Shown: one piece after another, positions 1 through 57,708 of the stretch
Numbering within the stretch: position 1 is the stretch's first letter
How the letters are laid out: every line of letters begins with the position of its first letter
Assembly: GCA_902571235.1 (NCBI GenBank)
Contig: CACGBI010000006.1
Span: forward strand, 1-57,708
Source of the DNA: an uncultured Pelagibacteraceae bacterium
GTDB lineage: Bacteria; Pseudomonadota; Alphaproteobacteria; Pelagibacterales; Pelagibacteraceae
Direction of reading: 5' to 3'
Length of the DNA: 57,708 bases
Made by a program: the position numbers and the translations under genes
Notes under the pieces: generated by a model
Databases searched by the model: none
What the model was told of the DNA's origin: nothing
What the model saw: the letters and a program-made list of their open reading frames with translations, nothing else

Positions 1-27
1 ACTGTCGAATTCTTTTCTTAATTTCAT
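1..27 (-). CDS. Possible 5' end of a gene running off the left edge
   Basis: A minus-strand ATG at 25-27 opens nine in-frame codons (MKLRKEFDS) to the window edge with no stop. The next gene diverges from it. No clear Shine-Dalgarno sequence precedes the ATG, so the start and the existence of the gene are only a possibility. Nothing can be said of function. Confidence 0.3.
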
Positions 28-91
28 TGATTAATTTGTCAGTAATAAATAATTAACATACAATAAATTTTAAAAAACATACAGGAGCAAT

Positions 92-463
92 ATGTCGAAT
101 TTTAACAAAGTTGGAACTTTTATGAAAACTTTTGGCCAAGAAGTCAAAACTTTACCTTCATTTAGTACTGATAAAATTAATAAATTAAGAATAAATCTCA
201 TTAAAGAGGAATTACAAGAACTCATAGAAGCAGTAAATAAAAAGGATTTATTAGAGGTTGCTGATGCCTTAACAGATATCTTATATGTTACTTACGGAGC
301 GGGACATGCATTTGGAATTGATTTAGATAAATGTTTTGATGAAGTACAAAATTCAAACATGAGTAAGTTAGATGAAAATGGTAAACCCATTTACAACGAA
401 TCAGGAAAAGTGATGAAGGGACCAAATTATTTTAAGCCAAACTTGTCAAAATTTGTTTCTTAG
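92..463 (+). CDS. MazG-like nucleotide pyrophosphohydrolase
   Basis: This 123-residue protein belongs by motif to the all-alpha NTP pyrophosphohydrolase superfamily (MazG/PRA-PH/dUTPase-2), which hydrolyses nucleoside triphosphates to monophosphate and PPi with Mg2+. The visible metal-binding pattern is EEXXE at residues 39-43 followed by EXXD at 55-58 and Asp62 in the next helix turn. The length is that of a single-domain member rather than the tandem MazG. The likely role is cleaning non-canonical nucleotides; the exact substrate cannot be read from the sequence. A purine-rich ribosome site (caggagca) precedes the ATG. Its stop codon overlaps the stop of the convergent nadC gene by 4 nt. 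Confidence 0.75.
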   Translation: MSNFNKVGTFMKTFGQEVKTLPSFSTDKINKLRINLIKEELQELIEAVNKKDLLEVADALTDILYVTYGAGHAFGIDLDKCFDEVQNSNMSKLDENGKPIYNESGKVMKGPNYFKPNLSKFVS

Positions 464-1293
464 ATTTCCAATTTAAAATCAATTGCTGTAGCGCTATGAG
501 TAATACTTCCAACCGAAACTCTATCAACACCGGTAGATGCAACAGATTTTATTGTTTTTAAATTAATATTCCCTGATGCTTCAGTTTCATAATCTTTTTT
601 TGCAATTTTAATACACTTTCTCAAAGTTTTGATATTCATATTATCAAGTAAAATTGTATTAAATTTTAGACCAAGTATCGATTTAAGTTGTTTTAAATTA
701 TCAACTTCAACTGTAATTTTTTTACCTTTCTTATTTTTGATAGCTTTTAAAACTAAGGATTTTAAATTTGAACTAGCCACATGATTATCCTTAATCAAAA
801 ATTCATCACTTAAGTTAAATCTGTGATTAGTACCACCACCTAACTTTACAGCATACTTCTGTAATACTCTTAAATTAGGAATCGTTTTACGAGTACAGCA
901 AATTTTAGTTTTTTTTCCAGCAAGTTTAACAAATTGGTTTGTTAAAGTAGCTATGCCAGAAATGTGAGATAAAAAATTTAAAGCTACTCTTTCAGCAATT
1001 AAAATATTTTTTGCTTTACCTTTGATAATTGCAATTAAAGATCCTTTTTTTACTTTTAAACCATCTTTTTTTTTTACAACAAATTTAGTTTTGTTATCAA
1101 TTAATTTAAAAGCTTGTTTTGCAAATAATAACCCTCCGATTATAGCATTTTGATTTGATAAAAGTTTAACAGTTATTCTTTTATTATTTTCAATTAAACT
1201 GGATGTAATATCACCTGAAGGAAATAGGTCTTCATTTAGTGCAAGCTTTACAGTATTTCGTATAAATTCTTTACTGAGTTTTATTTTTGACAC
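460..1293 (-). CDS. nadC: Nicotinate-nucleotide pyrophosphorylase (quinolinate phosphoribosyltransferase)
   Basis: NadC converts quinolinate plus PRPP to nicotinate mononucleotide, CO2 and PPi in de novo NAD synthesis. The 277-residue length is typical. Family motifs seen are ERVALNFLSHISGIAT (101-116), the TRKTIPNLR block (134-142) with the PRPP/quinolinate-binding basic residues, LGGGTNHR (151-158) and IKDNH (167-171). Translation starts at GTG (1291-1293), only 4 nt after the stop of nadA, so the two form an operon with likely coupled translation. No nadB (L-aspartate oxidase) is next to them, so the iminoaspartate donor must be encoded elsewhere. Identification is firm from motifs. Confidence 0.95.
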   Translation of the reverse strand: MSKIKLSKEFIRNTVKLALNEDLFPSGDITSSLIENNKRITVKLLSNQNAIIGGLLFAKQAFKLIDNKTKFVVKKKDGLKVKKGSLIAIIKGKAKNILIAERVALNFLSHISGIATLTNQFVKLAGKKTKICCTRKTIPNLRVLQKYAVKLGGGTNHRFNLSDEFLIKDNHVASSNLKSLVLKAIKNKKGKKITVEVDNLKQLKSILGLKFNTILLDNMNIKTLRKCIKIAKKDYETEASGNINLKTIKSVASTGVDRVSVGSITHSATAIDFKLEI

Positions 1294-1297
1294 CTAA

Positions 1298-2287
1298 TTA
1301 TCTGCCGATAGCAGCCATTCTTTCAACTGGAATTCTAGCTTTTTCAATTGTTTCTTTGTCCATTATTATTTCACCAGTCTCATTTTCTAGACAATCCAAT
1401 ATTTTTGGAAGGGTAATTTTTTTCATATGAGGGCAAAGATTGCATGGTCTAATAAATTCTACATTAGGATTTTCAACTTGAATATTATCACTCATCGAAC
1501 ATTCAGTTACCATCATAACTTTTTTAGGCTGATTATTTTTGACATAATCAATCATACCACCAGTAGATCCAGCAAAATCACTTGCTTTGATTACTTCTGG
1601 GGGACATTCTGGATGTGCTATGATTTTAATACCCGGATTGTTTTTTCTAATGTCATGTATTTCTTTTTCATTAAATTGGTCGTGAACCATGCATATCCCC
1701 TTCCAAGCAATAATTTCTACATTTGTTTGAGAGGCAACATATTTTGCAAGGTAATCATCTGGTAAAAATATAACTTTTTTAACACCCAAAGATTCTACAA
1801 TCTTTACTGCGTTTGCTGATGTACAACAAATGTCAGTTTCCGCCTTTACATCTGCTGAAGTATTGACATATGAAACTACTGGTACACCTGGATATTTTTC
1901 TTTAAGTAGCCTTACATCTTTACCTGTTATAGATGATGACAATGAACAACCTGCTCCCATATCTGGAAGCAAAACTTTCTTTTCTGGACTCATCAATTTT
2001 GAAGTTTCTGCCATGAAGTGCACTCCAGCCATAACTATTATGTCCGCACTTGTTTTTGATGCCTCTATAGCTAGAGCTAAAGAGTCTGCAGCAACATCTG
2101 ATATACCATGATAAATCTCAGGAGTTTGATAATTATGTGCAAGAATGATTGCATTCTTTTCTTTTTTTAACTCATTAATCCTGTGAATATACGGAGCATG
2201 CACAGACCACTCTATTTCTGGCATTATCTTCGAAATCTTTTGATAAATAGGATCTGTTGCTTTACGCACTTCTTGTGTAAATTCCAT
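1298..2287 (-). CDS. nadA: Quinolinate synthase
   Basis: NadA condenses iminoaspartate with dihydroxyacetone phosphate to quinolinate using a [4Fe-4S] cluster. Three cysteines at the expected spacing are visible, counted from the chosen ATG: Cys114 (GAGCS), Cys199 (GICMVHDQF) and Cys285 (CNLCPHM), together with the AHNYQ and HPECPPEV motifs. I chose ATG at 2287; an in-frame TTG at 2302 would add five residues but has no better ribosome site and lies against the divergent tRNA promoter. It is the first gene of the nadA-nadC unit and lies back to back with tRNA-Leu, so the two promoters share a 55-nt region. Confidence 0.95.
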   Translation of the reverse strand: MEFTQEVRKATDPIYQKISKIMPEIEWSVHAPYIHRINELKKEKNAIILAHNYQTPEIYHGISDVAADSLALAIEASKTSADIIVMAGVHFMAETSKLMSPEKKVLLPDMGAGCSLSSSITGKDVRLLKEKYPGVPVVSYVNTSADVKAETDICCTSANAVKIVESLGVKKVIFLPDDYLAKYVASQTNVEIIAWKGICMVHDQFNEKEIHDIRKNNPGIKIIAHPECPPEVIKASDFAGSTGGMIDYVKNNQPKKVMMVTECSMSDNIQVENPNVEFIRPCNLCPHMKKITLPKILDCLENETGEIIMDKETIEKARIPVERMAAIGR

Positions 2288-2303
2288 GACGGTTTTTACC
2301 AAT

Positions 2304-2332
2304 TTGAAAGATGATTGTCATTCACTTATTAT
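2304..2332 (+). promoter_or_regulatory. Sigma70-type promoter of tRNA-Leu
   Basis: A -35 box TTGAAA (2304-2309) and a -10 box TATTAT (2327-2332) are separated by exactly 17 nt and end 10 nt before the 5' end of the tRNA. The fit to the sigma70 consensus and the position make this the likely tRNA promoter. This is inference from sequence only. Confidence 0.65.
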
Positions 2333-2342
2333 GACACACAAT

Positions 2343-2428
2343 GCGGTCGTGCTGAAATTGGTAGACAGGCACGGTTGAGGGCCGTGTGGATCTAATCCAT
2401 GAGAGTTCAAGTCTCTCCGACCGCACCA
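2343..2428 (+). tRNA. tRNA-Leu (anticodon GAG), CCA encoded
   Basis: A class II tRNA can be folded by eye. The acceptor stem GCGGTCG (2343-2349) pairs with CGACCGC (2418-2424), followed by discriminator A and an encoded CCA (2426-2428). The anticodon stem CACGG/CCGTG (2370-2374/2382-2386) encloses loop TTGAGGG with anticodon GAG at 2377-2379. The long variable arm is TGGAT-CTA-ATCCA (2387-2399), and the T arm GAGAG/CTCTC encloses TTCAAGT. GAG reads CUC/CUU leucine codons. It ends 10 nt before the convergent ygfZ stop. Confidence 0.97.
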
Positions 2429-2438
2429 AATTTAACTA

Positions 2439-3329
2439 TTATTCCCACATCCAATAGGGCTTTTTAATTTCTATAGCCGCCTCTTTAGTTTTAAATTCTA
2501 TATTTTCTTCAAAATTTTTATCTAGATATTTTATCAGTGCGAATGGATATTCTTCATTAATTAGCACTTTGCCAATTTCAATATCTTTATTGTAAATACT
2601 TTCTCCTTCATAAAGTTTTCCATTAATTAAGTTTATTGGGAATAGTCTTTTTGAAAGTTTATTCTTTAATTTTATCCTTGCAGTATTTTCTTGCCCTACA
2701 TAACAACCCTTTTTAAAATCTATTCCATTTAATTCTTCATAATTACATTCAATTCCAAATAATTTGTTTTGTAATTTATTTAAATCTTTTGGTACTATTC
2801 CAAGTTTATGGCTTAAAGAATAATATTCTTTCAAATCTGCATTATGTAAATCTAATTTTTTTAAAGATAAATAGAGTTTTTCTAAATTTATAATTAATCT
2901 TGCACCCAAAGATTTATTTCTTGGGTCTAAAAGAATTGGATCTTCTCTGTATTTTAAAGTTAGTCCAGGATTATCTTTAGCTCCATCAAAAGTTAAAAAT
3001 TTATCATATGAGAATGCTGCTACTACAAATTCATTGCTAAGGTTTAGAATATCAACTTTTGATCTTAACTTATAGATAATTAGCTGTTTATAAAGACCAT
3101 CTGCTTGGGATTTCTCGCAATCTAAGAGAAAACCATTTTTATGTCTGACTATTATAAATTCATATAAAAATTTACCCTGAGGGGTTAACAAAGATGTAAA
3201 GCAACTATTTTCTTCACTTACTTTATTTATATCATTACTGATTAGGTTTTGAAGAAATTCTTTTGCGTCATCACCGTTTACATATAGTATTGCTCTATCA
3301 TCTAATATGTAAACATTTTTAAGATTCAT
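2439..3329 (-). CDS. ygfZ: YgfZ/GcvT-like folate-binding Fe-S/tRNA-modification factor
   Basis: YgfZ-family proteins bind tetrahydrofolate through a GcvT-like fold and support assembly or repair of Fe-S enzymes, including the tRNA methylthiotransferase MiaB. The diagnostic motif KGCYVGQE is at residues 207-214 with the single conserved Cys209, followed by a basic stretch. The N-terminal half is divergent, as usual. At 296 residues it is slightly shorter than E. coli YgfZ (about 326). It lies tail to tail with tRNA-Leu and head to head with the dihydroorotase gene, the two starts being only 43 nt apart. An Fe-S enzyme gene (nadA) is close by, but I infer no functional link. Confidence 0.85.
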   Translation of the reverse strand: MNLKNVYILDDRAILYVNGDDAKEFLQNLISNDINKVSEENSCFTSLLTPQGKFLYEFIIVRHKNGFLLDCEKSQADGLYKQLIIYKLRSKVDILNLSNEFVVAAFSYDKFLTFDGAKDNPGLTLKYREDPILLDPRNKSLGARLIINLEKLYLSLKKLDLHNADLKEYYSLSHKLGIVPKDLNKLQNKLFGIECNYEELNGIDFKKGCYVGQENTARIKLKNKLSKRLFPINLINGKLYEGESIYNKDIEIGKVLINEEYPFALIKYLDKNFEENIEFKTKEAAIEIKKPYWMWE

Positions 3330-3372
3330 AATTGATTAATTATAGTTTGTAATATAATAACATTTTCAAGAA

Positions 3373-4683
3373 ATGTTAGATCTTATAATCAAAAATGGAC
3401 AATGTTACATCGACGGACAATTAAAGGACGTAAATGTTGCTATTAAAGAAGGAAAAATTAATCAGATTGGTCAAATTTCAGAGCAAGCTAAAGAGACAAT
3501 TAATGCAGAGGGCCAGATTGTTTTACCAGGTTGTATAGATACTCAAACTCATTTTAGAGAACCTGGGTCAACTGATACTGAGGATCTTCATACAGGTAGT
3601 AGAGCTGCAATTGTAGGAGGTATAACAAGTGTCTTTGAAATGCCAAATACAAATCCCCCAACATCTAATATGAAAGAGTTTCAAAGAAAATTAGATTTAG
3701 CTAAAAATAGAATGTATTGCAATCATGCTTTTTATTTTGGGGCAACAGCAAATAATACAGATGATTTAGCAAGTTTAAAAGGTTTAGAAGGATGCTGTGG
3801 AATTAAACTTTTTGCTGGTTCTTCAACTGGAAATTTGTTGGTTGCCGAGGAAGATGATATAGATAAAGTTTTTCAAAATGCATCAAAAGTCGTTGCAGTT
3901 CATTCAGAAGATGAAGCAATTTTAAAAGTTAATAAAAAATTAATTAAAGATGGTGATGTTAATTCACATCCAATATGGAGAAGTGCAGAATGTGCAATAG
4001 CATCGACTAGAAGAATTGTAAGAATTGCAGAAAAGCATAACAAAAAAGCTCATGTACTTCATATTACAACTAAAGAAGAAATTGATTTTCTCTCTCAGCA
4101 TAAAGGAAATATTACATTTGAAATTACTCCACAGCATTTAACGCTTTACGCTCCAGATTGTTATGAAAAACTTGGTACCTATGCTCAAATGAATCCACCT
4201 TTGAGAGATAAGTCTCATTATGACAGATTATGGTATGCAGTAAGAAATAATTTGAATGATACAATCGGCTCTGATCACGCACCACATTTAAAAGAAAATA
4301 AGGATAAAGTATATCCAAATACCCCTTCTGGCATGCCTGGAGTTCAAACATTAATGCCTGTAATGTTGAATCATATAAATGAAGGTAAACTTACATTGAA
4401 TCAATTAATGAACTTTGTTTGCGAAAATCCTGTAAAAATTTTTGGAATTAAAAATAAAGGATTTATTAAAAAAGGTTATGACGCTGATTTTACAATTGTT
4501 GATATGAATAAAACAATCGAAATTAAAAATGAAGATATTGAAAGCAAGTGTGCTTGGTCACCATTTAATGGATTTAAATTCAAAGGGACACCAGTCTTAA
4601 CAATTATTAGTGGTAAAATTAAAATGAGAGATGGAGAAATATTAGGTGATGCTGAGGGAAAACCACTAATATTTGAAAAGTGA
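3373..4683 (+). CDS. pyrC: Dihydroorotase-family amidohydrolase
   Basis: The 436-residue protein is a class I dihydroorotase-type cyclic amidohydrolase, expected to interconvert carbamoyl-aspartate and dihydroorotate in pyrimidine synthesis. Visible features are HFREPG (60-65), the EMPNTNPPT substrate loop (89-97), a CGIKLF block carrying the presumed carboxylated lysine, HSED and HVLHITT metal-ligand regions, and SDHAPH near the C-terminal third. The usual HxH metal pair at the start of the barrel reads Q58-T-H60, so the first histidine is replaced by glutamine. I recall a bacterial subfamily with DTQVHFREPG here, so this may be a subfamily trait rather than damage. An allantoinase or hydantoinase activity cannot be excluded from sequence alone. 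Confidence 0.85.
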   Translation: MLDLIIKNGQCYIDGQLKDVNVAIKEGKINQIGQISEQAKETINAEGQIVLPGCIDTQTHFREPGSTDTEDLHTGSRAAIVGGITSVFEMPNTNPPTSNMKEFQRKLDLAKNRMYCNHAFYFGATANNTDDLASLKGLEGCCGIKLFAGSSTGNLLVAEEDDIDKVFQNASKVVAVHSEDEAILKVNKKLIKDGDVNSHPIWRSAECAIASTRRIVRIAEKHNKKAHVLHITTKEEIDFLSQHKGNITFEITPQHLTLYAPDCYEKLGTYAQMNPPLRDKSHYDRLWYAVRNNLNDTIGSDHAPHLKENKDKVYPNTPSGMPGVQTLMPVMLNHINEGKLTLNQLMNFVCENPVKIFGIKNKGFIKKGYDADFTIVDMNKTIEIKNEDIESKCAWSPFNGFKFKGTPVLTIISGKIKMRDGEILGDAEGKPLIFEK

Positions 4684-4743
4684 TAATTTAGTTTTAGTAT
4701 TTTTCAATTTTTTTTAACATTTGAGAAATATTTATAAAATTTT

Positions 4744-5841
4744 ATGACAAAAAAAAAAATTTTAATTTTCATGCCCACAATGGAGATTGGGGGTGTTGAG
4801 AAAAACTTAATAAATATATCAAACTATTTAGTTACAAAATTTGATAAGATATCTTTAATTACAATCTCAAATAAATTTAAAAACAAATTCAATAATAAAA
4901 TAAAGCTAATTTCATTAAGATCAAAATTTTGGAATTCAATAGGAAAAAGAAAAAAGTATATTTTATGTTTATTTATTCTTTTGATACAAATTTTTAAAAA
5001 TAGAAATATAATTGTGTTGTGTTTTCAAGGAAATATTTATTGCACCCTTTTATGTAAACTTTTTGGAGTGAAAATCATAGTGAGATCAAATACATCTCCA
5101 GACGGATGGTCAAGCAGCCTGTTTAAATTCATTTGCTATAAATATATCTTAGGATTAGCAGACAAGATTATAGTTAATAGTTTAGAATTCAAAAAAAAAT
5201 TAAAATCTATATTTAATATAGATGCAATTTGCATTTATAACCCATTAGATATTAAAGATGTAATCAAGAGATCTAAAATTAATCAAAATATTAAGTTTCA
5301 TAAAAATAAACTTAATTTGATTAATGTAGGCAGATTAGTTGATCAAAAGGATCAAATGACATTGCTTAAAGCAGTTGATAGAATTAAGCATCAAATTGAT
5401 TTTGATCTAATAATTGTTGGAGATGGAAATAAAAAAAAAGAATTATTAGACTTTATTAAAAAAAATAATCTTAGTAAAAGAGTTAGATTAATAGGAAGCA
5501 ATCATGATCCAATTAAATTGATTAAATTATCAGACATTTTCATACTAACATCATTATACGAGGGATTGCCTAATGTCTTATTAGAGGCGCAAGTTCTAAA
5601 AACTTATATAATATCTTCTAATTGCCCAACTGGACCAAAGGAAATACTTTTAAATGGTAAAGCAGGATCGTTATTTAAAATTAGAGACTATAAAGGTTTA
5701 TCAAAACTAATCTTAAACTTTTCTAAAAATGAAAGAAAGAATTTGAGATTGGCAAAATATGGTTATAAAAATTTGTTTAGATTTAATTATAAGAGTAATT
5801 TAAATAAATATTTTGAAGAAATTAATTCATTAACAAAATAA
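4744..5841 (+). CDS. Glycosyltransferase, GT4-like (group 1)
   Basis: This 365-residue protein has the GT-B layout of family 4 enzymes. An N-terminal Rossmann half begins with FMPTMEIGGVEKNL, a glycine-rich acceptor-side loop typical of the family. The C-terminal donor-binding half has LINVGRLVDQKDQ, IVGDG and the E-x7-E type motif EGLPNVLLEAQ. Such enzymes transfer sugars from nucleotide-sugars to lipids or glycans at the cytoplasmic membrane face. Donor and acceptor are unknown. It is unusually lysine-, asparagine- and isoleucine-rich, consistent with extreme AT content. It stands alone after dihydroorotase and abuts the convergent SMR gene with no intergenic base. Confidence 0.85.
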   Translation: MTKKKILIFMPTMEIGGVEKNLINISNYLVTKFDKISLITISNKFKNKFNNKIKLISLRSKFWNSIGKRKKYILCLFILLIQIFKNRNIIVLCFQGNIYCTLLCKLFGVKIIVRSNTSPDGWSSSLFKFICYKYILGLADKIIVNSLEFKKKLKSIFNIDAICIYNPLDIKDVIKRSKINQNIKFHKNKLNLINVGRLVDQKDQMTLLKAVDRIKHQIDFDLIIVGDGNKKKELLDFIKKNNLSKRVRLIGSNHDPIKLIKLSDIFILTSLYEGLPNVLLEAQVLKTYIISSNCPTGPKEILLNGKAGSLFKIRDYKGLSKLILNFSKNERKNLRLAKYGYKNLFRFNYKSNLNKYFEEINSLTK

Positions 5842-6159
5842 TTAAAAAACATTTACTAATATTACACCTACTACTATTAGAAATAATCCACTAATAGCTT
5901 GCCAGCTTAATGATTGATTAAAAATTATATATCCAAGAATGGCGACTGTAAAAACTCCAAGCCCACTCCATGATGCATATACAATGGCTATTGGAAGTTT
6001 GGCAACCACATAAGTTAGAAGATATATCGCACAAAGATAAAATCCTGAAAGAGCAACAGTTGGGATAAGTTTAGTAAAATTTTGTGTTACAGGGATTAAC
6101 ATTGTACCTGCAACTTCAAAAAATATTGCAATTATTAAAGTTATATATGTTTTAACCAT
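5842..6159 (-). CDS. Small multidrug resistance (SMR/EmrE) family transporter
   Basis: The 105-residue protein has four predicted membrane helices, the classic SMR size. The membrane-embedded acidic residue of the first helix is Glu16 (IAIFFEVAGTML), the position that binds proton and substrate in EmrE (Glu14). Helix 3 contains YASWSGLGVFTVAILG, matching the family YAxWxGxG motif. SMR proteins exchange protons for cationic drugs, guanidinium or other quaternary compounds; the substrate here is unknown. The ATG (6159) overlaps the end of the upstream propionyl-CoA synthetase-like gene by 8 nt, so it is the second gene of a two-gene unit. Confidence 0.9.
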   Translation of the reverse strand: MVKTYITLIIAIFFEVAGTMLIPVTQNFTKLIPTVALSGFYLCAIYLLTYVVAKLPIAIVYASWSGLGVFTVAILGYIIFNQSLSWQAISGLFLIVVGVILVNVF

Positions 6160-8053
6160 TGTTTAAAATTTTATGTTTAATCAAGTCTTCTTTTATTTCA
6201 TCTAAAATTATAGGATCATCTATTGTTGGTGGTATTTTGTATTCAATATTATCTGCTATTTTTCTAATAGTTCCTCTTAATATTTTTCCAGATCTTGTTT
6301 TAGGTAGCCTTTTAATTACAATTACAACTTTAAATGCTGCAACTGGGCCAATTTTATCTCTAACCATTTGCACACATTCCTTTGATATTGTTTCATTAGC
6401 TTTATCTACGCCAGATTTTAGAACTACTAAGCCAATAGGTAATTGACCTTTTAATTTATCAGAAATTCCAAGCACCGCACATTCAGCAACTGATTGGTGT
6501 TCTGATAATACTTCTTCGATCGCACCTGTGGATAATCTATGACCCGCAACATTTATGATGTCATCAGTTCTTGACATAATCCAGATATAACCATCATCAT
6601 CAATATGTCCTGCATCATATGTTTGATAATATCCTTCATAGTTAGACATATAGTTTTCTTTGTATCTTTGATCTGCATTCCATAGTGTTGGGAATGTTCC
6701 AGGAGGTAGAGGAAGCTTAACAACTATATCTCCCATTTCATTTGGTTTTGCTAATGATTGATCTGGTTTAATTATTTTTACATCATAACCAGGAACTGCT
6801 TTACAGGCTGAGCCATATTTTGTCTTCATCATTTCAATTCCAGTACAATTTGAGCTAATTGCCCAACTAGTCTCTGTTTGCCACCAATGATCTATCACTG
6901 GAACCTTTAGTAAATTCTCTGCCCATTTGATTGTATCTGGATCAGCTCTCTCTCCTGCAAGAAATAAACTTTCGAAATTACTTAAATCATATTTAGAAAA
7001 AAATTTACCTTCAGGATCTTCCTTTTTTATAGCTCTAAAAGCTGTTGGAGCTGTAAATAATGATTTTACTTTATAGTCTGAGATAATTTTCCAAAAAGCT
7101 CCTGCATCGGGCGTTCCTACTGGCTTACCTTCAAACAAAACTGTAGTACATCCTTTAAACAGTGGTGCGTAAACAATATAAGAGTGTCCAACAATCCATC
7201 CTATGTCGCTCGCAGACCACCAAACATCATCTGCATCGATGTTATAAATATTCTTCATAGTCCATTTAAGAGCAACAATGTGACCACCAATATCTCTGAC
7301 TATACCTTTTGGAGTCCCAGTTGTTCCAGATGTATAGAGAATATAAGCAAACTCATTTGAATTTATCTCAACGCAATCAACTTCTTTAGCATTTGAAATT
7401 ACTTCTTCCCAACTTACTTCATTTGGAGCATTTAATTTTACCTCGTGACCAGGTCTTTGAAATAAAATCATCTTTTTAATCTTGTGACTAGCAATTTTTA
7501 TAGCTTCATCAACTAGAGGCTTGTATTCAACTGTTCGTCCAGGCTCAAACCCACATGATGCAGTTACTAAAATTTTTGCTTTACTGTCATCAATTCGACT
7601 GGCTAATTCATTTGATGCAAATCCACCGAACACAACAGAATGAATTGCGCCAATTCTTGCACATGCTAGCATTGCGATAACTGCTTCAGGTATCATTGGC
7701 ATGTAAATAATTACTCTATCACCTTTATTTGCCCCCTGTTGTTCCAATGCACCAGCAAATTTAGAGACTTTTGATCTTAATTCATCGTAAGTAAACTTAC
7801 TTTTTTTACCAGTGATGGGACTATCGTAGATTAATGCAGTTTTTTTTCCTCTACCTTGATCTATATGTATGTCTAAAGCATTATAACATGTATTTGTTAC
7901 CCCATCTTCAAACCATTTGTAGAAAGGATGTTTAGATTTATTTAAAATTTTTGTTGGTTTCTTAAACCAAAAGATATCTTCAGCTGCTTCTTGCCAAAAT
8001 TTTTCAGGTTTTTTAATTGATTGATCATAAATTTCTTGAAATTTTTTAGACAT
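6152..8053 (-). CDS. prpE: Propionyl-CoA synthetase-like acyl-CoA ligase (ACS family)
   Basis: The 633-residue protein is an AMP-forming acyl-CoA synthetase of the acetyl/propionyl class. It activates a short-chain acid to an acyl-adenylate and then to acyl-CoA. The AMP-binding P-loop YTSGTTGTPKG is at 240-250, the hinge-region YQTYDAGHIDDDGY is present, and the C-terminal PKTRSGKILR carries Lys590, the residue usually regulated by acetylation in this family. The N-terminal layout (WFEDGVTNTCYNALD) resembles PrpE more than Acs. It begins the unit with the SMR gene and diverges from proteorhodopsin across a 215-nt regulatory region. Substrate preference, propionate or acetate, is inferred. Confidence 0.88.
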   Translation of the reverse strand: MSKKFQEIYDQSIKKPEKFWQEAAEDIFWFKKPTKILNKSKHPFYKWFEDGVTNTCYNALDIHIDQGRGKKTALIYDSPITGKKSKFTYDELRSKVSKFAGALEQQGANKGDRVIIYMPMIPEAVIAMLACARIGAIHSVVFGGFASNELASRIDDSKAKILVTASCGFEPGRTVEYKPLVDEAIKIASHKIKKMILFQRPGHEVKLNAPNEVSWEEVISNAKEVDCVEINSNEFAYILYTSGTTGTPKGIVRDIGGHIVALKWTMKNIYNIDADDVWWSASDIGWIVGHSYIVYAPLFKGCTTVLFEGKPVGTPDAGAFWKIISDYKVKSLFTAPTAFRAIKKEDPEGKFFSKYDLSNFESLFLAGERADPDTIKWAENLLKVPVIDHWWQTETSWAISSNCTGIEMMKTKYGSACKAVPGYDVKIIKPDQSLAKPNEMGDIVVKLPLPPGTFPTLWNADQRYKENYMSNYEGYYQTYDAGHIDDDGYIWIMSRTDDIINVAGHRLSTGAIEEVLSEHQSVAECAVLGISDKLKGQLPIGLVVLKSGVDKANETISKECVQMVRDKIGPVAAFKVVIVIKRLPKTRSGKILRGTIRKIADNIEYKIPPTIDDPIILDEIKEDLIKHKILNNG

Positions 8054-8080
8054 ATAAACTTGATTCGATAGTTACTTTTA

Positions 8081-8100
8081 TTGTGGTTTTTAAATCACAA
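8081..8100. promoter_or_regulatory. Near-perfect inverted repeat upstream of the acyl-CoA synthetase gene
   Basis: TTGTGGTTT-TT-AAATCACAA is a 9-2-9 dyad with one G-T imperfect pair, 28 nt upstream of the acyl-CoA synthetase ATG (8053, minus strand) and 168 nt upstream of proteorhodopsin. Its position fits an operator for the minus-strand gene. No regulator gene is adjacent and no function is known. Confidence 0.35.
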
Positions 8101-8195
8101 ATTGTATTTAATTTTAAAAAACGAGCAAAATCAATGTAAATAAATGACATTTAAGTCTTCTATAAAGTCTATTAATTTGGTATTTAAGCTCAACT

Positions 8196-8233
8196 TTGAC
8201 TTAGGGAGACCTAAGTCTAGTTTATATAAACTA
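8196..8233 (+). promoter_or_regulatory. Proteorhodopsin promoter region with two abutting dyads
   Basis: A -35-like TTGACT (8196-8201) overlaps a perfect 8-4-8 inverted repeat, GACTTAGG-GAGA-CCTAAGTC (8198-8217). This is followed without a gap by a perfect 16-bp palindrome, TAGTTTATATAAACTA (8218-8233), that holds the -10-like sequence TTTATA at 8221-8226. The resulting -35/-10 spacing is 19 nt, longer than the usual 17 nt, with the dyad lying mostly in the spacer. That layout is known from MerR-family activated promoters. The strong ribosome site AAGAGGGAG (8254-8262) follows before the ATG at 8269. The promoter assignment is inference; the repeats are exact. Confidence 0.6.
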
Positions 8234-8268
8234 AAACGAGTAAAAACTAACTAAAGAGGGAGTTTTTT

Positions 8269-9036
8269 ATGAAAAAACTTAAATTGTTTGCTCTTACAGC
8301 TGTTGCCCTAGTGGGTGTTACAACTGTAGCAAACGCTGCGACCGCTATGTTGGCACAAGATGACTTTGTTGGAATTTCTTTTTGGGTAATTTCAATGGGT
8401 ATGTTGGCTGCAACAGCGTTCTTCTTCATGGAAAGAAGCACTGTTAATCCTGCATGGAAAACATCAGTAACAGTAGCAGGTCTAGTAACTGGTATTGCAT
8501 TTATCCATTACATGTACATGAGAGATGTATGGGTAAGCACTGGCGATTCACCAACAGTATACAGATATATTGACTGGTTAATTACTGTGCCATTACAGAT
8601 GATAGAATTCTATTTAATTCTAGTAGCTGTGAGAAAAGCAAACTCTGGAATTTTCTGGAGATTGTTAATTGGTTCATTAGTAATGTTAATCGGTGGATAT
8701 TTAGGAGAAGCTGGATACATCAACGCTACACTTGGTTTTATTATCGGTATGGCTGGTTGGGTATACATTCTTTATGAAATATTCTCAGGTGAAGCTGGTA
8801 AAGCTGCTAATAAGAGTGGAAACAAAGCTCTTGTAACTGCCTTCGGTGCAATGAGAATGATTGTAACTGTAGGTTGGGCTATTTACCCATTAGGTTATGT
8901 ATTTGGTTACCTAACTGGTGGTGTAGACGCTAACACACTTAACGTGGTTTACAACTTAGCTGACTTTATTAACAAAATTGCATTTGGTCTAGTGATCTGG
9001 GCTGCTGCAGTTTCTGGTAGCGCAGCAAGAAAATAG
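8269..9036 (+). CDS. Proteorhodopsin, blue-absorbing type
   Basis: This light-driven proton pump of the inner membrane has 255 residues, seven predicted helices and an N-terminal signal-like segment. Key residues align with green proteorhodopsin at a constant offset of 5: Asp102 (D97, Schiff-base proton acceptor), Glu113 (E108, proton donor), His80 (H75), Arg99 (R94) and Lys236 (K231, retinal attachment in NKIAFG). The spectral tuning position is Gln110 (L105 in the green form), predicting a blue-shifted pigment. It has the strongest ribosome site in the region and its own terminator, pointing to high expression. No retinal biosynthesis gene (blh, crt) is in the window. Codon use is richer in GC-ending codons than its neighbours, as expected for an abundant protein. 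Confidence 0.98.
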   Translation: MKKLKLFALTAVALVGVTTVANAATAMLAQDDFVGISFWVISMGMLAATAFFFMERSTVNPAWKTSVTVAGLVTGIAFIHYMYMRDVWVSTGDSPTVYRYIDWLITVPLQMIEFYLILVAVRKANSGIFWRLLIGSLVMLIGGYLGEAGYINATLGFIIGMAGWVYILYEIFSGEAGKAANKSGNKALVTAFGAMRMIVTVGWAIYPLGYVFGYLTGGVDANTLNVVYNLADFINKIAFGLVIWAAAVSGSAARK

Positions 9037-9058
9037 TTACCAAATAACTAAATAATTT

Positions 9059-9097
9059 TAGGGCGAGTATGTTTTCACATACTTGCCCTATTTTTTT
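9059..9097 (+). terminator. Intrinsic terminator after proteorhodopsin
   Basis: A 13-bp stem TAGGGCGAGTATG/CATACTTGCCCTA (9059-9071/9078-9090, one G-T pair) with a TTTTCA loop is followed by seven T (9091-9097). It lies 20 nt before the ferredoxin ATG, so transcription of the downstream genes needs read-through or a separate promoter. Confidence 0.9.
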
Positions 9098-9116
9098 GCA
9101 TAACTATATATAGCTC

Positions 9117-9437
9117 ATGGCAAAAATAACTTATATCACTCACGATAATCAAAATCATACTATTGAGGTTCAGAATGGATTGTCTGTTATGGAAGGAGCA
9201 GTTCAAAATGATATTCCAGGAATTGATGCAGATTGTGGTGGTGGTATGGCTTGTGCGACATGTCACGTATATGTTAATGATGAGTGGTTTGATAAACTTC
9301 CAGCAAAAGAAGAAGGGGAGGAAGACATGTTAGACATGGCTTTTGAACCAAAAAAAAATAGTAGATTAAGTTGTCAGATAATAGTTTCAGATGAACTAGA
9401 TGGTCTTACAGTAGACATTCCACTGAAACAGGGATGA
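9117..9437 (+). CDS. [2Fe-2S] ferredoxin, adrenodoxin/ISC type
   Basis: The 106-residue soluble electron carrier has the vertebrate-type/ISC ferredoxin cysteine pattern C40-x5-C46-x2-C49-x36-C86 and the acidic helix [12 protein letters not shown] used for partner docking. It sits right behind proteorhodopsin and overlaps the reductase gene by 4 nt (ATGA), so ferredoxin and reductase are expected to be co-translated and to work together, passing electrons from NADPH to an unknown acceptor. Known partners of such ferredoxins are cytochromes P450, Fe-S assembly and ring hydroxylases; none is adjacent here. Confidence 0.93.
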
Positions 9438-10459
9438 AAATGAATAAAACAGATGCATTAATTATTGGAGCAGGACCTACTGGTTTATTTACTGCACATC
9501 AATTAAAACTTATTGGCCTAGATTGTGAGATTGTTGACAACTTAGATAAAATTGGCGGCCAATGCATAGAACTTTATCCAGATAAACCTATTTATGATAT
9601 TCCAGCTGTACCAGAGTGTACTGGAGAAGAATTGACTAACAATTTAATTAATCAAATAAAACCTTTTAATATCAAATTCCACTTAAAAGAAAGAGTTGAT
9701 GAAGTTAAAAAAGAAGGTGACAACTGGATTGTAAAAACAAATAACGGCACAATATTTTCAACTCCAAATGTAATTATAGCAGGTGGTGTAGGATCATTTG
9801 AACCAAGAAAATTTTCAGTTAAAGAATGTGAAAAATTTGAAAATAAGTCAGTGCTTTATTCAATAAAAGATAAAAGTATATTTAAAGATAAAACAGTAAC
9901 AATATTTGGTGGTGGTGATAGTGCCTTAGATTGGGCATTAGAATTATCGAAAAACTCAAAGGTAAATTTAGTTCACAGAAGGGACGATTTTAGAGGTGCG
10001 CAAGCGACCGTTGATAAAGTACATGAACTCGCAAAAGCTAAGAAAATAGATCTTTATACAAAGTATCAAATGAACGCAATAAAAGGAGAAGGTCAATTAG
10101 AAAGTATAGATATCAAAAATGATGATAAAGAAACAAAAACTCTTAAAACAGATTATGCATTAGGTTTTTTTGGATTAATTATGCAACTTGGTCCAATTGC
10201 AAACTGGGGACTGAACATAGATAAAAAAACTATTGAAGTAGATACAGAAAAATTTGAGACAAACCAAAAAGGGATCTATGCAGTAGGAGATATATGCAGC
10301 TATCCAGGAAAATTAAAACTAATATTATCAGGTTTTCATGAAGGTGCTTTAGCTGCTAGAGCATGTTTTAAACTAGCAAGACCAAACGAAAAATATAGAT
10401 TTGAATTTACTACCTCATCAAAAACGATAAAAAATCGACTTGGTGTAAAAAGTGATTGA
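9434..10459 (+). CDS. Ferredoxin-NADP+ reductase, thioredoxin reductase-like type
   Basis: The 341-residue flavoprotein has an FAD-binding GAGPTG (12-17), an NADP-binding GGGDSA (159-164) and a C-terminal [14 protein letters not shown] block. It is built like thioredoxin reductase but lacks the CxxC redox pair, which marks the TrxR-like ferredoxin/flavodoxin reductases (FNR2/YumC type). A thioredoxin reductase label would therefore be misleading. It overlaps the ferredoxin gene before it by 4 nt and the GST-like gene after it by 8 nt. The predicted role is electron exchange between NADPH and the adjacent ferredoxin. Confidence 0.9.
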
Positions 10460-11078
10460 ATTATTATCAGCTAATACTCCAAATGGTAAAAAGATTAGTA
10501 TTATGCTAGAGGAAATTGGTTATGATTATAAAGTAACCAAAGTAGATCTTAATAAAGGTGATCAATTTAAATCTGATTTTAAAAAAATAAGTCCTTTTAG
10601 CAAAATTCCTGTAATTATTGATCATGAAAACGATCAAAATGTTTTTGAATCTGGAGCGATATTAATTTACTTAGCTGAAAAAAGTGGAAAATTTTATAAC
10701 GATAAAGAAAGGCTAAAAATTAATCAATGGTTAATGGCTCAAATGGGTTACATTGGACCAATGTTAGGTCAACATCATCAATTTCATTATTATAATCCTG
10801 GCAAAAGTAAATTTGGAGAGGATAGATATTTTAAGATTGCAAAAAGAATATACCAAGAGTTGGATGAAAGTTTAGCAACTAATGAATTTTTATCAGGAAA
10901 TAATTATTCCATTGCAGATATTGCAACATTTCCTTGGATAGCTCGTCATGAATGGCATGATATAGGATTATCTAAATTTAAAAATCTCACAAGATGGTAT
11001 AATGAAATTTCTAACCGTGATGCTGTTATAAGAGGTTTTTCATTTATGAATAAAAATGAGTTTCCACCAAAAGCTTAA
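10452..11078 (+). CDS. Glutathione S-transferase family protein (YfcG/Ure2p-like)
   Basis: This 208-residue protein has an N-terminal thioredoxin-like GST domain (residues 1-80: ANTPNGKKISIMLEEIG, then SKIPVI and ESGAILIYLAEK, the cis-proline and glutathione gamma-Glu binding motifs) and an all-helical C-terminal domain. NTPNGKK in helix 1 resembles the YfcG/Ure2p-like group, which have disulfide reductase activity with glutathione. It starts at GTG (10452), overlapping the reductase stop, and ends the proteorhodopsin-ferredoxin-reductase series. A redox role in that operon is inferred only from position. Confidence 0.85.
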   Translation: MIELLSANTPNGKKISIMLEEIGYDYKVTKVDLNKGDQFKSDFKKISPFSKIPVIIDHENDQNVFESGAILIYLAEKSGKFYNDKERLKINQWLMAQMGYIGPMLGQHHQFHYYNPGKSKFGEDRYFKIAKRIYQELDESLATNEFLSGNNYSIADIATFPWIARHEWHDIGLSKFKNLTRWYNEISNRDAVIRGFSFMNKNEFPPKA

Positions 11079-11183
11079 CTAACCCATTGAGTTAAGTAAT
11101 CTCATTAATGAAACTATAATACCATGTCCAGATAGTTCAATTGCAAGAACTATGATGATGATTAAAATAATACTTTTGTTCAT
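11079..11183 (-). CDS. Tiny predicted membrane peptide (34 aa), second of a coupled pair
   Basis: A 34-residue reading frame starts at ATG 11183 and ends with TAG at 11079-11081. It begins MNKSIILIIIIVLAIELSGH and continues as one hydrophobic helix with a short polar tail, so it would be a single-pass membrane peptide. Its ATG overlaps the stop of the upstream tiny frame in an ATGA arrangement, the classic sign of translational coupling. No family is recognised. The combination of hydrophobic composition, exact overlap and same strand makes it more than chance, but expression is unproven. Confidence 0.5.
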   Translation of the reverse strand: MNKSIILIIIIVLAIELSGHGIIVSLMRLLNSMG

Positions 11184-11296
11184 CTAGAAAATACAAATAA
11201 TAATAAAATTATCCAAAAAAAAGCATAATAAAAGTAGATATATTTCTTTGCAAAAAGTGATGGAATTGAATCTTTTTTCAATTTATTTTTTTTCAT
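11180..11296 (-). CDS. Tiny predicted membrane peptide (38 aa), first of a coupled pair
   Basis: A 38-residue frame starts at ATG 11296, overlapping the stop of the PhyH gene as TAATG and preceded by an AAAGGAAG ribosome site inside the end of that gene. The peptide has a basic N-terminus (MKKNKLKKD) and an aromatic-hydrophobic second half with a TM segment of about 15-18 residues ending FVFSR, predicting an N-in single-pass protein. It ends in an ATGA overlap with the next tiny frame. I recognise no family. Small subunits of membrane complexes look like this, but no partner complex is adjacent. Confidence 0.55.
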   Translation of the reverse strand: MKKNKLKKDSIPSLFAKKYIYFYYAFFWIILLLFVFSR

Positions 11297-12123
11297 TAAT
11301 AACTTCCTTTTTTAACTGACCCTTTATAAAATATTTCCTGCAGATTATCATTCTCTTTTTTTTTTAATTCAATATCATTTTTGTCCATTAGCAAATTAGG
11401 TCTTCCTATTTTCTCATGAAAATTATATTCATCAACACCTCTTGCTAACTGAACACTATTTTTTCCCAATATTTGTTTAACGTCTGTACCGATATAGCTT
11501 TGAATTACAAAACCTATTCTTCTATCATTGCTTTTGTTTAGGTCAGAGCCGTGAACAACAGTAGGATGATGAAGAGACATTTGGCCAGCTTTCAAAATTA
11601 GGGGAGTAGTTTTATCTTTAGGTACATTTTTTACAGTTTGACCTCTTGTTAATAGATTACCTTCATTAAATTTTTGATCATGTTCTTTTAAATTATCTTT
11701 ATGAGATCCTGACCACATCCTCATACATCCATTTTTTTCATTTGAGTCAGTTATTGCAACCCAGGCAGTTACCCAATTATGTGGCTCCAAACCTATGTAT
11801 TTTGCATCTTGGTGATAACTCACAAATCCTTTTTCATAAGGATTCTTAATAAATAAAGTTGTTCCACAAACCAGAATATTCTTTCCTATCAAACTTTCAA
11901 CTGCATCTAAAATTTTTGAATTGTGTGTTACTTCATCTAACAAGGGTGAAATCAGGTGTGCATTATACCTACCTGATTTTTCTAACTCGTCAGGAATTTT
12001 TTTTTCAATTAACTCAATTTCATTTCTAATTTCTTTTGCTTTTTCTTTTGAAAAAATATTTATTGGAGAAACAAATCCCTCATCTTCATACTGTTTGAGT
12101 TGATTTGAAGAAAGATAAGACAT
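11296..12123 (-). CDS. Phytanoyl-CoA dioxygenase (PhyH) family Fe(II)/2-oxoglutarate oxygenase
   Basis: The 275-residue protein shows the facial triad of the PhyH family: His104 and Asp106 (YHQDAKYIG) and His191 (HHPTVVHGS), with Arg201/Arg202 (NDRRIGF) placed to bind 2-oxoglutarate. It would hydroxylate or demethylate a small molecule with O2, Fe(II) and 2-oxoglutarate, giving succinate and CO2. The substrate is unknown. The ectoine hydroxylase signature is not seen, although an Ehu-like transporter is close by. The gene diverges from the MOSC gene and is followed by two tiny coupled membrane frames. Confidence 0.85.
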   Translation of the reverse strand: MSYLSSNQLKQYEDEGFVSPINIFSKEKAKEIRNEIELIEKKIPDELEKSGRYNAHLISPLLDEVTHNSKILDAVESLIGKNILVCGTTLFIKNPYEKGFVSYHQDAKYIGLEPHNWVTAWVAITDSNEKNGCMRMWSGSHKDNLKEHDQKFNEGNLLTRGQTVKNVPKDKTTPLILKAGQMSLHHPTVVHGSDLNKSNDRRIGFVIQSYIGTDVKQILGKNSVQLARGVDEYNFHEKIGRPNLLMDKNDIELKKKENDNLQEIFYKGSVKKGSY

Positions 12124-12139
12124 ATTATTTAAAGATTAT

Positions 12140-12925
12140 ATGAGCATATCTATTTCTTCAATAAATTATTGTCCAGTTAAATCCATTTCTTTTCAAACGA
12201 TTAAAAGTTGCGAAATTAAAAAAAATATAGGAATTATTGGGGATAGAATTTTTGCTTTTTCTAAAGGTTTAGATTTAAATCAAGCACAATTATTTGAAAA
12301 AAAACTTGAAGAGAGAAGAGGCAAATGGAATAAAATCTTAACCCTTAAAAACTCACCTTCATTAAATAAATATAATTTTATATTTAATAATAATGAATTA
12401 ACACTTACTCAAAATAATAATAAAATTTTAACAATTAATAGTGATGAAACAGGTCAATTTGAGCTACTTTCGAAGAAGATTTTAGAATTAGAAAACTCAC
12501 TTCAGTCACCTTTGTTTTTAATGAAAAATAAAGAAGTTCCTTTTTTTGATACATCAATATCAAATAAGACTGTTTTAACTCATTCGATCTCTTTAATAAA
12601 CATTAGAAGTATTGAAGATTTTAAAAACAAAACTAAAGAAGAAATTGAGGGTCAAAGATTTAGAGGAAATATTTATATTGATGGAATTGAAGCGTGGGAG
12701 GAGCGTAACTGGATTGGAAAAATAATTAAAATTAATGATATATCATTTAAAGTAGAGAAAAATATTCCTAGATGTGTAGCAATTAATTTAAAACCTAATA
12801 CGGCTGATAATAGTTTGAATTTACTCCAATCTCTAAAAAAAACTTTCAATCATTTTGATATGGGTATTTATTTAACTGCTTTAGATAGTGGAAAGATAAA
12901 TATTGGTGATATAATTTCTATATAA
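12140..12925 (+). CDS. MOSC domain protein (YcbX/mARC-like)
   Basis: The 261-residue protein has an N-terminal MOSC_N beta-barrel beginning ISSINYCPVKS and a C-terminal MOSC domain with RFRGNIYIDG, the WEERNWIGK block and IPRCVAIN. The RC pair is where the conserved molybdenum-binding cysteine of mARC/YcbX proteins lies. Such proteins reduce N-hydroxylated compounds using molybdenum cofactor and an electron-transfer partner. No fused ferredoxin domain is present, unlike YcbX, so a separate partner is needed; a ferredoxin/reductase pair lies 3 kb upstream. That link is speculative. Confidence 0.82.
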   Translation: MSISISSINYCPVKSISFQTIKSCEIKKNIGIIGDRIFAFSKGLDLNQAQLFEKKLEERRGKWNKILTLKNSPSLNKYNFIFNNNELTLTQNNNKILTINSDETGQFELLSKKILELENSLQSPLFLMKNKEVPFFDTSISNKTVLTHSISLINIRSIEDFKNKTKEEIEGQRFRGNIYIDGIEAWEERNWIGKIIKINDISFKVEKNIPRCVAINLKPNTADNSLNLLQSLKKTFNHFDMGIYLTALDSGKINIGDIISI

Positions 12926-12982
12926 ATTTTTATATCAACTTCAGATTGAAATTTTTCAACTATACTTTATTGAGCATTTTTG

Positions 12983-13005
12983 ATTTAATTATTTTTTAAT
13001 TAAAT
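12983..13005 (+). promoter_or_regulatory. AT-only hairpin in the leader of the Ehu-like binding protein gene
   Basis: ATTTAATTA (12983-12991) and TAATTAAAT (12997-13005) form a perfect 9-bp inverted repeat around five T. It sits directly before the ribosome site AGGGAGAG (13006-13013), 14 nt from the ATG. It could be an operator or a weak stem affecting translation. AT-only repeats arise easily at this base composition, so confidence is low. Confidence 0.3.
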
Positions 13006-13018
13006 AGGGAGAGAAATA

Positions 13019-13864
13019 ATGAGTAAAATATTTAAATCATTAACAGTTTTACTTGTGCTTCTTTTTTCAATTTCTACTGTAAGTGCAAAAACTCTTACAG
13101 AAAGACTTGCGGATGGACACAAACTAAGACTAGGTTTTGGAACGGCTGTGCCATGGGCTTATGCTGGAGATGGTGGTGAAGCTCTAGGATTTGTTAACAT
13201 GATAGCATTAACTGTTCTAGAAGAAATGGGTATAACTGAACATGAAACGAAAGTTTTTGAATGGTCAGGATTAATTCCAGGATTAAATGCAGACCGAGCA
13301 GATATGATTACTGGCGGAATGTATATTTTAAAAAGTAGATGCGAAAACATGGACTTTTCAGATCCTATAGGTGTATTCGGAGATGCTATGTTAGTACCAA
13401 AAGGAAATCCAAAAAATATTAACAACTATGCTGATGTTATTTCAACTGGAGCTAAATTAGTTACAGGAACCGGATTTAACACTGTAGAAGCAGCCAAGAA
13501 ATATGGTGTGCCAGATAGCCAAATGCTTTTAGTTGAAGGTGAAGTTGGGATATTAGCAGCAATGAAAGCTGGAAGAGCTGATGTTGCAGTGCAAACCTTC
13601 TTTGGTGCTAAAGAGCATGAAAAAAAAACTAATGGAAAATTTGAAGTTACTGATCCAAAATTAATGCCTAAGGAAACATTAAATGTTGTAGGCATTGGAT
13701 TTAGAAAGGGTGATGACAAATTTAGAGAAGCATTTAATGCTGCTCTAGCTAAAGTTATGGCTAACCCAGCGACTATGTTAAAAAGAGCTGGAGAGTATGG
13801 GTACGATAAAGCTCAACTTCCTCCACCAGACATGAGTACTGAGTGGGCTTGCTCAACTAAATAG
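13019..13864 (+). CDS. ehuB: ABC transporter substrate-binding protein, polar amino acid/ectoine (EhuB-like)
   Basis: The 281-residue periplasmic protein has a signal peptide (about 1-23, cleavage after VSA) and the family 3 (polar amino acid) binding-protein fold. Features resembling EhuB of the ectoine/hydroxyectoine transporter are SGLIPGLNADRADMITGGMY, the RC pair after it, GILAAMKAGRADVAV and the FRKGDDKFREAF block near the C-terminus. It leads a four-gene operon with two permeases and an ATPase, and is followed by its own terminator, as expected for a binding protein needed in excess. The ligand is inferred from recalled similarity; another amino acid or compatible solute is possible. 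Confidence 0.7.
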   Translation: MSKIFKSLTVLLVLLFSISTVSAKTLTERLADGHKLRLGFGTAVPWAYAGDGGEALGFVNMIALTVLEEMGITEHETKVFEWSGLIPGLNADRADMITGGMYILKSRCENMDFSDPIGVFGDAMLVPKGNPKNINNYADVISTGAKLVTGTGFNTVEAAKKYGVPDSQMLLVEGEVGILAAMKAGRADVAVQTFFGAKEHEKKTNGKFEVTDPKLMPKETLNVVGIGFRKGDDKFREAFNAALAKVMANPATMLKRAGEYGYDKAQLPPPDMSTEWACSTK

Positions 13865-13884
13865 TTCAATAAGCAATTAATAAT

Positions 13885-13916
13885 AAACCAGGCAACTTAA
13901 TTGTTGCCTGGTTTTT
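13885..13916 (+). terminator. Intrinsic terminator inside the Ehu-like operon
   Basis: AAACCAGGCAAC (13885-13896) pairs perfectly with GTTGCCTGGTTT (13903-13914) around a TTAATT loop, followed by a T run. It lies between the binding protein and first permease genes, 20 nt before the permease start chosen here, and probably limits permease expression relative to the binding protein. Confidence 0.9.
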
Positions 13917-13936
13917 ATAAATCTAAAGGATTTATT

Positions 13937-14608
13937 TTGACATATTTTGAATTTTTAAATGAACACGGAATTACGCTTTTACTAGGGACAGTAACAACTG
14001 TGAAAGTTCTTGTTTGTTCAATGATTCTTTATGTAATTATTTCAATGATATTTGGTTTAATGAGACTCTCTAAAAATCCAGCAATACAAGGTATAGCCAC
14101 TGTGTATATAGAATTTTTTAGAGGCACATCACTTCTTGTACAATTATTTTGGGCCTATTATGTGTTACCATTTTTTGGAATATCTTTAGAAGCTTTTACA
14201 GCGGGAGTGGTTGCCTTAGGATTAAATTTTGGAGCGTATGGAGCAGAGATAGTTAGAGCTGGAATACTTGCGGTACCAAAAGGACAATGGGAAGCAGCAC
14301 ATTCATTAAATTTTACTCCAGCAAAAAGAATTAAAAGAATTATAATTCCACAAATATTTCCAATAATATTACCACCAGCAGCTAATTTAACAGTTGAACT
14401 ATTAAAAGCTACCGCCCTGGTTGCATTAGTGACAGTAGTTGATCTTACTTTTGAGGCCAAACAAATAAATTCTATAACTTGGTTGTCAGCACAGTGTTTT
14501 GGTACTGCGTTACTAATTTATTATATAATGGCTAGATTTGCTTTAGTTCCATTTCTAAGATGGTTAGAAGTTTTAGCAGCTAGAAAAGTTGGAAAGGAAA
14601 AAATTTAG
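13937..14608 (+). CDS. ehuC: ABC transporter permease, polar amino acid family (EhuC-like)
   Basis: This HisMQ-type inner-membrane permease has the EAA cytoplasmic loop (GQWEAAHSLNFTPAKRIKRI) that contacts the ATPase, and about five membrane helices. I place the start at TTG 13937, which has an AAAGGA ribosome site 6 nt upstream and gives 223 residues. A longer frame back to TTG 13901 would begin inside the terminator hairpin and is unlikely. The next permease starts 3 nt after its stop. The two permeases presumably form the heterodimeric channel. Confidence 0.85.
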   Translation: MTYFEFLNEHGITLLLGTVTTVKVLVCSMILYVIISMIFGLMRLSKNPAIQGIATVYIEFFRGTSLLVQLFWAYYVLPFFGISLEAFTAGVVALGLNFGAYGAEIVRAGILAVPKGQWEAAHSLNFTPAKRIKRIIIPQIFPIILPPAANLTVELLKATALVALVTVVDLTFEAKQINSITWLSAQCFGTALLIYYIMARFALVPFLRWLEVLAARKVGKEKI

Positions 14609-14611
14609 TTT

Positions 14612-15289
14612 ATGGAAATGGGTTGGAGATGGGATTTTACATACGAGATATTGCCTCAAATGGCAATTGCAACATTGAATACCATTCTTGCAGCCGGTGT
14701 AGGTTATGCAATCGCTTTGATTGTTGGGCTATTTTTCTTGTTAGGGCAAAGAACACCCTCAAAAATTTTCAATTGTATAAATAGAGAATTAGTTGAATTT
14801 ATTAGGTCGACACCTCTCTTAATCCAATTATTTTTTGTATATTTTGTACTACCACAATTTGGTATCACTTTATCTGCTTGGGTATGTGGTATGATTACTA
14901 TCGGTCTTCATTTTGGTACTTATATGTCAGAGGTATATAGAGGAGCTCTTGAAGGAGTATCAAAAACTCAATGGGAGGCTTGTCGTGCTTTAAATTTTTC
15001 GACAATTTACACATATAGAAGAATAGTTCTTCCACAAGCATTTCCAATAGCAATTCCTGGAATGGGTAATTATTTAGTTGGAATATTCAAAGATACACCT
15101 TTATTGTCAACTATTGGTGTTGCAGAATTGTTTCATGCAGCCACGGCAGTTGGAGGCTATAATTATAGATATTTAGAACCTTACACTTTAGTAGGTATTA
15201 TATTTTTAACACTTTCTATTCCTGCTGCAATGTGGGTAAGAAAACTTGAAAGAGATGTAAATATATCACAAGGTAAAATTAAAAAATAA
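14612..15289 (+). CDS. ehuD: ABC transporter permease, polar amino acid family (EhuD-like)
   Basis: The second HisMQ-type permease of the operon has 225 residues and about five membrane helices. The EAA loop is visible as TQWEACRALNFSTIYTYRRIVLPQAFP, and the FIRSTPLLIQLFFVYFVLP segment after the first helix is typical of amino acid permeases. It follows EhuC-like by 3 nt and precedes the ATPase by 3 nt, so the three cytoplasmic-membrane components are tightly co-translated. Confidence 0.85.
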   Translation: MEMGWRWDFTYEILPQMAIATLNTILAAGVGYAIALIVGLFFLLGQRTPSKIFNCINRELVEFIRSTPLLIQLFFVYFVLPQFGITLSAWVCGMITIGLHFGTYMSEVYRGALEGVSKTQWEACRALNFSTIYTYRRIVLPQAFPIAIPGMGNYLVGIFKDTPLLSTIGVAELFHAATAVGGYNYRYLEPYTLVGIIFLTLSIPAAMWVRKLERDVNISQGKIKK

Positions 15290-15292
15290 AAT

Positions 15293-16084
15293 ATGAAAAA
15301 AAATAATTCAGATGAAATAATAGTAAAATTTGATGAAGTAACTAAACAATATGGTGATCTGGTTGTTTTAGATAAACTAAATTTAGAAATTAAAAAAAAT
15401 GAAATGGTCTCAATCATTGGCCCATCTGGATCAGGAAAAACAACTGTATTAAGAGTTTTAATGACTTTAGAAAAGATAAATGAGGGAGTAATTCATTTGG
15501 ATGGTGAACCATTAACACATATGAATAATAATGGAAGCTTAGTTGAAGCTAATGAAAAATATCTAAGAGAAAGAAGATCAAAAATTGGAATGGTATTTCA
15601 ACAATTTAATCTGTTTCCACATATGACTGCATTACAAAATTGTATAGAAGCACCCATTGAAGTGTTAGGCATGAAAAAAGAGGAGGCAGAGGAGAGAGCA
15701 TTAGAATTATTAGAGCTCGTTGGGTTAACAGATAAAAAAGATCAACATCCAAGTAGATTATCAGGAGGGCAACAACAAAGAGTTGCAATAGCAAGAGCGC
15801 TGGCTATGAGACCAAAAGTTATGCTTTTGGATGAAATAACATCTGCTCTAGATCCTGAAGTTGTTGGAGAGGTATTAAATGTTATTAGATCTTTAAATAA
15901 AGAGCATAATTTAACTATGATAATGGTCACACATCAAATGGGTTTTGCCAGGGAAATTTCAGATAGAGTTTGTTTTTTTAATGAGGGAAAAATCTTTGAA
16001 CAAGGGCCACCAGAGCAATTATTTGGAAATCCTCAAAATGAGAGAACAAAACAATTTTTACATGCAGTTTTGGATGCAAATTAA
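15293..16084 (+). CDS. ehuA: ABC transporter ATP-binding protein, polar amino acid family (EhuA-like)
   Basis: The 263-residue ATPase has Walker A GPSGSGKTT, Q-loop FQQFNLFPHMT, signature LSGGQQQR, Walker B LLDEITSALDPE and the switch His in MVTHQMGFA. The IDGEPL-type short insert seen here (DGEPLTHMNNNGSLVEAN) before the Q-loop is common in ectoine and glutamate type ATPases. It closes the four-gene transporter operon and ends 3 nt before the convergent dksA stop. No catabolic genes follow, so the imported solute must be used by genes elsewhere, possibly those at 41-43 kb. Confidence 0.9.
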   Translation: MKKNNSDEIIVKFDEVTKQYGDLVVLDKLNLEIKKNEMVSIIGPSGSGKTTVLRVLMTLEKINEGVIHLDGEPLTHMNNNGSLVEANEKYLRERRSKIGMVFQQFNLFPHMTALQNCIEAPIEVLGMKKEEAEERALELLELVGLTDKKDQHPSRLSGGQQQRVAIARALAMRPKVMLLDEITSALDPEVVGEVLNVIRSLNKEHNLTMIMVTHQMGFAREISDRVCFFNEGKIFEQGPPEQLFGNPQNERTKQFLHAVLDAN

Positions 16085-16087
16085 TAT

Positions 16088-16621
16088 TTAATCGTCCGCG
16101 TGAACTTTTTCATTTTTCTCGTGCTTTTCTTGAGCAGCAATTGTGTATTTAGCAACAGGTCTTGCCATTAATCTTTTTAACCCAATAGGTTCAGCAGTAT
16201 CTAAACAAAATCCAAAAGTATCATCTTTAATTCTTATTAAAGCTTTATCAATTTCTGAAATTAATTTTATTTGTCTGTTAATTGCTTTCATTTCTACATT
16301 CTTATCTGTATATGAACTTGCCTGATCAACGATATCAGCTGATATACTATTATCGTCCATGCTACCATTATACAAAGCTTCATTATTAGCTTTAACTAAT
16401 TCTTTTCTCCATTCCTGAAGTTTCATTCTAAAGTATACTTTATGTTTGTCTGACATATATTTTTCAGTGTCTTTCGGAACATATGTTTTTGAAATTTTTA
16501 TTGGAGCTTTAATTACTGACTTAGTTTTAGATACAGGTTTAGTAATCTTTTTGGAGGTTTTTTTAGCTTCTTTGGATTTAGTTTTTATAACTCTTTTTTT
16601 TGTTTTTGTGACCTTAGGCAT
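16088..16621 (-). CDS. dksA: RNA polymerase-binding transcription factor DksA, cysteine-poor alphaproteobacterial type
   Basis: DksA binds the RNA polymerase secondary channel and, with ppGpp, reprograms transcription during starvation. The 177-residue protein has a lysine-rich extension (1-45), the coiled coil with the two conserved tip aspartates Asp96 and Asp99 (ADIVDQAS), and the C-terminal finger region FGFCLDTAEPIGLKRLMARP. Only one of the four zinc cysteines remains (Cys139); the others read Thr142, Thr160 and Ala163, so no C4 zinc finger can form. This matches other alphaproteobacterial DksA proteins as I recall them. A strong sigma70 promoter lies just upstream. Confidence 0.88.
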   Translation of the reverse strand: MPKVTKTKKRVIKTKSKEAKKTSKKITKPVSKTKSVIKAPIKISKTYVPKDTEKYMSDKHKVYFRMKLQEWRKELVKANNEALYNGSMDDNSISADIVDQASSYTDKNVEMKAINRQIKLISEIDKALIRIKDDTFGFCLDTAEPIGLKRLMARPVAKYTIAAQEKHEKNEKVHADD

Positions 16622-16643
16622 AGCTTTAAATTAGTAGCCGCGG

Positions 16644-16671
16644 AGTATATTCAGCAAAATTAGGGTGTCAA
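16644..16671 (-). promoter_or_regulatory. Strong sigma70-type promoter of dksA
   Basis: On the minus strand, a consensus -35 TTGACA (16666-16671) and -10 TATACT (16644-16649) are spaced by 16 nt. The expected start site is about 15 nt before the dksA ATG, giving a short leader without a clear Shine-Dalgarno sequence. Confidence 0.75.
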
Positions 16672-16700
16672 GCAAGGTTAATTAATGTAATTGTTCAATA

Positions 16701-18023
16701 ATGGATGTTTTTAAAAGAAATATTAACAATGTCTTTTTGATATTTATTCTATCGCATTTAATTATTTGGACACTGATTCCAACACTAACAAATTATAATT
16801 TACCACTAGATACAATAGAAGCCTTAGCATGGGGAAGCAATCTTGAATGGGGCTTCAGCAAACATCCACCTGCAAGCGCTTTTTTTTCTGAGTTATTTTA
16901 TCAAATATTTGGCACTCAAGACTGGGCATTCTATTTATTGAGTCAAATATTTGTATGTATTGCTTTTATATATATTTTTAAATTAGCAAATGAAATTTTA
17001 GATAATTCTTTATTGAGTCTAATTTCAGTTTTAATGCTTGAAAGTATCTATTTTTATAATTTCACTACCCCTGAATTTAATGTAAATGTGTGCCAATTAC
17101 CTTTTTGGTCTATCTCGGTCTACTATTCATGGAAAATTTTTAATCAAAAACAGATTAATATTAAAGACTGTATATTATTAGGTTTCTTTGGTGCAGTTGG
17201 TTTTTTATCAAAATATTTATTTGTATACCTTTTATTTTCAGTTTTTTTATTATTTTTATATTTAATTTTTTATAAAAAATTAAAAAAATTTGATTTTAAA
17301 TATTTAATATCGATTGAAGTTTTTCTAGTTTTGTTAGTTCCCCACTTAATTTGGTTAAATAACAATGAATATATCACAGTGACATATGGTTTAAAAAGAA
17401 CAGGCTTAGAACAGTCTGATATTTTAGATCATGTGAAATTTCCAATTATTTTTTTACTAAAACAAATAGGCTTACTAATTCCTTTTTTTGTACTTTTGAA
17501 ATTACTTGTCAAAAAGTTTAAATTTAGTTTCCACTTTAAAGATAAGAAATTATTATTTTTGATTTTTGTTAATATTATTCCAATTATATTGATTTTATTT
17601 ACTTCAATAGTTACAGCATCTAAAATTAGAACTATGTGGATGACACCCTTTTACTTATCATTTGGTGTTTTATTTGTTTATATTTTCAAATCTCAAATAG
17701 ATTTAAAAAAAATAAAACCCTTTTTATATGGATTTATTTTCTTATTTTTTTTATCCCCAATTTTATATTTTTATATTTCCATAAGTCAGACTGATAAAAG
17801 AACAGATTACCCAGGAAAAGATATTGCTATAAAAGTCCAATATGTCTGGGATCAGCAATCAAAAAATCCAATAAATGTTGTTTTAGGTAATGAATGGAAT
17901 GCTGGAAATTTATCTTATCATCTTAAAACAAGACCCTCTTGGATTGGATTAATTGATCAAAATAAAATAAATAATTTAAAAGAACATATGTGTATTGATG
18001 GAGTATGTGTTGGATTTAAATAA
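16701..18023 (+). CDS. Polytopic glycosyltransferase, GT39/ArnT-like (GT-C)
   Basis: The 440-residue membrane protein has about ten hydrophobic helices. The first periplasmic loop contains LPLDTIEALAWGSNLEWGFSKHPP, in the position of the catalytic acidic residue and substrate loop of PMT/ArnT family enzymes, which transfer sugars from polyprenyl-phosphate to lipids or proteins on the periplasmic side. It is followed 3 nt later by a GT2 enzyme of the polyprenyl-phosphate-sugar synthase type, which would supply exactly such a donor, and then a periplasmic lyase-like protein. The acceptor is unknown. Confidence 0.82.
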   Translation: MDVFKRNINNVFLIFILSHLIIWTLIPTLTNYNLPLDTIEALAWGSNLEWGFSKHPPASAFFSELFYQIFGTQDWAFYLLSQIFVCIAFIYIFKLANEILDNSLLSLISVLMLESIYFYNFTTPEFNVNVCQLPFWSISVYYSWKIFNQKQINIKDCILLGFFGAVGFLSKYLFVYLLFSVFLLFLYLIFYKKLKKFDFKYLISIEVFLVLLVPHLIWLNNNEYITVTYGLKRTGLEQSDILDHVKFPIIFLLKQIGLLIPFFVLLKLLVKKFKFSFHFKDKKLLFLIFVNIIPIILILFTSIVTASKIRTMWMTPFYLSFGVLFVYIFKSQIDLKKIKPFLYGFIFLFFLSPILYFYISISQTDKRTDYPGKDIAIKVQYVWDQQSKNPINVVLGNEWNAGNLSYHLKTRPSWIGLIDQNKINNLKEHMCIDGVCVGFK

Positions 18024-18026
18024 ACT

Positions 18027-18899
18027 ATGAAAAAATTTAAAATCTTAATACCTGCCTATAATGATTGGCAATCATTATCAAAACTTTTGAATAACATTGA
18101 TAATGAAATAAAAGATTTAACTCATGAAATATCAATTATAATAATTGATGATGCATCTACTTTTGATCGACAATTAGAAATAGAAAATCTCTCAAATATT
18201 AATTCAATTAAAATTCTCTCAATGAGGGAAAATAAAGGTCATGCCAGATGTATCGCAACAGGTTTAAAATATATTTTTGAAAAAGAAGAATTTGACTATG
18301 TAATTCCTATGGATGGCGATGGAGAGGATAGACCTGAGGAAATAATAGAATTTATTAAATCATCAGAAAATACGCCTGAGCAAACTATTGTTGGAGAAAG
18401 GATCAAAAGATCAGAAGCATTTATTTTTAAGTTTTGTTACTTTTTCCACAAAGTTATAACTCTAGTTTTTACTGGTCATTCAATAAAATTTGGTAATTTT
18501 ACTTGTCTAACAAAGATTACTATTGAAAAAATGATTAATGAGAAAGCTACATGGAATAGTTTTTCAGGTGCATTAACTAAGGTTGAAAAAAATAAAATCT
18601 CAATTCCTTCTATTCGAGGAAAAAGATATTTTGGTCCATCTAAAATGAGCTTCTCAAACTTAATAAGTCATTCTCTGTCGATTATTAGTGTTTTCAAAAA
18701 AGCAGTTTTGATCCGTTCAGCTTTATTCATTATCATTTACATTTTGATGATTAAAAGTAATGCATCTATTATTACTGCAATACCACTAGTATTGTTGTTG
18801 ATAATGATTTATTCAATTTCTAGTTTAGCTCTAAGAGAAAATATGGAAGAATTTGATAAAACTCTATCTAACATTAAAGAAATTGAAAAACTGAAATGA
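18027..18899 (+). CDS. Glycosyltransferase family 2, polyprenyl-phosphate sugar synthase-like
   Basis: The 290-residue GT-A enzyme starts with ILIPAYNDW and has the nucleotide-binding IDDAST and the metal-binding MDGDGEDRPEE (DxD). Two hydrophobic helices near the C-terminus (about 225-270) anchor it to the membrane, as in DPMS/GtrB-like enzymes that load a sugar on undecaprenyl phosphate. It lies between the GT39-like transferase and the lyase-like gene and overlaps the latter by 4 nt (ATGA). The three are expected to work in one envelope-glycan pathway. Confidence 0.85.
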   Translation: MKKFKILIPAYNDWQSLSKLLNNIDNEIKDLTHEISIIIIDDASTFDRQLEIENLSNINSIKILSMRENKGHARCIATGLKYIFEKEEFDYVIPMDGDGEDRPEEIIEFIKSSENTPEQTIVGERIKRSEAFIFKFCYFFHKVITLVFTGHSIKFGNFTCLTKITIEKMINEKATWNSFSGALTKVEKNKISIPSIRGKRYFGPSKMSFSNLISHSLSIISVFKKAVLIRSALFIIIYILMIKSNASIITAIPLVLLLIMIYSISSLALRENMEEFDKTLSNIKEIEKLK

Positions 18900-20092
18900 A
18901 AAATTTAATAATATTATTATTTTTTTTATCATTTTTTACTCCAGATATTTCTTATAGTGATTTTAAAAAAATTAAAAAAAAAGCAGTAGTAAATAAACCA
19001 GAAATTATTTTTCCAATTCAAAAAAACAAAAAAGGATGCATTAAAGATTTATATATAACCCCAGATATAAATTATGTCTTACCAGTATTAAAGGTTGAAG
19101 CACCTTCAGGATATGGATTAGATAACCGATTTGATTATGCACTCAGTAAATTTGAAGATTTTAGTTTTCCATGTAGTGGTGGAAATATTGAGGCATGTCA
19201 AAATGTAAAAAGGGTAATCTTAGAATGGGCAAAAGTCGACGCTGCAAAAAGAACAGGTCCCTCTGATGGTGAGGGAAGACATTGGAATGATACTTTAACT
19301 GTTAATCTTTATATAGCATCACCGATGATGGCAGCATATTCATTTGCAAAACAGTTAATAGATATTTCAGAAACAGAAGATAAAATAATTAAAGATTGGT
19401 TTAAAAAGATTGTAAGGAAGAATAAACATCTTATGTATGATTACTCCAATTATAAAACTGGATCTGGTGCGAATGGCACTCCCAAGAGAGCACACAATCA
19501 TGCTCTATCATCTGCGATTAGCCATATGCAATTAGGTATTTTACTTAATAATGATAAACTTTTTAGAACTGCATTTAAAAATTATGAGGCTGCTATAAAA
19601 TATCAAAGGAAAGATGGAAGTATGCCTATTGAAACAAGAAGAGGTGGAAGAGCAATGTTCTATCAAGCTAGAGCCATGAATGCATTGGCTGTCATTGCTA
19701 TGTTAGCTGAAAATCAAGGTTATAATGTTTGGGATTATGAGCACAAAGGTAAAAACTATCATAACATCGTAAAGTTTTTTATAGATTTTACAGAAAATAA
19801 TGAAATTGTTTTTAAATATGCAAAAAGCATGAAACATCCAGGACCTGCTAAAAATTATAAAAGACAAGATCTTAATAGTAGATCAAGTAGTAATTGGGGT
19901 TGGCTTTACGCCTATGTATCAAGATTTCCCAATCATGAAAATGTACAAAGACTTAAACAATGGTCTCAAGATAAAAGTAATCTTAATAGCTATCAGTGGG
20001 ATTTAGTTCATCATTATTTGAATATTGGTAAAAGACCTTTTGGTTCAGCTTCTTGGACAGTAGTTGAAGCAAATTGTCATTTTACTAAATAG
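18896..20092 (+). CDS. Periplasmic alginate lyase-like protein (PL5/AlgL family)
   Basis: The 398-residue protein has a signal peptide (about 1-21) and a predominantly helical body of the AlgL/A1-III type. The catalytic residues of PL5 lyases are present with the same spacing as in A1-III: Asn201-His202 (KRAHNHALSSA), then Arg249 and Tyr256 (TRRGGRAMFYQARA), 47 and 54 residues after the His. This supports an active polyuronate lyase rather than a dead relative. AlgL in pseudomonads clears misexported polymer from the periplasm. Here it follows two glycosyltransferase genes, with no alginate polymerase nearby, so the substrate may be a different uronate glycan. Its end overlaps the convergent umuC end by 8 nt. 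Confidence 0.8.
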   Translation: MKNLIILLFFLSFFTPDISYSDFKKIKKKAVVNKPEIIFPIQKNKKGCIKDLYITPDINYVLPVLKVEAPSGYGLDNRFDYALSKFEDFSFPCSGGNIEACQNVKRVILEWAKVDAAKRTGPSDGEGRHWNDTLTVNLYIASPMMAAYSFAKQLIDISETEDKIIKDWFKKIVRKNKHLMYDYSNYKTGSGANGTPKRAHNHALSSAISHMQLGILLNNDKLFRTAFKNYEAAIKYQRKDGSMPIETRRGGRAMFYQARAMNALAVIAMLAENQGYNVWDYEHKGKNYHNIVKFFIDFTENNEIVFKYAKSMKHPGPAKNYKRQDLNSRSSSNWGWLYAYVSRFPNHENVQRLKQWSQDKSNLNSYQWDLVHHYLNIGKRPFGSASWTVVEANCHFTK

Positions 20093-21365
20093 CTCTAATT
20101 GTTGGTAAACAATAAAAATCCGCAGTATCTATCTTAGAAGAATATTGTCTTCGCATATTCCATTTTTTGTGAACACCAGCACTTGCAAGACTTAATGTTG
20201 ATCTTCCATATCTATAATTAGTGTTATCAATTGATTGCATTAAACTTTTTATTTTTACATCTTTTTCAGATGAAAATAAGTTTTTTCTTCCATCATCATT
20301 ACGCAGTCCTGTAAGCATGACACCTGCTTTTTGATAACGATAGCCATTTCTGAATATGCTTTCAAGTATTGCAACTGCAGTTTTGACAGTCTCAATACTA
20401 TTATTTGTTGCGATTGGAAAATCAATCGTCCTTGAATTTGAATAGTAACCATAATCTCTTTGAAAAGGACTGGTTCTAACAAATACTGTAATTGCTTTTG
20501 CAACTAATGACTCTGATCTAATTTTTTCAGATGCATTTAAACAATAGTTTGCAACTGCTTCTTTTAATTCTTGAAACTTTTCTATTCTCTTTCCAAATGA
20601 CCTTGAAACCACACAACTTTTCCTTTTTGTTTGTGTAGTTTCTAAATTGATACAAGGAATTCCTCTAAGTTCCATTGCAGTTCTTGAACTTAAAACATTT
20701 GAACATTTTTTGATCCAAGTATTAGATTTATTTTTAAGTTGTTTCGCATTGTAAATTCCATTTTTCTGATAAAATTTTGTAAGCTGTCTGCCAACACCCC
20801 ATACATCATTAATATCTATTTTTTCTAATATAGGATCAATATTTTCTATTCCAATTAAGCTAGTAACCCCTGAAACTTTTTTCTTTGCAATATGATTTGC
20901 AACTTTGCTCAATGTTTTTGTTTTAGCAATTCCAATACTAGTTGGAATCCCAGTCCACTGTAAAACAGTTTCTCTAATTTCTCTTCCAACTTTTTCTACC
21001 TCTGAGTCTAGAAAGTTTGATAAATCTATGAATGCTTCATCAATAGAATAAACTTCTATTTCAGAATTAAATCTTTTAAGAGTTCTCATTACTCTTCTTG
21101 ATAGGTCTCCATATAAAGAATAATTTGATGAAAAAACTTCAACTTTATTTTTAATAATTATATCTTTGGCCTTAAAATAAGGTTCACCCATTTTAATTCC
21201 CAAAGCTTTTGCTTCATTAGATCTCGAGATAATACAACCATCATTATTAGATAGAACAACAACAGGTTTTTTTCTTATTTTCGGATTAAATAATCTTTCA
21301 CAAGAAACATAAAAAGAGTTACAATCAACTAGAGCTAATTTTTTAGTACGTTGAATGGATGACAT
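20085..21365 (-). CDS. umuC: Y-family DNA polymerase V catalytic subunit
   Basis: UmuC is the translesion polymerase that, with processed UmuD' and RecA, copies past DNA damage at the cost of mutations. The 426-residue protein has the palm motifs ALVDCNSFYVSCERLF near the N-terminus and YSIDEAFIDL with the two catalytic acidic residues, followed by the helix-hairpin-helix region GIPTSIGIAKTKTLSKVANH and the little-finger domain. Its ATG lies inside the end of umuD (23-nt overlap), so the two are translationally linked in one SOS operon. Confidence 0.95.
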   Translation of the reverse strand: MSSIQRTKKLALVDCNSFYVSCERLFNPKIRKKPVVVLSNNDGCIISRSNEAKALGIKMGEPYFKAKDIIIKNKVEVFSSNYSLYGDLSRRVMRTLKRFNSEIEVYSIDEAFIDLSNFLDSEVEKVGREIRETVLQWTGIPTSIGIAKTKTLSKVANHIAKKKVSGVTSLIGIENIDPILEKIDINDVWGVGRQLTKFYQKNGIYNAKQLKNKSNTWIKKCSNVLSSRTAMELRGIPCINLETTQTKRKSCVVSRSFGKRIEKFQELKEAVANYCLNASEKIRSESLVAKAITVFVRTSPFQRDYGYYSNSRTIDFPIATNNSIETVKTAVAILESIFRNGYRYQKAGVMLTGLRNDDGRKNLFSSEKDVKIKSLMQSIDNTNYRYGRSTLSLASAGVHKKWNMRRQYSSKIDTADFYCLPTIRAI

Positions 21366-21738
21366 AAGTTACAACCCCCCAAATAAAAACATCTTCTTCT
21401 TCATTAATTAAAATTCTGTTTGAAAAATCTTTAGATCCTGATGTTAGAAATTTTTTATCTCTTTCTTGAACTAAAGTTTTAACAACAAGCTCATCATGAA
21501 CATTTGCAATTACCGTTGAAAAATTTTTTGGTTTTAAACTTTTATCAACAACCAATAAATCCCCATCATTAATCCCAACATCCACCATTGATTTTCCCTG
21601 AACTCGGATGATGAAAGTGGCTGGAACATTTTTGATTAAATGCATGTTTAGATCGATATCTTCTTCAATATAATCAGTGGCAGGTGAGGGAAAACCAGCG
21701 CCGGCTTTATGCAGATAATAAGGGATTGTCAGTTTCAT
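21343..21738 (-). CDS. umuD: UmuD, SOS mutagenesis protein (S24 autopeptidase)
   Basis: The 131-residue LexA/UmuD family protein has the predicted self-cleavage bond Ala14-Gly15 (KAGAGFPSPA), catalytic Ser50 (GKSMVDVGINDGD) and Lys87 (VVKTL). These align with E. coli Ser60 and Lys97 at a constant offset of 10. It lacks a DNA-binding domain, so it is not LexA. A perfect alphaproteobacterial LexA box directly abuts its ATG, which shows SOS control. Confidence 0.95.
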   Translation of the reverse strand: MKLTIPYYLHKAGAGFPSPATDYIEEDIDLNMHLIKNVPATFIIRVQGKSMVDVGINDGDLLVVDKSLKPKNFSTVIANVHDELVVKTLVQERDKKFLTSGSKDFSNRILINEEEDVFIWGVVTYVIHSTY

Positions 21739-21753
21739 GTTCTTGTTTTGTTC
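21739..21753. promoter_or_regulatory. LexA-binding site (SOS box) of umuDC
   Basis: GTTC-TTGTTTT-GTTC is an exact match to the alphaproteobacterial LexA direct repeat GTTC-N7-GTTC. It touches the umuD ATG and lies just downstream of the -10 box, covering the expected transcription start. Confidence 0.9.
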
Positions 21754-21756
21754 TTA

Positions 21757-21785
21757 TTTATAGATCATTTATACAATACACGCAA
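21757..21785 (-). promoter_or_regulatory. Promoter of umuDC
   Basis: On the minus strand a -35 TTGCGT (21780-21785) and -10 TATAAA (21757-21762) are spaced by 17 nt. The start site would fall about 12 nt before the umuD ATG, within the LexA box, giving direct steric repression and a very short leader without a Shine-Dalgarno sequence. Confidence 0.65.
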
Positions 21786-21901
21786 GAGGTTGTATTTTGA
21801 GTCCGTAATTGAATCAAAAGTGAATCAAAACGTGAACATCAAAACCACATTTTGTATAGTTGTGGATAACTTCAACCAGAGATAGTTTAAACAATTCGTA
21901 A

Positions 21902-22450
21902 ATGAAAAAAATTTTATTAATTTTAGCTTCAGTAATAATTTTAAGTTCTCAAACTATGGCATACGAAGAAGCAAATTACGAGATAGTAAAAGAGAATAAA
22001 AGTTATGAAATAAGAAAATATTCTGATCGTTTGGTCATTGAAACTAATTCTATACAAGGTAATGCTTTTAGAAAACTATTTAATTATATTTCTGGAAACA
22101 ATGAAAAAAAAGAAGAAATAAAGATGACAGTTCCAGTAACTCAAGAAATTAAAAACGGAAATATGACAATGCAGTTTTATTTGCCATCGAAATTTAATAA
22201 AGATAATGCACCAAAACCCTCAAATTTAGAAATAAAAATTTTGACTATTGAAAGTGGATATTATGCAGCTATCAAATATTCAGGAAGGTCTTCTGACAAA
22301 AACTTTCTAAAAAATAAAGACATATTAGAAAAAGAACTTAAACAAGATAAAATAAAAATTTTAAGTCCTCCAATAAGAGCTTCTTATAATTCACCATTTA
22401 CTTTACCAATGCTTAAAAGAAATGAAGTAATGTTTAGAGTAGACTTATAA
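21902..22450 (+). CDS. SOUL/HEBP heme-binding family protein, exported
   Basis: The 182-residue protein has an N-terminal signal peptide (about 1-20, cleavage near TMA-YEE) and the SOUL fold. The start YEIVKENKSYEIRKYSDRLVIET, the internal KKEEIKMTVPVTQEI and the C-terminal YNSPFTLPMLKRNEVMFRV match the family. SOUL proteins bind heme or tetrapyrroles; the bacterial role is poorly known. It stands divergent from umuD, 35 nt before a GFA gene, and nothing in the context narrows its job. Confidence 0.88.
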   Translation: MKKILLILASVIILSSQTMAYEEANYEIVKENKSYEIRKYSDRLVIETNSIQGNAFRKLFNYISGNNEKKEEIKMTVPVTQEIKNGNMTMQFYLPSKFNKDNAPKPSNLEIKILTIESGYYAAIKYSGRSSDKNFLKNKDILEKELKQDKIKILSPPIRASYNSPFTLPMLKRNEVMFRVDL

Positions 22451-22484
22451 AAGGATAAATTAAAAACCAAATGAAAGGAATAGA

Positions 22485-22850
22485 ATGAAATTAAACTGTC
22501 ATTGTGGAGCTATTGAGGCTGAAATTAATTCTTCAATAAATGAATTAGTGAAAATAGTAAGATGTAATTGTTCTATTTGTAAAAGAAAAAATGCAACTAT
22601 GGGCATGGTTAAGAATGAAGACTTTAAAGTTACTAAAGGAAAAGAAAAATTAAAACTTTATCAATATCATACAAAAGTTGCTAATCACTATTTTTGTACT
22701 GAATGTGGAATTTATACTCATCATAATCCAAGAAGTGCACCTGCAATGACAGGATTTAATTTAGGATGTGTTGATGAAGTTAATGTGGATGATATAAAAG
22801 AAGTAGCTTTTTTCGATGGCAAGAATCATCCAATGGATCAGAAAAAATAA
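22485..22850 (+). CDS. GFA/CENP-V family zinc protein
   Basis: The 121-residue protein has the GFA zinc cysteines: Cys5 and Cys7 (NCHCGA), Cys27, Cys29 and Cys32 (RCNCSIC), and Cys71 and Cys74 (FCTECG). The family is named after glutathione-dependent formaldehyde-activating enzyme, a function now doubted for many members; S-(hydroxymethyl)glutathione or another adduct remains a possible ligand. It is preceded by an AGGAAT ribosome site and followed 7 nt later by a kinase gene. Confidence 0.85.
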   Translation: MKLNCHCGAIEAEINSSINELVKIVRCNCSICKRKNATMGMVKNEDFKVTKGKEKLKLYQYHTKVANHYFCTECGIYTHHNPRSAPAMTGFNLGCVDEVNVDDIKEVAFFDGKNHPMDQKK

Positions 22851-22857
22851 AAGTTTA

Positions 22858-23787
22858 ATGAAATTAATTCTTGAATGTTTTGATAAAGTTAAAAAAGATT
22901 GTTTAAAGTTTATTAAATCTCAAGAAACAAAAAATGACAAATTTAAAAATAAAGAAAGAATGATAAAATCTTTCTTAATTCCATTATGTTTTTGGATTAG
23001 TAAAAGAGCTGATAAAAAAAGGCCTTATTTTGTTGGTTTAGCAGGAGGTCAAGGGACAGGCAAAACAACATCAAGTTCCTTAATAAAGATAATCTTAACA
23101 AAGTATTTTAAACTTAAAGTTTTTAGAATTTCTATTGATGATTTCTATAAAACAAGAAAAGAGAGAATTAACTTATCAAAAAAAGTACACCCTATGCTTC
23201 TAACCAGGGGAGTTCCAGGAACGCACGATATAAATATGATGTTAAAATTTTTTGAAAAAGTAAAAAGTAAAAAATTTAAAAGACTAAAATTGCCAACTTT
23301 TAATAAAGCTATAGACGATAGATATAATAAAAAGTATTGGTATGATTTAAAAAAAAAGCCAGATGTAATTATATTTGAAGGCTGGTGTGTTGGTGCTAAA
23401 CCAGAGGGAAATAATACTTTAAATAAAACAATTAATTTGATGGAAAAAAATAAAGATAAACAAAAGATTTGGAGAAAATATGTTAACCATCAATTGAAAT
23501 CAAAATATAAAAAATTATATTCACAATTAAATTGTTTAATTTATCTTAAAGCAAAAAACTTTAGTTTACTGCAAAAATGGAGACTAAAACAAGAAAGGAA
23601 ACTCTTAGTCAAAAGTAAAAAAAATTCTAAACTTAAAATAATGAATAAAGAAGATGTTTTAAGTTTTATGCAGACTTATCAAAGAATTACACAAAATATG
23701 TTTAAGAAAATGCCACAGTATGCATCAATAATAATTAGTTTAAACAGTAACCATCAAATTAAAAGTGCAGTATATAAAAATAAATGA
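22858..23787 (+). CDS. P-loop kinase, D-glycerate 3-kinase (GLYK)-like
   Basis: The protein (309 residues from the chosen start) has the P-loop GGQGTGKTT (63-71), a DDFY motif, the family signature LLTRGVPGTHD and a FEGWC Walker B-like strand. These fit the plant/fungal-type D-glycerate 3-kinase, which makes 3-phosphoglycerate and would feed glycolate or glyoxylate-derived carbon into central metabolism. I chose ATG 22858, just after the GFA stop; an in-frame ATG at 22816 lies inside the GFA gene and would add 14 residues not expected for the family. Its stop overlaps the TolC start by 4 nt. Confidence 0.78.
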   Translation: MKLILECFDKVKKDCLKFIKSQETKNDKFKNKERMIKSFLIPLCFWISKRADKKRPYFVGLAGGQGTGKTTSSSLIKIILTKYFKLKVFRISIDDFYKTRKERINLSKKVHPMLLTRGVPGTHDINMMLKFFEKVKSKKFKRLKLPTFNKAIDDRYNKKYWYDLKKKPDVIIFEGWCVGAKPEGNNTLNKTINLMEKNKDKQKIWRKYVNHQLKSKYKKLYSQLNCLIYLKAKNFSLLQKWRLKQERKLLVKSKKNSKLKIMNKEDVLSFMQTYQRITQNMFKKMPQYASIIISLNSNHQIKSAVYKNK

Positions 23788-25079
23788 AAAAAACTATATT
23801 AATTTTATTTGGATCTTTTCTAATAATTTCAAACTCCAACGCTGAGAGTTTTTTATCAGCATTGACTAAAGCATTTAAAAATAATTCTGAGTTAAATGCC
23901 GAAAGAGAAAATATAAATATTTCTGAACAAGAATTAAAAATTTCTCAAGGAAATTATCTTCCAACTGTTACATTATCAGGATCTAAAAGCCAAGAGGACA
24001 CAAATAAACTTACTAATCAATCAGGAGGGGACGCATCAATTAATGATGTCGATCCTTTTACTCAATCTATTTCCATTTCACAAACTTTAATTGATTTTGG
24101 AAGAAAAGCTGAACTATCAAAAAGTAAAATTGGTTTGAATTTAGCAAAAGCTAAACTTTTAAAAAAAGAACAAGATATTTTATATGAGTCAACAAAAGCT
24201 TATACAGGATTAATTTTAGCCAATGAAAAATTAAATATAAATAGAGATAATGTTGAACTTTTGAATAGGCAAGTAGAGACTGATCAAATTAGAGTTGAAA
24301 GAGGTCAAATTACTTTATCAGATGTATCTCAATCAGAATCATCTTTAGCAGAAGCACAAGCAAAATTAATTCAAGCTGAAAATGAGTTGTTAACTAGTAA
24401 ACTAAATTATGAAAATATTATTGGATTAATAAACAATCCTAAGTCTTTAAATAAAAAATCAATAATAGAATACCCTTTACCAGACAATCTGAGTTCAGCA
24501 ATTGAACTTTCTAAAAAGAACAATCCTGATTTAATCATTGCTAAATTAGAATATGAGCAAGCTCAGAAAGATAAAACTATTGCAAAATCAGATCTTGCTC
24601 CATCAGCAAATTTATCTTTAGAAAGATCATATACAGATGATCTAAGTGCAACATATGATGAAAGAGAAAAAGATACACTTAAAGCAACAATTACATGGCC
24701 GTTTTATTCAGGCGGAAAGAATTTAGCCTCATTGAACAAAAGCTCAAGTTTAGAAACAAGATCTAGATTAATTTTGGATAGTGTGACTAAAAAAAACCAA
24801 ACAAATGTTGCTAGTGCTTGGTCAAGTTATCAATCAAATAAAAGTTTATTGAATTCAGTTCAAGCCCAAGTAAGGGCTGCAGAGATTGCTAATGAGGGAA
24901 TTACAGCAGAATATAACAGTGGTACAGGTAGAACTACTTTAGAGGTAATTCAATCAAATTCACTTCTTCTAAATGCTCAGATTTCTCTTGCAAATTCTGA
25001 GCGAAACTACATTCTCTCGCAATTTAATCTTCTTAAATCTATTGGATTGCTTCAAAGTGAATTTCTAAAAATTAACTAA
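23784..25079 (+). CDS. tolC: TolC-family outer membrane efflux protein
   Basis: The 431-residue protein has a signal peptide (cleavage near SNA-ES at about 20) and the repeated long-helix/strand architecture of TolC, with two homologous halves rich in heptad-like Asn, Ala, Leu and Gln. Phrases such as VSISQTLIDFGRK and ITWPFYSGGKN are the typical beta-barrel entry strands with a conserved GG or FG turn. It forms the trimeric exit duct for type I secretion or efflux pumps. No inner-membrane pump or adaptor is encoded nearby. It overlaps the kinase gene by 4 nt. Confidence 0.92.
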   Translation: MKKTILILFGSFLIISNSNAESFLSALTKAFKNNSELNAERENINISEQELKISQGNYLPTVTLSGSKSQEDTNKLTNQSGGDASINDVDPFTQSISISQTLIDFGRKAELSKSKIGLNLAKAKLLKKEQDILYESTKAYTGLILANEKLNINRDNVELLNRQVETDQIRVERGQITLSDVSQSESSLAEAQAKLIQAENELLTSKLNYENIIGLINNPKSLNKKSIIEYPLPDNLSSAIELSKKNNPDLIIAKLEYEQAQKDKTIAKSDLAPSANLSLERSYTDDLSATYDEREKDTLKATITWPFYSGGKNLASLNKSSSLETRSRLILDSVTKKNQTNVASAWSSYQSNKSLLNSVQAQVRAAEIANEGITAEYNSGTGRTTLEVIQSNSLLLNAQISLANSERNYILSQFNLLKSIGLLQSEFLKIN

Positions 25080-25121
25080 ATAGAGCCTAATTTAATTAAA
25101 ATAAATTATTCTTGCTAATGA

Positions 25122-25136
25122 GAACAAAATGTGTAC
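25122..25136. promoter_or_regulatory. Degenerate SOS box upstream of recA
   Basis: GAAC-AAAATGT-GTAC differs from the GAAC-N7-GAAC LexA consensus (complement of GTTC-N7-GTTC) by one base, and its first half GAACAAAA is the same as in the umuD box. It lies 50 nt before the recA ATG, near a weak -35-like TTGCTA (25112-25117). LexA control of recA is likely but the site is imperfect. Confidence 0.5.
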
Positions 25137-25185
25137 ATTTATTTTATGATTCGAGTGTTAAAAAAAGCAATAAAAAAGGCAAAAA

Positions 25186-26334
25186 ATGACAAAAAATAAC
25201 TTAAAAGTAGTTAAGTCTACTAAAGATCAAGAATTGGATAATAAAGAAAAAAATAAAGCTTTAGACGCTGCTATAGCTCAAATTACAGATAATTTTGGAA
25301 AAGGCTCTGTGATGAAGCTTGGTGAAAAAAGAGCTATGGATATCGAGTCGATATCTACTGGTTCTTTAAGTTTAGATTTGGCTTTAGGAATAGGTGGTTT
25401 ACCTAAAGGAAGAATTGTAGAAGTTTATGGACCAGAGTCTTCTGGTAAAACAACATTAGCATTACAAGTAGTTGCTGAAGCGCAAAAAGCTGGTGGAATT
25501 TGTGCATTTGTTGATGCCGAACATGCTTTAGATCCAGTTTATGCAAAAAAATTAGGAGTAAATACCGAAGAGCTTTTAATCTCTCAACCAGATGCTGGTG
25601 AGCAAGCTCTAGAAATAGCAGATACACTAGTAAAATCAGGGTCTATTTCAGTTATCGTAATTGACTCAGTTGCTGCTTTAACTCCAAAAGCTGAAATTGA
25701 AGGTGAAATGGGTGACCATCATGTAGGTCTTCAATCAAGACTAATGAGTCAAGCTTTAAGAAAATTAACTGGTTCAATTTCAAACACAAACACAATGATG
25801 ATTTTCATTAATCAGATTAGAATGAAAATTGGAGTTATGTTTGGGAGTCCTGAAACAACATCAGGTGGAAACGCACTTAAGTTTTACTCATCTGTAAGAA
25901 TGGACATTAGAAGAATTGGTGCCATCAAAGACAAAGATGAAATTATTGGTAACTCTACAAGAGTTAAGGTAGTTAAAAATAAAGTTGCACCACCATTTAA
26001 AGTTGTAGAGTTTGACTTGATGTATGGAAAAGGAATTAGCAAAATGGGTGAGTTAGTAGACCTAGGAGCTAAAGCTGATATAATTGAAAAATCTGGAGCA
26101 TGGTATGCTTATAAAGGTGAGAAGATAGGTCAAGGAAGAGAAAATGCCAAAGTCTATTTAGCTCAAAATCCACAAGTTGCAGCAGAAATTGAAATGGCAA
26201 TTAGGGAAAAAGCTGGTGTGATTTCAAAGAAAATTGAGGGAAATCCATTAAGTCCTGAAAAGATTGAAAAAGAGAAAAAAGTAGCCGAAAAAGAAGATGC
26301 TGCAAATGAAGCTACTCCTTCTAAAAAGAACTAA
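25186..26334 (+). CDS. recA: Recombinase RecA
   Basis: RecA forms filaments on single-stranded DNA for homologous recombination and acts as co-protease for LexA and UmuD. The 382-residue protein has Walker [10 protein letters not shown], the [20 protein letters not shown] region, DNA-binding loop L2 near [17 protein letters not shown], and a charged, lysine/glutamate-rich C-terminal tail. The first 20 residues are a non-conserved charged extension. A GC-rich hairpin follows the gene. The umuDC operon 3.5 kb away depends on it. Confidence 0.98.
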
Positions 26335-26359
26335 AATTAAAGGTCATCTTTAAATTATA

Positions 26360-26384
26360 AAAGGCGCTTATTATAAGCGCCTTT
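26360..26384 (+). terminator. Hairpin terminator after recA
   Basis: AAAGGCGCTTA (26360-26370) pairs perfectly with TAAGCGCCTTT (26374-26384) around a three-base loop. The following sequence is C-rich rather than T-rich, so termination strength is uncertain, but the position between recA and alaS fits a terminator. Confidence 0.75.
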
Positions 26385-26434
26385 GCCCCCCACCACTATC
26401 TAGACATAGAACGAAAAAGCTGTATTTTAAAAAT

Positions 26435-29101
26435 ATGGCGGATAAATCATTAAATGAAATAAGGAGTACATTCTTAAAGTATTTCGAGAAAAATGATCAT
26501 AAGATTGTGGAATCTAGTAATTTAGTTCCCAATAATGATCCAACATTAATGTTTGCCAATTCTGGAATGGTCCAATTTAAGAATGTGTTTACTGGTTTAG
26601 AAAAGAGAGATTATCAAAGAGCAACTACTTCACAAAAATGTGTTAGAGCAGGGGGAAAACACAACGATCTAGAGAATGTTGGTTATACACCAAGACACCA
26701 TACTTTTTTTGAAATGCTAGGAAACTTTTCTTTTGGAGATTACTTTAAAGAAAGAGGAATTGAGCTTGCATGGAATTTAATTACTAAAGATTTCGGTTTA
26801 GATAAAAACAGACTTTATGTAACTGTATTTCATGAGGATGATGAAGCCTTTAATTTTTGGAAGAAAATAGCAGGTTTTAGCGATGATAGAATTATTAGAA
26901 TTTCGACCTCAGATAACTTTTGGTCAATGGGCGAAACAGGTCCTTGTGGACCTTGTTCTGAAATATTTTATGATCATGGTGATCATTTAAAAGGTGGTTT
27001 ACCTGGAACTAAAGATCAAGATGGAGATCGTTATATTGAAATTTGGAATTTAGTTTTTATGCAATATGAGCAATTATCAAAAGATGAAAGAATAGATTTA
27101 CCAAAACCGTCAGTTGATACAGGTATGGGTTTAGAGAGAATTGCTGCTCTCTTACAAGGGACACATGATAATTATCAAACTGATCATTTTAAGAAATTAA
27201 TAAGCTCAATATCTGATGCAACAAAGGTAAAACAAGTAGAGAATAATATATCAAGTTTTAGAGTCATTGCTGATCATTTAAGAGCAAGTTCTTTTCTTTT
27301 AGCTGAAGGTGTTTTGCCATCAAATGAAGGTCGTGGATATGTTTTGAGAAGAATTATGAGAAGAGGAATGAGACATTCTCATTTATTAGGATCCAAAGAA
27401 CCAATCTTCTATAAAATTTTTGACTCATTAAAAAAAGAAATGTCAGGAAATTATCCTGAACTAGAAAGGTCCGAGTTATTAATTAAAGAAACATTAAAAA
27501 TGGAAGAGGAAAAATTTTTAGTACTACTTGATAGAGGTATTAAAATTTTAAATGATGAGATTTCAAAAATTGAAAAAGTTTTGCCTGGTGAGGTAGCTTT
27601 TAAATTATATGATACTTATGGTTTTCCATTAGATCTTACAGAAGATATTTTAAAAAATAAATCGTTAAAAGTAGATAATCAAAAATTTGATGATTTAATG
27701 AAAAAAAGTAAAGAACTTGCAAAAAAGAATTGGAAGGGTTCAGGTGATAGTTCTGAGGAAACTATTTGGTTTTCAATCAAAGATAAAAGTGGGCCTACAG
27801 AATTTTTAGGCTATGAGTCTAATCAATCTGAAAGTGTTGTATTAAATTTAATAAAAAAAGATAAAGAGGTAAAATCTTTATCTGCTGGTGAAGAGGGAAT
27901 GATTATAACAAATCAAACACCTTTTTATGGCGAATCTGGAGGACAACTAGGAGATAGAGGCTCGATAGTTTCTGGAAATTCAGTTTTTGATGTTAATGAC
28001 ACACAAAAAAAACTTGGAGATTTGTTTGTTCATTATGGGAAATTAAAAACTGGCGAAATAAAGATCAATGATGTAGTTGAAATGAAAATTGATGTCGAGA
28101 GAAGAGAAAATTTAAAAGCTTACCATTCTGCTACTCATTTACTCCATGAATCTTTGCGAAGAACTTTAGGAAAACATGTAATGCAAAAAGGTTCGTTAGT
28201 TGCGCCGGATCGATTAAGATTTGATTTTAGTCACATGAAACCAATTACAAATGATGAGTTAGAGATAATAGACAAATTAGTCAATGAATACGTAAAGAAT
28301 AGCTCAGAAGTGACTACAAGAATTATGACACCTAAAGCAGCTATAGAAAAAGGAGCACTAGCATTTTTTGGTGAAAAATATGGCGAAGAAGTTCGTGTTG
28401 TTTCGATGGGTAAAGAAAAAGATACATATTTTTCTACAGAATTATGTGGAGGAACACATGTCAAAAACACTAGAGATATTGGGAAATTTAAAACTGTCAG
28501 CCAATCGTCTATTGCTGCAGGAGTTAGAAGAGTTGAGGCTCTTAGAGATAAGCAGCTTGAAGATTTTATAAAGAATAAAGAAAAATTATCGACTTTAACA
28601 ACGCAAAAAGATGAAGAAACAATCAAGGATTTATCATCTCAAATAATAAAACTTGGAGGTAAACCAAATATTGACAACAAAGATTTGAAAGAAATTATTA
28701 AAAATCTTTCCAAACAACTTGAGCTATTAAACGTTAGATCAGTTCTTCAAGATAAAACAAAAAATATTATTAATGACCAAAAAATTAATAATATAAAAGT
28801 TAGATTTCAGAAAGTACAAGATTTACCTCCTAAAGATTTAAGAAAATTAGTTGATAGTGGAAAGAAAGAATTAAGTGAAGGCATTGTAATTGTTTTTGCA
28901 AGTAGTGATGATAAAGTTGGCTTAGGTGTAGGTGTTACAGATAAGTTAATCGATAAATATGACGCTGTTAAATTTGTTAAATTAGGTTCTGAAATCATTG
29001 GTGGTAAAGGTGGTGGTGGTAGAAAAGATTTTGCTCAGGCAGGTGGACAAGATAAAGAAAAAATTGATGAGGCTTTTGAAAAAATTAAATCTTTAATTTA
29101 G
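26435..29101 (+). CDS. alaS: Alanyl-tRNA synthetase
   Basis: AlaRS charges tRNA-Ala. The 888-residue protein has the class II catalytic domain (start [22 protein letters not shown]), the editing domain with zinc ligands in HSATHLLH and ELCGGTH, and the C-Ala glycine-rich [16 protein letters not shown] tail. All domains are complete. Its stop overlaps the convergent icd stop by 9 nt. Confidence 0.98.
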
Positions 29102-30307
29102 CTTTTTTTTTAGATTATTATCAATCGCATCTAAGAATTGATTAGTTGTCAGGTATTTACTTGAGGGTCCAACTAATATTGCAAGATCTTTTGTCATTGA
29201 GCCATTTTCAACTGTATCAATACAAACTTTTTCTAATGTATTGGCAAATTTAATAAGCTCATCATTTCCATCAATCTTACCTCTATGTGCTAATCCTCTT
29301 GTCCAAGCAAAAATTGATGCAATTGGATTGGTAGAGGTTTCTTTTCCTTGTTGATGCATCCTAAAATGTCTTGTAACTGTTCCATGAGCTGCCTCTGCTT
29401 CCATTATCTTTCCATCAGGCGTTAGCAATGTACTTGTCATCAAACCTAATGAGCCGTACCCTTGAGCCATAGTATCTGATTGAACATCACCATCATAATT
29501 TTTACATGCCCATATGTATTTACCACTCCATTTCATTGCACAAGCCACCATGTCATCAATTAATCTATGCTCATAAATAATTTTTGATTCTTCAAATTTC
29601 GTTTTAAACTCCTTATTAAAGACATCTTCAAATATATCTTTAAATCTTCCATCATATTTTTTTAAAATTGTGTTCTTTGTTGATAGGTAAACTGGCCAAT
29701 TTTTAATTAATCCATAGCTAAAACAAGATCTTGCAAAGTCTTCAATTGATTTATCTAAATTGTACATTGATAAAGCAATACCTGGACCTGTAAAATTAAA
29801 TACCTCATATTTGATTTCATCCTTTCCATCTTCTGAGGTCCATTTTACTTCCATCTTACCTTTACCAGGCACTTTAAAATCAGTTGCTCTATATTGATCA
29901 CCAAAAGCATGTCTTCCAATAACTACTGGATCTGTCCAAGAAGGAACAAGTTTTGGAATATTTTTACAAAGGATAGGTTCTCTAAAAACTGTGCCACCGA
30001 TTATATTTCTGATTGTACCATTAGGAGATCTCCACATCTTTTTTAATTTGAATTCTTCAACTCTTGCCTCATCTGGGGTAATTGTTGCACATTTAATTCC
30101 AACCCCTATTTTTTTAATTGCGTTTGCTGAGTCTTTTGTAACTTGATCATCAGTATTATCTCTACTTTTCATTCCTAAATCGTAATATTCAATACCAATA
30201 TCTAGATAAGGCAAAATCAATTTCTTCTTGATAAATTCCCAAATTATTCTGGTCATTTCATCACCATCAAGTTCTACAACTGGATTTTTTACAGTAATTT
30301 TGGTCAT
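29093..30307 (-). CDS. icd: Isocitrate dehydrogenase (NADP+), mitochondrial-like type
   Basis: The 404-residue enzyme oxidises isocitrate to 2-oxoglutarate with NADP+ in the TCA cycle. It is of the eukaryote/alphaproteobacteria-like subfamily: [19 protein letters not shown] at the N-terminus, the substrate loop [26 protein letters not shown]-like [11 protein letters not shown] with the metal aspartates, and [11 protein letters not shown]. It is monocistronic and diverges from psd. Aconitase, the enzyme before it in the cycle, lies at the right edge. Confidence 0.97.
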
Positions 30308-30384
30308 TTATATGAAATATATCTTATTAATTGAATTTCGCCATTTTATATACATATTAATCAAAAATTAGCAAATAGAAGAAT

Positions 30385-31032
30385 ATGTTTAGTAAAATTT
30401 TTCCAAAACTCCACTCTGAAGGATATAAATTTATTGTAATCGCCGTTGTATTAACAATTATACTTTATAGTTTTAGTAGCTTCTTAGGATTAATTGGTCT
30501 TGTTTTATCTGTTTGGGTTTATTATTTTTTTAGAGACCCTGAAAGGATAATAATTAATGACAACAATTATTTGGTAAGCCCAGCTGACGGAGAGGTAATT
30601 AAAGTTGAAGAAGTGGATGGGCCTAAGGAATTTGGTTTGGAAAATAAAAGATTTAATAAAATTAGTATTTTTATGAATGTATTTGATTGTCATGTGAATA
30701 GATCTCCCTGTAAAGGTAAAATAGAGGAAATTTTATATAAACCAGGAAAATTTGTAAATGCCTCACTAGATAAAGCAAGTGAAGATAATGAGAGAAATTA
30801 TTACAAAATTAAAGATGTACACGAAAATGAAATTATAGTTGTTCAAATAGCAGGTCTTATTGCTAGAAGAATTGTCTGTGAGTCAAATAAAAATCAGGAA
30901 CTAAGTCAAGGTGAGAGAATTGGAATGATAAGATTTGGAAGTAGGGCAGATGTTTATTATGAAAATTATCAACCATTAGTTAAAGTAGGACAAAAGGCTA
31001 TCTCAGGAGAAACACTCTTAGCCAAAAAATAG
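30385..31032 (+). CDS. psd: Phosphatidylserine decarboxylase proenzyme, short type
   Basis: Psd makes phosphatidylethanolamine. The 215-residue protein is the short (archaeal/alphaproteobacterial, PSD-II-like) form with two N-terminal membrane segments, the SPADGEV and NVFDCHVNRSP motifs, and the self-cleavage site Gly185-Ser186 (RFGSRADVYY) that creates the pyruvoyl cofactor. It is followed 2 nt later by pssA, the preceding step of the pathway. Confidence 0.93.
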   Translation: MFSKIFPKLHSEGYKFIVIAVVLTIILYSFSSFLGLIGLVLSVWVYYFFRDPERIIINDNNYLVSPADGEVIKVEEVDGPKEFGLENKRFNKISIFMNVFDCHVNRSPCKGKIEEILYKPGKFVNASLDKASEDNERNYYKIKDVHENEIIVVQIAGLIARRIVCESNKNQELSQGERIGMIRFGSRADVYYENYQPLVKVGQKAISGETLLAKK

Positions 31033-31034
31033 AA

Positions 31035-31841
31035 ATGCAAGAACAAAAAAATAATTTTAAAATTATAGCTGATAGAAAAAATGCAAGAATGCTATTACCT
31101 AACATGCTTACACTTTTTGGAGTTTGTATTGGTTTAACTTCAATTAGGTTCGCTTTAGATGGTAAATTTGAGTTTGCAATAATTGCAGTTGTATTTGCAG
31201 CTTTAATTGATGGTTTAGATGGAAGGATAGCAAGATTAATAAAAGGGACATCTAAAGTCGGTAAAGAATTAGACTCATTAACTGACATGATTAGTTTTGG
31301 AGTGGCGCCGGCATTTATAATGTACTTTTGGAAATTGAACACATTAGGTAGATTTGGTTGGTTATTATGTTTGATATTTGTAATTTGTGTTGCATTAAGA
31401 CTTGCAAGATTTAATATTAATTCCAATCAAGAGCCATCTTGGAAAGATAATTTTTTTGAAGGAGTACCATCACCAGCTGGAGGTATTTTAGTTTTAACAC
31501 CTTTAATTTACAGCTTGAGTGGTTTAAATTTACTTCAAATAAATTATGATATTTTTGTCCCAATATTCTTTATTATAACTTCTTTTCTTTTGATAAGTAA
31601 ATTTCCGACGTATTCATTTAAAAAGATAGTAATTCAAAGAAAAGCTACAATTTTTTTACTATTTGGAATTGTTTTATTTTTTGGCTTATTGCTAATTTAT
31701 ACATTTAATGTAATAGCAATTAGTGCATTATTATATTTATCCCTGTTTCCTTTAAGCTTTATTCATTACCAAAGATTAAAAAAACAAAATCAAAATGAAA
31801 AAGTTCAAGATAATGATGATGATCTTGAAGATGTTCTTTAA
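31035..31841 (+). CDS. pssA: CDP-diacylglycerol-serine O-phosphatidyltransferase
   Basis: PssA makes phosphatidylserine from CDP-diacylglycerol and serine. The 268-residue polytopic protein has the complete CDP-alcohol phosphotransferase motif D62-G-R-I-A-R67 ... G76 ... D80 ... D84. The C-terminus is acidic and cytoplasmic. It pairs with psd for phosphatidylethanolamine synthesis, and its stop overlaps the ATG of the next gene by one base (TAATG). Confidence 0.93.
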   Translation: MQEQKNNFKIIADRKNARMLLPNMLTLFGVCIGLTSIRFALDGKFEFAIIAVVFAALIDGLDGRIARLIKGTSKVGKELDSLTDMISFGVAPAFIMYFWKLNTLGRFGWLLCLIFVICVALRLARFNINSNQEPSWKDNFFEGVPSPAGGILVLTPLIYSLSGLNLLQINYDIFVPIFFIITSFLLISKFPTYSFKKIVIQRKATIFLLFGIVLFFGLLLIYTFNVIAISALLYLSLFPLSFIHYQRLKKQNQNEKVQDNDDDLEDVL

Positions 31842-32752
31842 TGAAAAAAAATGTAATCGTTTCACTAGCCGATGCTAATTATTATCCTCTATTAGATGAG
31901 TTAGTAGATTCTATAAAACAATTTAAAGAAAGTGAAAATGTTGCAATTTGTATTTTAGATGCAGGATTAGAGGAAAAACAAAAAGAAGCATTACTAAAAA
32001 AAGTAGATGAAATAAAGGCTGCTGAATGGGATATTGAAGTTCCAGGTTACAAGGTACAAGATAAAGAGTGGCTTAAAAGCCAGGTATCAAGAGCCTTTTT
32101 ACCAAAATATTTTCCCAATTATAATAAATACTTATGGATTGATTGTGATGCCTGGGTGAATGATTGGCAATCTGTAGAACTATATTTTAAAGCTTGTAAC
32201 AATGGTAAACTTGGAATTACTCAAACAATAGGTCCAGGTTATAGAATTACATCAAAAGTCAACTGGTTATTTGGAAAGCTTGCGATAATAAAATCTCAAA
32301 ATTTCAAGCATGCTATTAAATCAAAAATTGGTTATCCAAAAGCTCGTAAACTCGCTTTTGCACCACATATCAATATTGGAGTTTTTTCACTTGAGGCTAG
32401 CTCTCCAGGGTGGTCTACTTGGCAAAAAAATTTATATCAAACTCTTAAAGCTGGAAATATTTTTGGATCTGAGGGTTTAGCTATTAACATGTCAGTTTAT
32501 ATAGATGAATTGGAAACAGAATTTTTACCACTTAACTGTAATTGGATCACAAGTAATTTACTTCCAAAATTTGATGAAAGCAGAAATACCTTTGTGGAGC
32601 CATTTCTGCCTAATTATAAAATAGGTATCATGCATCTTGCTGCAGGAATTTGGAGAGACGGTAAAGACATGAGAACAAACAAGGATATCGAAATAAAGAT
32701 AGAAAATCTTGAGGGTAGATTTTTAGAAAAAAGTTTGAGATTTAATAAATAA
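31841..32752 (+). CDS. Glycosyltransferase, GT8-like (GT-A fold)
   Basis: The 303-residue protein begins with NVIVSLADANYYPLLDELVDS, like the first strand and helix of GT8 and related enzymes, and carries the metal-binding DxD as Asp101-Cys-Asp103 (LWIDCDAW). A GIMHLAAGIWRDGKD segment near the C-terminus fits the HxxGxxKPW-like donor site of the family. No membrane segment is present. It is translationally coupled to pssA, so a role in lipid or lipid-linked sugar modification is possible but inferred. Confidence 0.7.
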   Translation: MKKNVIVSLADANYYPLLDELVDSIKQFKESENVAICILDAGLEEKQKEALLKKVDEIKAAEWDIEVPGYKVQDKEWLKSQVSRAFLPKYFPNYNKYLWIDCDAWVNDWQSVELYFKACNNGKLGITQTIGPGYRITSKVNWLFGKLAIIKSQNFKHAIKSKIGYPKARKLAFAPHINIGVFSLEASSPGWSTWQKNLYQTLKAGNIFGSEGLAINMSVYIDELETEFLPLNCNWITSNLLPKFDESRNTFVEPFLPNYKIGIMHLAAGIWRDGKDMRTNKDIEIKIENLEGRFLEKSLRFNK

Positions 32753-33364
32753 TTGAAAAAAAATAAAATTTCAAAAAATTGGGTAAACAAACAAAGACGA
32801 GATACCTATGTTCGTCAGTCTAAAGTTGACGGATATAGAGCTAGATCTGCATACAAACTAATTGAAATAGATGAGAAATTTAAGATTTTTAAAGGAGGAT
32901 TAACTGTAATTGATATTGGTGCAGCACCAGGAAGTTGGTCGCAATATGCATCTAAAGTAGTTAGAAATGGCAGAATTATTTCAATAGATCTAAAGGAGAT
33001 GGAACCAATTAAGAATACTAGCCAAATAAAGGGTGATTTTAATGATGATAAAACTCAGCAAAAAATCAAAAATTTATTATCTGGTAAATTAGATGTAGTC
33101 ATGTCTGATATGGCGGTAAATACAACAGGTATAAAAAATATAGATTCAATGCAAACAGGAGAATTGTGTAAGAGTGCGATGATTTTTTCTAAAGACTACA
33201 TTTCAAATAGTGGTTTCTTTATATCAAAAATATTCATGGGAGGATCATTCAATGAAATTATTCAGCTTGGAAAAAAGATTTTCAAAGAAGTTAAAGTATT
33301 TAAACCAAAATCTAGCAGAAAAGACTCAAAAGAAAGCTTCATAATTTGTAAAAATCTTAGATAG
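32753..33364 (+). CDS. rlmE: 23S rRNA (uridine-2'-O-)-methyltransferase
   Basis: RlmE (FtsJ/RrmJ) methylates U2552 (E. coli numbering) of the 23S rRNA A-loop. The 203-residue protein has the SAM motif DIGAAPGSWSQYA, a VMSDMAVNTTG strand with catalytic Asp, and a SKIFMGG segment holding the catalytic Lys, plus the C-terminal SSRKDSKESFIICK. It begins at TTG (32753), immediately after the previous stop, with no spare base. Confidence 0.93.
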   Translation: MKKNKISKNWVNKQRRDTYVRQSKVDGYRARSAYKLIEIDEKFKIFKGGLTVIDIGAAPGSWSQYASKVVRNGRIISIDLKEMEPIKNTSQIKGDFNDDKTQQKIKNLLSGKLDVVMSDMAVNTTGIKNIDSMQTGELCKSAMIFSKDYISNSGFFISKIFMGGSFNEIIQLGKKIFKEVKVFKPKSSRKDSKESFIICKNLR

Positions 33365-33401
33365 ACTCTTTTAAAAATAAAGGAATCGTATATAAATCGT
33401 T

Positions 33402-34478
33402 ATGGATCCTATTAAAGAAGCTCTTACCTTTGACGACGTTACATTGGCACCAAAATATTCAGAAATTTTACCATCAGAAGTTGATACAAGTATTAAATTA
33501 ACTGAAAACTTAAAATTAAGAATTCCATTGTTATCTTCAGCAATGGACACAGTTACAGAAAGTAAAATGGCAATTGCTATTGCTAAAGCTGGTGGACTTG
33601 GTGTTATACATAGAAATTTAGAAATTAAAAAACAAGTTAAAGAAATCCAGAAAGTTAAACAAAAAAAATTATTAGTTGGAGCTGCAGTTGGAGCAGGTCC
33701 AAATGAACTTAATAGAGCAAGACAAATTATTAAAGAAGGGGTAGACCTAATAGTAGTAGATACTGCTCATGGTCATAGTAAAAAAGTTTCTGAAATTGTT
33801 AAATTGATTAAAAAGATTAAGAATAAAAGAACTGCTTTATGTGCTGGGAATATTGCAACACCGGAAGCTGCAAAATTTCTATTAAGTTTAGGGGTAGACA
33901 TTATAAAAGTAGGTATCGGTCCAGGTTCTATTTGCACAACCCGATTGGTTGCTGGAATTGGTGTACCTCAATTAAGCGCAATTCTTTCGGTAAGAAATGG
34001 AATAAGAAATAAAAATGTAAAAATAATTGCTGATGGGGGAATTAAATACTCTGGCGACTTAGCTAAAGCCTTTGCTGCAGGTGCAGATGCAGTAATGATA
34101 GGCTCTTTATTCGCAGGAACTGATGAAGCTCCAGGAAAATTGATTAAAAGAAATGGTAAATTTTTTAAAAGTTTTAGAGGCATGGGATCAGTTGGTGCAA
34201 TGAATAAAGGTTCTGCTGACAGATATTTTCAATCAAAACAAAAAGATATGTCAAAATATGTACCAGAGGGAGTTGAGGGATTTTCAAAATATAAAGGTGA
34301 TGTTGGAAGTATTGTTTTTAAATTAATTGGTGGCCTTAGATCTTCAATGGGTTACCTTGGATCGAAACAGATAAAATATTTAAGAAATAAACCAAAATTT
34401 GTAAAAATAACTAAAGCAGGATTTTATGAAAGTATGGTTCATAATGTTGATATAGTAAAAAGTGATACAAAATATTAA
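33402..34478 (+). CDS. guaB: IMP dehydrogenase lacking the CBS (Bateman) domain
   Basis: IMPDH oxidises IMP to XMP, the committed step to guanine nucleotides. This 358-residue form is about 130 residues shorter than usual because the two CBS domains are missing: GGLGVIHRN (64-72) and the following helix run directly into [10 protein letters not shown] (90-99). The catalytic loop [11 protein letters not shown] has Cys178, and the mobile flap keeps the Arg274-Tyr275 pair (GSADRYFQ) typical of IMPDH and absent from GMP reductase, so guaC is ruled out by motif. Loss of CBS implies loss of ATP/GTP allostery. It is followed by a TPR gene and guaA, the next pathway step. Confidence 0.93.
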
Positions 34479-34915
34479 TGATTAAGTTTTTTAAAATATT
34501 CATATTTTTACTGCTCACATTTGTTTTTTTCAATGTTGCTTCAGCTAAAGAAGGTTTTTTTAATGAAGGAGTAAAATTATTTGATGCTAAAAAATATGAT
34601 GAGGCAAAATTTTTATTTGAAAGAAGCATCGTATTTGAGCCTAAACATGCAAAGTCGTATTTATATCTAGCCAAAATTTACAAAGAAAAAGAGGATCAAA
34701 AAAAAGAAGAAAAAAATTTAGAAACAACATTACTGATAGACCCTGTTAATGAAGAGGCAATTTTAATGTTAATGGAAATTGGAATTGAAAAAACAAATTA
34801 TTCTAAAGTAAAAGAATTATCAGAAAGATTTTCACAAGTTTGTAAAAATTTATGTAATGAGAATAAAAAAATTTTGCAGGACTTAAAAAATTTAGAACCA
34901 AAAAATGAGTCTTGA
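34478..34915 (+). CDS. Exported TPR-repeat protein
   Basis: The 145-residue protein has a signal peptide (about 1-23, cleavage near ASA-KE) and about two to three tetratricopeptide repeats, e.g. [24 protein letters not shown] and [19 protein letters not shown] proteins act as scaffolds. Its ATG overlaps the guaB stop (TAATG), and its end overlaps the guaA start by 11 nt, so it is fully embedded in the guanine operon although it is predicted to be periplasmic. No functional link to purines is evident. Confidence 0.75.
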
Positions 34916-36464
34916 TTTAAATCTAAACAAGATCTTAATAATTGATTTTGGCTCTCAATTTACTCAATTAATTGTTAGAAGAATTAGAGAACTTGGGGTT
35001 TATTCTGAGCTAGTTAGTCACAAAAAAATAAAAAGCACCCAAATAAAATCTAATACAAAAGGGATAATTTTCTCAGGAGGACCTTTAAATGTTTATCAAT
35101 TAAATAATAATTTATTTGATAAGAACATATTAAAACTTGATATTCCTATTCTAGGTATATGTTTTGGACATCAAATTTTATCAAAATTTAATGGTGGAAA
35201 AGTCAAACAATCTAAACACAGAGAATTTGGTTTAGCAAATATTTATAAAAGGAATAATAGTTTATTATTCAAAAACTTCTTTAATAAAAAATCTAAAAAA
35301 GTATGGATGAGTCACGCTGATCAAGTTTATAAATTGCCAAAGACATTCAATGTTATTGCATCGAGTGAAAACTCAAAATATGCTGCAGTAGAAAGTAAGA
35401 ACAAAAAATTTTTTGGTGTACAATTTCATCCAGAAGTAACTCACTCTGAAAATGGGAAAAAAATTTTTAGCAACTTTATATCTAAAATTTGTAAAATTAA
35501 AAAAAACTGGTCTCCGAAAGATCAAAAAATTAAGTTAATTAAAGAGGTAAGACAACAAGTTGGTAACAACAAAGTCATTTGTGCTTTGTCAGGTGGGGTA
35601 GATAGTAGTGTTGTTGCCCAACTATTAAACAAAGCTATTGGTAAAAAATTATATTGTATCTTTGTAAATACAGGTCTTTTAAGAAAAAATGAGGAAAAAC
35701 AAGTTGTTAAAACATTTAAAAAGAGGCTAAAAATTAATTTGATTTATGTAAATGCTGAAAAAGAGTTTCTTAGAAAATTAAAAAATGTATCAGATCCAGA
35801 AAAGAAAAGAAAAATTATAGGAAATTTATTTATCAAAATATTTGAACGTTATTCTAAAAAAATTAAAAATGTCAAATACTTAGCTCAAGGAACTCTCTAT
35901 CCAGATTTAATAGAAAGTAAATCTGTTACTGGTAGTCAAACCTCAAAAATTAAATCTCATCATAATGTTGGTGGACTACCAAAAAGAATGAAATTGAAAT
36001 TAGTAGAACCGTTAAAGTTTTTATTTAAAGATGAAGTTAGAAAATTAGGATTAGAATTAAATTTAAATAAAGAAATAATTTCTAGACATCCTTTTCCTGG
36101 CCCTGGTTTAGCAATTCGAATGCCAGGTATAATTACTTTAGAAAAGATAAAAATACTAAAAGAAGCAGATTTTTATTTTATAAATTCTTTAAAAGAAAAT
36201 GGGCTTTATGATAAAATTTGGCAAGCTTATGCTGCGTTACTACCTGTAAAAACTGTGGGTGTTATGGGTGACAATAGAACATATGAATATTTATGTTTGT
36301 TAAGAGCTATTACTTCGGAGGATGGTATGACTGCTGATTTTTATGAATTTAAAAAATCATTTATTCAAGATATTTCAAACAAAATTGTTAATAGCATCAT
36401 AGGAATTAATAGAGTAGTTTATGACGTAACCTCAAAACCTCCAAGTACTATTGAGTTAGAATAA
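34905..36464 (+). CDS. guaA: GMP synthase (glutamine-hydrolysing)
   Basis: GuaA aminates XMP to GMP. The 519-residue protein has a class I glutamine amidotransferase domain (Cys86 in GICFGHQ, and [10 protein letters not shown] with the catalytic His/Glu), the ATP-pyrophosphatase P-loop [10 protein letters not shown], and the C-terminal dimerisation domain ending [17 protein letters not shown]. It overlaps the TPR gene by 11 nt and precedes panB by 2 nt. With guaB it encodes the whole IMP-to-GMP branch. Confidence 0.97.
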
Positions 36465-36466
36465 AA

Positions 36467-37255
36467 ATGAGTAAAAAAATTAAAGATCTTATTAAAAAAA
36501 AAAATAAATCAAAAATAGTTTGTCTTACAGCTTATTCAAAAAAAATTGCATCAATTTTAGATAACCATTGTGATATTGTATTAGTTGGTGATTCCCTTGG
36601 TTCGGTTCTTTATAGTTATAAATCTACTAAAGAAGTAACTTTAGAAACTATGATTAATCATTCTAAAAGTGTGAGACTTGGGGTAAAAAAATCAATTATG
36701 ATAGTTGATATGCCATACAACACATATCGAAATCCAAGAGAAGCCTTAAAGAATGTAAAATTAGTAATGAAAAAAACTAAATGTGATGGAGTTAAACTAG
36801 AAGGAGGCAAGAAAATTATCCCTGTAATTAAGAGTTTAACTAAAAATAAAATACCTGTAATGGGTCATGTAGGTATTTTACCTCAAACAGATAAAAAATT
36901 TAGTTTTAAAGGAAAAAAGAAAAAAGAGATTAATAAAATTTTAAACGATACTAAACTTTTAGAAACTGCTGGTGCGTTTTCTATTGTACTAGAATGTGTA
37001 GAAACAAAACTTTCAAAACAAATAACTAAAAATATAAATATACCGACAATTGGAATAGGCTCATCTTCAAATTGTGATGGTCAGGTTTTAGTAATTGACG
37101 ATTTAATTGGGATGAGTGATAGCAAATTTAAATTTGTAAAAAAATATGTTGATACAAGTAAAATTATTAATTCTGCAGTTAAAAAATATAAAAATGAGGT
37201 AAAAAATAAACTATTTCCAAAAGCAAAACATTCTTTTGCTAATTTAAAATATTAA
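36467..37255 (+). CDS. panB: 3-methyl-2-oxobutanoate hydroxymethyltransferase
   Basis: PanB makes ketopantoate from 2-oxoisovalerate and methylene-tetrahydrofolate in pantothenate/CoA synthesis. The 262-residue protein has the metal site VLVGDSLGSVLY, VDMPYNTYRNP, the VKLEGG segment with substrate-binding residues, and GHVGILPQ. It is the last gene of the guanine operon; panC is not adjacent. Its stop overlaps the convergent aldehyde dehydrogenase stop by 4 nt. I recall SAR11 genomes as having an incomplete pantothenate pathway, so whether panB serves a full route here cannot be told. Confidence 0.94.
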   Translation: MSKKIKDLIKKKNKSKIVCLTAYSKKIASILDNHCDIVLVGDSLGSVLYSYKSTKEVTLETMINHSKSVRLGVKKSIMIVDMPYNTYRNPREALKNVKLVMKKTKCDGVKLEGGKKIIPVIKSLTKNKIPVMGHVGILPQTDKKFSFKGKKKKEINKILNDTKLLETAGAFSIVLECVETKLSKQITKNINIPTIGIGSSSNCDGQVLVIDDLIGMSDSKFKFVKKYVDTSKIINSAVKKYKNEVKNKLFPKAKHSFANLKY

Positions 37256-38733
37256 CCCATTGTAAATGGATCAGTCATTGGTTTTTCTGACGAGTTATAC
37301 CATGTGGTCTTTATTCTAGTGTACTCTTTAATAGATTCAATCCCAGCCTCTTTACCATAACCACTATCCTTGATACCCCCAAAAGGAGCCATTGGAGAGA
37401 TCAATCTGTAAGTATTTATAAAAACAATACCAGCACGAATAGCTTTTGATACCCGTAAGCCACGTGCAAAGTTAGATGTATAAACTCCAGATGAAAGTCC
37501 ATATTTATTATCATTCATTTTTTTTATTACCTCATCTTCTTTATCAAACTTCATAACAGATAATATTGGACCAAATAATTCATTTTCTGCAACAGGAAGG
37601 TTATGATTTTTACATTCAATAATCGTTGCTGGAAAGTAGTAACCTTTATTTGATACTGAAGATCTTTTTCCACCACATCTAATTTTTCCACCTTGTTCAA
37701 TAGTAGATTTAATATTTTTTTCTATATTCTCTAACTGTTTAAAACTATTTAATGGCCCCATTTGAGTTTCTTTTTCCATCGGACCACCCAATTTTATATT
37801 TTCAGCTTTGGAAATTAATTTTTTTAAAAATTCATCATAAATATTAGATTGTAAATAAAGTCTTGATCCTGCAATACAACTTTGACCACTTGCTCCAAAT
37901 ATTCCTGCAGTTATTCCATTTAAAGCATTTTCTTGGTCGGCATCATCAAATACTACAACCGGACTTTTACCACCTAGTTCTAAACTTACTTGAGATAAAT
38001 TTTCAGCTGAATTTTTCACAATATGTTTTGCAGTTTCAGGTCCGCCTGTAAAAGCAATTCTTTCTACAAGATTATGAGTAGTTAAAGCTTTACCACACGG
38101 CTCACCTAAACCAGTAATGATATTAATCACTCCTTTTGGTATCCCAGTTTTATGAATTAATTTTGCAAACTCTAATAGAGTCACAGGGGCAAGCTCAGAT
38201 GCTTTGATTACAACAGTATTTCCCATGGCAAGAGCTGGTGCAAGTTTAACTGCAGTTAAAAGCATTTGAGAATTCCAAGGAATAATTGCAGCCACAACAC
38301 CGATAGGTATTCTTGTCGTTGTAACTTGCATATCTGGTTTATCTATTGGGACAACAGTTCCTTCCACCTTGTCAGCTAAACCTGCAAAGTAGTCATAATA
38401 TTCTGCAATATAATTTGCTTGGGTTTTTGTTTCTCTATAAAGTTTTCCAGTATCGATAGTTTCTATTTTTCCAAGATGTTCAGCATTAGCTCTAAGTTGA
38501 TCAGCAATTAATTTTAAATATTTTGCTCTTTCTCTTGGATGAAGTGTAGACCAATTATTTTCAAAAGCTTTTTGAGCTGATTGAACAGCTTTATCCACAT
38601 CTTTTTCATTGGCCTCAGGAACTGTTGCCCAAACCTCATTATTCTCAGGATTTAATGTTTCAATTTTTTTTCCAGTAGATGAATCTACCCATTCACCATT
38701 AATATACATTTTAAAATTCTGAATTTTTGACAT
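37252..38733 (-). CDS. NAD(P)-dependent aldehyde dehydrogenase of the catabolic locus
   Basis: The 493-residue ALDH has the cofactor/active-site motifs ELGGKSPVVVF (Glu general base) and GQSCIAGSR (nucleophilic Cys), and IIPWNSQML near the substrate tunnel. It would oxidise an aldehyde to an acid. It is the last gene of a minus-strand unit with an alpha/beta hydrolase, a PF06684 protein and a flavin monooxygenase, with 0-4 nt between genes. The sequence class is close to betaine/5-hydroxy-aldehyde dehydrogenases; the real substrate is unknown but should be an intermediate made by its neighbours. Confidence 0.88.
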   Translation of the reverse strand: MSKIQNFKMYINGEWVDSSTGKKIETLNPENNEVWATVPEANEKDVDKAVQSAQKAFENNWSTLHPRERAKYLKLIADQLRANAEHLGKIETIDTGKLYRETKTQANYIAEYYDYFAGLADKVEGTVVPIDKPDMQVTTTRIPIGVVAAIIPWNSQMLLTAVKLAPALAMGNTVVIKASELAPVTLLEFAKLIHKTGIPKGVINIITGLGEPCGKALTTHNLVERIAFTGGPETAKHIVKNSAENLSQVSLELGGKSPVVVFDDADQENALNGITAGIFGASGQSCIAGSRLYLQSNIYDEFLKKLISKAENIKLGGPMEKETQMGPLNSFKQLENIEKNIKSTIEQGGKIRCGGKRSSVSNKGYYFPATIIECKNHNLPVAENELFGPILSVMKFDKEDEVIKKMNDNKYGLSSGVYTSNFARGLRVSKAIRAGIVFINTYRLISPMAPFGGIKDSGYGKEAGIESIKEYTRIKTTWYNSSEKPMTDPFTMG

Positions 38734-39516
38734 CTAATTATTAATAAAATTTTTAATTTTCATATTAACATCATCTGCACATTCTATACTACAAAGATGT
38801 TTTCCATTTTGAATTTCAATATAAATAGAATTAATAAGGTCTTTAACCAATTCTTTAGACATTGCTGGAGTTGAACCAACATCATCTGAACCAGTCATTA
38901 CTAAAGTCTTTGTTTGTATCTTTTTTATGGCTTCAAAATCATCATAATGATTAGCAAATAACTCATAAGCTTTAAGAAAGTTTTTGTGATCCTTCGGATC
39001 TTTATTTAAGATATTCATAAAGAAATCATAAGTTTTTGGATTATTTTCAAGGTATTTGTCACTAAACCATCTTTTTAGAGCTTGTTTAGATATTGGTTTA
39101 TTTAATTTTGCTTGATTAAATCTATCTAACACAAGAGATCTTTCTTGCTCTGATCTTTTGTAAGTAGTGCCAATTAATATAAGTTTTTCAACTTTTTTTT
39201 GAAAATTTGAGGAAAAATCTAAAGCAATCAAAGACCCTAAAGAAAAACCTATAAGGTTTATTTTTTCTATTTTTAAGTGTTCTAAAATTTCTAAAAGTTG
39301 ATTTGAAAAATCTCTTAAACTTAATTTATCTTTATTACATGGGGTCTTTCCATGTCCTAATAAATCATAAGCTAAAGTTGAGTATTCATTAAAATAACTT
39401 ATTTGACTTCTCCACATTTGATGATCAATACCAACTCCATGAATGAATATAAGAGGGACAGTATCTTTTTTATTAAATAAATAACAATTTTGATTTGGAT
39501 CAAAATTTAAAGACAT
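38734..39516 (-). CDS. Alpha/beta hydrolase
   Basis: The 260-residue protein has the alpha/beta hydrolase fold with oxyanion motif FIHGVGIDHQMW, the nucleophile elbow GFSLGS (Ser of GxSxG), an Asp in VMTGSDDVGST, and the catalytic His near GKHLCSIE. It resembles 3-oxoadipate enol-lactonase and carboxylesterases in layout. It abuts the aldehyde dehydrogenase gene (38733/38734) and lies 4 nt after the PF06684 gene. In this unit it probably opens or deacylates a ring-cleavage product. Confidence 0.85.
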   Translation of the reverse strand: MSLNFDPNQNCYLFNKKDTVPLIFIHGVGIDHQMWRSQISYFNEYSTLAYDLLGHGKTPCNKDKLSLRDFSNQLLEILEHLKIEKINLIGFSLGSLIALDFSSNFQKKVEKLILIGTTYKRSEQERSLVLDRFNQAKLNKPISKQALKRWFSDKYLENNPKTYDFFMNILNKDPKDHKNFLKAYELFANHYDDFEAIKKIQTKTLVMTGSDDVGSTPAMSKELVKDLINSIYIEIQNGKHLCSIECADDVNMKIKNFINN

Positions 39517-39520
39517 TAGA

Positions 39521-40108
39521 TTATTTGGGATCTAAACCCATTTCTTTCATGTCTTGATAACGATCTCCGGTTCTCGCATGTGCTCGACCACTTGATGCAC
39601 CACCAATCGCAATTACGATTTCATCATCAAACGGAGCATCATGAATAGTAAATTCATGAGTTAAATAATAAGGTCTTAAACCAGAGTCCGTTTTATGCAT
39701 CATAGGGATGGATATTTTAGATCCTGCTGGACCTCTTGTGTTTGTAAAACTTAAATATGAAGTACCACCAACAGCATCTCTAAATTTATTACCAAATCTT
39801 AAAGTATGAATAAAGGCTGACGCATGTTCTATTTCACCATTCAATCCTACAGTCCCAGCTTTTCCATAAGCTAAAATTTTTTCAGGTGATCCAATTTCTT
39901 TTATTAATTCTGGAACTAAAATATCACCAAGCTTAGGTGCCAAATCTAAAATAATTGGTTTTAAGTCTTCAACAAATCCTTTACCAGACCAAGGATTTTT
40001 AAACACAGCTGCTACTGAAACTAATAAAACTGGTTCTTTAGCTTCTTTACCACCTTCAATAAAAGTTTTATCAACGAACTTTGTAAACTTCCGCAATTCA
40101 AGTTTCAC
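39521..40108 (-). CDS. PF06684 (amino acid synthesis, DUF1185) family protein
   Basis: The 195-residue protein matches the family named amino acid synthesis protein from structures with a variant chorismate mutase-like fold; the true activity is unknown. Visible conserved parts are GKAGTVGLNGEIEHASAFIHTLRFGNKFRD, NTRGPAG, THEFTIHDAP and the C-terminal GGASSGRAHARTGDR. It abuts the start of the flavin monooxygenase stop region (1-nt overlap at 40108). Its fixed place between monooxygenase and hydrolase suggests it acts on the same intermediate or supports the monooxygenase. Confidence 0.8.
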   Translation of the reverse strand: MKLELRKFTKFVDKTFIEGGKEAKEPVLLVSVAAVFKNPWSGKGFVEDLKPIILDLAPKLGDILVPELIKEIGSPEKILAYGKAGTVGLNGEIEHASAFIHTLRFGNKFRDAVGGTSYLSFTNTRGPAGSKISIPMMHKTDSGLRPYYLTHEFTIHDAPFDDEIVIAIGGASSGRAHARTGDRYQDMKEMGLDPK

Positions 40109-41274
40109 TAACTAGCTTTCTCTATATTGTCGTTATCAAAATTAATTTTAGGTATCACTTCATCATTAAACAGTTTTATACTTCTCATACAAGCTTTATG
40201 GTCAATACCCGGGAAGTTTGACCAGACTTGCAAGTTTTGTAAATTCAATTCAGACTTTAATTCATTAATTTTATTTACAACATACTCAGGTGTACCAAAT
40301 AATAAATTTCTTTTATGTAAGAAATCATAATTTAAAAGGTCTAATTTATGTTTTGTCTCTGGTAATTCTTCACCTGGATCCATATGATTTCCTAATCCTC
40401 TCCAGTGACAAACCCATCTCATATAATTTATTATATGTTCACCAGCTAATTTTTCTGCTTCTTCCATAGTTTCTGCAACAAACATATCTCTGACTAAAGA
40501 AATTCCTTCTCCTAATGGAACATCTCTATTTTCAGCTTTAGATTTTGCATCTCTATATATCTCAAATCTTTTCTTTAAAGCTTTGACAGTTGGAATCCAC
40601 ATTATAGTATTCAAACCATTTTGAGCAGCCCATTCAATTGATCTTGCACCATCTACTACCTGCCAAATTGGAGGATGAGGCGCTTGTTTTGGTTTTGGAA
40701 CAATACTTATCTTTTTAATTTCATTTGTTTTTGTATCTAAAAATTTTTCACTGGGTGGACTCATATCATGTTGCCAAACAAAATTTGGTGATGGGTAAGT
40801 ATAAAATTCACCTTTGTGACTAAAAAATTCTTCAGTCCAAGCTTTTTTCATTATAGTTAATGTTTCATCAAATAATCTAAAGTTTTTAGCCTGATCTTTA
40901 AGGTCAGCCTCTTTATTCATATTAATTGCTTCCCTTCCATAAATACCTCTACCAATTCCAACTTCAACTCTTCCATTTGATAATTGATCTAATAAGGCAA
41001 TGTCTTCTGCTAATCTTATTGGGTTATGGAAAGTGATAACATTACAAGCTTGTCCTATTCTAATTTGTTTAGTTCTCGCAGCTGCATCAACACCCATCAT
41101 TAAAGGGTTTGTGCAAGACTCCATTCCTTCATGATTAAAGTGATGTTCAGTATACCATATGGAGTTCCAATTATTTGCATCACAATAAGTAGTGATCTCT
41201 TTTGTTTCATCTAATAATTGTTGATAGGGTTTGTGATCCCAGTTTGTGGTATTGCAAAAGTAACCAAATTTCAT
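40108..41274 (-). CDS. Luciferase-like (LLM) flavin-dependent monooxygenase
   Basis: The 388-residue protein is a bacterial luciferase-family TIM-barrel oxygenase that uses reduced FMN and O2. Typical blocks are SIWYTEHHF at the flavin site, IRIGQACNVITFHNPIRLAEDIALLDQLSNGR, and VEVGIGRG. It would insert an oxygen atom or cleave a C-N, C-C or C-S bond. It needs reduced flavin from a reductase not found in this locus. It is the first gene of the minus-strand unit, with a strong AAGGAGGTTC-type ribosome site (41274-41284), and faces the plus-strand EutA-like gene across 140 nt. Confidence 0.88.
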   Translation of the reverse strand: MKFGYFCNTTNWDHKPYQQLLDETKEITTYCDANNWNSIWYTEHHFNHEGMESCTNPLMMGVDAAARTKQIRIGQACNVITFHNPIRLAEDIALLDQLSNGRVEVGIGRGIYGREAINMNKEADLKDQAKNFRLFDETLTIMKKAWTEEFFSHKGEFYTYPSPNFVWQHDMSPPSEKFLDTKTNEIKKISIVPKPKQAPHPPIWQVVDGARSIEWAAQNGLNTIMWIPTVKALKKRFEIYRDAKSKAENRDVPLGEGISLVRDMFVAETMEEAEKLAGEHIINYMRWVCHWRGLGNHMDPGEELPETKHKLDLLNYDFLHKRNLLFGTPEYVVNKINELKSELNLQNLQVWSNFPGIDHKACMRSIKLFNDEVIPKINFDNDNIEKAS

Positions 41275-41414
41275 TCGAACCTCCTTAAATAATTAAATCT
41301 AAGACGATTGATCCCACTTTCGTATTTTGTAAATATCGACGAGTTATGTATCGCTCAATTAAGACTGTAATTTAACTAGACTATTTAATCAATATATATT
41401 TAATCAAGCTTTAA
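41275..41414. promoter_or_regulatory. Divergent intergenic region of the catabolic locus
   Basis: This 140-nt region separates the two divergent arms and should hold both promoters. A long AGGAGG ribosome site for the monooxygenase is visible at its left edge. I see no convincing exact dyad or riboswitch and no regulator gene beside it, so control is probably by a distant or global regulator. Confidence 0.4.
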
Positions 41415-42158
41415 ATGAAATTAACTAAGATAGAACCAAAATATCTAAAAAATCATAATCCAAGGGTAGGGTTAATTACACTAGCTAGTGATTTTAGAAT
41501 CGAAAAAGATTTTAATAATGTAATTTATGGTAAGGACATAGATTTATACTGCAACAGAATTAAATGCTACAATCCTTTAACAAATGAAACATTAAAAAAA
41601 ATGGCAGATGATATTCCAAATGTTACCAAGGAAATTTTACCAGATCAAAAATTGGACTGTGTTGCTTATGGATGTACCTCAGGAACAATTGCTGCAGGGT
41701 ATAAATCAATTTTTGAGAAAGTAAACTCAGCAAAACCAAATACTAAAGTAACAACTCCAATAACATCAGCAATAAATGCATTAAAAACTCTAAAGATAAA
41801 AAAATTATCAATTTTTACTCCTTATACTGATGAAATAAATCAATCAGTAATTAATTATTTTAAAAAAGAAAATATAGAAATTGATGAACTTTCGTATTTT
41901 GACATAGCCTCTGATCTTGACATCGGTAAAGTTGATCCTCAACATATATTTGATACACTTACAAAAATAGACTTAACTAAAAGCGATGCTCTATTTGTTT
42001 CTTGCACTGCATTACCAGTACTCTCAGTAATTGCTGAATTAGAAAAAAAAATTAGCAAAGTTGTTTTATCAAGTAACCAAACTTTAATTTGGGATACTCT
42101 TAAAGAAATTAATTATAATAATAAAGTTGAAGGTTTTGGTGAATTATTTAATAATTAA
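41415..42158 (+). CDS. Asp/Glu racemase superfamily protein (EutA/maleate isomerase-like)
   Basis: The 247-residue protein has the two-cysteine active site of the superfamily: Cys87 (VAYGCTSGT) and Cys197 (FVSCTALP). Relatives are maleate isomerase, arylmalonate decarboxylase and EutA of the ectoine utilisation operon. It is followed 3 nt later by an M24 EutD/DoeA-like gene. EutA and EutD are neighbours in known ectoine operons, which supports the EutA-like reading, but cis/trans isomerisation of a maleate-like ring-cleavage product would fit the monooxygenase arm equally well. Confidence 0.78.
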   Translation: MKLTKIEPKYLKNHNPRVGLITLASDFRIEKDFNNVIYGKDIDLYCNRIKCYNPLTNETLKKMADDIPNVTKEILPDQKLDCVAYGCTSGTIAAGYKSIFEKVNSAKPNTKVTTPITSAINALKTLKIKKLSIFTPYTDEINQSVINYFKKENIEIDELSYFDIASDLDIGKVDPQHIFDTLTKIDLTKSDALFVSCTALPVLSVIAELEKKISKVVLSSNQTLIWDTLKEINYNNKVEGFGELFNN

Positions 42159-42161
42159 ATT

Positions 42162-43331
42162 ATGAATTTTACTAATGAAGAATACAAATCAAGATTAAAA
42201 AAAGTTCAAGCTTCAATGCAAAAAAAAGGTATTGAACTTTTAATTTCACAAGACCCGTCTAACATGAATTATTTAACTGGTTACGATGCTTGGTCATTTT
42301 ATTATGCTCAATGTGTAATAGTGCACGTTAATGCTGATGAACCGATTTGTTTTGTTAGAAATCAAGATGCAGGTGGTGCATATATTAAAACTTATCTTAA
42401 GGATGAAAATATAATTAAGTATCATGAGAAATATATTCATACTTGGCCACTACATCCTTATGACGCACTTGTAGATCTTATTAAAGAGAGAAAGTGGGAC
42501 AAACTTTCTATAGGACTAGAAATGGATAGCCATTATTTCACAGCTTATTGTTATGAAAAAATAAAACAAGGTTTGCCTAACGCAAGAGTTTTAGATTGTG
42601 AAAGATTAGTTAATTGGGTGAGAGTTGTTAAATCAGATACAGAAATAAAATTTATGAAAGCAGCAGCTCAAATTACTGAATTAGGAATGAAGAAAGCTTT
42701 TGATGCTATTAGCCCTGGTGTAAGACAATGTGATGCAGTTTCAGAAATTTATACCACTTTAATAAAAGGAACACCTGAATTTGGAGGTGATTATTCATCT
42801 ATAGTTCCAATGATACCAACAGGAAAAGGTACATCGGCTTCACATTTAACTTGGTCAGAAGACAAATTTGTGGAGGGAGAAGCTACAATTATTGAATTAT
42901 CAGGAGTTAATAAAAAATATCATTGTCCGATGGCTAGAACAGTTTTACTTGGTAAACCAGATCAAAAGAAAATCGAGACAATGAAGAAAACAAACGAGGC
43001 ACTTCAAGCTGGTATTGATCAAGTAAAACCAGGCAATACTGCAGATGATGTTGCTCAAGCATTTTGGAAAATATTAGACAAATATGGAATTGAAAAAACT
43101 TCAAGAACTGGATACTCGATTGGCATTGGTTATCCACCAGATTGGGGAGAACATACTTTAAATATTTCTAAAGGTGATATGACAGAATTACAACCTAACG
43201 TTACTTTTCATATGATTGCAGTAATGCAATTTGGAAATTGGGGAGTAGAGGCTTCAGAAGCTATAAGAGTAACAGAAGAAGGATCAGAATTATTTTGTAA
43301 TTTTTCTAAAGAACTTCATATTAAAAGCTAG
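42162..43331 (+). CDS. M24 family hydrolase, EutD/DoeA (ectoine hydrolase)-like
   Basis: The 389-residue pita-bread protein resembles ectoine hydrolase DoeA/EutD along its length: SNMNYLTGYDAWSFY, HLTW (228-231), and GYSIGIGYPPDWGEHT (318-332) match what I recall of DoeA. The metal ligands of M24 aminopeptidases are missing: the usual DAG...D region reads ELSG (245-248) and CPMART (255-260), as in the metal-free creatinase/EutD branch, so a peptidase label would be wrong. It likely hydrolyses a cyclic amidine or C-N bond. EutE/DoeB, the usual partner deacetylase, is not in the window. Confidence 0.8.
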   Translation: MNFTNEEYKSRLKKVQASMQKKGIELLISQDPSNMNYLTGYDAWSFYYAQCVIVHVNADEPICFVRNQDAGGAYIKTYLKDENIIKYHEKYIHTWPLHPYDALVDLIKERKWDKLSIGLEMDSHYFTAYCYEKIKQGLPNARVLDCERLVNWVRVVKSDTEIKFMKAAAQITELGMKKAFDAISPGVRQCDAVSEIYTTLIKGTPEFGGDYSSIVPMIPTGKGTSASHLTWSEDKFVEGEATIIELSGVNKKYHCPMARTVLLGKPDQKKIETMKKTNEALQAGIDQVKPGNTADDVAQAFWKILDKYGIEKTSRTGYSIGIGYPPDWGEHTLNISKGDMTELQPNVTFHMIAVMQFGNWGVEASEAIRVTEEGSELFCNFSKELHIKS

Positions 43332-43387
43332 TTATTAAGGGTTGATATTTATTGCCACAAATGTTTTAAATTCATGAAATTATTTCA

Positions 43388-44467
43388 ATGAATAAAGAAT
43401 TCGTCAAATTTGATAAAGTAGATAAAAGTTACGATGGTAAAACTCTGGTCGTAAAAGACCTTCAACTAGATATTGAAGAGGGTGAGTTTGTAACTATGTT
43501 AGGACCATCTGGATCTGGTAAAACAACCTGCTTAATGATGTTAGCTGGATTTGAAACACCGACCCATGGTGAAATTTATTTAAATGGAAAAGCAATATCA
43601 AGTATTCCTCCTCATAAGAGAGGTATTGGAATGGTATTTCAAAACTATGCTTTATTTCCACACATGACTGTTTATGAAAATTTAGCTTTTCCTTTAAGAG
43701 TAAGAAAAATTCCAAAAGATGAGGCAGATAAGAAAATTGATAAAGCTTTATCGATGGTATCATTACAAGGTTTTGCAGATAGAATGCCAGGTCAGTTATC
43801 AGGAGGGCAACAACAAAGGGTAGCAGTTGCAAGATCTCTTGTATTTGATCCTCAACTAGTTTTAATGGATGAACCTTTAGGTGCCTTAGATAAAAATTTA
43901 AGAGAGAGTATGCAGTATGAAATCAAACATATTCACGAAAGTATTGGTGTAACAGTTGTTTATGTTACTCACGACCAAAGTGAAGCTCTAACAATGTCAA
44001 ATAGAATTGCAGTATTTAATGATGGAAAAGTACAACAACTTTCAAGTCCTGATGAACTTTACGAGAAACCAGTAAACTCTTTTGTTGCAGAATTCATCGG
44101 AGAAAATAATACCTTCGCAGGAGAAGTTTCGGATATTTCAGGAGGAAAATGTAAAGTAAAGATAGCTAATGCTGAAATATTAGCAAACCCTATTTCAGTT
44201 AAAGGAAAAGGTGAAAAAACAAAAATTTCTTTAAGACCTGAAAGAGCATTAATTAATCCAAGTGATAAAATGGACAATATTCATTCAGGAAAGATTGAAG
44301 AAGTGATTTATCACGGGGATCATACAAGAGTTAGAATAAATCTTTTAGGTAACAATCAATTTATTCTTAAAGTTCCAAATAGTTCAGCCAATATGGATAT
44401 CAAGCTAGGTAAAGATATCAAAATTGGATGGAATAGTGACGATGCTAGAGCTCTAGATCCAAAATAA
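43388..44467 (+). CDS. potA: ABC transporter ATPase, PotA-like
   Basis: The 359-residue ATPase has Walker A GPSGSGKTT, Q-loop FQNYALFPHMT, signature LSGGQQQR, Walker B LMDEPLGALD, and the C-terminal TOBE domain (about 270-355: EKTKISLRPERALI) typical of polyamine, opine and sulfate transporters. It leads the transporter genes of the plus-strand arm, 56 nt after the M24 gene. Substrate class is inferred from type only: polyamines, quaternary amines or related cations. Confidence 0.88.
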   Translation: MNKEFVKFDKVDKSYDGKTLVVKDLQLDIEEGEFVTMLGPSGSGKTTCLMMLAGFETPTHGEIYLNGKAISSIPPHKRGIGMVFQNYALFPHMTVYENLAFPLRVRKIPKDEADKKIDKALSMVSLQGFADRMPGQLSGGQQQRVAVARSLVFDPQLVLMDEPLGALDKNLRESMQYEIKHIHESIGVTVVYVTHDQSEALTMSNRIAVFNDGKVQQLSSPDELYEKPVNSFVAEFIGENNTFAGEVSDISGGKCKVKIANAEILANPISVKGKGEKTKISLRPERALINPSDKMDNIHSGKIEEVIYHGDHTRVRINLLGNNQFILKVPNSSANMDIKLGKDIKIGWNSDDARALDPK

Positions 44468-44506
44468 TAGCTGTTAAATAATCATAAAATTCACAAAAAT
44501 GGGCTG

Positions 44507-44535
44507 TTGACTCTCAGTACCTATCTTGCTGTAAT
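44507..44535 (+). promoter_or_regulatory. Internal promoter before the PotD-like binding protein gene
   Basis: A -35 TTGACT (44507-44512) and -10 TGTAAT (44530-44535) with an exact 17-nt spacer lie 36 nt before the ATG. A 10-bp palindrome CGTTTAAACG (44552-44561) and the ribosome site GAAGGAGA follow. This gives the binding protein its own transcript. Confidence 0.7.
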
Positions 44536-44571
44536 CATATTTTTAAAAAAACGTTTAAACGAAGGAGAATA

Positions 44572-45693
44572 ATGAAAAAAATTAGTAAATTATTACTAGC
44601 CATTTCTTTTGCTATCTCTGTAACTACTTCTGCATTTGCTGTAACAGCGGTGTCATGGGGTGGAGCTTACACAGAGTCTCAAAAGTTAGGTTATGGTGAT
44701 CCTACTGGTAAAAAACTTGGTATTACAATTAACTGGGTTGACTATTCAGGTGGATTATCTGAAATCAAAGCACAAAAAGAGGCTGGCAAAATTACGTGGG
44801 ATATAATCGACGTATTTGCTATGGACACTATTAATGGTTGTGATGAAGGATTATTTGTTGAATTTGATTTTGACAAAGACTTTCCACCAGCACCAGATGG
44901 AACTCCTGCAAGTAAAGACTTCTTTACTTCAATGCCAAGTAAATGTGCTGTAGGAAATATCTTATATTCTTGGAACTATGCTTATAACGTAAATAACGTT
45001 AAAGGTACTCCAAAGACTATTAAAGATTTCTTTAACACTAAAAAATTCCCTGGAAAAAGAGCTATCTACAAAAGCGCTTTAACTAACTTAGAGATCGCGT
45101 TAGCTGCAGATGGTATTAAACCAGGTAAAGGTGGAGCAAAAATCTATGAAGCTTTAAACACTGAAAAAGGTGTTCAAAGAGCTATGGATAAGATCAAAGA
45201 ATTATGTACAGATCCAAAAGGTGGATGTGTATTTTGGTCTGCAGGTGCTCAACCACCAGAATTATTAGTTTCAGGTGAAGTTGTAATGGCTACAGGTTGG
45301 AATGGTAGATTCTTCAATGCAGAAGTTGGAGAAGGTGCACCAATCAAACAAGTATGGGATGGACAAGGTCTTGACTACGAGTACTTCGTACAAGTTAAGG
45401 GTGGACCAAATGATGCTAACGGTATGGCCAAAAAAGCTTTAGCTATGATGACTAGTACAGAGATGTTAGCTGGAAGTGCAAAATACATTGCATACGCTCC
45501 TTGGAGAAAATCATCTATCGCGGTGATGGAAGCAGGTGAGCCTTGGTATAAAGATGGTAAGACTAACATGGTACCACAAATGCCAACAGCACCACAAAAC
45601 ACTAAAAACTATTTCTTAGTTGACCCAATTTTCTGGGCTGACAATGGAACAGAGCTTGGTGAGAAGTGGGAAGCTATGAAAGCTGGTCTATAA
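44572..45693 (+). CDS. Periplasmic substrate-binding protein, PotD-like
   Basis: The 373-residue protein has a signal peptide (cleavage after SAFA, about residue 23) and the cluster D/type 1 extracellular binding-protein fold: VSWGGAYTESQK, a domain crossover WDIIDVFAMDT, and YSWNYAYNVNNV. Aromatic and acidic residues for a cationic ligand are frequent, but the PotD specificity set is not obvious, so a polyamine label should be treated as class only. Four cysteines could form disulfides. It has its own promoter and terminator, indicating high expression. Confidence 0.85.
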   Translation: MKKISKLLLAISFAISVTTSAFAVTAVSWGGAYTESQKLGYGDPTGKKLGITINWVDYSGGLSEIKAQKEAGKITWDIIDVFAMDTINGCDEGLFVEFDFDKDFPPAPDGTPASKDFFTSMPSKCAVGNILYSWNYAYNVNNVKGTPKTIKDFFNTKKFPGKRAIYKSALTNLEIALAADGIKPGKGGAKIYEALNTEKGVQRAMDKIKELCTDPKGGCVFWSAGAQPPELLVSGEVVMATGWNGRFFNAEVGEGAPIKQVWDGQGLDYEYFVQVKGGPNDANGMAKKALAMMTSTEMLAGSAKYIAYAPWRKSSIAVMEAGEPWYKDGKTNMVPQMPTAPQNTKNYFLVDPIFWADNGTELGEKWEAMKAGL

Positions 45694-45730
45694 TTTAAGT
45701 TTTATTAAACTTAATTATATATTATAATTT

Positions 45731-45760
45731 AAGGGCGGTTATTTAATAACCGCCCTTTTT
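45731..45760 (+). terminator. Intrinsic terminator after the PotD-like gene
   Basis: AAGGGCGGTTA (45731-45741) pairs perfectly with TAACCGCCCTT (45747-45757), with a T run to 45760. The next gene's ATG is only 4 nt beyond, so the hairpin also covers the place where a ribosome site would be. Confidence 0.92.
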
Positions 45761-45764
45761 TATT

Positions 45765-47018
45765 ATGAGCTCAGAAACAAAACAAATTTTAACAACTGAC
45801 GGAATTCCTTTAGAGGTTAGTCTTAAGAAAGCTGAAAGAAGAAATAAGATTAAAGCTTTCTTGCTCGTCGCTCCTTTATTATTTTTTTTGATTATCACAT
45901 ATGTATTTCCAATTGGAGACATGTTGATGAGAAGTGTTGACGATAAGATGGTAACTGAAATGCTTCCTAAAACTTTTAAAGCAATGGAAACATGGGATGG
46001 AAAAGAATTACCTGAGGAAGAAGTTTTTGAGGCTTTTTACTTAGATTTTAGAAAGTTAGTCGATGAAAAACGTGAAGGTAAATTATCAACACAACTTAAT
46101 TATACAAAAAATGGTTTCAAAAGTATTATTAAAAAATTAAGAAGAAAATCCAAATCCTTTGAAGAGGGAAATTATAAAGAACAAATAATGGCCGTTCATA
46201 AAAGATGGGCGGATGTTGAATACTGGAAAGCAATCAAAAGAAGAGCTCCAGCATTTACAGGTCAAAAATACCTAAAAGGTATGGATATGTATAAGAATGA
46301 AAACGGGGATATAGTTAGTGTTGAAGAAGACAGAAGAATTCATAGAATTTTATGGCTAAGAACTTTGGAAATTGCATTTTTTGTAACATTATTTTGTTTT
46401 TTGATGGCCTATCCAATAGCTCATTTGTTAGCTACTTTACCTATGAAGTACAGTAACTTGCTAATGATCTGTGTCTTACTTCCGTTTTGGACATCTTTAC
46501 TTGTTAGAACCGCCAGTTGGATGATCTTGTTACAACAACAAGGAGTCGTAAATGATTTCTTTGTTGGAATAGGTTTAGTTGCTGACGATGCTAGACCAGA
46601 GATGATGTATAATAAAACCGGAACATATGTAGCTATGACACAAATTTTGCTGCCCTTTATGGTTTTACCTCTCTACAGCGTTATGAAAACTATTTCACCA
46701 AGTTTAATGAGAGCTGGAAAATCATTAGGTGGAACGCCAATTGTGGCTTTCTGGAAGGTTTATTTTCCTTTAACAATCCCAGGAATTGGAGCTGGTTGTT
46801 TGTTATGCTTTATATTAGCGATTGGCTATTATATCACCCCAGCATTAGTTGGAGGTGCTTCTGGTACTTTAATTAGTAATCAAATAGCATTTCATATGAA
46901 GAGCACACTCGATTGGAGTTTTGCATCAGCGATGGGCTTAATGTTGTTAAGTGGAGTGTTAGTGATTTACTGGATCTACAATAAAATAGTTGGAATAGAT
47001 AATATTAAATTAGGATAA
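45765..47018 (+). CDS. ABC transporter permease, PotB-like, with a large periplasmic insert
   Basis: The 417-residue permease has TM1 at about 31-53, then a hydrophilic, charged loop of about 140 residues (54-195) before TM2, and the EAA loop as MRAGKSLGGTPIVAFWKVYFP near the end. Ordinary PotB proteins have about 280 residues and a short loop here. The insert starts after the FPIGDMLMRSV signature. The ATG has no Shine-Dalgarno sequence and follows a terminator directly. Together with the PotC-like protein it should form the membrane channel. Confidence 0.85.
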   Translation: MSSETKQILTTDGIPLEVSLKKAERRNKIKAFLLVAPLLFFLIITYVFPIGDMLMRSVDDKMVTEMLPKTFKAMETWDGKELPEEEVFEAFYLDFRKLVDEKREGKLSTQLNYTKNGFKSIIKKLRRKSKSFEEGNYKEQIMAVHKRWADVEYWKAIKRRAPAFTGQKYLKGMDMYKNENGDIVSVEEDRRIHRILWLRTLEIAFFVTLFCFLMAYPIAHLLATLPMKYSNLLMICVLLPFWTSLLVRTASWMILLQQQGVVNDFFVGIGLVADDARPEMMYNKTGTYVAMTQILLPFMVLPLYSVMKTISPSLMRAGKSLGGTPIVAFWKVYFPLTIPGIGAGCLLCFILAIGYYITPALVGGASGTLISNQIAFHMKSTLDWSFASAMGLMLLSGVLVIYWIYNKIVGIDNIKLG

Positions 47019-47023
47019 ATATA

Positions 47024-47878
47024 ATGGCTTTACCAAAACATACAGAACTTCATTATAGAATTTGGCACTATTTTTACTTAACTATTTGTGGAGCAGTTTT
47101 CTTTTTTTTAATTGCACCGTTATTTGTAATATTTCCATTATCCTTTAATGCTGAAGAGTTTTTAAGTTTTTCTGATGGAATGAAAAGACTTGATCCAGAT
47201 GCTTTCTCATTAAGATGGTATAAAGATATGATTTATGGAACGAAAAATCCATGGGGGTTAGCTGCAAAGAATAGTTTTATAATTGCAATTTTTGCAACAA
47301 TAGGTTCTGTAATACTTGGCACAGTTGCTGCGTTAGGATTGAGCAGCAGACATATGCCTTACAAGGGTATAATTATGGCTGTATTGATCTCTCCTATGAT
47401 TGTTCCTTTGATTATTTCAGGTGTAGCAATATTCTTTTTTATGGCTAAAGCTGGTTTAGCAGCTACTCATACTGGTATAGTTTTAGCGCATATAATTTTA
47501 GGGACACCATTTGTTGTAATTACCGTTACTGCTACTTTATCTGGGTTTGATCATAGTGTAACAAGAGCTGCGGCAAGCCTTGGAAGTAATCCTGTAAATA
47601 CTTTTATGAAAATTACGTTACCATTAATTTTACCTGGTGTAATTTCTGGTGGGTTATTTGCATTCGTAACATCATTTGATGAAGTTGTAGTTGTTTTATT
47701 TTTAGCAGGACTTGAAAATACAACTATACCAATTCAAATGTGGACAGGTTTAAGAGAACAATTAAGTCCAACAATTCTTGCGGTTGCTACTTGTTTAATT
47801 ATTTTATCTACTTTAATATTGGTTACAGCTGAACTCTTAAGAAGAAGATCTGAGAGACTCAGAGGAATTAATCGATAG
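47024..47878 (+). CDS. ABC transporter permease, PotC-like
   Basis: The 284-residue permease has six predicted helices and the EAA loop RAAASLGSNPVNTFMKITLPL. A charged C-terminus (LLRRRSERLRG) is cytoplasmic. It follows the PotB-like gene by 5 nt and precedes the FadN-like gene by 13 nt, so the beta-oxidation gene may be the last member of the same transcript. Confidence 0.88.
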   Translation: MALPKHTELHYRIWHYFYLTICGAVFFFLIAPLFVIFPLSFNAEEFLSFSDGMKRLDPDAFSLRWYKDMIYGTKNPWGLAAKNSFIIAIFATIGSVILGTVAALGLSSRHMPYKGIIMAVLISPMIVPLIISGVAIFFFMAKAGLAATHTGIVLAHIILGTPFVVITVTATLSGFDHSVTRAAASLGSNPVNTFMKITLPLILPGVISGGLFAFVTSFDEVVVVLFLAGLENTTIPIQMWTGLREQLSPTILAVATCLIILSTLILVTAELLRRRSERLRGINR

Positions 47879-47891
47879 TAAATAAAATTTC

Positions 47892-50114
47892 ATGAAGATT
47901 AAAAGTGTAGTGGTAATTGGCTCAGGAACAATGGGAAGCGGTATTGCAGCTCACTTATGTAATGCCAATGTACCTGTTACGCTGCTTGATTTAAAAACAG
48001 AAATCAGTGAAAAAGCCAGAGAAAGAATTCATAAATCACGACCCCCTCTATTAATTGATAAATCCAAAATAAATAATATTAAAGTTGGAAATATTTCAGA
48101 CAATTTTGATGTCGTAAAAGAAGCTGATTGGATTGTAGAGGCAGTAGTTGAGAGAATTGATATTAAACATGAAATTTACGAAAAAATTTTTAAAGTAAGA
48201 AAAGATGGCGCAATAGTTTCATCAAATACATCTTCAATTCCAATTAAAGTTTTGTCTGAACATTTATCAGATGTCGAAAAAAAAGATTTTTGTATAACGC
48301 ATTTTTTTAATCCAGTGAGATATATGGGATTATTAGAAATCGTTAAAAATGAAAATAATGATCTAAATAAAATTAATCAGCTAAAAGAATTTTGTGAAAT
48401 TGAACTAGGTAAGGGGGCAATTGTTTGCAATGATACTCCTGGTTTTTTAGGAAACAGAGTTGGTGTTTATGCAATGCAAGTTGCAATGACTGAAGCTTTT
48501 AAGATGAAGCTTTCTGTTGAAGAAGCAGATGCAATTTTTGGAAGACCGATGGGTATTCCTAAAACAGGTGTATTTGGATTGTATGATTTAATTGGCATTG
48601 ATTTAATGGCTGATGTTTTGAAAAGCTTTATTAAAGAATTACCAGAAACAGATGAGTTTCATGAAGTAGCAAAAGAAATTCCATTAGTAAAAAAACTAAT
48701 TGAGACAGGTTATACAGGAAGAAAAGGTAAAGGCGGTTTTTATCGAATGAACAAAACCGGAGCCAGTAAAATCATGGAAGCTATCAATCTTGAAACTGGA
48801 GACTACTCTCCTAGCAAAAAGATTGATGTTAAATCGGATAAAGTGGATCTAAAGAAATTAATAAATAGAAAAGATAAGTATGGTGAATATGCTTGGTCAG
48901 TTTTATCTAAAATAATCAAATATGCTTCTTCGCTAGTTCCAAATATTACTAAAGAATTTAATGATATAGATGAGGCAATGAGACTAGGTTTTAACTGGGC
49001 CAAAGGACCTTTTGAGATGCTTGAAGAAATAGGTGTAAAAGATTTCTTTAATAGAGTTGATGATTTTGCAGGAAATAATTTTTTAGAAAATTTATCAAAA
49101 ACTAAAAATGAAGATTTTTATGGTGAGAGACAGAAATATACGAACATAGAAACTTTAGGAAAAGTTAAGAAAACAGCATCTAGCCTAGATGGAAACGACT
49201 CTGCAAAAATTTATAGGTTTAATGATTATAACATTGTTGAATTTACTACTAAAGCCAATGCATTGGATTATGATTCAATGGATGCTTTAAAAAAAGCTAC
49301 TGACAAACCTTTAATTATAATAAATGAAAGTATGCAGTTTTCTGCTGGAGTAAACTTAACCTATACAATGCAGTTTGCTGATAAAAAGGATTTCAAATCA
49401 ATTGAAAAATTTATCAAATATTTTCAAGAAACATGTAAACATCTAAAATATTCAAAACATCCAGTTATTTCAGCTCCATCAGGATTAACTTTAGGTGGTG
49501 GATTTGAAGTTATGGTACAAAGTAATTTTGTTGCATCACATACCAACATTGTCGTTGGATTAGTTGAGACTATTGTTGGATTAATTCCAGCTGGTGGTGG
49601 TTGCAAAGAAATGTTAGCAAGATGGTTAAGCACTGAAGAGGCAAAGGCAGATCCAAATTACGCACCTTTAAAAGTTTTTGACATCATTGGTTATGGTAAA
49701 ACAGCCACCTCTCCAGTTGAGGCAGAACCAATGAAATATTTGAGACCAGAGGATAAGAAAATAATGAATAGAAATAGTTTATTAGAAGTTTCTAAAAAAA
49801 TTCTCATGGAAAACAAAAGTTTTAAAGCACCAAATGAATTTAAATTTAAACTACCAGGCAAGGCTGTAAGAGGGGAAATGGATAAAATTTTAGATAAACT
49901 TTATAATGATAAAGTTATTTTAGATCATGGTGTTGTAGTCGCAAAAGAATTAGCACATGTCTTAAGCGGAGGAGATACCTCAATTGATAAAACTTTATCA
50001 GAAGATGATTTATTTAAATTAGAACTAGATGCTTTTATGAGATTAATTGAAACTCAAAAAACCCAAGATAGAATAAAGCATACTTTAGCTACTGGTAAAC
50101 CTTTAGTTAATTAA
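47892..50114 (+). CDS. Bifunctional 3-hydroxyacyl-CoA dehydrogenase/enoyl-CoA hydratase (FadN-like order)
   Basis: The 740-residue protein has the NAD-binding 3-hydroxyacyl-CoA dehydrogenase part first (GSGTMGSGIAAHL near residue 10, ITHFFNPVRYM, then two C-terminal dehydrogenase domains) and an enoyl-CoA hydratase/isomerase domain in the last 300 residues (VISAPSGLTLGGGFEV and IVGLIPAGGG). This domain order is that of FadN, the reverse of FadB. It performs hydration and oxidation in beta-oxidation or in degradation of CoA-linked acids. It follows the ABC transporter by 13 nt. Its end overlaps the convergent cyclophilin end by 12 nt. Confidence 0.9.
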   Translation: MKIKSVVVIGSGTMGSGIAAHLCNANVPVTLLDLKTEISEKARERIHKSRPPLLIDKSKINNIKVGNISDNFDVVKEADWIVEAVVERIDIKHEIYEKIFKVRKDGAIVSSNTSSIPIKVLSEHLSDVEKKDFCITHFFNPVRYMGLLEIVKNENNDLNKINQLKEFCEIELGKGAIVCNDTPGFLGNRVGVYAMQVAMTEAFKMKLSVEEADAIFGRPMGIPKTGVFGLYDLIGIDLMADVLKSFIKELPETDEFHEVAKEIPLVKKLIETGYTGRKGKGGFYRMNKTGASKIMEAINLETGDYSPSKKIDVKSDKVDLKKLINRKDKYGEYAWSVLSKIIKYASSLVPNITKEFNDIDEAMRLGFNWAKGPFEMLEEIGVKDFFNRVDDFAGNNFLENLSKTKNEDFYGERQKYTNIETLGKVKKTASSLDGNDSAKIYRFNDYNIVEFTTKANALDYDSMDALKKATDKPLIIINESMQFSAGVNLTYTMQFADKKDFKSIEKFIKYFQETCKHLKYSKHPVISAPSGLTLGGGFEVMVQSNFVASHTNIVVGLVETIVGLIPAGGGCKEMLARWLSTEEAKADPNYAPLKVFDIIGYGKTATSPVEAEPMKYLRPEDKKIMNRNSLLEVSKKILMENKSFKAPNEFKFKLPGKAVRGEMDKILDKLYNDKVILDHGVVVAKELAHVLSGGDTSIDKTLSEDDLFKLELDAFMRLIETQKTQDRIKHTLATGKPLVN

Positions 50115-50750
50115 CATCCTAATTGAATTTATAAAGTCAGGTCTTAATACATATTGTGACTTGTCTAGATATTTAATTTTTTCTAAAGCTTTTAAGCCAT
50201 AAATTACTTTTCCAATAGGAGTATATTCAGTTTCATACAAAGGCTCATCTCTCAGCACAATAAAGAACTGACTATCTTCGGTATTATATTTTTGCGTTCT
50301 AGCTAAAGCAACAGTGCCTTTGTCAAAATCAAAGGGTGTATCTACTTCAGAATTGATAGTTCCTAATCCTGATTTTCCTGTTCCAATTTTTCCATAATCT
50401 ATATTCTCTCTTTTTCCAAATTCTAAATCTCCAGCCTGAACAAGTGTATCTTTAATTACTCTATGAAAAGCAACATCATCATAAGCTCTAGATTTTACCA
50501 GAGTTATAAATCTTTTTACTCCATTAGGAGAAATCTCAGGATAAAGTTGAATTATAACATTTCCACAAGGCACATTTAATATGGCTATGTTAGCAGGATT
50601 ATCAAATTTAATTTTATTAGGATCATAATCTTTAACAAATAAGCATTTATCTTTTATTAGAAGAAAAGAACCTAACGAAAAAATTGCTAAAGTAATGACA
50701 AAAATAAGAATTACTATTTCAGATCTAGATGCTTTAACTTTTTCAATCAT
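50103..50750 (-). CDS. Membrane-anchored cyclophilin-type peptidyl-prolyl isomerase
   Basis: The 215-residue protein has an N-terminal anchor (about 10-32: EIVILIFVITLAIFSLGSFL) and a cyclophilin domain with FHRVIKDTLVQAGD, FFIVLRD and TPIGKVIYGLKALEKI. It folds or isomerises proline bonds in exported proteins in the periplasm. The domain is the small bacterial form. Its ATG (50750) overlaps the stop of the upstream zincin gene by 4 nt, forming a two-gene secreted unit. Confidence 0.88.
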   Translation of the reverse strand: MIEKVKASRSEIVILIFVITLAIFSLGSFLLIKDKCLFVKDYDPNKIKFDNPANIAILNVPCGNVIIQLYPEISPNGVKRFITLVKSRAYDDVAFHRVIKDTLVQAGDLEFGKRENIDYGKIGTGKSGLGTINSEVDTPFDFDKGTVALARTQKYNTEDSQFFIVLRDEPLYETEYTPIGKVIYGLKALEKIKYLDKSQYVLRPDFINSIRMLIN

Positions 50751-51469
50751 AAAATAAAATCTTTATCAATTTTTAATAAATTATTTTTAATAAATTGAAT
50801 CTTTTTATTTAAAATAGGATCAATATTACTTAAATCTGAATCAATCATTAAATGAGAGAAAACTTCAGCCATATCCTCCGAAGCTGTCGACCTAGAATAC
50901 TCAGTGAAAAACCCATCAGTCTTTTTATAAGTATCCAATCCTATTTTATTGGTACATGTAGAACATTCTGCATATTTAAAATTTTCAACATTAAAATTTG
51001 ACCATATTTTTTCATCAAATAATTCTTTATAGCTGTCATTTATTATGTGAAATACTTCGTGATGAATTACTCTTTCAAAATAACTTTCATTAAATTTTAA
51101 GTCTAGAATTAAAGTTTTCATTACATTATCTGGGATACCAGCAGTTTTAATTTTTGATATGGATAAATCTTCACAAAGAACAATGTATTTTAGATTTATT
51201 TTTCTTAGAAATTTCTGATCATATCTATCTAAATTTTTTTTAATAATCTTATATTTTTTATCTAGAAAATTTTTTTCTGAGTTAAAACAATTAATATTGT
51301 TATCTACACCTATCGTGAATGGTTGTTTAGCGTAAACATATCTAAGTTTATTTGAAGTATTTATCTCATAAACTTCAAGATTAGGAATCTTTATCAAGTT
51401 ATAAATTGTATCAGCTTGTGCTTGAGTAAAGATAAATAAAGATAATAAAATTAATCTAATTAAGTTCAT
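50747..51469 (-). CDS. Secreted zincin-like metallopeptidase (HEXXH)
   Basis: The 240-residue protein has a signal peptide (about 1-19, cleavage near AQA-D) and the zinc motif His137-Glu138-Val-Phe-His141 (VIHHEVFH), with a downstream acidic helix ASEDMAEVFSHLM (196-208) offering a third ligand (Glu198 or Glu202). Two cysteine pairs (CSTC at 169-172) may bind metal or form disulfides. Similar orphan secreted zincins exist but I do not recognise a named family. It is coupled to the cyclophilin gene. Confidence 0.7.
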   Translation of the reverse strand: MNLIRLILLSLFIFTQAQADTIYNLIKIPNLEVYEINTSNKLRYVYAKQPFTIGVDNNINCFNSEKNFLDKKYKIIKKNLDRYDQKFLRKINLKYIVLCEDLSISKIKTAGIPDNVMKTLILDLKFNESYFERVIHHEVFHIINDSYKELFDEKIWSNFNVENFKYAECSTCTNKIGLDTYKKTDGFFTEYSRSTASEDMAEVFSHLMIDSDLSNIDPILNKKIQFIKNNLLKIDKDFIL

Positions 51470-51522
51470 AAATTTACATATAGAAGATATTCCAATTTAA
51501 AAGAATGTGATACAATTTTACT

Positions 51523-52482
51523 GTGAAAAAAAAAAGAAATAAAGATCCAATCCAGCCAGTAAGTGGAACTAAAGTACCAAGGTTTGCTGGACCATCAACA
51601 TTTGCAAGATTACCTGAATTAAGAGATGTTGAAAGTTGCGATGTTGCTATAGTTGGGATACCATTTGATGCTGGCACAAGTTATAGACCAGGAGCAAGAT
51701 TTGGCCCTCAAAGTATTAGACAAGCTTCACGACATTTAAGAACAAATTATCATCCAAGCTATGATGTAGAGCCCTTTAAAGTTCAACAAGTGGCTGATGC
51801 CGGAGATATTACTTGCAACCCATTTAATATAGATGAAGCAATTAAGCAAATTGAAGTAGGTGCAGAAGAATTGCTCAATAAAGTAGGTGGAATTATAAGT
51901 CTAGGAGGTGATCATACGATTGCTTTTCCTTTATTAAAGGCAATTAACAAAATTAACAATGGACCAGTAGCATTAGTTCATTTTGATGCTCATTTAGATA
52001 CTTGGGATACTTATTTTGGAGCCCCTTATACACACGGAACTCCGTTTAGAAGAGCTAGAGAAGAGAATTTATTTTTAGACGATGCTTCAATGCATGTTGG
52101 AATAAGAGGACCTTTGTATAGTAGAGATGATATAAAAAATGATGAAAGTTTTGGATTTAAAATAATTCACTGTGATGAATTTCAAACTCAAGGTACTGAT
52201 AAAATTGCTGAAAGAATTAAAAAAAGAGTAGGTAATAATCCTTTATACTTATCTATTGATATAGATGTGTTAGATCCTGCTTTTGCTCCTGGTACAGGTA
52301 CCCCTGAAATTGCTGGAATGACTACAAGAGAAATGGTTAATGTTATTAGAGGGCTTTCAGGTCTAAATCTTATTTCTGCTGATGTGGTTGAGGTTTCACC
52401 AGCATATGATCACGCAGAAGTCACTTCTCTCGCTGCTGCTACAATTGTATACGAACTAACAAATTTATTTGCAAAAAAATAA
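51523..52482 (+). CDS. speB: Agmatinase-like ureohydrolase
   Basis: The 319-residue arginase/agmatinase family enzyme has all Mn ligands: His131 (GGDHT), Asp155, His157 and Asp159 (FDAHLD), and Asp246 and Asp248 (SIDIDVLDP). It would release urea from a guanidino compound such as agmatine, guanidinobutyrate or guanidinopropionate. It starts at GTG (51523), and the first 20 residues are basic and variable. An aldehyde dehydrogenase follows 20 nt later, suggesting a guanidino/amine to acid route, e.g. putrescine to GABA, if a transaminase acts between. Confidence 0.85.
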   Translation: MKKKRNKDPIQPVSGTKVPRFAGPSTFARLPELRDVESCDVAIVGIPFDAGTSYRPGARFGPQSIRQASRHLRTNYHPSYDVEPFKVQQVADAGDITCNPFNIDEAIKQIEVGAEELLNKVGGIISLGGDHTIAFPLLKAINKINNGPVALVHFDAHLDTWDTYFGAPYTHGTPFRRAREENLFLDDASMHVGIRGPLYSRDDIKNDESFGFKIIHCDEFQTQGTDKIAERIKKRVGNNPLYLSIDIDVLDPAFAPGTGTPEIAGMTTREMVNVIRGLSGLNLISADVVEVSPAYDHAEVTSLAAATIVYELTNLFAKK

Positions 52483-52502
52483 GGAAAGGTTAGGAGTCTT
52501 GT

Positions 52503-53939
52503 ATGGAAAATAAAAAAAATTTTTATATTGATGGAAAATGGGTTGCATCAAAAAGTAAAGAAGAGATCAAAGTTATAAACCCAGCAACAGAAGAAAATTG
52601 CGCTGTCATATCTTTAGGAAATAAGGAAGATGTTGACTTTGCAGTTAGTTCAGCAAAAAAAGCATACAGCTCTTGGTCATTTTCAACAAAAGAAGAAAGA
52701 ATAAAACTATTAGAGAAACTCTATGAAAATTATAAAAAGAGATGGGCAGATATTGCGGATGCAATTACTACTGAAATGGGTGCCCCAAAAGATTTTGCAA
52801 CAAAGTTACAAGCTGGTACTGGAGCTGCACATTTAAAATCTTTTATAAAATATTTAAAAAATTTCGAATTTGAAAAACCTTTGGGAGAGCATGCTCCTAA
52901 TCAAAGATTAATTTATGAACCTAAGGGAGTGTGCGCTCTAATTACTCCTTGGAATTGGCCAATGAATCAAGTTTGTTTAAAAGTAATGCCAGCATTAGCA
53001 GCTGGCTGTACAATGGTTTTAAAACCATCTGAACTTGCCCCTTTATCATCAATGATTTTAGCAGAGCTTATTGATGAAACTAAATTTCCAGCTGGGGTAT
53101 TTAATTTAGTAAATGGAGATGGAGCTATAACTGGGGATGCTTTAACTAGCCATCCTGATGTAAATATGATTTCATTTACTGGCTCAACAAGAGCAGGAGC
53201 TTTAATTTCACAAAACGCTGCAAAAGATTTTAAAAGAGTAAGTTTAGAATTAGGAGGCAAAGGTGCAAATATAATTTTTAAAGATGCTGATCCTGAAGCT
53301 ATTGAGAGAGGAGCATTAAGATGTTTTAGAAATTCAGGACAATCATGTAACGCTCCAACTAGAATGCTTGTTGAAAAATCAATGTATAAAGAAGCTGTTG
53401 AAAGATTAAAAAAATATACAGAAAATTTTGAGGTAGGCGATCCTAGAAAAGAAGGGGAGCACATTGGACCTGTAATTTCTGAAACTCAATATAATAAAAT
53501 ACAAACCTTAATTAAAAAAGGTATAGACGAGGGTGCAAAACTAATCGCAGGAGGTCCTGGTAAACCTAAAGGGTTAGAAAAAGGATATTTTGTAAAACCT
53601 ACTGTCTTCGCAGACGTAAATAATAATATGGATATTGCAAGGACTGAAATTTTTGGTCCAGTTTTATCAGTTATACCTTTTGAAAATGAAGATGAAGCAA
53701 TTAGAATTGCAAACGACACTCCTTATGGATTGACTAATTATATTCAAACTCAAGACCCAGAAAAAGTTAAAAGAGTTTCAAGAAGAGTAAGATCTGGAAT
53801 GGTTGACGTGAATGGCGCTGGTATTGCTGTTGATGCGCCTTTTGGAGGATTTAAACATTCAGGTATAGGTCGTGAAGCTGGTCAACATGGTTTAGACGAG
53901 TTTTTAGAAGTAAAAGCTGTTGGTGGTTGGAGTAATTAA
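52503..53939 (+). CDS. Aldehyde dehydrogenase, downstream of agmatinase
   Basis: The 478-residue ALDH has ITPWNWPMNQ, the cofactor segment MISFTGSTRAG, ELGGKGANI (Glu base) and FRNSGQSCNAPTRM (catalytic Cys), and the C-terminal PFGGFKHSGIGREAG. It is a different paralogue from the one at 37-39 kb. Co-location with the ureohydrolase suggests an aminoaldehyde such as 4-aminobutanal or 4-guanidinobutanal as substrate; this is inference. Its stop overlaps that of the convergent deacylase by 4 nt. Confidence 0.87.
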   Translation: MENKKNFYIDGKWVASKSKEEIKVINPATEENCAVISLGNKEDVDFAVSSAKKAYSSWSFSTKEERIKLLEKLYENYKKRWADIADAITTEMGAPKDFATKLQAGTGAAHLKSFIKYLKNFEFEKPLGEHAPNQRLIYEPKGVCALITPWNWPMNQVCLKVMPALAAGCTMVLKPSELAPLSSMILAELIDETKFPAGVFNLVNGDGAITGDALTSHPDVNMISFTGSTRAGALISQNAAKDFKRVSLELGGKGANIIFKDADPEAIERGALRCFRNSGQSCNAPTRMLVEKSMYKEAVERLKKYTENFEVGDPRKEGEHIGPVISETQYNKIQTLIKKGIDEGAKLIAGGPGKPKGLEKGYFVKPTVFADVNNNMDIARTEIFGPVLSVIPFENEDEAIRIANDTPYGLTNYIQTQDPEKVKRVSRRVRSGMVDVNGAGIAVDAPFGGFKHSGIGREAGQHGLDEFLEVKAVGGWSN

Positions 53940-55117
53940 TTCAATAAAGATTTTTGTCTAACACCATCCAAAAATTTAAGACATTTTTTAATCTCATTGA
54001 GCTCTATAAATTCATCAATTTTATGAGCTTGTTCAATAGAGCCTGGGCCACAAACAACAGTACTAATTCCAATTTCTTGAAACAAACCTGCTTCTGTTCC
54101 AAAAGACACAACCTCTCTTGAATTATCACCTGTAATACTTGTTACAAATTCACAAGCCTCAGACTCATCTAATTTTTCAAATCCAATTACTTCTCCAATA
54201 ATTTCTTTTTTAATAAAAGAGTCTGGAAAAATTTTTTTCATATTTGGCAATAATTCCTCATCAACAAATTTATCTATTTCATTTGTTACAAAATCGGCAT
54301 CAGATTTATTTACAGGACGTGTTTCCCATTCAACTTTACATTTATCTGCAATAACATTGTGTGCAATTCCACCAGAAATTCCCCCAATAGAAAGCGTAGA
54401 ATGTGGAGGGTCAAAAATACAATCCTTTGGAGCTCGTTTAATTAACTCTTTTCTAATTTCTAAAAGTTTATTCACATATCTTGATGCATATTCAATAGCA
54501 TTTACACCTTTGTGCGGTTTTGAACTATGTCCAGCTAAACCACCAAAATGAATTGTATATTCGTTCATTCCTTTATGACCATCAATTATTTTCATATTTG
54601 TAGGTTCACCAATTATACAAATTCCGTTTTTTATATTTCTTTTTTTTAATTCTTTAATTAATAATGGTGCGCCAATACATGCTGTTTCTTCATCAAAAGT
54701 ATAACAAAAATGAATATCTCTATCTAAATCAGTTTCTTTAAAGATTTTTGCGTAAGCGAGGGTACAAGCTATAAAACCTTTCATGTCACAAGAACCTCTG
54801 CCAAATAATTTATTATCTTTAATAGTTGCAGTGAAAGGATCTGAGCTCCAACCTTTAGAGACAGGAACTACATCAGTATGACCTGATAGTATAATTGGTT
54901 TTTTTCCATTAGATTTTTTTGCTTTAAGCGTTCCAAATAAATTGACTCTTATTTTATTTTCATCAAAGACTTTGAAAGTTTCAATTTTTAAGTCATTAAG
55001 TATTTTTTCACAATAATTAATGAGTTCACTGTTATCTTGGCCAGAAACAGTTTTAAAAGCAATAAGATCAGTCAAAATCTTTATTGATTTTTCATACAAA
55101 TTATCTTCTATAGTCAT
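53936..55117 (-). CDS. argE: M20 family deacylase, acetylornithine deacetylase (ArgE)-like
   Basis: The 393-residue zinc peptidase-family enzyme has LSGHTDVVP (first metal His and catalytic Asp), GRGSCDMKGF (bridging Asp), FDEETACIGAP (Glu base) and the SVGGGIxHNV-like block GGISGGIAHNVIADKCK, all ArgE/DapE features, plus a GTEAGLFQEIG C-terminal block. ArgE removes acetyl from N-acetylornithine. Because SAR11-type genomes often use ArgJ, and the gene neighbours amine catabolic genes, a degradative deacylase role, for example on an N-acyl diamine, is also possible. Confidence 0.83.
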   Translation of the reverse strand: MTIEDNLYEKSIKILTDLIAFKTVSGQDNSELINYCEKILNDLKIETFKVFDENKIRVNLFGTLKAKKSNGKKPIILSGHTDVVPVSKGWSSDPFTATIKDNKLFGRGSCDMKGFIACTLAYAKIFKETDLDRDIHFCYTFDEETACIGAPLLIKELKKRNIKNGICIIGEPTNMKIIDGHKGMNEYTIHFGGLAGHSSKPHKGVNAIEYASRYVNKLLEIRKELIKRAPKDCIFDPPHSTLSIGGISGGIAHNVIADKCKVEWETRPVNKSDADFVTNEIDKFVDEELLPNMKKIFPDSFIKKEIIGEVIGFEKLDESEACEFVTSITGDNSREVVSFGTEAGLFQEIGISTVVCGPGSIEQAHKIDEFIELNEIKKCLKFLDGVRQKSLLN

Positions 55118-55143
55118 TTTTTAATTAAATATATATTATAATT

Positions 55144-55485
55144 ATGAAACCACAAATAACCTATGATGATTTTGATAAAGTTGATATTAGAGTTGGAACT
55201 GTTATTTCTGTTAAGAAAAATGAAAAAGCCAGGAAACCGTCGTTAGTTGTTGAGGTCGATTTTGGCCCTGAAATAGGGGTGAAACAATCATCAGCTCAGA
55301 TTACCCATTATTATAATGAGGAAAATCTCAAAGGAAAACAAGTGATCGGTGTATGTAATTTTCCAGAAAAAAATATTGCTGGGGTTGTTTCACAAGTATT
55401 AATTTTAGGATCAATTGATAAAGATGGGAAGGTTATTTTGGTACATCCATCCCATAAATCTATTAATGGTTTACCAATCGCATAA
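55144..55485 (+). CDS. csaA: tRNA-binding domain protein, CsaA-like
   Basis: The 113-residue single-domain OB-fold protein of the EMAP/tRNA-binding type matches CsaA: FDKVDIRVGTVISVKKNEKARKPSLVVEVDFG, SSAQIT, and GVCNFPEKNIAGVVSQVLILG. CsaA dimers bind tRNA and have export-chaperone-like activity. It starts 27 nt from the divergent deacylase start and is 2 nt before the LysE-family gene. Confidence 0.88.
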   Translation: MKPQITYDDFDKVDIRVGTVISVKKNEKARKPSLVVEVDFGPEIGVKQSSAQITHYYNEENLKGKQVIGVCNFPEKNIAGVVSQVLILGSIDKDGKVILVHPSHKSINGLPIA

Positions 55486-55487
55486 TT

Positions 55488-56079
55488 ATGCATCCTGAAA
55501 TATTTTCAATAGCATTATTTTGGTTTGTTACAGCATATACTCCTGGACCTAATAATGTTGTTGCATCATACTCTGGATTTAATTTTGGAATTACAAAAAC
55601 TATTCCACACATTCTTGGGGTGACTTTAGGTTTTACTTCCTTAGTTCTATTTTTATCTATAGGTTTAATTAATATTTTTAAGTTGTTTCCAATTATCCAA
55701 GTTGTGATGAGATATCTTGGTACATTATTTTTGATTTATTTAGCTTATAAAATTGCTTTTTCAGAGGCATCAAATGAAACAAAAAAAAGAGAGTCCAGTT
55801 AAGTTTATAGAAACTTTCTTATTTCAATATCTTAATCCCAAAGGTGTTACAGTAGCAATTATTGTAGTATCTACTTACGTAGAATTAGGTGAAAATTATA
55901 TTAATCATGCGACTCAAATAGTTATACTTGCTTTCTTATTTTCCATCACAAGCATTACATTATGGACTTTTGTCGGTAAATTTTTAAGGAAATTTGCGAC
56001 AAATGATAAATTTATTAAGTACTTTAATTATGCTATGTCAATGCTTCTTCTTTTGAGCATAATTACATTTTATATATAA
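55488..56079 (+). pseudogene. LysE/RhtB family exporter, broken by a frameshift in an A8 tract
   Basis: The first frame (55488-55802) carries the N-terminal LysE signature YTPGPNNVVASYSG and about three helices; the second (to 56079) carries the C-terminal half, FQYLNPKGVTVAIIV and three more helices. They join at eight A (55781-55788). With seven A the reading runs ...SNETKKESPVKFIETF... and gives one protein of about 196 residues, the normal family length. So the gene is whole except for one extra A. This may be a real frameshift, an assembly error, or a gene rescued by transcriptional slippage. LysE-family proteins export amino acids or analogues. Confidence 0.8.
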
Positions 56080-56083
56080 CAAT

Positions 56084-57708
56084 ATGAAACCAGGTTTAAA
56101 AAATTCATTTAATTCTAAGGGTAAAATTACTATTAATAATCAAGAATATACATACTACTCAATTCCTGAGGCGGAAAAAAATGGTTTGGATGGAGTTTCA
56201 AAACTTCCAAAATCACTCAAAGTTTTGTTAGAAAACTTACTTAGGTATGAGGATGATTTAACTGTAAATAAAAAACAAATTATAGCTATAAAAGATTGGC
56301 TTAAATCAAAAAAATCAAATACGGAAATTGCATATAGACCAGCAAGGGTATTACTTCAGGATTATACTGGGATACCAGCTGTTGCAGATTTAGCTGCAAT
56401 GAGAGAAGCTGTTAAAGAAAAAGATAAAGATCCTAATACAATTAATCCGTTATCTGCAGTTGATTTAGTTATTGATCATTCAGTTCAAGTAGATCAGTCA
56501 GCTAAATCAGATTCTTTTGATAAGAATGTAGAAATAGAATTTAAAAGAAATGGAGAAAGATATTCCTTTTTAAAATGGGGTCAAAATGCATTTGATAATT
56601 TTAGAATTGTTCCTCCAGGAACTGGGATTTGTCATCAAGTCAATTTAGAATATTTATCTAAAGTTGTTTGGTCCGAGAAGGTCAAAGATGAAACATATAT
56701 TTTTCCAGATACGCTAGTTGGAACAGACAGTCATACTACAATGGTTAATGGATTATCAGTTCTAGGTTGGGGTGTTGGAGGAATTGAAGCTGAAGCTGGA
56801 ATGCTTGGTCAGCCAATTTCAATGTTAATACCAGAGGTTATTGGTTTCGAAGTTAAAAACAAAATGCCGGAGGGTACTACAGCAACAGATTTAGTTTTAA
56901 CAGTTGTAAAAATGTTAAGGGACAGAGGGGTTGTCGGAAAATTTGTAGAGTTTTTTGGTGAAGGTTTAAAAAACCTTACTTTAGCTGATAGAGCAACAAT
57001 TGCAAACATGGCTCCTGAATATGGAGCAACTTGTGGTTTTTTTCCAATAGATGAGGAGACACTAAAATATCTAAAATTTTCAGGAAGAGATAATCAAACT
57101 GTTAAAATAGTCGAGAATTACGCAAAAGCCCAAGGATTATGGGCAAGCAATGAAATTGAATTTACAGATACACTAACTTTAGATATGTCATCAATAGTTC
57201 CAACAATTTCTGGACCTAAAAGACCTCAAGATAAAGTTTTACTCTCAGAAGCATCTCAAAGTTTTAATAAAAGTTTTAAAGATGTTGCGGGTAGAGATGA
57301 ATTCAAATCGTCAAAAGTTTCAAATAAAGATTTTGAGATAAAAGATGGAAGTATACTAATTGCAGCCATAACTTCATGTACCAATACATCAAACCCTAAT
57401 GTTTTAATTGCAGCTGGATTATTAGCTAAAAAAGCTGTTGAACTTGGTCTCGAAACAAAGCCGTGGGTTAAAACATCTTTAGCACCAGGCTCTCAAGTAG
57501 TAACTGATTATTTAGAAAAGGCTGGGCTTAACGTATATTTAGACAAATTAGGATTTAATCTAGTAGGTTATGGATGCACAACTTGTATTGGAAATTCTGG
57601 TCCTCTAGCAGAAAATATAGTTGAAGCTATACAAAATGAAAATTTATATGGAGTATCAGTTCTATCAGGAAACAGAAACTTTGAGGGAAGAATATCTCCG
57701 CACATTAA
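56084..57708 (+). CDS. acnA: Aconitate hydratase A, 5' part (runs off the window)
   Basis: The frame opens at ATG 56084, 4 nt after the LysE-family stop, and stays open for 541 codons to the window edge; full AcnA has about 890. Aconitase isomerises citrate to isocitrate with a [4Fe-4S] cluster. Visible motifs are YRPARVLLQDYTGIPAV, the active-site GTDSHTTMVNGL, GVGGIEAEAGMLGQP, ITSCTNTSNP with the first cluster Cys, and YGCTTCIGNSG with the other two. The last codons read ISPHI, so the C-terminal swivelling domain lies outside the window. Confidence 0.97.
   Translation, partial: MKPGLKNSFNSKGKITINNQEYTYYSIPEAEKNGLDGVSKLPKSLKVLLENLLRYEDDLTVNKKQIIAIKDWLKSKKSNTEIAYRPARVLLQDYTGIPAVADLAAMREAVKEKDKDPNTINPLSAVDLVIDHSVQVDQSAKSDSFDKNVEIEFKRNGERYSFLKWGQNAFDNFRIVPPGTGICHQVNLEYLSKVVWSEKVKDETYIFPDTLVGTDSHTTMVNGLSVLGWGVGGIEAEAGMLGQPISMLIPEVIGFEVKNKMPEGTTATDLVLTVVKMLRDRGVVGKFVEFFGEGLKNLTLADRATIANMAPEYGATCGFFPIDEETLKYLKFSGRDNQTVKIVENYAKAQGLWASNEIEFTDTLTLDMSSIVPTISGPKRPQDKVLLSEASQSFNKSFKDVAGRDEFKSSKVSNKDFEIKDGSILIAAITSCTNTSNPNVLIAAGLLAKKAVELGLETKPWVKTSLAPGSQVVTDYLEKAGLNVYLDKLGFNLVGYGCTTCIGNSGPLAENIVEAIQNENLYGVSVLSGNRNFEGRISPHI

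Follow-up and report, generated by a model that had tools for sequence, protein, structure and literature searches.

A conserved, structured 5' leader of the proteorhodopsin mRNA in SAR11 bacteria

The proteorhodopsin (PR) gene of SAR11 is a common energy gene of the ocean, and its expression has so far been described as simply constitutive. In the DNA analyzed here, a stretch of 57,708 bases from an uncultured Pelagibacteraceae bacterium that we call the window, two perfect dyads lie back to back a short distance upstream of this gene. The question raised by this locus is whether the dyads are an operator within a promoter, as an earlier note on this DNA had proposed, or a part of the messenger itself. 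Our approach was to compare the region between the upstream gene and PR across the genomes of the order, whose genera are numbered here g1, g2 and so on (g1 being that of the window), and to set the result beside a published transcription start from a related strain. The features of the region are collected in Table 1.

Table 1. Coordinates of the features in and around the PR leader of the window
Feature	Position	Strand	Description and basis
-35-like CTTCTA	8157..8162	+	CTTC (8157-8160) 100% in 119 distinct g1 upstream sequences
Extended -10 TTTGnTATTTA	8176..8186	+	TTTG (8176-8179) and TA (8181-8182) 100% in 119 distinct g1 sequences
Predicted transcription start (+1, A)	8193	+	Homology with HTCC7211
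H1	8198..8217	+	5' stem-loop, 8 bp, 4-nt loop, sequence-variable
H2	8218..8233	+	Perfect AT palindrome, adjoins H1
H3	8242..8267	+	Hairpin 8242-8248 / 8261-8267; ribosome-binding site in loop and 3' arm
Shine-Dalgarno GAGGGAG	8256..8262	+	Sequence; 98-100% per position in 119 sequences
PR coding sequence, 255 aa	8269..9036	+	Open reading frame; PF01036, E 8.3e-54

The 8-4-8 inverted repeat followed without a gap by a 16-nt palindrome, from which the earlier note set out, was recovered both by direct reading and by a repeat finder. The arms of H1 are GACTTAGG and CCTAAGTC (8198-8205 and 8210-8217; 100% match, 4-nt loop), those of H2 are TAGTTTAT and ATAAACTA (8218-8225 and 8226-8233; 100% match, gap 0), and 35 nt separate the end of H2 from the ATG of PR, which is the sole match to PF01036 that a profile search found in the window's incomplete genome. 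Counting perfect dyads with an arm of at least 8 and a loop of at most 8, the window contains 29, hardly more than the average of 24.4 over 25 dinucleotide shuffles, and a single dyad is therefore nothing unusual. Two dyads that abut are found only once in the window, as H1-H2, and in 0 of the 25 shuffles. The RNA fold computed for 8190-8300 has an energy of -24.3 kcal/mol (z -2.81), which 2 of 200 shuffles equalled. Beyond the other end of the gene, a terminator scan reported a terminator-like site at 9059-9090 with 14 pairs and a U-run.

The earlier note had read TTGACT (8196-8201) and TTTATA (8221-8226) as the hexamers of an over-long promoter, possibly bent by a MerR-type dimer and starting transcription near 8233. 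Both hexamers are at these positions, 19 nt apart, and this much speaks for a MerR-type promoter with a 19-nt spacer and an operator dyad. As promoter evidence the pair is weak: a sigma-70 scan of 7800-9600 returned 8 sites versus 7.3 expected, and the pair is not among them, its spacing of 19 falling outside the 16-18 range of the scan. TTGACT overlaps H1 and changes along with it, to TTGGCT, TTTGCT, TTGATT and others among the g1 leaders, and the lengths of H1 and H2 vary among leaders, with the 19-20 nt spacing of the hexamers not conserved.

The position of the start is given by differential RNA-seq mapped to the SAR11 strain HTCC7211, where Table 2 of PMC5069720 lists PB7211_669 ('bacteriorhodopsin') with the coordinates 529616 to 530457 and 507 start reads. 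We took genome G035 as HTCC7211; its PR frame runs from 529690 to 530457 and has the same end as the Table 2 entry. The column 'Start' in that table is the transcription start where one was mapped, a convention that we checked on two genes: for glcB the text of the paper gives 162 nt to the start codon and the sequence gives 162 nt, and for tuf, which is without start reads, the table 'Start' is the ATG. Read in this manner, the PR start of HTCC7211 (529616) lies 74 nt 5' of the ATG (529690) and 5 nt 5' of H1, which is equivalent to about 8193 in the window and 40 nt upstream of 8233. Both dyads are therefore transcribed in HTCC7211, and by inference in the window too, where they would form hairpins in the 5' leader. 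The extended -10 lies upstream of the dyads, at a distance to the start of 6 nt in the window (to the predicted start) and 7 nt in HTCC7211, and CTTCTA, which an 18-nt spacer separates from it, is a plausible -35. Between acs and PR, TTGTATTTAATTTTAAAAA and AAAATCAA (8102-8134) are strongly conserved and are perhaps the divergent acs promoter.

The mapped start in the relative, together with a -35 hexamer that is not conserved and a conserved -10 further upstream, led us to discard the MerR-type promoter, to which we assign next to no probability. The search for a suitable regulator had a divided outcome, with MerR_1 matches in 18 of 21 genomes (the ten in g1 lying in open frames of 122-144 aa) and the window's own genome, 72.55% complete, among the three without. 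What the earlier note had offered as a hedge, an mRNA stem at the 5' end, is the reading that the evidence favors. Of the two outcomes that the note had named as refuting its proposal, a start distant from 8233 was seen, in a relative, and a loss of the dyads was not, both having proved to be conserved in the alignment of relatives.

The changes that have accumulated in H1 can be used to ask which strand is under selection. The genome collections overlap, and identical leaders were counted once (105 of 132 g1 rows and 37 of 39 g4 rows). Among the 105 distinct g1 leaders, two-sided changes occur at all 8 pairs of H1; the two-sided cells number 65, versus 25.1 in shuffles with 0 of 500 reaching 65, and 87.7% of the outer-stem cells of H1 are paired. 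Two further controls are weaker, since the number of pairs with a two-sided change in g1 is 8 versus 6.3 in shuffles (54 of 500 reach 8), and a shift of the partners by -1 leaves the two-sided cells at 65. Under this shift, however, only 56.4% of the whole structure is paired instead of 95.2%, and the covariation score drops from 0.139 to 0.071. The H1 of g4 (37 distinct leaders) is longer, has another sequence and shows two-sided change at 5 of its 8 pairs. Of the 25 two-sided cells of the g4 structure (8.0 in shuffles, 0 of 500), H1 accounts for 16 and the inner pair of H2 for 9, and the weaker control gives 6 pairs with two-sided change versus 4.2 (39 of 500). G-U is far commoner than A-C, at 90 versus 13 cells in g1 and 95 versus 4 in g4, or 59 versus 11 and 40 versus 4 when distinct stems are counted; because G-U is tolerated only if the sense strand pairs, selection acts on the transcript. 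Counting against it are the cells that are neither pair, wobble nor A-C (89 of 837 in g1, 26 of 296 in g4), a number that is overcounted where H1 variants of other length aligned imperfectly. These comparisons show that H1 is maintained as an RNA stem-loop of the sense strand.

H2 has only two forms in g1, found in 121 and 11 of the 132 rows. Across genera, a core of GTTTA..TAAAC or GTTTAAAC is present in 198 of 219 rows, in 7 variants that differ in center and length, and in all 198 the self-complementarity runs through the center. The 21 rows scored by the script as lacking the core include at least six in which the start codon had been chosen wrongly (L123, L125, L126, L128, L129 and L133), and GTTTAAAC is visible by eye in L126, L128 and L133; L021, where the contig ends 5 nt 5' of the ATG, and L001 and L082, which are the window itself, were left out. 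By itself H2 is a weak fold, computed at -1.6 kcal/mol at 37 C and -3.55 at 20 C, and its covariation is limited to the inner pair in 9 of 37 g4 rows. The symmetry of H2 through its loop exceeds what a hairpin needs.

Such symmetry, kept to the center through 7 variants, is what would be expected if H2 were bound, as DNA or as paired RNA, by a dimeric protein that acts within the transcribed leader as a roadblock or a translation repressor, with H1 as a separate RNA feature. The palindromes in the leaders of opuAC, yhdW, potD, tauA, PB7211_298 and PB7211_130, described below, agree with such a site, but no single sequence is common to the palindromes of the different genes, and the length of H2 changes in 2-bp steps (16, 18, 20), which is unusual for a DNA dimer site. 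Changes at the outer pairs of H2 are compatible with G-U in L054 and in L197, which again argues against such a site, although two other g4 rows break the outermost pair. Counts of the pattern AGTTTAN{2,6}TAAACT rise above those of the reversed control in only 1 of 14 genomes and not in the other 13, so that we see no sign of a regulon, and H2 was rejected as a genome-wide operator. We regard a symmetric protein site as rather unlikely.

H3 pairs AAAAACU with AGUUUUU and leaves GAGGG in the loop. These pairs are invariant in 105 of 105 distinct g1 leaders, and covariation within g1 is accordingly not possible. The arms are GAAAACU/GGUUUUC in 17 of 17 g2 rows and in 37 of 39 g4 rows and GAAACU/GGUUUC in the remaining 2 g4 rows, so both arms have changed together, in base and in length, relative to g1 and between rows. 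In 14 of 132 g1 rows the longest-run rule of the script that assigned the arms settled on a different A-rich 5' arm, despite the presence of AAAAACU. The computed stability of H3 is -9.2 kcal/mol at 20 C and -5.2 at 37 C; considered as an RNA thermometer, the hairpin is weak and its computed stability depends on temperature, but its loop contains GAGG.

The loss of stability at 37 C would also suit a conformational switch in which the arms of H2 and H3 exchange partners under the influence of temperature, a ligand or a protein, and so hide or expose the ribosome-binding site. The H2 arms UAGUUU / AAACUA are nearly identical to the H3 arms AAAACU / AGUUUU and by reading are mutually complementary in the g1, g2 and g4 leaders displayed, and the window has a competing start-codon hairpin, AGUUUUUU-AUG-AAAAAACU. 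Several g1 members (L157, L159, L161, L163 and L167) have this hairpin disrupted or shortened, for which reason it was rejected as a conserved switch. No conserved aptamer-like loop accompanies the arms, and in the leaders compared the loop and stem of H1 vary and no conserved junction of the kind expected of a riboswitch was seen. The PR of Ca. P. ubique is described in a passage of PMC3090418 as constitutive and unchanged by light, which also argues against a switch, and we give the idea little credence.

A covariance model built on g1 was used to determine how closely the leader follows PR. It finds one strong copy in the window's genome, located at PR; four further matches have E values of 0.02 to 4.5. 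One of the four is the same locus read on the opposite strand; the best of the others (E 0.02) lies inside the end of a coding frame, was taken as chance and was rejected as another copy of the full element. At E 0.01 the model matches 211 of 297 genomes in the order, once in each except for two matches in G309, and it reaches only 3 of 11 genera, namely g1, g2 and g4. In the 76 g1 genomes searched for both, the leader is present in 70 of 70 with PR and in 0 of 6 without it (17 g1 genomes are listed without the leader, and the PR search covered 6 of these). Positions were compared by eye in 12 genomes, and in all 12 the PR start is where the match ends. The fold z has a mean of -3.12 over 102 g1 leaders and averages -1.14 in g4, and values below -1.5 are found in 38% of 34 leaders in g4, 57% of 14 in g2 and 36% of 11 in g7, g9 and g12. 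Comparison across genomes thus shows a conserved structured leader tied to PR. Four genomes of other genera (G007, G012, G022 and G060) have a second, distant rhodopsin match with 31-33% identity to the query.

In the remote genera g7, g9 and g12 the same order is kept with a different H1, which is followed by a U-run and then by TTTTTTGTTTAAACAAAAAA or a similar sequence; in g3, g6 and g10, and in most of g5, the loci that we examined had no clear H1-H2. The U-run consists of 6-7 U and occurs in L121, L122, L124, L127, L131, L132, L138 and L140. The upstream frame was examined in 6 of these loci and is divergent in each (by our reading acs-like, or carotenoid desaturase-like in L132), so the H1 hairpin is not the terminator of an upstream gene. 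These observations fit a transcription attenuator, with H1 as an intrinsic terminator that halts a share of the transcripts in the leader, and they count against a purely protective role of the leader; the terminator scan likewise flags the H1 of the window as terminator-like. In g1, however, the sequence after H1 is UAGUUUAUAU, which makes a poor U-run, we saw no antiterminator, and the text of PMC5069720 places PR 10th among starts by start reads. The scan flagged neither L121 nor L132, so the idea derives from our reading of the loci, and we consider attenuation improbable.

The explanation that we prefer, and hold to be probable, is that the SAR11 PR mRNA has a structured 5' untranslated leader of ~76 nt that acts in cis to give a high, light-independent output. 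Transcription would start at about 8193 and leave about 5 unpaired nt before H1. H1 and H2 together would shield the 5' end from decay of the 5'-end-dependent (RNase E-type) kind and would prevent mispairing of the leader; the AU-rich H3, itself weak, would clamp the spacer before the AUG and tune initiation. Acting in cis and after transcription initiation, the leader would in this way fix PR output at a high level irrespective of light; the constitutive expression described for Ca. P. ubique and the like design of the yhdW leader speak for this reading. We infer that protection of the mRNA by H1-H2, with the leader setting translation, is its most likely role. RNase E has a match in 20 of the 21 genomes searched, which were that of the window, 12 from its genus and 8 of the order; only the incomplete genome of the window has none. 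Against this reading, the five unpaired 5' nucleotides may fail to block a pyrophosphohydrolase, H2 by itself folds weakly, the fold z of g4 averages only -1.14, and several genera show no clear H1-H2. Pfam searches for Hfq and CsrA found neither family in those 21 genomes and were positive in 3 and 5 of 14 control genomes, so control that depends on Hfq or CsrA is unlikely and was set aside. With a conserved leader and a start mapped in a relative, the control of PR may sit in the mRNA.

The palindrome of PR has counterparts in other SAR11 leaders. We read the leaders of all 28 genes with start reads in Table 2 of PMC5069720 from their published starts. A perfect palindrome of 10-18 nt is present in 8 of 14 HTCC7211 leaders that are 11-74 nt long, outside other genes and non-riboswitch, a choice made after seeing them; against dinucleotide shuffles the combined P is 2.4e-6, or 2.3e-4 without PR and yhdW. 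PB7211_130 was first dropped by rule (early TTG start); taken with its ATG it has the 12-nt palindrome ATTGTTAACAAT, which brings the count to 9 of 15 and the combined P to 6.6e-7, or 6.5e-5 without PR and yhdW. Perfect palindromes of 10-14 nt are found in the mapped leaders of potD (L227), tauA (L292), PB7211_298 (L300), PB7211_641 (L299), PB7211_1419 (L308) and PB7211_130 (L302), and those of amt, acpP, dnaK, hupA, groS and PB7211_1146 are without such palindromes (longest 2-6 nt).

The leader of yhdW, whose product is by its look an aapJ-like periplasmic amino-acid-binding protein, has the design of PR: a stem-loop from about +3 and then an abutting or slightly overlapping palindrome, TTATTTGTTAACAAATAA. 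In the yhdW/aapJ-like loci L315-L343 (L344 was left undecoded), the palindrome is present in 27 of 27 decoded g1 loci, including that of the window's genome (L327) and L341, where it is 14 nt long. In g2 (L342) the stem-loop and the palindrome have both changed and both still pair, and in L343 the palindrome has changed and is still palindromic. For opuAC, 19 of 24 loci (L345-L368; the weak paralogues L369-L374 were left out of the count) have a perfect AT palindrome of 12-14 nt just 5' of the ribosome-binding site, in several sequences (CTTAATATTAAG, ATTAATATATTAAT and others).

The same tendency was sought across 252 genes in 400 kb of G035. Palindromes of at least 12 nt number 15 at -45 to -6, versus 5.5 in shuffles with a maximum of 10, and 6 versus 6.8 at -90 to -50, where there is no enrichment; for palindromes of at least 14 nt (4 versus 2.0, maximum 5) the excess is not clear. 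Signal-peptide-like starts have a palindrome in 4 of 12 cases versus 0.3, tauA and potD among these being already known, and other starts in 1 of 40 versus 0.8. The genome-wide effect in G035 is modest and depends on a rough gene caller. It is conceivable, though we judge it unlikely and advance it tentatively, that SAR11 has a general class of self-complementary leaders on many of its most highly expressed transporter and proton-pump genes, with either symmetric pairing or a symmetric partner that binds double strands. Between start site and ribosome-binding site, its members would carry a perfect palindrome rich in AT, in some cases (PR, yhdW) with a stem-loop abutting it on the 5' side, and what is conserved would be self-complementarity to the center and not one sequence, in genomes where Hfq and CsrA were not detected. 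The design common to PR and yhdW and the palindromes of the other transporter leaders suggest a possible general layer of control after initiation in a lineage with few regulators; if true, this would amount to a streamlined global control of energy and nutrient-uptake genes in SAR11.

As far as can be searched, the PR leader is apparently undescribed before. Searching the open literature by title and the start of the abstract, we found no description of it, and none of the main texts of PMC2704228, PMC11109978, PMC8632094, PMC2864571 and PMC6429828 contains the word rhodopsin. Rfam returned 7 weak matches for 7900-8400, with E values up to 5 and all below the gathering threshold, and a known RNA family was rejected on this ground.

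Several known systems resemble the PR leader in part. MerR-family promoters have a dyad near an over-long spacer; the PR dyads differ in being transcribed and in the lack of conserved hexamers. Attenuators of the intrinsic-terminator type have a leader hairpin and then a U-run, an arrangement that g7, g9 and g12 share and the window's genus does not. The 5' UTR stabilizer of E. coli ompA, a highly expressed membrane protein gene, consists of a 5' stem-loop near the start, a second hairpin and then the ribosome-binding site. The PR leader, which in HTCC7211 lies between the mapped start and the ATG with 5 unpaired 5' nt, and which shows covariation in H1 and, across genera, in H3, has these elements in the same order before a membrane protein gene. 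Its H2, however, is a perfect AT palindrome that adjoins H1, and its ribosome-binding site is inside a third hairpin; we claim no relation of sequence to ompA. Within SAR11, the motifs presented in Meyer et al. 2009 (PMC2704228) include one before pntA that, like the PR leader, has two stems in series and was found by comparison; as described there it differs from the PR leader in having a conserved second loop and in lying ~60 bp from its gene.
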